36,175 nucleotides of DNA from Oscillospiraceae bacterium. Its GTDB lineage: Bacteria; Bacillota; Clostridia; Oscillospirales; Oscillospiraceae. A program made the translations under genes and the position numbers. Positions within the stretch are counted from its first letter, which is position 1; every line of letters begins with the position of its first letter. The DNA lies in the NCBI GenBank assembly GCA_021200935.1, contig JAJQFY010000153.1, positions 15,500 to 51,674 of the forward strand. The letters are read 5' to 3'. Shown here in pieces: positions 1 to 36,175 of this stretch. The notes beneath the pieces were generated by a model. It made no database searches. It was not told where the DNA came from and saw nothing but the letters and a program-made list of their open reading frames with translations.

Positions 1-1104
1 AATTTCCGCGAAGGTGGCGAAGAAGGCCACCAGGCACATGGTTTGCCCGCAGGTCGTCCCCGGCTGAATGTGACCGGGCCAGCGGATAATCATGGGAACC
101 CGGTGGCCGCCCTCCCAAATGTCTGATTTGGAGCCGCGGAAGATATAGTTTGGATTGTGTCCGTGCTTGGCAAGCTCCTCGAAGCCCACGATGGAGGAGC
201 AGCCGTTGTCGCTGGTGAACACCACAATGGTGTCCTCCGCAATGCCCTTTTCCTCCAGCTTGTCAATCAGGCGGCCAATGAAGCCGTCTACCTGAAGAAC
301 AAAATCGCCGTAAGCCCCCAGGCCGGAGCGGCCCTTGTATTCATCAATGGGGAGCAGCGGCCCATGCACCGCAAGGGTGGGGTAGTAGATGAAGAACGGC
401 TCCTCACCCCCGGCGTACTCGTCAATTAGATCCAGCACCTTCTGGTCGCAGGTGGGGACGGCCTGCTCCAGGTCAAAGCCGCTCCAGGCCGGGCCCTTGT
501 CATAAAGAAACTCCGTGCCGGGGGAGGCGTGGTCGCAGTCGTCGCTGCCGATGGTGCAGTCCGGGACGGCCTGCGCCATCTCGTTTTCAATGAACAGGTA
601 GGGGGCCTGATCCAGTGAGGCGGCCATGCCGAAGTAGTAGTCGAAGCCCTTTGCGTTGGGGCCGTTTTTGATGGGCTTGGTGTAGTCCAGTCCCAGGTCT
701 GGGCGGCGCTTGTCCACCAGCGGCATATGGATGGTCAGCTTGGTGTTGTCCACTGTCTCCCAGTCCATGCCCAGGTGCCACTTGCCCACACAGGCGGTGC
801 GGTAGCCCTGCTTTTTCAGCATGGAGGCAATGGTCTCCCGCCCTGGCTCAATCAGGGCGCGGGAGGTGCCGGGCAGAACAAGATTTTTCAGCTCAGAGCG
901 CCAGTTATACCGCCCGGTCAGCAGAGCGTAGCGGGAGGGGGAGCAGACGGCGGAGGAGGCATGGCAGTCCGTAAAGCGCATCCCCTCCTGGGCCAGTTGG
1001 TCGATGTGGCTGGTGTGAATCTTGGAATCGGGATTCATGCAGGACACGTCGCCGTAGCCCAGGTCGTCGGTCAGGAAAAAGATTATATTTGGATTTTTTG
1101 CCAT
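1..1104 (-). CDS. Sulfatase (arylsulfatase family, Cys-type), C-terminus truncated by window edge
   Basis: Own translation of the minus strand from ATG at 1104: MAKNPNIIFFLTDDLGYGDVSCMNPDSKIHTSHIDQLAQEGMRFTDCHASSAVCSPSRYALLTGRYNWR...; contains CxPSR formylglycine motif, LTDDLGYG metal site and VGKWHLG motif. No stop before window start, so absent from the ORF track. No signal peptide at the N-terminus. Confidence 0.93.
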   Translation of the reverse strand, partial: MAKNPNIIFFLTDDLGYGDVSCMNPDSKIHTSHIDQLAQEGMRFTDCHASSAVCSPSRYALLTGRYNWRSELKNLVLPGTSRALIEPGRETIASMLKKQGYRTACVGKWHLGMDWETVDNTKLTIHMPLVDKRRPDLGLDYTKPIKNGPNAKGFDYYFGMAASLDQAPYLFIENEMAQAVPDCTIGSDDCDHASPGTEFLYDKGPAWSGFDLEQAVPTCDQKVLDLIDEYAGGEEPFFIYYPTLAVHGPLLPIDEYKGRSGLGAYGDFVLQVDGFIGRLIDKLEEKGIAEDTIVVFTSDNGCSSIVGFEELAKHGHNPNYIFRGSKSDIWEGGHRVPMIIRWPGHIQPGTTCGQTMCLVAFFATFAEI

Positions 1105-1135
1105 TTTTGTCAGTCCTTTTTGTCGCAAAATACAA

Positions 1136-2575
1136 TCAGAATATCAGATTCGTCCAGAGATAACCAATCGTCAGCAGGAACACACAGCACACCAGCAGCG
1201 TGATAAGGCCCTTGCTGTAGGCGAAGGTGGGCTTGAAGTTGGGGTTTGAAAACATCATGCCGGCGGAGGGAGAGGCAGAGGGCAGGCACACAGCATAGTG
1301 GGTGCCGATAGCCAGGAGGATGACGACGGCATAGATGTTGATGTTCACCGTGTCGGCCATTGCGACCACAATGGGAATCATCAGGCTCATAATAATCAGG
1401 TTCTGGGCCAGGTTTGTGAGGATAACGCTGACGAGAACCATGATTGCCACAAAGACCCACGCGGGCCTGCCGCTGACCAGCGGCGTAAGAACGTTGCTGA
1501 TAAGGGTGACGATACCTGCGTCGTCAGAGGTCAGGGCGGAGCCCATGGGGGCGATCAGGGCGACCATCATGACCATAGGCCAGATTACCCCCTTGGAGGC
1601 GGCTTCCTGAATCCGAATAATAGGCTTTCCGTCCACGCGAATCAGGCAGAGCAGCAGCACCACGATAGAGGCTATCCCCAGAAGGCTCAGGTCGTTGAGC
1701 ATTGTTTTCAGCGCACAGGCGGGCAGAACAGAGGGAACCAGCAGCACCACGATCATGGCGACCACGATGCCGATAACGATTTTCTGGCGGATATTCAGCA
1801 CCAGGGCGTCTTTATTCACAACGCTGTCGTCAATGTCGGAGAGATTGGACACATCAATGCGGAACACGAACTTGCACAGCAGGATGAAGATGATGATGCC
1901 GCAGATGCCCAGAGGAACCATGGCGACGATGTATTTCAGCGGGTCGATGACCATGCCGCCGGTCATGGCGGTGAACTGGTTATTGACGACCAGGCCGTTT
2001 CGCATGAAGGGCAGATAGATAATGCCGATGCCGGAGGCGAAGCAGGTGCCGAATATCATGGCAACGCTCCAGGGACTTTTGCGGTCAATCTTCACTGTAT
2101 CGCACACGGCGAAAATGATCTCCCAAAACAGCAGCATGGCGGCCTCCGGAGAGATGATGGACAGCAGGGAATCCCCCAGCAGCACGGCGAAGGAGAACAG
2201 CCAGGGGCGGCCCCGAAGCACCTTGCGGCTGATAATCCAGTTGGCGAAAAAGTCTGTGACGTGTTCGGCCTGCATGGCGTAAAGAATGATAAACACCATG
2301 ATCATGCCCCACACGGTGGTGGAGCCGAACATGCTGACAACGGAATCGCTGAAGCTGCCCGAGGCAAGGCCCAGCTTAATGATGGCGCACAGGGACGGGA
2401 AGAATACATCCACTGTGGACATACCGTATACGACGCCCACCAGAACGCCCAGCACCTTCATGCCGTAGCTGGTGACAGGCCCCACGCCGGGGAGCGTTCC
2501 GATGACGATCATCAGTGCGACTGTTATAATGCAGTGGATCAGCGGCAGACCCTCTTTTTTTGTCTTTTGAGCCAT
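1136..2575 (-). CDS. SLC13/DASS-like anion permease (multi-TM transporter)
   Basis: 479 aa, many hydrophobic segments, TNLAQNLIIMSLMIPIV and LPSASPSAGMMFSNPNF-type segments typical of DASS/ArsB-NhaD-like permeases; 31 bp upstream of the sulfatase on the same strand. Confidence 0.75.
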   Translation of the reverse strand: MAQKTKKEGLPLIHCIITVALMIVIGTLPGVGPVTSYGMKVLGVLVGVVYGMSTVDVFFPSLCAIIKLGLASGSFSDSVVSMFGSTTVWGMIMVFIILYAMQAEHVTDFFANWIISRKVLRGRPWLFSFAVLLGDSLLSIISPEAAMLLFWEIIFAVCDTVKIDRKSPWSVAMIFGTCFASGIGIIYLPFMRNGLVVNNQFTAMTGGMVIDPLKYIVAMVPLGICGIIIFILLCKFVFRIDVSNLSDIDDSVVNKDALVLNIRQKIVIGIVVAMIVVLLVPSVLPACALKTMLNDLSLLGIASIVVLLLCLIRVDGKPIIRIQEAASKGVIWPMVMMVALIAPMGSALTSDDAGIVTLISNVLTPLVSGRPAWVFVAIMVLVSVILTNLAQNLIIMSLMIPIVVAMADTVNINIYAVVILLAIGTHYAVCLPSASPSAGMMFSNPNFKPTFAYSKGLITLLVCCVFLLTIGYLWTNLIF

Positions 2576-2689
2576 TTGTATGTCTCTCCTTGTACAATTT
2601 AATAGTCTTGTAATGGACGCTCCGTGCTGCCAGCGGCGGTATTCCCCCCCTTCCCGGTTCGTGGTTGACCGAGCGTCTGAGATATGTTT

Positions 2690-2718
2690 ATCATACCAAA
2701 AAGGCCCGCCTGCGTCAA
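2690..2718 (-). promoter_or_regulatory. Putative sigma70-type promoter for permease-sulfatase operon
   Basis: Minus strand TTGACG - 17 bp - TATGAT. Confidence 0.6.
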
Positions 2719-2865
2719 TGATTTCAAGGATTAGAACAATTTCTGATTTGGAATGGAAAAGGTTTGCGTACCAAAAATAAGGCCGGGATTTTCAGAATTT
2801 TTGGCGAAAAAGAAGGGGATGGGCCAGGAAAAAACCAAAGAAATTTAGAATTAACAGATTTTGTG

Positions 2866-2900
2866 AATTTCATAAATTCCAAATTGGAATCCATGAAATT
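2866..2900. promoter_or_regulatory. Imperfect 15-bp inverted repeat, candidate LysR operator
   Basis: AATTTCATAAATTCC-AAATT-GGAATCCATGAAATT (13/15 matched) in the divergent intergenic region. Confidence 0.5.
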
Positions 2901-2916
2901 TAGAAAGAACAATACA

Positions 2917-2946
2917 TTGTAAAGCGGACGGCTCCTGTGATACAAT
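2917..2946 (+). promoter_or_regulatory. Putative promoter for lysR-anSME operon
   Basis: TTGTAA - 18 bp - TACAAT. Confidence 0.4.
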
Positions 2947-2996
2947 ACAGAAAACGCCGTGGAGTCGGCGGTCAGGGAATAGGGGAGGGATATGCC

Positions 2997-3947
2997 GTGA
3001 CAACGCAGCAGATCCACTGCTTTTTGGAGGCGGCGAAGTATTTGAGCTTTACCGAGGCGGCGCGTCATTTGTTCATCACCCAGTCCAGTCTCAGCAAGCA
3101 GATCGCGGCGCTGGAGCGGGAATTGGGCGTGACGCTGTTTAACCGGGGGAACCGTTCCGTCACACTGACGGCTGCCGGTGTGCTGATGCGGGCGGAATGT
3201 ACAAAGATAGAGATGAGTCTTTCTGTGGCTACGAGCCACGCCCAGAGGCTGGCGCAGAACAGCGAGGGGCATCTTTCCATTGGAATACTAGATCTGCTGG
3301 ATCCGAGCAGATTTATCACCCCGGCCCTGCACCAGTTCCAGGAGAAGAACCCCGACGTCCTGGTGGAAATCCTGTGCTGCGGGTTCCGGGAGCTTCGTAA
3401 TCGGGTGGCGCAAAAGCAGATTGACATGGTGTTCACGAAAAAATTCGAGCTGGAGAATATGTCCATGGTGGATTATATCGAGGCGTACCGCGTTACCCCG
3501 GCGGTGGCGGTCAATTCCCACAGCCCCTTGGCGGCGCGGGATTACGTCACCATGAAGGAATGCACGGAGCAGCAATTTGTCATTTTGGATTTGGACGAAT
3601 GCCCCATTCACGCCCAGTCCCTGGTGGAGATGTGCGGCTGGGAGGGGCTGTTTCCCCGTATTGTGCGCTATGCCAACAGCAACGCGGCGCGGCCGCTGTA
3701 TGTCCATGAGGGCTACGGCGTGGCGCTGGTGGACCAGGAGATTGCGGTTCCTGCCTGGGCGGATATCCGGGTGATTCCCATGAAATCCTCCCTGCAGGAT
3801 CTTTTTGAGAACACAAATGTTATCCTGGCCTGGCGCGCAGACACGGCAAACCCGATGGCGGAGCGCTTTGCCAGCGTTGTGAGGGATTTGGCGGTGGAGC
3901 ATATGGACAGGGCGCCCACCACCCGGCTGTATTACGAGCGCCCCTGA
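2997..3947 (+). CDS. LysR-family transcriptional regulator
   Basis: N-terminal HTH QIHCFLEAAKYLSFTEAARHLFITQSSLSKQIAALERELGVTLFNRGNRSVTLTAAG; GTG start at 2997 preceded by AGGGGAGGG. Confidence 0.92.
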   Translation: MTTQQIHCFLEAAKYLSFTEAARHLFITQSSLSKQIAALERELGVTLFNRGNRSVTLTAAGVLMRAECTKIEMSLSVATSHAQRLAQNSEGHLSIGILDLLDPSRFITPALHQFQEKNPDVLVEILCCGFRELRNRVAQKQIDMVFTKKFELENMSMVDYIEAYRVTPAVAVNSHSPLAARDYVTMKECTEQQFVILDLDECPIHAQSLVEMCGWEGLFPRIVRYANSNAARPLYVHEGYGVALVDQEIAVPAWADIRVIPMKSSLQDLFENTNVILAWRADTANPMAERFASVVRDLAVEHMDRAPTTRLYYERP

Positions 3948-3992
3948 GAGAAGGGGCCGAGCATTCATAACCATACCCAGGGAGGAACGACT

Positions 3993-5105
3993 GTGGACAC
4001 GGTATCACTTTTAATCAAGCCCGCCTCTGGCCGGTGCAATTTGCGGTGCAGGTATTGCTTTTACGAGGATGTGACGGAGCATCGGGCAGAGGCCGACCTG
4101 GGCTTTATGACCGAGGAGACCCTGGAACGGCTGGTGGCCCAGGCCATGGAAACCGCCCGGCGGCGGGTGAGCTTTGCCTTTCAGGGTGGAGAGCCTATGC
4201 TGCGGGGGCTGCCGTTTTTTCAAAAATTTGTGGAGCTGGAGGAGCGTTATGGCAGGCCGGGGCTTCAAATCGAACATTCCATTCAGACCAACGGCACCCT
4301 GATAAACCAGGAGTGGGCGGATTTCTTCCGGGAAAATCGGTTCCTGGTGGGGCTTTCCCTGGACGGCACGCGGGAGCTGCACAACGCCAACCGGGTGGAC
4401 GCCAGGGGCAAGGGTACCCGGGACGCGGTTGTTCGCTCCCTGGGGCTGCTGCAAAAAAATCAGGTGGATGTGAATCTTCTCTGTGTGGTAACGGGAGCGA
4501 CAGCGCGGCGGGGGCAGGCGGTCTACCAGAGCCTGAAAAAGCTGGGCTGCCGCTATATGCAGTTTATCCCCTGCCTGGATCCGCTGGAGATGGAGCGGGG
4601 CGGAATGGCCTATTCCCTCTCGCCCCAGCGGTACGGTCAGTTTTTGTGCGTAGTTTTCGACCAGTGGTACCGGGACTGGGCGGCGGGGGACTATGTCAGT
4701 ATTCGTACATTCGATGACTATGTACATATACTGGCCGGGCAGCCCGCTGGTACCTGCGCCACAGCGGGCCGGTGTGGGCAGTATTTCGTGGTAGAGGGGG
4801 ATGGGAGCGTCTATCCCTGCGATTTCTTTGTGCTGGACGAGTGGCGCATGGGCCGCCTTGGGGAGCAGTCCCTGGCGGAGCTGAGCCAGTCGCCGGTAGC
4901 GGCCCGGTTTTGCAGCGAGGGGCGGGGCGCGCCGAAAGCCTGCGCGGGCTGCCCATGGCTGCCGCTGTGCAATGGCGGCTGCCGCCGGGATTGGGTGGGC
5001 ATGGAACGAAACTACCACTGCCAGGCCCTGCGAACCTTTTTTGAGTACGCCTACCCCCGCATGGAGCAGATCGCCCGCCTGGAAAGACAAATGCGCGGAC
5101 GATGA
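3993..5105 (+). CDS. Anaerobic sulfatase-maturating enzyme (radical SAM/SPASM)
   Basis: CNLRCRYC radical SAM motif, FAFQGGEP, SIQTNGTLIN, SPASM cysteines (GRCGQYFVVEGDGSVYPCDFF...CAGCPWLPLCNGGCRRD). GTG start. Close to a CxPSR sulfatase. Confidence 0.92.
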   Translation: MDTVSLLIKPASGRCNLRCRYCFYEDVTEHRAEADLGFMTEETLERLVAQAMETARRRVSFAFQGGEPMLRGLPFFQKFVELEERYGRPGLQIEHSIQTNGTLINQEWADFFRENRFLVGLSLDGTRELHNANRVDARGKGTRDAVVRSLGLLQKNQVDVNLLCVVTGATARRGQAVYQSLKKLGCRYMQFIPCLDPLEMERGGMAYSLSPQRYGQFLCVVFDQWYRDWAAGDYVSIRTFDDYVHILAGQPAGTCATAGRCGQYFVVEGDGSVYPCDFFVLDEWRMGRLGEQSLAELSQSPVAARFCSEGRGAPKACAGCPWLPLCNGGCRRDWVGMERNYHCQALRTFFEYAYPRMEQIARLERQMRGR

Positions 5106-5127
5106 ATGGATTATATAGCTTTGCGGA

Positions 5128-5154
5128 AGCCCTGCGGCGACAAGCCGCAGGGCT
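5128..5154. terminator. Bidirectional terminator-like hairpin between convergent genes
   Basis: Perfect 11-bp inverted repeat AGCCCTGCGGC-GACAA-GCCGCAGGGCT between the ends of anSME (+) and the LarA-like gene (-). T-tract weak. Confidence 0.6.
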
Positions 5155-5160
5155 GTGCTA

Positions 5161-6657
5161 TTATCCGCAGCAGGGGTGATGGGTGGTGTCGTCCCGGCTG
5201 TGGTTGTTTTGGCTGGGATCCTTCATGCACAGATGCACGGCGGTGGTGGTGAAGGCGCGGGGGAGGGCCAGAATGTTGGGATTGGGGCCGACGATTTTGC
5301 GCTTGGCATCCTCCATCGCCTCCTCCACAGTGGCGCGTGTCTTGAGACCCATGCCGCGGGCAATGCCCGGTTCCCGTGCGCCTATGATATAGATGGCGCT
5401 GGTGTTCATCTCCGCGATATGGCCGCAGCTCATCATGGAGAAGCCGTGGAAGGGGTGGAAGGCGTTGGCGTAACGATACTTGCGGATGTATTCCGGGTTG
5501 GTGGCGAAATATTCCCCGTAGCGGTTCATATCCGGCAGAATCTGCATATAGTCGTGCTGGAACATTTCATACAGCTCCCGGAGATAGGGCCAGCGCTCGT
5601 CGTGGAACCAGCCGTCACAGATAGAGGGGACAATGAACACGCAGCGGTCGGACAAAATCCGTTTGTGGCGGATGACCTGGGCGGACAGGGCCTGCATCAT
5701 CTGGATAGGGTTGGTACCCATGCCGTTGCCGTAGTGGAAGTTGGTGGGCATACCGAATACCACCACGTCGTATTGCTTTTCCGCCCAATGGACATAGGTG
5801 CGCTTGTCGGCCACAGCCCAGCTCACAGGCTGCATTTCCTTCGCGTAGCCGGAGAAAATGGCGATTTGGCGGGATTTGCTGTCCAGCACCGCGTCGCAGC
5901 AGAAGAATTTCTTCCCCATCTTTTCCTCCATGAACATCCCCTGCTGGTCGAACTTGTTCCGCATTTCGCTGTTGGTGGATACGGGGACAAAATCAGGCCG
6001 GTGCATGACCTGGGGGACGTGATGGGCGGCAATGCTCCGCCAGTGGGTAATGCCGGTGGCACAGTGCTTATAGCCCCCGGAATAGCCGCCGTAGGGGTTG
6101 CCCTGGGTGTGGCCAATCAGGATGGCCACGTCCGCGTCGTAGACGTATTTGTTCATAATGACATGGTCGCCGTGGCTTGTATAGCCCAGGTCAACCAGGT
6201 GATCATAGTCCTCTGAGTCGTGGCTGGTGATCTGGCCGGTGGGATAGAACTGGGAAAAGAGCTGCTCGCCCAGGATGGTTTTCATCTCCGGCACGGTGGC
6301 GCGGGGGTGCAGACCGTTGGAAAACAGCAGCAGCACGTCCTGCTGCCGGACGCCGACGCTGTATAGCTCGTCCAGGCAGGCGGTAATGGCTACCTTGCGG
6401 TGGGAGGTGGGCTGGTTGCCGCCCTTGACGATGTCGGGGATGACGATCACCACCTTGTCTCCCGCCTTGGCAATCTCTCCCAGGGCGGGCATACCGATGG
6501 GGCTACGGATGGATTCCAGAGTGGCGGCATACAGACTGTCCCAGTCCTGGGGCAGGCAGGGCGGATCCGGCACCGTCTCGCCGGGGATGAAGACGTCTGT
6601 GCTGTCGGGCAGATCGGCGGACATCATGCCGTTGCCGTATTCAAAATCTAGCTTCAT
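5161..6657 (-). CDS. LarA-like (DUF2088) protein, lactate racemase / hydroxyacid epimerase superfamily
   Basis: FSNGLHPRAT and IGHTQGNPYGGYSGGYKHCATGI match LarA-type catalytic/NPN-cofactor motifs; ATG at 6657 preceded by GAGGAG. Confidence 0.8.
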   Translation of the reverse strand: MKLDFEYGNGMMSADLPDSTDVFIPGETVPDPPCLPQDWDSLYAATLESIRSPIGMPALGEIAKAGDKVVIVIPDIVKGGNQPTSHRKVAITACLDELYSVGVRQQDVLLLFSNGLHPRATVPEMKTILGEQLFSQFYPTGQITSHDSEDYDHLVDLGYTSHGDHVIMNKYVYDADVAILIGHTQGNPYGGYSGGYKHCATGITHWRSIAAHHVPQVMHRPDFVPVSTNSEMRNKFDQQGMFMEEKMGKKFFCCDAVLDSKSRQIAIFSGYAKEMQPVSWAVADKRTYVHWAEKQYDVVVFGMPTNFHYGNGMGTNPIQMMQALSAQVIRHKRILSDRCVFIVPSICDGWFHDERWPYLRELYEMFQHDYMQILPDMNRYGEYFATNPEYIRKYRYANAFHPFHGFSMMSCGHIAEMNTSAIYIIGAREPGIARGMGLKTRATVEEAMEDAKRKIVGPNPNILALPRAFTTTAVHLCMKDPSQNNHSRDDTTHHPCCG

Positions 6658-6665
6658 AGCGCTCC

Positions 6666-7505
6666 TCACTTTCCAAGATAGAGGCGGATAATTTCAAGGT
6701 ATTCCTCCGGGTAAAAGCCGATTTCCCCGGAAAACCGGGTCAGGGCGATAAGCCCCCCGTCAATTTCCGGGATGGAGGCCAGCATGGCGGCGTTGTCCGC
6801 CTTCAGCCCGCCGCCGTAGACCACCGGGACGGTCTGCCCCGCCTGCTCCTTGATGAAGCGGGCGATTTTGGTGATATAGGGCTTGTCCGCCGGGGTCTTT
6901 CCCGGCCCGATGGACCAAACCGGCTCATAGCCGATGGCAACGCCGCTTAAATCGGCCCCGGCCAGCCCAATGGAGAGCTGCTGACCTAATACCTGCTGCC
7001 ACTGCTCCTGCTCCTCGGAGCGTTCGCCGATGCAGTAAAGAACCTTCAGTCCGGCCCGCTGGGCGGCCAGAACCTCCTGGTTCAGCAGCCGGTTGACGGC
7101 GGCGGGGTCAGAAGCTCCGGCCTCCGCCAGAATACCGGCCTTGTCGTTTCGCTCCTCACAGTGGCCGATCAGCGTCCAGCCGCAGCCCATGGCCCGAACG
7201 ACGGCGGCGGGGCGGTTTGTGGTGAAGGCCCCGAAATTCCCGCCCACGGCCACGTCCTCCCGGAACACGCCCTGGGAGCCAAGGGAAAGGGGTACATTCT
7301 CCGGCAAGGCGGCAGCGACGGAGAGGAGATGAGCCTCCGGCAGGAAGTCCACGAAGGCGACCTGCGCTGGGTCGTAGCCCCCAAGGCCCTTCGCGGTCTC
7401 CCGGACGATATAGCCGCCCCACTGCTCCAGCGGCGCGATGCGGTTGACGCCGCCCAGCTCCGCGGGAACGTCAAAGCGTTTCAGGTTTAAAAAGATGTAT
7501 TTCAT
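6666..7505 (-). CDS. Triose-phosphate isomerase family protein, divergent
   Basis: LNLK (cf. NWK), LIGHCEER (cf. GHSERR), GYEPVWSIGPGKTP (catalytic Glu and loop 6); phosphate-loop motifs changed (YGGG, DGGLIALTRF). Confidence 0.85.
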   Translation of the reverse strand: MKYIFLNLKRFDVPAELGGVNRIAPLEQWGGYIVRETAKGLGGYDPAQVAFVDFLPEAHLLSVAAALPENVPLSLGSQGVFREDVAVGGNFGAFTTNRPAAVVRAMGCGWTLIGHCEERNDKAGILAEAGASDPAAVNRLLNQEVLAAQRAGLKVLYCIGERSEEQEQWQQVLGQQLSIGLAGADLSGVAIGYEPVWSIGPGKTPADKPYITKIARFIKEQAGQTVPVVYGGGLKADNAAMLASIPEIDGGLIALTRFSGEIGFYPEEYLEIIRLYLGK

Positions 7506-8788
7506 AGTGTTGCCCCCGGCTTTCCAAGATTTGCAAACATATAGGCTTTATAGCCCTCCACACCGGGCTGGTCAAAGGGGTTCACGCCCAGCAGGTGGCA
7601 GGACAGATAGCAGGAAAACAGAAAGAAGTAATACAGCGCGCCCAGGGTCGCCGCGTCGATGGCGGGAATACTCAGCAGCAAACAGGGGATGCCCCGGTCA
7701 CTGTGGGCGGCCATGGTGGCCCGGAAGGCCACGTTGTTCATGGCCCAGAAATCCATGCCCTCTAAGTAGTCGAAGTAGTCCTTCTTCTCCTCGTGGGGCA
7801 TAATGACGCTGGCGTCCTGGCCCCGCACCTCCAGGAAGGTCTCAAAGAGGATGGGGCTGCCCTGCTGGACGAATTGGCCGGTGGTGTGAAGATCCTCCGA
7901 GTTGGAGGCGGCGACAGGGTAGAGGGCGGTGTTGTTTTTGCCCTCGCTCTCCGCAAAGGTCTGTATCCACCACTTGGCGAAATAATCCAGCCTCGGCTCG
8001 AAATAACTGAGCATTTCCAGATGATAGCCCCTGTCCAGCAGCAGCTTCCGCAGGCAGGCGTATTGCAGGGCGATATTTTCCCCCGCGCTCTCATGCCAGA
8101 GCCTGTCCCGCATGGAGCGCATACCGCCCACCAGGGCGCGGATGTCGATCCCGGCCACGGCCATGGGGAACAGCCCCACGTCGCTGATAACGGAGAACCG
8201 TCCGCCCACCCGTTCCGGGAAGGTCAGGAAGGTATAGCCGTTGTCCCGGCAGAGCTGGTGCAGGGTGCTGTCCGGGGTGCCGGTGGCGAAAATGCGCCCG
8301 GCGGCGTTCTCCGCGCCATAGCGCCGTTCCAGGTATTGGCGTAGCACCCGGAAGGCAATGCCCGGCTCCAGGGTCTCAAAGTTTTTGGCAATGCAGTCGA
8401 TGTATACGGACTTGTACCCGTCCAGCTCCTCCAGCAGGCGGGCGGTCTCGCAGGCGGAAATGGTGTTGCCCGCCCACAGGATCGCCGGGCCGCCCTTGGG
8501 CCGCAGGGCCTTGATGGCGGCGCGGGAGGACTGGTTGGAGCCGCCAATGCCAATGACCACAAAGGCATCCCCGTCGGCGCGAACCCGCCGGGCCTGCTCC
8601 AGGAGAAAATCAAGCCGTTCCTCCCCGGCGGTATCGTCCACCCGGAACCAGCCCAGGTAGTCCCGGTATTCCTCCTCGCCGTCAATCACACGTTTCAAAA
8701 GACCGGCGTTGTCTGCCATCATGGTTTCCAGCGCGCCGGGGGCCAGAACCCCCTTTCGGTCGGTGTAGGTCAGGGTGATGCCGTCCAC
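7502..8788 (-). CDS. Glucose-6-phosphate isomerase family protein, divergent phosphate loop
   Basis: VIGIGGSNQSSRAAIKAL, VGGRFSVISDVGLFPMAVAGID, EDLHTTGQFVQQG, GVNPFDQPGVEGYKAYMF. GTG start at 8788 just after the aldolase stop (the ORF track start at 9040 overlaps the aldolase). Confidence 0.9.
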   Translation of the reverse strand: MDGITLTYTDRKGVLAPGALETMMADNAGLLKRVIDGEEEYRDYLGWFRVDDTAGEERLDFLLEQARRVRADGDAFVVIGIGGSNQSSRAAIKALRPKGGPAILWAGNTISACETARLLEELDGYKSVYIDCIAKNFETLEPGIAFRVLRQYLERRYGAENAAGRIFATGTPDSTLHQLCRDNGYTFLTFPERVGGRFSVISDVGLFPMAVAGIDIRALVGGMRSMRDRLWHESAGENIALQYACLRKLLLDRGYHLEMLSYFEPRLDYFAKWWIQTFAESEGKNNTALYPVAASNSEDLHTTGQFVQQGSPILFETFLEVRGQDASVIMPHEEKKDYFDYLEGMDFWAMNNVAFRATMAAHSDRGIPCLLLSIPAIDAATLGALYYFFLFSCYLSCHLLGVNPFDQPGVEGYKAYMFANLGKPGATL

Positions 8789-8790
8789 GG

Positions 8791-9948
8791 TTACACCTCC
8801 CCCGCGGCGTAGCGCCGGGCCATTTCCTCCAAAGTGATCGGCTCCACCAGGTGGGCGCGGCCCACGCTGCCGAACTCCACGATCAGGGTTCCCACGACCT
8901 CCCGGACGCCACGGCGCATGGCGTCGGTGACAAGGGCCACCGTGCCGTCGTCCCCCGTTCCGTACATCAGCGTGTCCATCACCGGCGGCAGGAACACGCG
9001 GGGGTCGAAGGCGTCCCGCCGCTGATCCAGAAGCGTCCATATGCCGCCGATGCGCTCATCCTGCTTCAAGTCCGGGCGGCCTTCAAACAGCTCCCGCAGG
9101 TTGCGGGTAACAGCCAGACGAATGTCGGTGTCCACATTTATCTTGCTGATTCCGCAGCCGATGGCGGCCTTCAGCTCGTCTTTGGAGATGCCGTGGGCGT
9201 TTGTCACCTGGCCCCCCAGGGCGTTAATTTCATTTACGATGTATTGCGGCACGGTGGAGGAACCGTGGCTCACCAGCGCCCCCTTGATGCCCGCATGGTT
9301 CATGCACTCCCGGATGGCGGTGGGGATCTCCCGGCGCAGCTTCACGTCCTTGCCCTTGTTGGCCCCGTGCATGGTGCCATAGCTGATGGCCAGGGCGTCC
9401 ACGCCGGTTTTCTGGAAAAATTCGATGGCGGAAAGGGGGTTCGTATAGGTGGAACCGGCGGCGAAGACATGATCCTCCACCCCGGCCAGAACTCCCAGCT
9501 CGCCCTCCACGCTGACGCCTCTTGCGTGGGCGTACTGCACCACGGCGCGGGTCAGCTCCACATTCTCCTCAAAGGGGAGGGAGGAGCCGTCGATCATCAC
9601 AGAGGTGTAGCCCCCCTCGATGGCGGCGGCGCAGGAGTCGAAGTCCTTCCCGTGATCCAGGTGCAGCACCACGGGGATAGGGCTGTTTTCCGCGAAGCGC
9701 CGCACGGCGGCGGCAATATTTTTCGCCCCCCGCTTCTTGTCCTCCAGGGTGCCTTTGGCGAAATCCACCGCGCCGCCCATAAAGGCGTTGGCAAGGTCGG
9801 CCCCCCGCAAAATGGCGGGAGAACGGAACAGCTCGTGTATTTGAATGACGGCCTCGGCCTGGGCCACGGCGTTTACATTGAACGCCCCCTGGGCATAGCC
9901 GTTCGCAACGGCGTCGTCCAGCACGGGACGCAGAGGAATCAGCGGCAT
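8791..9948 (-). CDS. Class II (metal-dependent) fructose-bisphosphate aldolase family
   Basis: YAQGAFNVNA, VVLHLDHGKDF, VEGELGVLAGVED, YGTMHGANKGK, LVSHGSSTVPQ, ISKINVDTDIRLA. Confidence 0.92.
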   Translation of the reverse strand: MPLIPLRPVLDDAVANGYAQGAFNVNAVAQAEAVIQIHELFRSPAILRGADLANAFMGGAVDFAKGTLEDKKRGAKNIAAAVRRFAENSPIPVVLHLDHGKDFDSCAAAIEGGYTSVMIDGSSLPFEENVELTRAVVQYAHARGVSVEGELGVLAGVEDHVFAAGSTYTNPLSAIEFFQKTGVDALAISYGTMHGANKGKDVKLRREIPTAIRECMNHAGIKGALVSHGSSTVPQYIVNEINALGGQVTNAHGISKDELKAAIGCGISKINVDTDIRLAVTRNLRELFEGRPDLKQDERIGGIWTLLDQRRDAFDPRVFLPPVMDTLMYGTGDDGTVALVTDAMRRGVREVVGTLIVEFGSVGRAHLVEPITLEEMARRYAAGEV

Positions 9949-9974
9949 AAATATATGTCTCCCTTCTCAGTTTG

Positions 9975-11114
9975 TTAATGTGCTTGATATACGGTTTTCC
10001 CTGCGACAATGGTGCGCTGCACCGCCAGCTCCGGGGTCAGCAGCACCAGGTCGGCGTCCCGCCCGGGGGCAATGCGGCCCTTGTTCCAGCCCATCATATC
10101 TGCGGCGTTGGCGCTGGTGACAAGAGACGCCTCCTCCAGAGTGAGGCCGGCGTGGGAAATGAAGTTTTTCAGCGCCTGTACCATAGTCAGGGTGCTGCCT
10201 GCCCGTGTGCCGTCGTGGAGCTTGGCGTCGCCCTGCTCCACCACCACGTCGTTGACGCCCAGCTTATAGTTCCCGTCCGGCAGTCCGGCGGCCATAATGC
10301 TGTCGGTGATGGCGACAACGCGGCGCAGGCCCTTGATTTTAAGATACAGCCGCACCGAACCATAATGCAGATGGCGGCCATCACAAATGGTCTCGCAGTA
10401 GGCGTCGGACTCCATAATGGCCCCCCAGATGGCAGGCTCATGCTGGTGGAACAGGCGCATGGCGTTTCCCACATGGGTACCTGCCGCCGCTCCGGCGCGA
10501 ATACAGGCCATGGCCTGGTCATAGGCGGCGCCGCTGTGGCCGATGGACACCTGGATGCCCATATCCCGCAGGGCCGGGATAAGGTCTGCCGCACCCTCCA
10601 CCTCCGGGGACAGGGTGACATAGGTGATATGCCCCTCCGCCGCCTGCTGGTACTGCCGGAACAGGGACGGCTCCGCCTTCTTCAGCAGGAGATGCTCCGG
10701 CATACTGCCCCGGTATTCCTGAGACAGGCACGGCCCCTCCAAATGAACGCCCATCAGGGCCGCGCCGTCTGCGCTGTGCATGGCCTGACGAATCTGCTGA
10801 ATACACCAGAGGGTCTGCTCCTGGGTGTCGGTCAGCACCGAGGCGTTCCAGGCGGTGACGCCCTGGGAGGCGAAGAAGTATGCCACATCCGCCAGATCCG
10901 CCGGGGTGGAGGCGTTCACGTCGTGACCGTGGCCGCCGTGGGTGTGCAGGTCGATAAAGCCGGGGAGAACGGTCAGTCCGTCCGCGACTATGCCGCCGGG
11001 CTTTCCCTTTGATGGCTCCAGGGCGGTGATTTTTCCGTTCTCCACCAGAATATCCGCCTGGCAAAAGCCCTGGGCTGTCAGCACCCGGCCCCCGGAAATA
11101 CGCATAACGCCCAT
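9975..11114 (-). CDS. N-acetylglucosamine-6-phosphate deacetylase (NagA) family
   Basis: GFIDLHTHGGHGHD, GVHLEGPCL, SIGHSGA, GTHVGNAM, CDGRHLHY, AITDSIMAAGLPDG. Confidence 0.88.
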   Translation of the reverse strand: MGVMRISGGRVLTAQGFCQADILVENGKITALEPSKGKPGGIVADGLTVLPGFIDLHTHGGHGHDVNASTPADLADVAYFFASQGVTAWNASVLTDTQEQTLWCIQQIRQAMHSADGAALMGVHLEGPCLSQEYRGSMPEHLLLKKAEPSLFRQYQQAAEGHITYVTLSPEVEGAADLIPALRDMGIQVSIGHSGAAYDQAMACIRAGAAAGTHVGNAMRLFHQHEPAIWGAIMESDAYCETICDGRHLHYGSVRLYLKIKGLRRVVAITDSIMAAGLPDGNYKLGVNDVVVEQGDAKLHDGTRAGSTLTMVQALKNFISHAGLTLEEASLVTSANAADMMGWNKGRIAPGRDADLVLLTPELAVQRTIVAGKTVYQAH

Positions 11115-11115
11115 G

Positions 11116-11937
11116 TCAGAACGGGGCCTGGGCGGCGGTGGCGTTCACATACAGCACCGCGTCAGGATGCTTTTGGGCCAGGGTGGCCGGGAAGGCGGAG
11201 GTAACGTCGCCATAGGCGGCCCGGCGGCAGACGGCCCGGTGCCAGTCCCGGAAGACGGCCAGACGCAGCTTTTTCGCGGAGAGTATCTCCTTCATGCCGA
11301 TGGTGACGGCCCGGCGGGGCATGGCCTCCAGCGCGCCCCCTAGATCGCCCACCGCGTTGGTGGCGCGGGTCTCCGGGGCAATGTCCAGCACCCGCGTGGT
11401 CAGGGCGGCGAAAGCCTCCACCGTCAGCTCCGGCTGCGGCTCGTTAAAGGCCAGATGGCCGGTGATGCCGATGCCGCCCACGCACAGATCTGCGCCGCCC
11501 AGCTCCTCCAGAAGGGCGGTCAGGCGGTCTGGGGCCTTGGGATCGGGGAATATCCGCTGCTCCGGGGGCATGACCAGGGCCGGATCGATTTTGGTGTAGA
11601 CCTGCCGATTCATAAAGCCCCGGAAGGAGAGGGGGCTGTCCTCCGCTATCCACTCGTCCTCGTCGGTCAGGTACTCGTCCATGTTGAAAAACCACACGTT
11701 TTTCAGGGACAGCCGCTCCTGATTCACCAGGCGGACGAAGATGGGGTACTGTCCCACCGGCCCTACCGGGCATATCATCACCGTGGGGCGATTTGCGGCG
11801 TTGTTCTCCCGAACCTCCCGGCACATCAGGCTTGCCAGCTCATAGAACACCTCGCCGGAATCCCCCAGCTTTACCAGGGGCAGGCTGGCGCCCTCACCCA
11901 GTTGCTGGGGCGGGATATGGTAATACTCGTAGCTCAT
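11116..11937 (-). CDS. NagB-like (glucosamine-6-phosphate deaminase/isomerase superfamily) protein, divergent
   Basis: WFFNMDEYLT, GGIGITGHLAFNEPQPE, ETRATNAV, RAVTIGMKEIL; phosphate-loop GTGSTP/PTGGTP replaced by CPVGPVGQYP. Confidence 0.82.
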   Translation of the reverse strand: MSYEYYHIPPQQLGEGASLPLVKLGDSGEVFYELASLMCREVRENNAANRPTVMICPVGPVGQYPIFVRLVNQERLSLKNVWFFNMDEYLTDEDEWIAEDSPLSFRGFMNRQVYTKIDPALVMPPEQRIFPDPKAPDRLTALLEELGGADLCVGGIGITGHLAFNEPQPELTVEAFAALTTRVLDIAPETRATNAVGDLGGALEAMPRRAVTIGMKEILSAKKLRLAVFRDWHRAVCRRAAYGDVTSAFPATLAQKHPDAVLYVNATAAQAPF

Positions 11938-11949
11938 AGTTTCTCCTCC

Positions 11950-12633
11950 TCAAAGGAATAAATGCTCTAACCCAAGCTGCCGTATCAGCTTGACGATCTC
12001 TCGTGTGCGGGAGCAGCCGAATTTTTTCAGCAGACCCCGTATCTGTGTTTTGACTGTTACCTGCTCCACCTGGCGGATTTGGGCGATTTCCGCGATTTTT
12101 TTGTCCTCCAGCAGCAGCTTTACCAGACTGCGCTCCGCCGGGGTCAGCCGCCCCACGTTGGTGATGAAGTAGAGCAGGGATTTTTCACTCTGCCGCAGGC
12201 GCTTATAGTCCCGCATGAGCGCCTGGCCGACCAGGGGTTCCAGCCGGGTCTCCCCCCGGTAGGCCCGGCGGATGTGGTCGCAAAGAACCTCGTCCTCGCA
12301 GCTTTTGACCACATAGTCCACCGCCCCGGAGGCCATGGCGGCGGTGATCATGTCGTCGGTCTCATGGACGGTCAGGAAGATGATTTTCATGTCGCCGTTG
12401 ACGGCATGGATGCGTTCGGACGCCTGGATGCCCGCGTGGATATGCTCCATCTCGATGTCCATCAAAATCACGTCGCAGGGGACGGTCTCCGCCAGGGCGC
12501 AGACCTCCCGGCCAGAGGCGGCGCTTCCGGCCACGGTCATATCCGGCTGGGCGGCAATAATATCGCAAAAGCCCTCCCGAAGAATGTCCATGTCCTCCGC
12601 CACGATGACCCGTATTTTCTCATGCTCCTCCAT
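11950..12633 (-). CDS. NarL/FixJ-family response regulator
   Basis: Receiver domain RVIVAEDMDILREGF...VILMDIEM...KIIFLTVHE...GAVDYVVKS plus LuxR-type HTH LTPAERSLVKLLLEDKKIAEIAQIRQVEQVTVKTQIRGLLKKFG; 14-bp overlap with the kinase gene. Confidence 0.88.
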   Translation of the reverse strand: MEEHEKIRVIVAEDMDILREGFCDIIAAQPDMTVAGSAASGREVCALAETVPCDVILMDIEMEHIHAGIQASERIHAVNGDMKIIFLTVHETDDMITAAMASGAVDYVVKSCEDEVLCDHIRRAYRGETRLEPLVGQALMRDYKRLRQSEKSLLYFITNVGRLTPAERSLVKLLLEDKKIAEIAQIRQVEQVTVKTQIRGLLKKFGCSRTREIVKLIRQLGLEHLFL

Positions 12634-14143
12634 GACTTCCTCCTCTCCCGGCGTCGTACAGGGGCAGCATGACGAGAAAAACGGTGCCGCCGCTGTCTGA
12701 GCGTTCCAGCCGAAGATGGCCCAAATGTCCCTTGACGATTTTGCGGGCGTAATACAGACCCATGCCCCAGTTGGAGTCTGCGTTTTTGCTGGTGTAGAAC
12801 GGTTCAAATATCCTGCTGCGAAGCCCCTTGGGAATACCGCCCCCGTTGTCCAGGACGCGAAACGCCGTCCACAGCCGCTCGTTTTCCACCCGGAGAATAA
12901 CGCGGGGCTGGTCTGCCTCCGTCGCCAGCGCCGCCTCGTAGCCGTTGATGAGAAGGTTATACAATGCCTCTCCCAGGGCCTCGGCGTCAGCCAGAACAGA
13001 GCGGTCGGAGCGCAGGTCAAGGGCTATGGCCCCGTCGGGGTATTTATCCCGGAACCGCTGAATGGCCTGGTTTCCCGCCTCCGCGGCGGTGATGGGCGTC
13101 AGGGTCAGGGCGTTATCCTTAAACACCCGGTATATCTGATCCATGCGGGTGAGCATCCCGTCGTTCAGGGCTTGGAGCTGCGCGGCCACAGACCGGGCCT
13201 GGGCTATATTCGGCGGCTCCTGGGCTAAAACCTGTTCCAGCCTGCGGCGGAGCATACGGCTTGCCAGAAGCTGATTTTTAACGCTGTGGACAAATACAGA
13301 GACCCCTATACCGGCGGCGTCAAATTTCCGCTGGAGCAGGATCTCCTCCTTGTTTTCGTCGTAGTCAATGCGGGTATAGCGCAGCGCGCCGTAGCTTCCC
13401 AGAAGGGTGCTGGCCAGGGAGGCGAGAAGCAGCGCGTCCCAGCCCTGCTCCGACATGGCGGCGCTGATATAGGTGGGAAAGCCCAGCCGCAGGTATTCTG
13501 TGATGAACTGATTATAAATCTGGGCCGGGTCCTTGGTGGCGTAGATAAGATACAGCGCCGTTACGCCGCAGACAGACAGCACCATATACCCGAAATTCCG
13601 CCGAAAAACAGAGATGGAGGTGTCCCGGTACTCCTTCAGCATGAGCAGGAGGGAGGCGCAGACGCAAAAAATGACCCAGGCCATGGCCGCCCAGCTCAGG
13701 GGACGGAGAAGCCACAGACAGCGGGAAATCAGCCCCCGAAACACCGGGGGATAGTAGTATACAAGAAACAGCACCGTGAAACCGGCGGCCACGGCTATCA
13801 GCTTATGGGCCTGCCGCCGCACCCAGGGGAGCATACTGGACTTTACCGACAGCATACATAAAAAGAAGGGCAGAAGCATCCGCCCCAGGGCCACGGCATA
13901 GCCCACCTGGCTGAACGTAATGGGCAGATACCGCAGCCAGCGCTGAATATCCGCAGAGAGGAACAGCGCCCGCCTGGCTGTGGCGGCCAGGCCGCCCATC
14001 TGGGCGATATAGATGACAACCCCGCCCATCATGATAACATTTGCCAGGTTTACCAAAAACAGCATCAGAGACTGAACGGTTCGGCTCCAAATCACTGTCA
14101 CCAGCGACACGGCCACGCAAATCAAAATTACGACCAGCAGCAC
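12620..14143 (-). CDS. Membrane sensor histidine kinase
   Basis: Multi-TM N-terminus, HSVKNQL H-box, NLLINGYEAA N-box, LDNGGGIPKGLRSRIFEPFYTSK, GMGLYYARKIV. GTG start after GAGGAGG. Confidence 0.87.
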   Translation of the reverse strand: MLLVVILICVAVSLVTVIWSRTVQSLMLFLVNLANVIMMGGVVIYIAQMGGLAATARRALFLSADIQRWLRYLPITFSQVGYAVALGRMLLPFFLCMLSVKSSMLPWVRRQAHKLIAVAAGFTVLFLVYYYPPVFRGLISRCLWLLRPLSWAAMAWVIFCVCASLLLMLKEYRDTSISVFRRNFGYMVLSVCGVTALYLIYATKDPAQIYNQFITEYLRLGFPTYISAAMSEQGWDALLLASLASTLLGSYGALRYTRIDYDENKEEILLQRKFDAAGIGVSVFVHSVKNQLLASRMLRRRLEQVLAQEPPNIAQARSVAAQLQALNDGMLTRMDQIYRVFKDNALTLTPITAAEAGNQAIQRFRDKYPDGAIALDLRSDRSVLADAEALGEALYNLLINGYEAALATEADQPRVILRVENERLWTAFRVLDNGGGIPKGLRSRIFEPFYTSKNADSNWGMGLYYARKIVKGHLGHLRLERSDSGGTVFLVMLPLYDAGRGGSHGGA

Positions 14144-14182
14144 CCGCCATTCCTCCTCTGACTTGCCAAGGATGATACAAAC

Positions 14183-14212
14183 GCCGGGACTCCACCGATG
14201 GGGAGCCCCGGC
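14183..14212 (-). terminator. Intercistronic hairpin between lipoprotein and kinase genes (terminator or attenuator-like)
   Basis: GCCGGGACTCC ... GGAGCCCCGGC, 10/11 paired; minus-strand downstream sequence GTTTGTATC is only weakly T-rich. Confidence 0.45.
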
Positions 14213-14264
14213 TGGAGACTTCTCTTAACGATTTGTTGTTGTGATTATACGGTTATGCTGTGCC

Positions 14265-15395
14265 TCAGCTCACAGAGACAAACAGGTCGTAGGCCTGCTG
14301 CATAATATCGTACAGGACATACTCCTCAGTGTCTACCGTTTCCGTAATGCGGCCATTGTCGATAAAGACGTTCTGCTGGGTCTCATACACGGTCTTGATG
14401 GCGTCCATGTCGCCGCAGACATCCAGGATGGTGTACCAGTCGGCCTCCTCCAGGCACTCAAGCATGGTGTCCTCGTCCACATCCAGGTGATGGGCCAGGT
14501 TGATGGCGGTCTCCTCAATGTTGGCGGCACGCCACTCGTGGGCCAGGTTCAGAGCCGCGCCGAAGCGAACCAGCACGTCGGAGTTCTCCTCGGCATACTC
14601 AGCGGTGGTGATGTAGCTGGAGGGGAAGATGGCGGAATCCAGGAAGTCGGCGTTGCCGCCCAGGTTAATGCAGCTATCCCCAAGCTGGGTCTGCACGGTG
14701 ACGCTGTTGGGACTCCAGATGGCGCAGGCGTCAACCTGGCCGGAGATCATGGCGGTGGTCATAACGTCCACGGTCATCTCCACCAGCTCCACGCCGTCCT
14801 CGGTCAGACCGGCGGAGTAAAGCACCTGCTGAAGGATGATCTCAGAGGAGGTGCCGGACTGAACGGCAATGGTCTTGCCAGCCAGGTCGGCGGCGGTAGT
14901 AATGCCGCGGTCGGCGTTGGCCAGCACGCAGTCGGACAGGGAGGTGGTGTGATCCATAGCGAAGATGACGGCGTTGCCTTCAATGCAGAGGGCATGAGCG
15001 CCGTGGCCGATCTGGGAGATGTCGATGTCGCCGGAGGCCATAGCCGCGATCTCAGCGGGGCCGCCCTCGAACTCGTAGACCTCCACGTTCAGGCCGAACT
15101 GCTCGAAGTAGCCCTGGTCAATGGCGACAAACAGCGTAGCGGCGGAACCCATGTTAGGCATATAGGCCACGCGGACAGTGACTTCCTCGTACTCAGTGGC
15201 TTCGGCCTCGGCTTCCGCCTCGACTTCCTCGGTCTCAGGCTTAGCCTCGTCCTCGGTTTCGGCGGCCTCTTCCGTCTCAACCGTCTCTTCGGTCTCAGCG
15301 GCGTCGGCAGCCTCGTCGCCGGAGCTGCTGGAGCCGCAGGCCGCCAGGCCCAGCACCATACACAGCGCCAGCAGCAGTGCAAGTAGCTTTTTCAT
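14265..15395 (-). CDS. NMT1/TauA/SsuA-type ABC transporter substrate-binding lipoprotein
   Basis: Lipobox LALCMVLGLAACGSSS; VRVAYMPNMGSAATLFVAIDQGYFEQFGLNVEVYEFEGGPAEIAAMASGDIDISQIG; acidic E/T/A-rich linker after the Cys. Confidence 0.88.
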   Translation of the reverse strand: MKKLLALLLALCMVLGLAACGSSSSGDEAADAAETEETVETEEAAETEDEAKPETEEVEAEAEAEATEYEEVTVRVAYMPNMGSAATLFVAIDQGYFEQFGLNVEVYEFEGGPAEIAAMASGDIDISQIGHGAHALCIEGNAVIFAMDHTTSLSDCVLANADRGITTAADLAGKTIAVQSGTSSEIILQQVLYSAGLTEDGVELVEMTVDVMTTAMISGQVDACAIWSPNSVTVQTQLGDSCINLGGNADFLDSAIFPSSYITTAEYAEENSDVLVRFGAALNLAHEWRAANIEETAINLAHHLDVDEDTMLECLEEADWYTILDVCGDMDAIKTVYETQQNVFIDNGRITETVDTEEYVLYDIMQQAYDLFVSVS

Positions 15396-15468
15396 TCTTG
15401 TTGTATCCTCCTGTTGGATTATTTATAGCATCCCGTAAACGGGGAGTGCCCTTGGAAAATGCGCCGCC

Positions 15469-16260
15469 TTACTTGCGGACGGCCAGGTATTCCTGATAGA
15501 CCTGGTTCCAGATATAGTTTTTCAGCTCCAGGAACCGGGGGGACATTTTGGTTTTCTGGTCTCTGGGGTAGGGGATGTCGATGTCCACAACGTCCTTCAC
15601 CCGACCAGGGCGGGCGCACATGACCACCACGCGCTCGGCCAGGATGATGGCCTCCTCCACGTCGTGGGTGATGAAAAAGCAGGTCTTCTGCTCCTTCTCC
15701 CAGGTCTCCAAAAGCTCAGACTGGAGCTGCGTCCGGGTCTGGGCGTCCAGCGCGCCGAAGGGTTCGTCCATCAGCAGAACCTTGGGGTTTACGGCGTAGG
15801 CCCTGGCAATGGCCACCCGCTGCTTCATGCCGCCGGAAAGCTCCTTGGGATAAGACTTGGCAAAAGCCTCCAGATCCACCATTTTCAGATATTTATGGGT
15901 GATCTCCGCCCGTTCCTCCTTGTCCACGCCCTGGAGCTTCAGACCAAACTCCACGTTTTTCTCCACCGTAAGCCAGGGGAACAGGGCGTACTGCTGGAAC
16001 ACGATGCCTCGATCCGGGCCGGGGCCTTCCACCGGCTTTCCGTCCACCAGAACGGAACCCTCCGTGGGGGCCTCCAGGCCGCCGATGATATTCAAAATTG
16101 TGGATTTACCGCAGCCGGAGGGACCGACAACGCAGACAAACTCGTTTTCATGCACGTCCAAATCCATGCCGTTTAAGGCGACGACCTCGCCGTTGCGGCT
16201 GTTGAATTTCTTGACAACGTGGTCGATTTTGACCTTTACTGCTGAATCGTTTCCTGCCAT
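15469..16260 (-). CDS. ABC transporter ATP-binding protein (TauB/SsuB-like)
   Basis: Walker A GPSGCGKST, signature ELSGGMKQRVAIARAY, Walker B VLLMDEPFGALD, ITHDVEEAIILAERVVVM. Confidence 0.95.
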   Translation of the reverse strand: MAGNDSAVKVKIDHVVKKFNSRNGEVVALNGMDLDVHENEFVCVVGPSGCGKSTILNIIGGLEAPTEGSVLVDGKPVEGPGPDRGIVFQQYALFPWLTVEKNVEFGLKLQGVDKEERAEITHKYLKMVDLEAFAKSYPKELSGGMKQRVAIARAYAVNPKVLLMDEPFGALDAQTRTQLQSELLETWEKEQKTCFFITHDVEEAIILAERVVVMCARPGRVKDVVDIDIPYPRDQKTKMSPRFLELKNYIWNQVYQEYLAVRK

Positions 16261-16994
16261 CCTGTAAGCTTCCTTTCCAAAAACTTGACGATACGTTCAA
16301 AGATGATGCCCAGCAGCACCACGTCCATCTGGTAATAACCGCTGGCCTTTTGGATCATCATGCCAAGGCCCCGGTCGCCGCCGACGATTTCGGAGGCCAT
16401 CAGCGTGGTCAGAGAGGTGGACAGGCCCAGCCGGGCGGCCACCAGTATGTACGGTGTGGAGGCGGGGAGGGTGATGCGGAAGAAGATGTCCCGCTGCTTG
16501 GCGCCCAGAACCCGGGCAGCCTTTATAAGCGTGACGTCCACGCCCTTCACGCCCTGGTAGACGGTGACGACCATGACCAGGAAGGCGGCGATGGCGATAA
16601 CCGTCACCTTGCCGGTGTTGCCGATGCCCAGGGCGGCGGTGATCAGGAACACATAGGCCAGGGGCGGGATGTTGCGGATGAACATGATCCAGGGCTCCAC
16701 CACATGGCGGAACGGCTCATACCAGACCATTAAAAACGCCGTGGGAATGGCCAGGACAAAGGCGCAGAAGAAGCCGGTCAGCACGCGGGACAGGGAACTC
16801 CAGATATGCTCCCACAGAATGCCGCTGGTAAACCCCTTGTCCACAAAGGCGAGCCAGACCTTATAGGGGTTTGCGAAAATGACGGGCCAGCGGCTGGAGG
16901 CCAGCAGCCACAGGGCCACGGCCACGCCCAGAGAGATGATCAGCCAGACAAAATTTGGTATCTTTGCCCAGACGGATGATTTTTTCAGGTTCAT
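16236..16994 (-). CDS. ABC transporter permease (TauC/SsuC-like)
   Basis: Multi-TM; EAA-like loop KAARVLGAKQRDIFFRITLPASTPYILVAARLGLSTSLTTLMASEIVGGDRGLGMMIQKA. Confidence 0.92.
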   Translation of the reverse strand: MNLKKSSVWAKIPNFVWLIISLGVAVALWLLASSRWPVIFANPYKVWLAFVDKGFTSGILWEHIWSSLSRVLTGFFCAFVLAIPTAFLMVWYEPFRHVVEPWIMFIRNIPPLAYVFLITAALGIGNTGKVTVIAIAAFLVMVVTVYQGVKGVDVTLIKAARVLGAKQRDIFFRITLPASTPYILVAARLGLSTSLTTLMASEIVGGDRGLGMMIQKASGYYQMDVVLLGIIFERIVKFLERKLTGWQETIQQ

Positions 16995-17042
16995 CTCATT
17001 ACCTCCATGAAACGATAAAAATCCACAAAATTATCTATCAAC

Positions 17043-17070
17043 ATTATAAAGTCATTTGTGCAAATGTACA
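17043..17070 (-). promoter_or_regulatory. Putative promoter of the ABC-HK-RR-nag-like operon with overlapping dyad
   Basis: Minus strand TATAAT -10 (17043-17048), weak -35 TGTACA with 16-bp spacer; CATTTG-TG-CAAATG dyad (17053-17066) in the spacer. Confidence 0.4.
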
Positions 17071-17102
17071 GTGTGAAATTTTTTCATACTTTTTCAAAAT
17101 TT

Positions 17103-18245
17103 TTACAATCGGGCCATGGTGGGAAGACCGCCGCCGGTCAGTGGACGGCACCAGTCCACAAAGTCCCGGGTCACGCTCTGGCCGTCAGGGGATATGAACG
17201 CGTCCGGCATACGCCGTTCGCCCAGCATGACCTCCTCAATGGGGGCCAGGAAGGTCTCCACGCCGTATTCCGGCCCGGCAATGCGGCGAAAGGCCACCAT
17301 CTTCCGATTTTCGCCGCCCAGAACGGCCTGACAGGCGATCCGTCCGGCCAGCTCGGCCTCGGCGGCGTCCACCGGGGACTGCCAGGCAATGGAGGCGCGG
17401 GCCAGGATACCTGGCTTTTCGCTCCGGGCCTTGATGCCCAGCCGCCGCACCACAAGCTGTGCCAGGTGGGAGGACACGTCCCCGAAATAGACGCTGCGGC
17501 CCGTCTGGAACAGGGGCGGCACGATGGGGGTTCCCGTTTCGTCCCGCAGGCCCTCGCTGGCTACCACAATGACGCCGCCCAGCCGGTCATACAGGGTTTT
17601 GACGGTGTCCAAAAATTCCTCCTCCCGGAAGGGCCGTTCCGGCAGATAAATCAAATGTGGCGCGTCGCCAGAAAGCTCGGCGGCCAGGGCGGAGGCGGCG
17701 GTTGTCCAGCCCGCGTTGCGGCCCAGAGCCTCCACAATGATCACATGAATGGGCAGGGAGCGCACGTCCGCCGCCAGCTCCCGGATGGTTCCGGCCATAT
17801 AGCGGGCCATGCTGCCATAGCCGGGGCAGTGGTCGGTGACGGCAATATCGTTGTCGTGGGTCTTGGGGATGCCCATGACCCGGATGCCGCGGGACTGGCA
17901 CACGTCGCCCAGCTTGCCGCAGGCGTCCATGGTGCCGTTGCCCCCGTTCATCAGCACATAGCGGATATTATGGGCCTCCAGCACCTCCGTCATGCGCGCA
18001 TAATCCGCCTGCTCCAGGGCGTCCCGTGAGGTTCCCAGAAGGGAGCCGGGGGTGGAGGGAAGAAGGGAAAGCGTCTCCTCCGGCAGGGTTGAAAGCTCCG
18101 TCAGCCGCTCCCGCAGAAGGCCCCCGGTGCCGCCGACTGCGCCATAGACCCGTTCCACCTCGCCGCTGTCCATGGCCTCCCTGACCGCCCCATATAAGGA
18201 GCAATTCAATACTGCGGTAGGCCCTCCGCCATGAATAATAACCAT
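17103..18245 (-). CDS. 6-phosphofructokinase family (PPi-PFK-like clade), divergent
   Basis: IHGGGPTAVLN, NGGNGTMDA, GIPKTHDNDI, TDHCPGYGSMARY, VEALGRNAGWTTAASAL. ATG at 18245 preferred because the homology begins there. Confidence 0.85.
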   Translation of the reverse strand: MVIIHGGGPTAVLNCSLYGAVREAMDSGEVERVYGAVGGTGGLLRERLTELSTLPEETLSLLPSTPGSLLGTSRDALEQADYARMTEVLEAHNIRYVLMNGGNGTMDACGKLGDVCQSRGIRVMGIPKTHDNDIAVTDHCPGYGSMARYMAGTIRELAADVRSLPIHVIIVEALGRNAGWTTAASALAAELSGDAPHLIYLPERPFREEEFLDTVKTLYDRLGGVIVVASEGLRDETGTPIVPPLFQTGRSVYFGDVSSHLAQLVVRRLGIKARSEKPGILARASIAWQSPVDAAEAELAGRIACQAVLGGENRKMVAFRRIAGPEYGVETFLAPIEEVMLGERRMPDAFISPDGQSVTRDFVDWCRPLTGGGLPTMARL

Positions 18246-18375
18246 ATTCCCCCGCAAGCAAATCGCCTCGCTTTCGCCGTTATCCGGCACGACATAGGTA
18301 TAATCTGATAGCCTATACTTTATCAGACACGCCGCGTATTTGCCAAGAGGGAGGACAATAGGAAACGCCGGGGCA

Positions 18376-19410
18376 TTACCGCTTCATGCTTCCAATGAAC
18401 ATCGCATCCCCAAAGGAGAAAAATCTGTACCGCTTTTCCACCGCCTCCTGATAGGCCGCCAGGATGTTTTCCCTTCCGGCCAGGGCGGAGACCAGCATGA
18501 CAAGGGTGGAGCCGGGGAGGTGGAAGTTTGTCACCAGGGCGTCTATGCACCTGAACTGATAACCGGGATAGATGAATATATTTGTCCAGCGGCTGCCGGG
18601 CTGTATAGTGCCGTCCGGGTCGGCAAAGCTCTCCAGCGTCCGGCAGGAGGTGGTGCCGACGGCGATAACGCGGCCCCCCTGGCGGCGGGTGCGGTTGATA
18701 ATGTCCGCCGTTTCCTGGCTGACGGTGCAAAGCTCGGAGTGCATTTCATGCTCCTCGATGTTTTCCGCCTTCACGGGGCGGAAGGTGCCAAGGCCCACAT
18801 GGAGGGTGACGAAGCACTCCTGCACCCCCATGGCCCGTATTTTTTCCAGCAGCTCCTGGGTGAAATGCAGACCCGCCGTAGGGGCGGCGGCGCTGCCCGG
18901 TTCGCGGGAATAGACGGTCTGATACCGCTCCGGGTCGTCAAGCTGGGCCTTGATATAGGGGGGCAGAGGCATCTGGCCCAGACGCTCCAAAAGCTCCAGG
19001 AAAATGCCCTGATAGGAGAATCGAATGATTCGGTTGCCCCCCTCGGCCACCGATTCCACAACGCCGGTCAGCTCCCCGTCCCCAAAGGTGACAGAGGTGC
19101 CAGGGCGCATTTTTTTGCCCGGTCGGGTCAGGCACTCCCAGCGATTTTCCCCCAGGTCACGCAGCAGCACCACCTCCGCCGCCCCTCCTGTGGGGCGGAC
19201 GCCGAAAAGCCGGGCGGGGATGACCCGTGAATCGTTCATCACCAAACAGTCCCCTGGCCGGAGATAGTCCGGCAGGTCATAGAAATGGCGGTGTTCCACA
19301 GCGCCGGTGTCCTTATCCAGCACCAGAAGCCGGGAGCTGTCCCGCTGTTCCAGGGGCGTTTGGGCGATCAGCTCCTCCGGCAGATCATACATAAAATCCG
19401 ATGTTTTCAA
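18376..19410 (-). CDS. queA: S-adenosylmethionine:tRNA ribosyltransferase-isomerase
   Basis: [94 protein letters not shown] start (19410) inferred. Confidence 0.95.
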
Positions 19411-19412
19411 AA

Positions 19413-21548
19413 TCAATATGCTCCGTATTGCAGATTTGTACCCGTGTAGTAGAAGCCCAGAATGTCCTGGTAATCCTTGTCGTAATACTGGGCCATGGCA
19501 TAGGCGCCCCACTGGCTCATGCCCACGTTGTGGCCGTAGCCATAGCGGGTGCAGGTAAAGCTGTCTGTGTCGGCGTCATAGGTGACGCTGTAGCGGTAGG
19601 AATAGACCGTAAAGCCAAAGGCGCTGAGAAAATCCCACCGGCTGAAGGACGAGCTTTGGGAAACGGTGGCGGTATTGCCGTTTACGTCCGTTATGGTAAT
19701 GCTCTCCACATTGCCTGTGCCGGAATAGGTGTTCACCGTAATGCCGTCGGCGGCAATGGTTCCCAGGCCCAGCTTGGAGGCCAGGGAGGACATGGCGGTG
19801 CCTGTCCTGGATTCGGTGATGGTGTAGGCATAGTTGGAAATCAGGCTCTCGGCGGCGGCCTCATAGGGGTCGAGCTTGCCGGTGAGATAGGCGACGGTGC
19901 CGCCCCACACATGGGCCGCGTCCTCTGTGGCCCCGCCGTCCGAGGCAAAGAAGGCGCAGGCGCAGATAGACCCGTTATAGGTCAGATATACCCCCTCCGT
20001 GGCGTCCGCTGCCGCGTCGGTGGCGGAGAAATAGCTCTCCGAATAGGTGATGGCCCGGCCCCGGTACAGGGCGCTGCCGTAGTCGCATATCACGTCGAAG
20101 CCGTATTGGGAATAGGCCGACCAGTCGCAGGTCATCACCATGCTGCGAACGGCTACGGCCATGGCCTTCAGCGTCTCACTGGGCCAGGTGTTGGACACCT
20201 CATAGGGGATCACGCCCTTCACATAGTCCTCCACGTCAACGTAGTTTATCAGGGTGATATTGCCGCTGTGGTAATACGCCTGCCGGAACTCAAAGGCCCC
20301 GTAATAGCGGTATTCGCCGTTTACGCAGGTGACGGAATCGGTGTCCGCGGGGCTGATGGCAAAGGCGTCGGTAAAGGTGTAGCTGTTCCCGCCGCTGTCT
20401 GTTACCGTGAATGTGCTGCCGTCGGTGGTGACGGTAACGGTGCTGCCGCTTAGGGTTCCGCTCTGGGTGTAGGTTCGGTCAGACATTGTCCCATATGTAA
20501 AGCCGCCGCTGCTTTCCAGGGTGACGGTGGAGGCGCTGGTGTCGTAATACTTTGTGCTGACGAACAAGCCCACCCGGATGGTCTGGGCCGGAACGGACAC
20601 GGTGCTGCTCAGGAAGGTAGCCAGGGTGTCCGCCGTATCCTCCGGCGAGGGCGAGGCGGTGACGGAGGGGAGGATGGTATTGGTATCCGACGAGGTAGCG
20701 TCCTTAGAGCTGTCCGCCGCTGCCAGACGCTGGAAGATGGCCGCGGCCTCCGCCCTGGAGGCGGCGTTTTGGGGGCAGAAGTTGCCGTCGGTGCGGCCCT
20801 CAATGATTCCGTATTGCTGCATGGCGTATACGTCTGAATAGGCCCAGGAGCTGATGGAGGTGTCGTCCGTGAAGAGCGATGTGGAGGCGGACGTCGCCAG
20901 CGACAGGCCAAAGCAGGTGATATAACGGTTGAGCATGGTACACATCTGCTCTCTCGTGATGTAATTGCTGGGGCCGAAAATATCCGAGGAGCCAAGGCCG
21001 GTGACAATGCCCTTCTCATGGGCCCAGACTGCGTAGCCCGCGTAATACTGGCTGTAGTCCACGTCGGAAAATACGTGGTAGCTGGCCTGTATATAATCCT
21101 CCCTGATGTAGCCGGTGTAGGAGCCGGCAGAGACCTTGTACCACTCTCCCGACTGGCCCACAATGGTAACGGACGTCCCCTGGCTCATGGTGGCGACCAC
21201 GCTGTAGGAGGTTCCCGGCCCGCTCCGCAGATTTACCCCGGAGGCGGTAATGGACGCGGTACACCAGGCGTCCGGGTCTACCCCGGCATAGCGGCCCAGA
21301 ACGGTGATAAACATGGCCCTGGTCATGCTTTTGCTTGGGGCAAAGGTGGAGCTGGTGATCCCCTGGAAAAGACCCTTTTCCGTCACATAGGACACGGCGT
21401 CATAATACCAGGCGGAGCTGGACACGTCGGAAAAATCGCTGACCGACGCTGCCGAGGCCGGTACCAGAAGCCCCAGCATAACAGCCAGCGCCAGCAAAAC
21501 GCCCAGCGCCCCCCATACAATTTTTCTCAGACCTTCCGTCATGTTCAT
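19413..21548 (-). CDS. Secreted SLH-SH3-SLH-SLH protein with SpoIID/LytB domain
   Basis: Signal peptide; SLH-type repeats ([25 protein letters not shown]..., [25 protein letters not shown]..., [29 protein letters not shown]); SH3-like [26 protein letters not shown]; SpoIID region [15 protein letters not shown]...[14 protein letters not shown]...[17 protein letters not shown]. Confidence 0.88.
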
Positions 21549-21594
21549 TCCTCCATCTCTTTCTGCGTTTTTTTATTTCTATAAATCCCCTTTT

Positions 21595-21623
21595 ATTATA
21601 AAGCCTGGCGGAAATTATGTCAA
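21595..21623 (-). promoter_or_regulatory. Consensus sigma70-type promoter for the SpoIID-like gene
   Basis: Minus strand TTGACA - 17 bp - TATAAT. Confidence 0.8.
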
Positions 21624-21659
21624 TCAAAAGAAAAAAGAGGCGATATACGCAAAAAACAC

Positions 21660-21688
21660 TTGCATCCCAGGTATAAACGTGGTAAGAT
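21660..21688 (+). promoter_or_regulatory. Putative promoter for asd
   Basis: TTGCAT - 17 bp - TAAGAT. Confidence 0.5.
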
Positions 21689-21787
21689 ACACGACACACG
21701 GACAAATGACTTTTATGTGGGGACATTTCTTTGACGTTCCTCACAATCCAAAAGCAAAGGCATAGACTATATCAGGAGGTCAAAGGA

Positions 21788-22873
21788 ATGAACAAACTCA
21801 AAGTAGGCGTTATCGGCGGAACAGGCATGGTGGGGCAGCGGTTCGTATCGCTGCTGGCGGATCATCCCTGGTTTGAGCTGACCGCCATTGCCGCCAGCAG
21901 CCGCAGCGCCGGAAAGACTTATGAAGAGGCCGCCGGGAGCCGCTGGGCGCTGGAGGTTCCCATGCCGGAGAAGGCCAAGGGCATTGTTGTCCAGAGTGCT
22001 ACTGACGACAAGGAGGCCATCGCCTCTCAGGTGGATTTCGTCTTTTCCGCTGTAGATATGCAGAAGGATGAAATCAAGGCCCTGGAGGAGGCATACGCGA
22101 AGCTGGAATGTCCTGTGGTTTCCAACAACAGCGCCCACCGCTGGACCCCGGACGTGCCTATGGTGGTGCCGGAGATTAACCCGGGCCATCTGGACATTAT
22201 TCCCGCCCAGCGCAAGCGTTTGGGGACAAAGCGGGGCTTCATCGCCGTAAAATCGAATTGCAGCCTGCAAAGCTACGTTCCGGCCCTCCACCCTCTGAAG
22301 GACGAATTTGGTCTGACGGAGGCCCTGGTCTGCACCTACCAGGCCATTTCCGGGGCGGGCAAGACCTTTGAGACTTGGCCGGAGATGGTGGACAATGTTA
22401 TTCCCTACATCGGCGGCGAGGAGGAGAAGTCCGAGCAGGAGCCGATGAAGCTGTGGGGACACATTGAAAACGGTGAAATCGTGAACGCGGACGGCCCCTC
22501 CATTACAGCCCAGTGCCTGCGGGTGCCGTGCAGCAACGGCCACATGGCGGCGGTGTTCGCTCGCTTCGCCAAAAAGCCCTCCAAGGAGGAGATCCTGGCC
22601 CGCTGGGCCGCGTACCAGGGCAAGCCCCAGGCGCTTGGTCTGCCCTCCGCGCCGAAGCAGTTTTTGCATTATTTTGAGGAGGACAACCGGCCCCAGACCA
22701 GGCTTGACCGCAATCTGGAGGGGGGCATGGCCGTCAGCATTGGCCGCCTGCGCCCGGACACCCAGTATGACTATAAGTTTGTCTGCCTGAGCCACAACAC
22801 CCTGCGGGGCGCGGCGGGCGGCGCGGTTCTGCTGGCCGAGCTGCTCTGCGCGGAGGGGTGGCTAGACCGCTGA
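21788..22873 (+). CDS. asd: Aspartate-semialdehyde dehydrogenase
   Basis: KVGVIGGTGMVGQRFVSLLADHPWFELTAIAASSRSAGKTYEEAA; active-site KSNCSLQSYVPAL; AISGAGKTFETWPEM. RBS AGGAGG upstream. Confidence 0.93.
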   Translation: MNKLKVGVIGGTGMVGQRFVSLLADHPWFELTAIAASSRSAGKTYEEAAGSRWALEVPMPEKAKGIVVQSATDDKEAIASQVDFVFSAVDMQKDEIKALEEAYAKLECPVVSNNSAHRWTPDVPMVVPEINPGHLDIIPAQRKRLGTKRGFIAVKSNCSLQSYVPALHPLKDEFGLTEALVCTYQAISGAGKTFETWPEMVDNVIPYIGGEEEKSEQEPMKLWGHIENGEIVNADGPSITAQCLRVPCSNGHMAAVFARFAKKPSKEEILARWAAYQGKPQALGLPSAPKQFLHYFEEDNRPQTRLDRNLEGGMAVSIGRLRPDTQYDYKFVCLSHNTLRGAAGGAVLLAELLCAEGWLDR

Positions 22874-22903
22874 CCTCCTGCTGACGATTACGAATCACAA
22901 AAG

Positions 22904-22934
22904 ATGCCGTGGGCTGAACGCCTGCGGCATTTTC
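22904..22934 (+). terminator. Terminator hairpin between asd and dapA
   Basis: ATGCCGTGGGC-TGAAC-GCCTGCGGCAT (two internal mismatches) followed by TTTCTATTTCTT. Confidence 0.6.
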
Positions 22935-22957
22935 TATTTCTTGTTAGGAGGATTATT

Positions 22958-23848
22958 TTGAAAACACCGCTGTTTACCGGCTCCGGCACAGCCCTTGTCA
23001 CGCCTATGGACGCCGGAAGGATAGATTACCACGCCCTGGCCCATCTCATTGAGCTGCAATACGCCGGAGGAACGGACGCCTTGATCATATGCGGAACCAC
23101 CGGGGAGGGGGCCACTCTCTCGCCCCAGGAGCATGAGGATTTATACCGCTTCGCGGTGCGGCACAGCGGGGGGCGGATGAAAATTATCGCGGGCATCGGC
23201 TCCAACGACACCGCCGCCGCCCTGGAGCTGGCGCATATGGCGGAGGAGGCGGGGGCCGACGGCCTGCTGATGGTCACGCCCTACTACAACAAAACCACCC
23301 AGGCCGGGCTTGTGCGGCACTTCACCTATGTGGCCGACCGGGCGGCGCTGCCGGTCATTCTCTATAACGTCCCCACCCGCACCGGGGTTGGCATTGCGCC
23401 GGAGACCTACGCCATATTGGCGGAGCATCCCAACATAAACGGCGTCAAGGAGGCCTCCGGCAATATTGGGGAATTTGCCCGCGCAAAGGCCCTCTGCGGG
23501 GACAAGATGGCCTTTTGGAGCGGCAACGACAGCGACACGGTGGCCATGATGGCCCTGGTGGCCAGGGGCGTGGTCTCCGTGGCGTCAAACCTGGTGCCGG
23601 AGGTGGTCTCCCGGCTGTGCCGTCTGTGCCTGGCTGGGGATTATCAGGCCGCCGCCGCGCTGAACGAGGAATATATGGATCTGTTCGCCGCCCTGTTCTG
23701 GGAGGTGAACCCTATCCCCGTCAAGACCGCTCTGGCCCACCTGGGCCGCTGCAAGGGGGATATGCGCCTGCCGCTGGTACCCATGGGAGAGGAAAACAGC
23801 GCGAGGCTGCGGGCCTGTCTCGTATGCCACGGACTGGGGAAGGTATAA
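22958..23848 (+). CDS. dapA: 4-hydroxy-tetrahydrodipicolinate synthase
   Basis: FTGSGTALVTPMDAGRIDYHALAHLIELQYAGGTDALIICGTTGEGATLS; YYNKTTQAG; ILYNVPTRTGV; GVKEASGNI. TTG start after TAGGAGG. Confidence 0.94.
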   Translation: MKTPLFTGSGTALVTPMDAGRIDYHALAHLIELQYAGGTDALIICGTTGEGATLSPQEHEDLYRFAVRHSGGRMKIIAGIGSNDTAAALELAHMAEEAGADGLLMVTPYYNKTTQAGLVRHFTYVADRAALPVILYNVPTRTGVGIAPETYAILAEHPNINGVKEASGNIGEFARAKALCGDKMAFWSGNDSDTVAMMALVARGVVSVASNLVPEVVSRLCRLCLAGDYQAAAALNEEYMDLFAALFWEVNPIPVKTALAHLGRCKGDMRLPLVPMGEENSARLRACLVCHGLGKV

Positions 23849-23910
23849 TAATACAGCGTCCTGAAAACAATAGCTTTCCCCGGTTCTTTTCCGCGGCGGG
23901 ATAATGGGTC

Positions 23911-23939
23911 TTGAAAAAAACGTTCTGCGATATTATAAT
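23911..23939 (+). promoter_or_regulatory. Putative sigma70-type promoter for the TrmH-dprA-topA run
   Basis: TTGAAA - 17 bp - TATAAT. Confidence 0.7.
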
Positions 23940-24010
23940 GTTGGTAACTTTTACGGAAAGAGCAGCGGCCAATCAGGGAAATAAGGTTCCCCTGGGCCGG
24001 AGGAGGGGCG

Positions 24011-24748
24011 ATGGAGGCCATACGTTCCCGGCAGAACGATCTGATTAAACGCTTTATCTCCCTCGGCTCCGACGGCAAAGCCCGTCTGGAGTCGGGGGAA
24101 TACCTATGTGTGGGGGAGACCATGCTCCGGGAGGCGGAGGGTTCCGGGGCGGAAATCACCTGTGTGCTGGCCCTGGAGGAACGGTCTGGGCTGCCCTGCC
24201 GAACGGTGACGCCGGAGCTTTTAAAGGCGGTGTCCCCCCTGCAAAACAGCACCGGGCCGGTGTTTTCCGTGCGGATGCGGCCTCTGCCGCCGCCGGAGAC
24301 GCTGCGGCGGGTCATGGTGCTGGAAAACGTCCAGGACCCCGGGAACGTGGGGACGGTGCTGCGGACGGCGGACGCCTTCGGCATTGATTTGGTGGCCCTC
24401 TGCGGGGCCTGCGCCGACCCCTATAACCCCAAAACCGTCCGGGCCACCATGGGGGCCATATTCCGCCAGCCGGTGGTGAAGACCACGGTCTCCGGCCTGG
24501 AGAGGGTGCTGGGGGGCCTGCCTCTGTACGGGGCGGCACTGTCCCCGGAGGCGGTGGACATTCGTTGTCTTCCCTCCGCGCCGGTGGCGGTGGCCGTGGG
24601 GAACGAGGGAAAGGGGCTGTCGCCGGAGCTTCTGGCCCTGTGCCGGGGGCAGACGGTAATACCTATGCGCCCCTGTGCCGAGTCGCTGAACGCGGCGGTG
24701 GCCGCCTCCGTGGTAATGTGGGAGATGACGAGAGCATGGCCAGACTGA
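24011..24748 (+). CDS. TrmH/SpoU-family RNA 2'-O-methyltransferase
   Basis: VLENVQDPGNVGTVLRTADAFGIDLVAL, AVGNEGKGLSPELLAL, IPMRPCAESLNAAVAASVVMWEM. Confidence 0.92.
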   Translation: MEAIRSRQNDLIKRFISLGSDGKARLESGEYLCVGETMLREAEGSGAEITCVLALEERSGLPCRTVTPELLKAVSPLQNSTGPVFSVRMRPLPPPETLRRVMVLENVQDPGNVGTVLRTADAFGIDLVALCGACADPYNPKTVRATMGAIFRQPVVKTTVSGLERVLGGLPLYGAALSPEAVDIRCLPSAPVAVAVGNEGKGLSPELLALCRGQTVIPMRPCAESLNAAVAASVVMWEMTRAWPD

Positions 24749-25908
24749 AATATTGGGTGTGGCTGTCCTGCATAGGCGGGGTGCGGCCCTTGGTGAAATA
24801 TCAGTTAATACAGGCCATGGGAGGGCCGGACAAGGTGTTTTTTGCCTCGAAAGAGGAAATGCAGGCCGCCTGCGGACTGCTGCGCCCCTCTGAGGCGGAG
24901 CGTCTGGGAGACAAGAGTATGGATGTCGTCACCAAAACCCTCAGCCGGTGCGAGGAAAAATACGTTTCCATCCTGACCCTACAGGACGCAGAGTACCCTG
25001 AACGGCTCCGGCAGATTGCCGACCCGCCGGTGGCCCTGTATGTCATTGGCCGGATGCCCGCCGTGGACGAGCTGCCTCTGATTGCCATTGTGGGGACGCG
25101 GAAGGCTACGGCCTATGGGATTCGCATGTCGCTCAAGCTGGGCAAAGAGATCACCGCCGGAGGCGCCGTGGTTGCCTCCGGCCTGGCGGCGGGCTGCGAC
25201 GGCGCGGCCATTCAGGGGGCGCTGGAGGCAGGCGGCGGGCCGGTAGGCGTTTTGGGGACGGCGGTGGATCGGGTGTACCCCAAGAAGAATCAATGGCTCT
25301 TTGACGAGCTTCGCACGCGGGGCGCGCTGGTCAGCGAGTATCCGCCGGGAGTGAAAACCTATCCCGCCGACTTTGTGGCCAGAAACCGCATTATCACCGG
25401 CCTGAGCCTGGGCGTGGTGGTGACGGAGGCCCCTCTCCGCAGCGGCACCAGAACCACCGTGCAGCACGCGCTGGATCAAAACCGGGACTTGTTCGCCGTG
25501 CCGGGCAGCGCGGACGCGGCGGCCTGTGCCGGGTGCAACGACCTGCTGGCCCAGGGAGCGGCAGTGGCCACCTGCGGCGAGGACGTCCTGAGAGCCTATG
25601 AGGGCCGCCCGGAGCTGTTCGCCCAGCCCGCTGCTTCTATACCTATTAAAATTGAAAAAGAGATTGACAAGCCGGAGGACATAGTTTATATTGACCTCAC
25701 GGACGAAATAGAAAAGCTGCCCACAGCCCAGCGCGATATACTCAAGATCATGACGCGGCCCGATATGCACGCCGACGAGATTATTCAGGCCACAAGCCTG
25801 CCAGCGCCTGAGGCGCTGGCGGCCCTGACCATGCTGGAGATTACAGGCTACATCGTCCGAACCGCCGGAAAGCGCTATACCCGCAAGGATATGGCGGGCC
25901 GGAAATGA
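24736..25908 (+). CDS. dprA: DNA processing protein DprA/Smf
   Basis: IAIVGTRKATAYG, VASGLAAGCDGAAIQGALEAGG, VLGTAVDRVYPKKN, SEYPPG, FVARNRIITGLSLGVVVTEAPLRSGT; ATG at 24736 overlaps the upstream gene end. Confidence 0.95.
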   Translation: MARLKYWVWLSCIGGVRPLVKYQLIQAMGGPDKVFFASKEEMQAACGLLRPSEAERLGDKSMDVVTKTLSRCEEKYVSILTLQDAEYPERLRQIADPPVALYVIGRMPAVDELPLIAIVGTRKATAYGIRMSLKLGKEITAGGAVVASGLAAGCDGAAIQGALEAGGGPVGVLGTAVDRVYPKKNQWLFDELRTRGALVSEYPPGVKTYPADFVARNRIITGLSLGVVVTEAPLRSGTRTTVQHALDQNRDLFAVPGSADAAACAGCNDLLAQGAAVATCGEDVLRAYEGRPELFAQPAASIPIKIEKEIDKPEDIVYIDLTDEIEKLPTAQRDILKIMTRPDMHADEIIQATSLPAPEALAALTMLEITGYIVRTAGKRYTRKDMAGRK

Positions 25909-25947
25909 GCGGCATTATGAAGCAATATTGAGTGAGGAACCAGGAAT

Positions 25948-28313
<2,366 letters not shown>

Positions 28314-28314
<1 letters not shown>

Positions 28315-29633
28315 TGGAACCAGTCTCTGTTATCGGGGCGGGTCTGGCCGGGTGCGAGGCCGCCTGGCAGCTTGCGGAACGGGGGATCCCCGTGCGGCTG
28401 CACGAGATGAAGCCGGAGAAGATGACCCCGGCCCACACCTCTCCGCTTTTTGCGGAGCTTGTCTGCTCCAACTCCCTGCGGGGGGATGACCTTTCCAACG
28501 CCGTGGGCCTTTTGAAGGAGGAGCTGCGCCGTATGGGGAGCCTTATCATGCTCTCCGCCGAGCGGCACCGGGTTCCCGCCGGAGGGGCGCTGGCGGTGGA
28601 CAGAACGGCCTTCGCTCAGACCATTACAGACATGATTCGGGATCACCCCAATATCCAGGTGATAGAGGGGGAGCTGACGGATTTTCCGGCGGGGGAGTGC
28701 GTCGTCGCCACCGGGCCGCTGACCAGCGACGGGTTTATTCCCGCCATCGGGGAAAAATGCGGGAACAGGGATTTTCTCCATTTCTACGACGCAGCCGCCC
28801 CGCTGATCGCGGCGGAGAGCATCGACATGGAGAAGGCCTGGTTCGGCTCCCGCTACGGCAAGGGTACGGCGGATTACATCAACTGCCCCATGAATAAAGA
28901 GGAATACATTGCCTTTACAGAGGCCCTGGCGTCCGCCAAACAGGCGGAGGTTCACGGCTTTGAGGACGGGGGCGTGTTTGAGGGCTGTATGCCGGTGGAG
29001 GTCATGGCCCGCCGGGGTCAGGACACCCTGCGCTATGGGCCGCTGAAGCCGGTGGGCCTGCGCCACCCGGAGACGGGAGAGAGCTATTACGCCGTGGTTC
29101 AGCTTCGCCGTGACAACGACGAGGGGACGGTGTATAATCTGGTGGGCTTCCAGACTCATCTGACCTTCCCGGAGCAGCGGCGGGTTTTTGGCATGATTCC
29201 CGCCCTGGCGGGGGCGGAATATCTGCGTTATGGAAAAATGCACCGCAATACCTTCCTGAACTCCCCGGCCCTGCTGGACAGGTATTACCGCCTTCGCAGC
29301 GAGCCGCGCCTGTCCTTTGCCGGGCAGATGACCGGGGTGGAGGGCTATGTGGAATCCTGCGCCTCCGGCCTGCTGGTTGGAATAGAGACGGCCCGCCGGT
29401 TAAAGGGCCAGGAGCCGCTGGATTTGCCCAGAACCACAGCCACCGGCGCGCTGGCGCTGTATGTTTCAAGCGGCGGGGCCAGCGGGGATTTCCAGCCCAT
29501 GAACATAAATTTTGGTATCATCGAGCCGTATGGTGAACGCATCCGCGGCAAGCGGGAGCGGAATCTGAAAATCGCGGAACGGGCCCTGGCCGCGCTGGAC
29601 GAGCGCATAGGCCGCCCGGACTTTCGTGCATAA
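28314..29633 (+). CDS. trmFO: Methylenetetrahydrofolate-tRNA-(uracil-5-)-methyltransferase
   Basis: VSVIGAGLAGCEAAWQLAERGIPVRLHEMKP, FAELVCSNSLR, GFQTHLTFPEQRRVFGMIPAL. Confidence 0.96.
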
Positions 29634-29659
29634 CCCACAGAGAAGGAGGGACGCAAGGG

Positions 29660-30682
29660 ATGAAGATAATACTGGACGCCATGGGCGGGGACAACGCCCC
29701 CGCATCGGTGGTGGAGGGAGCTGTCCGGGCCAGCGGGGAGCTGGGCGTGGACGTTATTCTGGTAGGCCGGGAGGCGGAGATTGACCAGTGCCTCGCCGCC
29801 TGCGGCAGCGCCAGGGGAGAGCATATCCAGGTGGTGAACGCCACCGAGGTGGTGACAATGGAGGATGACCCCAGCATGGCCACCCGCCGGAAAAAGGACT
29901 CCTCTATGACCGTGGCCCTGACCATGCTGAAAAACGGCGAGGGGGACGCGGTGGTATCCGCCGGAAGCACCGGCGCTTTGCTGACCGGGGCCACCCTAAT
30001 CGTCAAGCGCATCCGGGGCATCCGCCGGGCGGCCATGGGGCCTGTCCTGCCGAACGGCGGCAGGGGCGTGCTGCTGATGGACTGCGGCGCCAATGTGGAC
30101 TGCACCCCGGAATATCTGCTGCAATTTGCCTATATGGGTTCCTTCTACGCGGAGCGGCTCATGGGCTGTGAAAAGCCCCGCGTAGCCCTTTTGAACGTAG
30201 GCACAGAGGACGCAAAGGGCGGCGCGCTGCAAAAGGAGAGTTTTGCTCTTCTGCGCCAGGCGGCGGACGCCGGGCGGATAAATTTCATTGGCAACGCCGA
30301 GGGCAGCGACCTGATGACAGGCCGCATGGACGTGCTGGTGACGGACGGATTTTCCGGCAACGTCATGCTGAAAACCGTGGAGGGCGCGGCGAAATTTATG
30401 TTCAGCCAGCTCAAAGGCGTGCTTTACGCCAGCACAAAAAACAAGCTGGCGGCCCTGGCGATTAAAAAGGATCTTTCCGGCATGAAGGCCATGCTCGATC
30501 CCTCCGAGGTGGGCGGGACGGCTATGCTTGGCATTTCCAAGCCGGTGATCAAAGCACATGGAAGCTCGGACGGGCGGGCCATCTTCAACGCCATCCGGCA
30601 GGCTGCGGCCTGCGTGGAGGCGAATGTGGCCGGTGCCATCGGGGCTAACATAGAATATATGAAAATCGAAAAGGAGACCTAA
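29660..30682 (+). CDS. plsX: Phosphate acyltransferase PlsX
   Basis: KIILDAMGGDNAPASVVEGAV, VSAGSTGALLTGATLIVKRI, LLNVGTEDAKG, TDGFSGNVMLKTVEG. Confidence 0.96.
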   Translation: MKIILDAMGGDNAPASVVEGAVRASGELGVDVILVGREAEIDQCLAACGSARGEHIQVVNATEVVTMEDDPSMATRRKKDSSMTVALTMLKNGEGDAVVSAGSTGALLTGATLIVKRIRGIRRAAMGPVLPNGGRGVLLMDCGANVDCTPEYLLQFAYMGSFYAERLMGCEKPRVALLNVGTEDAKGGALQKESFALLRQAADAGRINFIGNAEGSDLMTGRMDVLVTDGFSGNVMLKTVEGAAKFMFSQLKGVLYASTKNKLAALAIKKDLSGMKAMLDPSEVGGTAMLGISKPVIKAHGSSDGRAIFNAIRQAAACVEANVAGAIGANIEYMKIEKET

Positions 30683-30687
30683 AACCC

Positions 30688-30924
30688 ATGGTGTATGAGA
30701 AAATCGTGAGCATGATCTGCGAGCAGTTCGGCATGGAGCCGGAGGAGCTGAGCGAAAGCTCCACCTTCACGGAGGATCTGGGAATTGATTCCGTGGACGT
30801 GGTAGAGCTGGTGGTGGATCTGGAGGCTGAGTTTGGTATGTCCGAGATCCCGGAGGAGGATCTGAAGAAAATGCGTACCATCGGCGACCTGGCCGAGTAT
30901 GTGCGTACCCACGCGGACATCTGA
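30688..30924 (+). CDS. acpP: Acyl carrier protein
   Basis: 78 aa, EDLGIDSVDVVELVVDLEAEFGMSEIPEEDLKKMRTIGDLAEYV with the 4'-phosphopantetheine DS motif. Confidence 0.95.
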   Translation: MVYEKIVSMICEQFGMEPEELSESSTFTEDLGIDSVDVVELVVDLEAEFGMSEIPEEDLKKMRTIGDLAEYVRTHADI

Positions 30925-31595
30925 TGGAGCGATTGGAGCGGCGGCTGGGCTATCGCTTCACAAACCGCGTCTATCTGGATACGGCGCTGACCCACAGCTC
31001 CTACGCCAATGAGCAGGGAAACCAGCACAGCAATGAACGCCTGGAATTTCTGGGGGATTCTGTGCTGGGCTTCTGCGTGGCCAAGGCGCTGTGGCGTCTG
31101 TATCCCGAAATGCCGGAGGGCGGGCTGACCCGTCTGCGGGCGGAGCTGGTTTGTGAGACGAGCCTGCATGAGGTGGCCCTGTCCCTGGAGCTGGGGCTGT
31201 ATATCCACCTGGGCAAAAACGAGGAATGTAACGGCGGGCGGGAGCGTACCTCCATCCTGGCCGACTGTGTAGAGGCCATTATTGCCGCCATGTATTTGGA
31301 CGGGGGCCTGGCCCCGGCGGAGGCGTTTATCGAGGAGTATATTCTCAAGGAGCTGCGGGCCGGGCATCGCCCTGTCAGGACGGATTACAAGACCCAGCTC
31401 CAGGAGCTTTTGCAGCGGGCGGGGGGCGCGTCCCCTGTCTACGCAATCGTGGCGGAGAGCGGCCCGGATCACAACAAGAGCTTTACCGCCAGCGTCACGC
31501 TCCACGACGGCGCCAAGGCCCAGGGCGAGGGCAAAAGCAAAAAGGAGGCGGAGCAGATGGCCGCCAAGGCGGCCCTGCAAATGCTGGAGGACTGA
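30924..31595 (+). CDS. rnc: Ribonuclease III
   Basis: NERLEFLGDSVLGF signature; C-terminal dsRBD YKTQLQELLQRAGG...GEGKSKKEAEQMAAKAALQ. Confidence 0.96.
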   Translation: MERLERRLGYRFTNRVYLDTALTHSSYANEQGNQHSNERLEFLGDSVLGFCVAKALWRLYPEMPEGGLTRLRAELVCETSLHEVALSLELGLYIHLGKNEECNGGRERTSILADCVEAIIAAMYLDGGLAPAEAFIEEYILKELRAGHRPVRTDYKTQLQELLQRAGGASPVYAIVAESGPDHNKSFTASVTLHDGAKAQGEGKSKKEAEQMAAKAALQMLED

Positions 31596-32602
31596 TGGCG
31601 AGAAGAAGCATTATTCCCCTGTTCGTTCCCCATTTGGGCTGCCCGAATGACTGCGTCTTTTGCGACCAAAAGCGCATCTGCTGCAGCCGTTCCCCCGCCT
31701 GTGGGGCGGATGTTGCCTGCGCGCTGGATGCGGCCAGGGCGCGGGGGCAGCGGGGGGTGGAGCTGGCCTTTTACGGCGGGAGCTTCACCGCGATTGACAG
31801 GGAAATCCAGCGGGAGCTTCTCGCCGCCGCCGCGCCCTATCGGGCGGACGGAACGGTGCGGACCATACGCCTCTCCACCAGGCCGGACGCCATCGACGAG
31901 GACGTTCTGGCTTTTTTGAAGTCCTGGGGCGTGGAGACCGTGGAGCTGGGGACCCAGTCCATGAACGAGCAGGTGCTGCTTGCAAGCGGGCGGGGCCACC
32001 GGGCGGCGGACACCGTCCGGGCCGCCGGGCTTGTGAAGTCGGCGGGCCTGAACCTGATTTTGCAAATGATGACCGGCCTGCCTGATTCCAGCCGGGAGAC
32101 AGACGTTCAGACGGCCAGAGATATTATCGCCCTGGGGCCGGACGGCGTGCGGATATATCCCACAGTCATTGTGAAAAACACGGCCCTGGAGGCCATGTGG
32201 CGGGCGGGCCTGTATCAGGAGCATACGGTGGAGGCGGCAGTGGCCGTCTGCGCGGACATTCTGCCCCTGTTCCAGGAGGCAGGTATTCCCGTGATCCGCC
32301 TGGGCTTAAACCCCACAGAGGAGCTTTCTCACGGCGGCGCGGTGGGCGGGGCCTATCACCCGGCCCTGGGGGAGCTTGTGCGTTCGGAGGTGCTGCGCCG
32401 CCGGGCCAGGGCGCTGCTGCGGGATGTCCCCGCCGGGGCCGCCGTTATCCTGGGCGTGGAGCCGAGGGCCGTGTCCGCCATGACCGGCCAGCACCGGCAT
32501 AATATCGCGTCTCTGTGCGCCGACCTTTCCCTTGCGTCCCTGTCCGTCTGTCCCGCAGCGGGAATCGGTGATGAAATTATCATAGTTGACGTAAGGGAAT
32601 AA
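31595..32602 (+). CDS. Elp3-like radical SAM protein
   Basis: IIPLFVPHLGCPNDCVFCDQKRICC, LAFYGGSFTAID, STRPDAIDEDVLAFLKSWGVETVELGTQSM. Confidence 0.85.
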   Translation: MARRSIIPLFVPHLGCPNDCVFCDQKRICCSRSPACGADVACALDAARARGQRGVELAFYGGSFTAIDREIQRELLAAAAPYRADGTVRTIRLSTRPDAIDEDVLAFLKSWGVETVELGTQSMNEQVLLASGRGHRAADTVRAAGLVKSAGLNLILQMMTGLPDSSRETDVQTARDIIALGPDGVRIYPTVIVKNTALEAMWRAGLYQEHTVEAAVAVCADILPLFQEAGIPVIRLGLNPTEELSHGGAVGGAYHPALGELVRSEVLRRRARALLRDVPAGAAVILGVEPRAVSAMTGQHRHNIASLCADLSLASLSVCPAAGIGDEIIIVDVRE

Positions 32603-32614
32603 TCAGGGTATACT
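32586..32614 (+). promoter_or_regulatory. Putative promoter for smc-ftsY inside the 3' end of the upstream gene
   Basis: TTGACG - 17 bp - TATACT. Confidence 0.6.
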
Positions 32615-32662
32615 ACATTTTGTGCGCGTTTGCCCGCAATACTACCAACAGAGGTGTAAGAT

Positions 32663-35600
32663 TTGTGTCTAAAGGCTCTTGAAATACAGGGCTTCAAGTC
32701 CTTCCCGGATAAGACCACCCTTGTTTTCGACAAGGATGTCACCATGATCGTAGGGCCGAACGGGTCGGGCAAGTCCAATATATCCGACGCGATTCTCTGG
32801 GTCATGGGCGAGCAGCGTACCCGCGCCCTGCGGGGCGGCAAGATGGAGGATGTTATTTTCGGCGGCACGGAAAAGCGGAGCAAGCTGGGCTTTGCCCAGG
32901 TGACGCTGGTGCTGGATAACACCGCCCGCATTTTCTCTGTAGACAGCGACGAGCTGTCCATCTCCCGCCGGTATTACCGAAGCGGGGACAGCGAATACTA
33001 CATAAACCGTGAGACCGTCCGCCTGCGGGATGTAAACGAGCTTTTGATGGACACGGGCCTGGGCCGGGAGGGTTACTCTATTATCGGCCAGGGCCGCATC
33101 AGCGAGATCGTTTCCGCCAAAAGCACCGACCGCCGGGAGATTTTCGAGCAGGCCGCCGGAATATCCCGCTACCGCTTCCGCAAGGAGGAGGCGGAGCGCA
33201 AGCTGGCCGCCACGGACGAGACCCTTCTCCGGGTGGGGGACAAGATAGACGAGCTGGAGCTTCAGCTCACCCCCCTGCGAAAGCAGGCGGAGGTGGCGAA
33301 AAAATATCTCCTTCTTCGGGAGGAGCTGCGTACCCTGGAGGTCTCCGCCTGGATGGAGACCCTGGACAAGCTGGCCGGGCAGACCAAGGCCATTCAGGAG
33401 AGCTACGCCCAGGCCCAGGCGGAGCTGGAAAAGGCCAGAACCCAGGTGACGGAAAATTACCGCTACACGGAGTCTATTTCCGAGCGTATGCGGGAAAAGG
33501 ATTTGGAGACCGAGACTCTGCGGGAAAAGCTCGCGGCGGCGGAGCGGAACATCGCGGAAAACCGCAGCGCCGGGGCTGTGCTGGAGACGGACCGAAAAAA
33601 CAACCTGGCAAGCATCCGCCGCCTGGAGGAGGACATGAGCCAGGACGCCGGGCGGGTTCAGGCCCTGGATGAGCAGATAGAGGCCCTGCGCCGCCGGGTG
33701 GATGAGCTTTCAGAGGCCGGGCGGACGCTGGCGGAAAAGACCGGCCAGCTATCCAACGTTGTGAACGGCCACAGAATGAAAATGTCTGGCCGGGAGAGCC
33801 GGGTGTCCTCCCTGCGGGAGGAGCTTACCAAACTGACGGTGGACGGACGCAGCATGGACGGGCGCATCACCATGCTGACGGAAATGGAAAAGGATTACGA
33901 GGGCTTCAACCGGGCGGTCAAAACCGTCATGCGGGAGAAGGAACGGGGTTCCCTGCGGGGCATCCATGGCCCGGTGGCAAATCTTGTCCGCACAGAGGAT
34001 CGCTTCGCCCTGGCCATCGAGACCGCCCTGGGGGCGGCGGCCCAGAATATCATTGTGGACACGCCGGAGGATGGCCGGGCCGCCATCGAGCTTTTGAAGC
34101 GGCGGGACGGAGGCCGGGCTACCTTTCTCCCCATCAGCGACATCCGGGGCCGCGCCCTTGACCGGCTCCCTGTGGGGGAGAAGGGGTATCTGGGCCTTGC
34201 GGTGGATTTGGCGGAATTTGACGGAGCCTACCGGCAGATATTCTCTTACCTGCTGGGCCGCACTGTCATTGCCGAAACGCTTTCCGACGCCATCGCCATT
34301 GCCCGCAGGCATCAGAATCAGCTTCGCATTGTCTCCCTGGACGGCCAGATGATAAACGCCGGCGGCTCCATGACCGGCGGCAGCGCGGCCAGAGGGACAG
34401 GCGTTATCTCCCGCGCCAACGAGCTGAAGCGCCTGGCGGAGGAACGGCAGGTGCTTGCCGCCCGCCAGAAGGAGAAGGCGGCATCGCTGGATCAGGCGGA
34501 GCGGGAGCTTGCCGCCGCCCGATATGATATGGACGTGGCAGGCCAGGAGCTGGCCCAGGCCCAGCGGGAGGAGGCCACCCTCCAGGCGGAGCGGGAGGCC
34601 AAGGAGACCAGCGCCGCCCAGTTGGAGAGCGTGAAGGAGGCCATGGCCGCCGGGGACAGCCAGCGCCGTGCCCTGATGGAGGAATACCGCCGCCGGGACG
34701 GGCAAATCAGCGCCGACATGGAAGCGAACGCCGAAAAGGGCAAGGCGCTTTCAGAGCGGGCGGAGGCCATCCGCGGGGAGATTCATGCCGTAACGGCCCA
34801 GAAGCTGGAGCTGGAGGCCAAGCGCACCCAGGCGGACAAAGACGCCCAGCGGCAGAATGAGGCCCTTCTGGATCAGGAGCGGCTGGTGGCCTCTATCGAG
34901 CGGAAGACCATGGCCGCCGAGATGGAGGAGAAGCAGCTTGTGGACAAGCTGTGGGACAGCTACGAGCTGAGCCGCACGGCGGCCCAGGCACAGCGCCAGC
35001 CCATCGAGAGCCTTGCCGCCGCCAACCGGCGCATCGCCGAGCTGCGCCGCAAAATCCGGGAGCTTGGCACGCCGAACCTTGGGGCCATTGAGGAGAGCGA
35101 GCGGGTGGGCCAGCGGTATGATTTCCTCACCGAGCAGCGGGACGATATCGCCAAAGCGAAAAACGAGCTTTTGGACATCATTGGGGATATCACCAGCCAG
35201 ATGGAGGAGATATTCAGCCGGGAGTTCCAGGCCATTAACGAGAGCTTTCAAACCACCTTTCTGGAGCTTTTTGGCGGGGGCAAGGCGTCTCTCCGCCTGG
35301 AAGACGAAAACGACGTACTCAACTGCGGCATTGAAATTAAGGTTCAGCCGCCGGGCAAGGCGGTGTCCAATATAAGCCTTCTCTCCGGCGGGGAGAAATC
35401 CTTCGTGGCGATCGCCCTGTATTTTTCCATTTTAAAGCTGAAGCCCACGCCCTTCTGCGTTATGGACGAGATCGAGGCGGCGCTGGACGAGGAAAACGTC
35501 ATTCGCTTCGCCAGCTATCTGCACCGGCTGAATAAAACGCAGTTTATCGTCATTACCCACCGGCGCGGCACTATGGAGCAGGCGGACGTGCTGTTTGGCG

Positions 35601-35677
35601 TAACCATGCAGGAAAAGGGCGTCAGCCGCGTCATAGAGCTTGACCTGGCGGAAGCGCAAAAGACCGCCGAAGCATGA
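32663..35677 (+). CDS. smc: Chromosome segregation protein SMC
   Basis: FKSFPDKTTLVFDKDVTMIVGPNGSGKSNISDAILWVMGEQ; hinge RGIHGPVANLVRTEDRFALAIETALGAAAQNIIVDT; C-terminal SLLSGGEKSFVAIALYFSILKLKPTPFCVMDEIEAALDEENV. TTG start. Confidence 0.95.
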   Translation: MCLKALEIQGFKSFPDKTTLVFDKDVTMIVGPNGSGKSNISDAILWVMGEQRTRALRGGKMEDVIFGGTEKRSKLGFAQVTLVLDNTARIFSVDSDELSISRRYYRSGDSEYYINRETVRLRDVNELLMDTGLGREGYSIIGQGRISEIVSAKSTDRREIFEQAAGISRYRFRKEEAERKLAATDETLLRVGDKIDELELQLTPLRKQAEVAKKYLLLREELRTLEVSAWMETLDKLAGQTKAIQESYAQAQAELEKARTQVTENYRYTESISERMREKDLETETLREKLAAAERNIAENRSAGAVLETDRKNNLASIRRLEEDMSQDAGRVQALDEQIEALRRRVDELSEAGRTLAEKTGQLSNVVNGHRMKMSGRESRVSSLREELTKLTVDGRSMDGRITMLTEMEKDYEGFNRAVKTVMREKERGSLRGIHGPVANLVRTEDRFALAIETALGAAAQNIIVDTPEDGRAAIELLKRRDGGRATFLPISDIRGRALDRLPVGEKGYLGLAVDLAEFDGAYRQIFSYLLGRTVIAETLSDAIAIARRHQNQLRIVSLDGQMINAGGSMTGGSAARGTGVISRANELKRLAEERQVLAARQKEKAASLDQAERELAAARYDMDVAGQELAQAQREEATLQAEREAKETSAAQLESVKEAMAAGDSQRRALMEEYRRRDGQISADMEANAEKGKALSERAEAIRGEIHAVTAQKLELEAKRTQADKDAQRQNEALLDQERLVASIERKTMAAEMEEKQLVDKLWDSYELSRTAAQAQRQPIESLAAANRRIAELRRKIRELGTPNLGAIEESERVGQRYDFLTEQRDDIAKAKNELLDIIGDITSQMEEIFSREFQAINESFQTTFLELFGGGKASLRLEDENDVLNCGIEIKVQPPGKAVSNISLLSGGEKSFVAIALYFSILKLKPTPFCVMDEIEAALDEENVIRFASYLHRLNKTQFIVITHRRGTMEQADVLFGVTMQEKGVSRVIELDLAEAQKTAEA

Positions 35678-35692
35678 TAAAGGAGTAATCAC

Positions 35693-36175
35693 ATGGCACT
35701 ATTTGGTGATAAGAAAAAGGGCTTTCTGTCCGGGCTGTTTTCCGCCTTTTCCGGGGTGGACGAGGATTTCCTGGACGAGCTGGAGGAAAAGCTGATTCTG
35801 GCGGACGCCGGAATTGAGACGGCGGAGCAGGCCGTGGAGGCACTGCGCCAGCAGAAGGGTCTGAAGGGCGAGCAGGTGCGCCAAAAGCTGGTGGATATCC
35901 TGACGGAGCTGATGGAAAAGGCCGGGCCGCCGGAGCTTGCGCTGAACACAAAGCCCTCCGTGATCTTGATGGTGGGCGTAAACGGCGTAGGGAAGACCAC
36001 CACCATCGGAAAGCTGGCGAACCGCTATGTGCAGGATGGGAAAAAGGTACTCCTGTGCGCGGCGGATACCTTCCGGGCCGCTGCCTCGGAGCAGCTTGGC
36101 ATATGGGCCAAGCGCACCGGCGCGGAGATCGTCCGCCACGGGGAGGGGGGCGACCCCGGCGCCGTGGTGTTCGAC
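35693..36175 (+). CDS. ftsY: Signal recognition particle receptor FtsY, truncated by window edge
   Basis: MALFGDKKKGFLSGLFSAFSGVDEDFLDELEEKLILADAGIETAEQ; MVGVNGVGKTTTIGKLANRY; AADTFRAAASEQL. No stop before the window end. Confidence 0.95.
   Translation, partial: MALFGDKKKGFLSGLFSAFSGVDEDFLDELEEKLILADAGIETAEQAVEALRQQKGLKGEQVRQKLVDILTELMEKAGPPELALNTKPSVILMVGVNGVGKTTTIGKLANRYVQDGKKVLLCAADTFRAAASEQLGIWAKRTGAEIVRHGEGGDPGAVVFD

Follow-up and report, generated by a model that had tools for sequence, protein, structure and literature searches.

The window analysed here, a stretch of 36,175 nucleotides from an Oscillospiraceae bacterium (assembly GCA_021200935.1, contig JAJQFY010000153.1, positions 15,500 to 51,674), carries an operon on its minus strand whose first gene encodes a PFK-like kinase of the PPi-PFK subfamily (17103-18290; PRK14072, 376 bits). 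The next genes specify an ABC transporter permease (16236-16994; Pfam BPD_transp_1), a profile-matched ABC transporter ATPase of the nitrate/taurine/sulfonate type (15469-16260) and an SsuA/NMT1-type substrate-binding protein (14265-15395; Pfam NMT1, and TIGR01728 at 138 bits, below the cut-off of 163.5). They are followed by a histidine kinase (12620-14143; Pfam HATPase_c) and a response regulator (11950-12633, start inferred; Pfam Response_reg). Further along the same strand lie a NagB-like deaminase (11116-11937; assigned by profile match and by comparison with PDB entries and the paralogue of the same genome), a NagA-like deacetylase (9975-11114; TIGR00221, over the cut-off), a class II FBA-like aldolase (8791-9948; NCBIfam/Pfam and PDB comparison), a PGI-like aldose-ketose isomerase (7502-8794, start inferred; Pfam and PDB comparison), a TIM-like isomerase (6666-7505) and finally a LarA-like protein of the single-histidine nickel-pincer subfamily (5161-6657). 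One cluster thus holds a sulfo-EMP-like set of aldose-ketose isomerase (PGI/NagB-like), PFK-like kinase and FBA-like aldolase. The operon is without a PTS or a sugar kinase, and the genome also encodes canonical TIM, PGI, PFK and NagB.

On the strand opposite to the operon lies a gene for an anaerobic sulfatase-maturating radical SAM enzyme (3993-5105, plus strand; TIGR03942, 393 bits, over the cut-off), and 6 of 80 related loci have such a maturase close to the cluster. A DASS-type anion transporter (1136-2575, minus strand; Pfam CitMHS, TIGR00785 below cut-off) and a Cys-type sulfatase with the motif CSPSR and no obvious signal peptide (1-1104, minus strand; Pfam Sulfatase, 179 bits) complete this end of the window. 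The sulfatase gene (L093:15233-16627) crosses the window edge, and part of its stretch beyond the window reads N; it sits between the DASS transporter and a TauE/SafE gene located just beyond the window (L093:14181-14966, contig C38). We rejected the sulfatase as a core component of the cluster, given that a nearby sulfatase turned up in just one close relative, with weak matches in two more. Plasmid carriage was also considered and gave no match.

The TIM-like protein (279 aa) is encoded by an intact open reading frame that holds every motif quoted in the first-pass annotation: NLK at residues 7-9 (7487-7479), GHCEER at residues 114-119 (7166-7149), YEPVW at residues 193-197 (6929-6915), YGGG of loop 7 at residues 230-233 (6818-6807) and DGGLIALTRFSGE of the loop 8 region at residues 249-261 (6761-6723). 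It scores 109 bits against Pfam TIM, well above the gathering score, compared with 302 bits for the TpiA of the same genome; with the NCBIfam TIM equivalog TIGR00419 it reaches 71 bits, short of the 130.6 cut-off. An AlphaFold2 model (pLDDT 83.6) adopts the TIM fold and finds TIMs as its nearest structures, with TM-scores of about 0.7-0.8; loops 84-95 and 199-202 fall below pLDDT 50. In canonical TIM, the Ser of loop 7 and the GG of loop 8 bind the substrate phosphate. TpiA, the second TIM gene of this genome (contig C176), displays the canonical YGGS and GLIGGASL, whereas the TIM-like protein shows YGGG and GLIALTRFSGE, which together span 6723-6818 on the minus strand; the interval 6725-6816 marked in the first-pass annotation covers both loops. 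That annotation regarded the phosphate-gripping loops as lost. The GG of loop 8 is indeed gone, but the loop has also gained an insertion of about six residues that brings in Arg257, which is new and invariant; loop 6 is kept in an altered form (SIGPGKT versus AIGTGKT/R).

How general are these changes? Scanning a collection with a single genome for each species, we obtained 317 stretches that encode TIM-like relatives and kept the best 80 (71-80% identity, plus one near-identical MAG). Lys9, His115 and Glu194, the catalytic residues, are invariant in 81/81 sequences (the window protein and its 80 orthologues), as are YGGG in loop 7 and ALTRF in loop 8, a degree of invariance to be expected within a set partly chosen by query-derived patterns. 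Five independently found relatives of about 50-55% identity likewise show YGGG and ALT[R/K]F. Both the presence of the catalytic triad and the replacement of YGGS by YGGG, as first reported from the single sequence, therefore hold throughout the family. In a maximum-likelihood tree, 20 TIM-like proteins separate from 25 canonical TIMs with a split support of 100/100, although a long stem leaves the root and the exact origin of the clade uncertain; the protein does not fall inside housekeeping TpiA, a placement that would have spoken against the reading of the first-pass annotation. The sequence comparison thus identifies a TIM paralogue. Its identity as the housekeeping TpiA is ruled out by the separate TpiA gene and the tree split, and a degenerate or misread gene by the intact reading frame and the invariance of the altered residues. 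By its phosphate grip and its score below the cut-off the protein lies outside TpiA, and it probably works like TpiA on another substrate.

We compared the phosphate sites of the neighbouring enzymes with PDB alignments and with the paralogues of the same genome; the phosphate-binding residues of NagB, PGI, NagA, FBA and PFK are established family knowledge. The NagB-like protein retains NMDEY and GHxAFNE, and in 56/56 sequences its ATGSTPVG has become PVG--PVG, two residues shorter, with the phosphate-side Lys replaced by WHR. In the PGI-like protein the phosphate loop SKSGTT reads AKNFET, still with its Lys, and GIGGSYLG reads GIGGSN (18/18). HHRE(P) is changed to HQHxP in the NagA-like protein, the catalytic residues being retained (HLEGP, TDS; 57/57). 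The FBA-like aldolase retains the side that binds the DHAP phosphate (HGSST, NVDTD) and its arginines, and the loop at the 6-position is changed (ILQGADLANAFMG; 61/61), while the PFK-like kinase retains two arginines and has a new EKPG (55/55). The TIM, NagB and PGI paralogues encoded elsewhere in the genome have canonical motifs. The change is coordinated across the set: contacts to the 6-phosphate are lost or changed in the TIM-like protein and, independently, in the NagB-, NagA- and PGI-like proteins. The FBA- and PFK-like proteins keep the arginines to which a 6-phosphate normally binds, so these two may still accept phosphate. Taken at the level of sequence, the changed sites fit a sugar that would carry an anion other than phosphate on C6 and would receive its phosphate at C1.

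The LarA-like gene directly follows the TIM-like gene in 66 of the 71 loci with enough sequence, the two being separated by some 14 bp (median). Its product aligns across its whole length with LarA_Bw (PDB 9q3j; 829 bits), retains the Lys and His for the NPN cofactor and carries the subfamily-defining Asn (QGN), which is present in 66/66 gut loci and in five distant clusters as well. Structures of single-histidine LarA enzymes (LarA_Bw and LarA_Sp; PDB 9q3j, 9q2u) were solved in 2025, the substrate was not found, and Gatreddi et al. saw glycolysis-like neighbours (PMC12611868). Our proteins share with theirs the Asn in place of the second catalytic His and the NPN-binding Lys/His; a loss of phosphate sites or a sulfur context was not reported in that study. 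Our data suggest that the LarA-like enzyme acts on the product of the TIM-like enzyme. LarC is encoded in 18 of 20 checked genomes that bear the module, including all 13 reached via named loci; the exceptions are two MAG relatives, G021 and G012. LarC (PF01969) was also not found in the assembly of the window itself (G000), nor was LarE (TIGR00268) over the cut-off in G000 and G012, although LarA is present. Because 18 other module-bearing genomes have LarC, these absences are likely assembly gaps; a LarA that does without NPN was set aside, incomplete assembly being the simpler reading.

The genes upstream of the TIM-LarA pair are exchangeable. Among 42 loci of at least 20 kb, NagA or NagB occurs in 40, FBA in 35, PFK in 33, TauE in 24 and PGI in 11, and the PFK-like gene is co-located with the TIM-like gene in most loci. 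Most loci have FBA and PFK; in L058, L062, L070, L071 and L076, an FSA-family transaldolase directly upstream of TIM-LarA replaces them; and L128 and L135, from one distant genome (G072), combine TIM-LarA with an SDR, two DHDPS-type aldolases, an SMP-30 lactonase, tripartite tricarboxylate transporters and two arylsulfotransferase-like genes. No dehydratase was identified within the immediate cluster of this last, ED-like case, which makes an ED-like reading weak. A UxaA-type dehydratase homologue is encoded about 15 kb from TIM-LarA in G072. Sulfoglycolysis is known in EMP, TAL and ED versions (PMC12890257; PMC11489063), and by analogy every upstream variant would end in a C3 aldehyde that carries the former C6 group. 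A mannose-6-phosphate-isomerase-like protein, possibly an alternative aldose-ketose isomerase, is encoded in or beside some clusters (L126:7562-8668; L015, L016, L073).

Could the anion contain sulfur? A TauE/SafE protein of the sulfite-exporter family is encoded in 36 of 80 gut loci (tblastn); four out of the five distant clusters have one as well, three of the four having been examined with Pfam. Distant relatives of about 50% identity have the same TIM-LarA-TauE module alongside a homologue of the sulfoquinovose isomerase SftI, the sole NCBIfam match of this protein in three distant genomes (309-316 bits, E of about 1e-92, below the cut-off of 700); a tblastn search of the 80 gut loci returned no SftI homologue. 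Another distant cluster encodes a pair of binding proteins from the SsuA family, which score 155 and 163 bits against a cut-off of 163.5. Three independent lines, namely TauE, the exchangeable upstream part and the SftI homologue, point to sulfur as the likely constituent of the anion. Two other genes were seen in the distant group: an aldehyde dehydrogenase, best matched by lactaldehyde dehydrogenase (494 bits), near two TIM-LarA-TauE clusters (L129:14479-15924 and L132:854-2329), and an MtaA/CmuA/HemE-like protein whose gene immediately precedes that of the SftI homologue in three clusters (L125:16370-17599, L129, L131).

Which sugar would the gut clusters use? GlcNAc-6-O-sulfate is common in mucin. 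Our first guess, and the substrate we prefer, is this mucin-derived sugar, because the gut clusters encode NagA and NagB, often together with a DUF4838 protein, and because sulfoglycosidases can release GlcNAc-6-O-sulfate from glycans (PMC11659886). The DUF4838 protein is encoded in 22 gut loci (for example L040:15291-17168). A PDB sequence search with it gave no match; its structural model (pLDDT 88) is nearest to GH20/GH84 N-acetylhexosaminidases at a TM-score of only about 0.5, and GH67/GH115 glucuronidases rank just below them. Judged by this model, the protein may represent a new glycosidase that works inside the cell on sulfated amino sugars.

From the sequence changes, the separate clade, the conservation and the gene association we infer a substrate and a series of reactions. 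On balance, we consider the TIM-like protein to be an aldose-ketose isomerase for a C3 aldehyde that bears a sulfur oxyanion at C3, placed in the lower branch of a sulfosugar glycolysis. A 6-sulfo(oxy) N-acetylglucosamine would be imported via the SsuABC-like transporter and deacetylated by the NagA-like enzyme; the NagB-like enzyme would then deaminate and isomerise it to 6-sulfo(oxy)-fructose, which the PGI-like enzyme could alternatively supply from a glucose analogue. Phosphorylation on C1 by the PFK-like kinase and cleavage by the FBA-like aldolase would yield DHAP and 3-sulfo(oxy)-lactaldehyde. The substrate of the TIM-like enzyme would accordingly be sulfolactaldehyde or glyceraldehyde-3-sulfate, from which Lys9, His115 and Glu194 would form the enediol and then the ketose, the sulfo group being held by the rebuilt loops 7 and 8 with the invariant Arg257. 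The single-histidine LarA, with the nickel-pincer as hydride carrier, would act on this product; a net loss of sulfite or sulfate would follow, possibly via methylglyoxal to lactate, which is a guess, and TauE would export the sulfur oxyanion.

This sulfosugar pathway is supported by the catalytic triad kept and the phosphate loops changed in 81/81 sequences, by the changed contacts of the neighbouring enzymes, by the adjacency of LarA (66/71), TauE, the swapping upstream modules, the SftI homologue, the SsuA-type proteins and the DUF4838 fold, and by LarC in 18 of 20 genomes. The proposal of the first-pass annotation that isomerase chemistry was kept for a different C3 substituent is well supported by the same sequence evidence: the triad, the family-wide rebuilding of the phosphate loops, the altered NagB, NagA and PGI contacts, the sulfonate-type transporters, TauE and the SftI homologue. 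The pathway is weakened by the scores of the SftI homologues and of the window SsuA, which lie below their cut-offs, by LarC and LarE not being found in the window's own assembly, by the 6-phosphate arginines kept in the FBA- and PFK-like proteins, and by the range of TauE-family proteins, which export several anions. It would also seem redundant, as the cytoplasmic sulfatase beside the operon could remove a 6-sulfate directly.

Other readings have to be weighed against it. The group at C6 and later C3 could be a sulfonate in the gut clusters too, so that NagA and NagB there would handle a 6-deoxy-6-sulfo amino sugar (or the pathway would start from sulfoquinovose) rather than a sulfate ester; the TIM-like enzyme would strictly be a sulfolactaldehyde isomerase, and LarA would lead to C-S cleavage and sulfite release. 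The SftI homologue of the distant clusters, the identity of the TIM loops in gut and distant groups, the annotation of TauE as a sulfite exporter and the SsuA-type binding proteins all speak for it. We nevertheless hold it to be rather unlikely: most gut loci have NagA and NagB, we know of no abundant 6-sulfo-GlcNAc, and GlcNAc-6-O-sulfate is common in mucin and released by known sulfoglycosidases (PMC11659886). Somewhat less probable still is a lyase, in which the enediol is formed, the sulfur group leaves C3 to give methylglyoxal, and LarA moves a hydride from C1 to C2 of hydrated methylglyoxal to produce lactate, for which one His would be enough. TIM is known to form methylglyoxal as a side product once its phosphate grip is weakened, and a lactaldehyde-dehydrogenase-like enzyme is encoded near two distant clusters; the single His of LarA further speaks against ordinary racemisation (PMC12611868). 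Against a lyase stands loop 6, which protects the enediol and is kept and strongly conserved.

That the enzymes still use phosphosugars, with phosphate sites rebuilt from other residues in an operon dedicated to glycolysis of GlcNAc-6-phosphate, appears improbable. The phosphate-binding arginines of FBA and PFK and the phosphate-loop Lys of PGI are kept, and NagA still scores over the TIGR00221 cut-off, but canonical TIM, PGI, PFK and NagB are already present in the genome, the same contact is changed in four enzymes, and the operon combines sulfonate-type transporters and TauE with the lack of a PTS or sugar kinase. We regard as very unlikely a tetrose-phosphate isomerase in the role of EryH/EryI, or an enzyme whose triose substrate is uncharged or a carboxylate. 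There are TIM paralogues that fill such roles, as the first-pass annotation had suggested, and the LarA family usually acts on 2-hydroxy acids; that suggestion is disfavoured by the partner enzymes, which process hexosamines or hexoses, and by the loci examined, in which no erythritol or tetrose genes were noticed. The invariant new Arg of loop 8 argues for an anion, and the presence of TauE and of the SftI homologue speaks for sulfur.

How does the sulfosugar pathway compare with known systems? With TpiA (PF00121) the TIM-like protein shares the TIM-barrel fold, the catalytic Lys/His/Glu and the core of loop 6; unlike TpiA, it has other residues in place of the Ser of loop 7 and the GG of loop 8, carries insertions in both loop 3 and loop 8, and belongs to a separate clade. 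Like sulfo-EMP, TAL and ED, the pathway would employ an isomerase and a C1 kinase with an aldolase or transaldolase that lead to a C3 sulfo-aldehyde, and a TauE-type exporter; the SQ-isomerase homologue of the distant clusters adds to this likeness. The described routes reduce or oxidise sulfolactaldehyde (PMC12890257; PMC11489063), whereas here TIM-like and LarA-like enzymes would take over, with entry through NagA/NagB. NagA-NagB amino-sugar catabolism provides the same families and catalytic motifs (NMDEY and GHxAFNE; HLEGP and TDS), but here phosphate contacts are deleted or replaced, import is SsuABC-like and no sugar kinase is present. Within the open-licence PMC literature we found no description of GlcNAc-6-sulfate catabolism, of the TIM-like enzyme or of LarA in sulfoglycolysis. 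The cluster is apparently a widespread, undescribed variant of sulfosugar catabolism, in which the TIM-like and LarA-like enzymes probably process the final fragment that still bears sulfur; for this step we found no published description.

With 317 TIM-like matches at one genome per species, gut Clostridia commonly carry the cluster; isolates that have it include Flavonifractor plautii ATCC 29863 and Catenibacillus scindens DSM 106146. Only tentatively do we propose that the TIM-like enzyme and the nickel-pincer LarA together make up a hitherto unknown lower branch that would recover the second three carbons and release sulfite or sulfate, by which hundreds of gut Clostridia would ferment mucin GlcNAc-6-sulfate, and their relatives sulfoquinovose, with neither a sulfatase nor a glycyl-radical lyase; LarA would then catalyse a new, non-racemase hydride reaction. 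The finding gives single-histidine LarA enzymes a concrete candidate substrate class. If true, the pathway would fill a gap in how sulfated or sulfonated sugars are used in the gut, and it would bear on mucus turnover and on the sulfite or sulfate that reaches sulfide producers.
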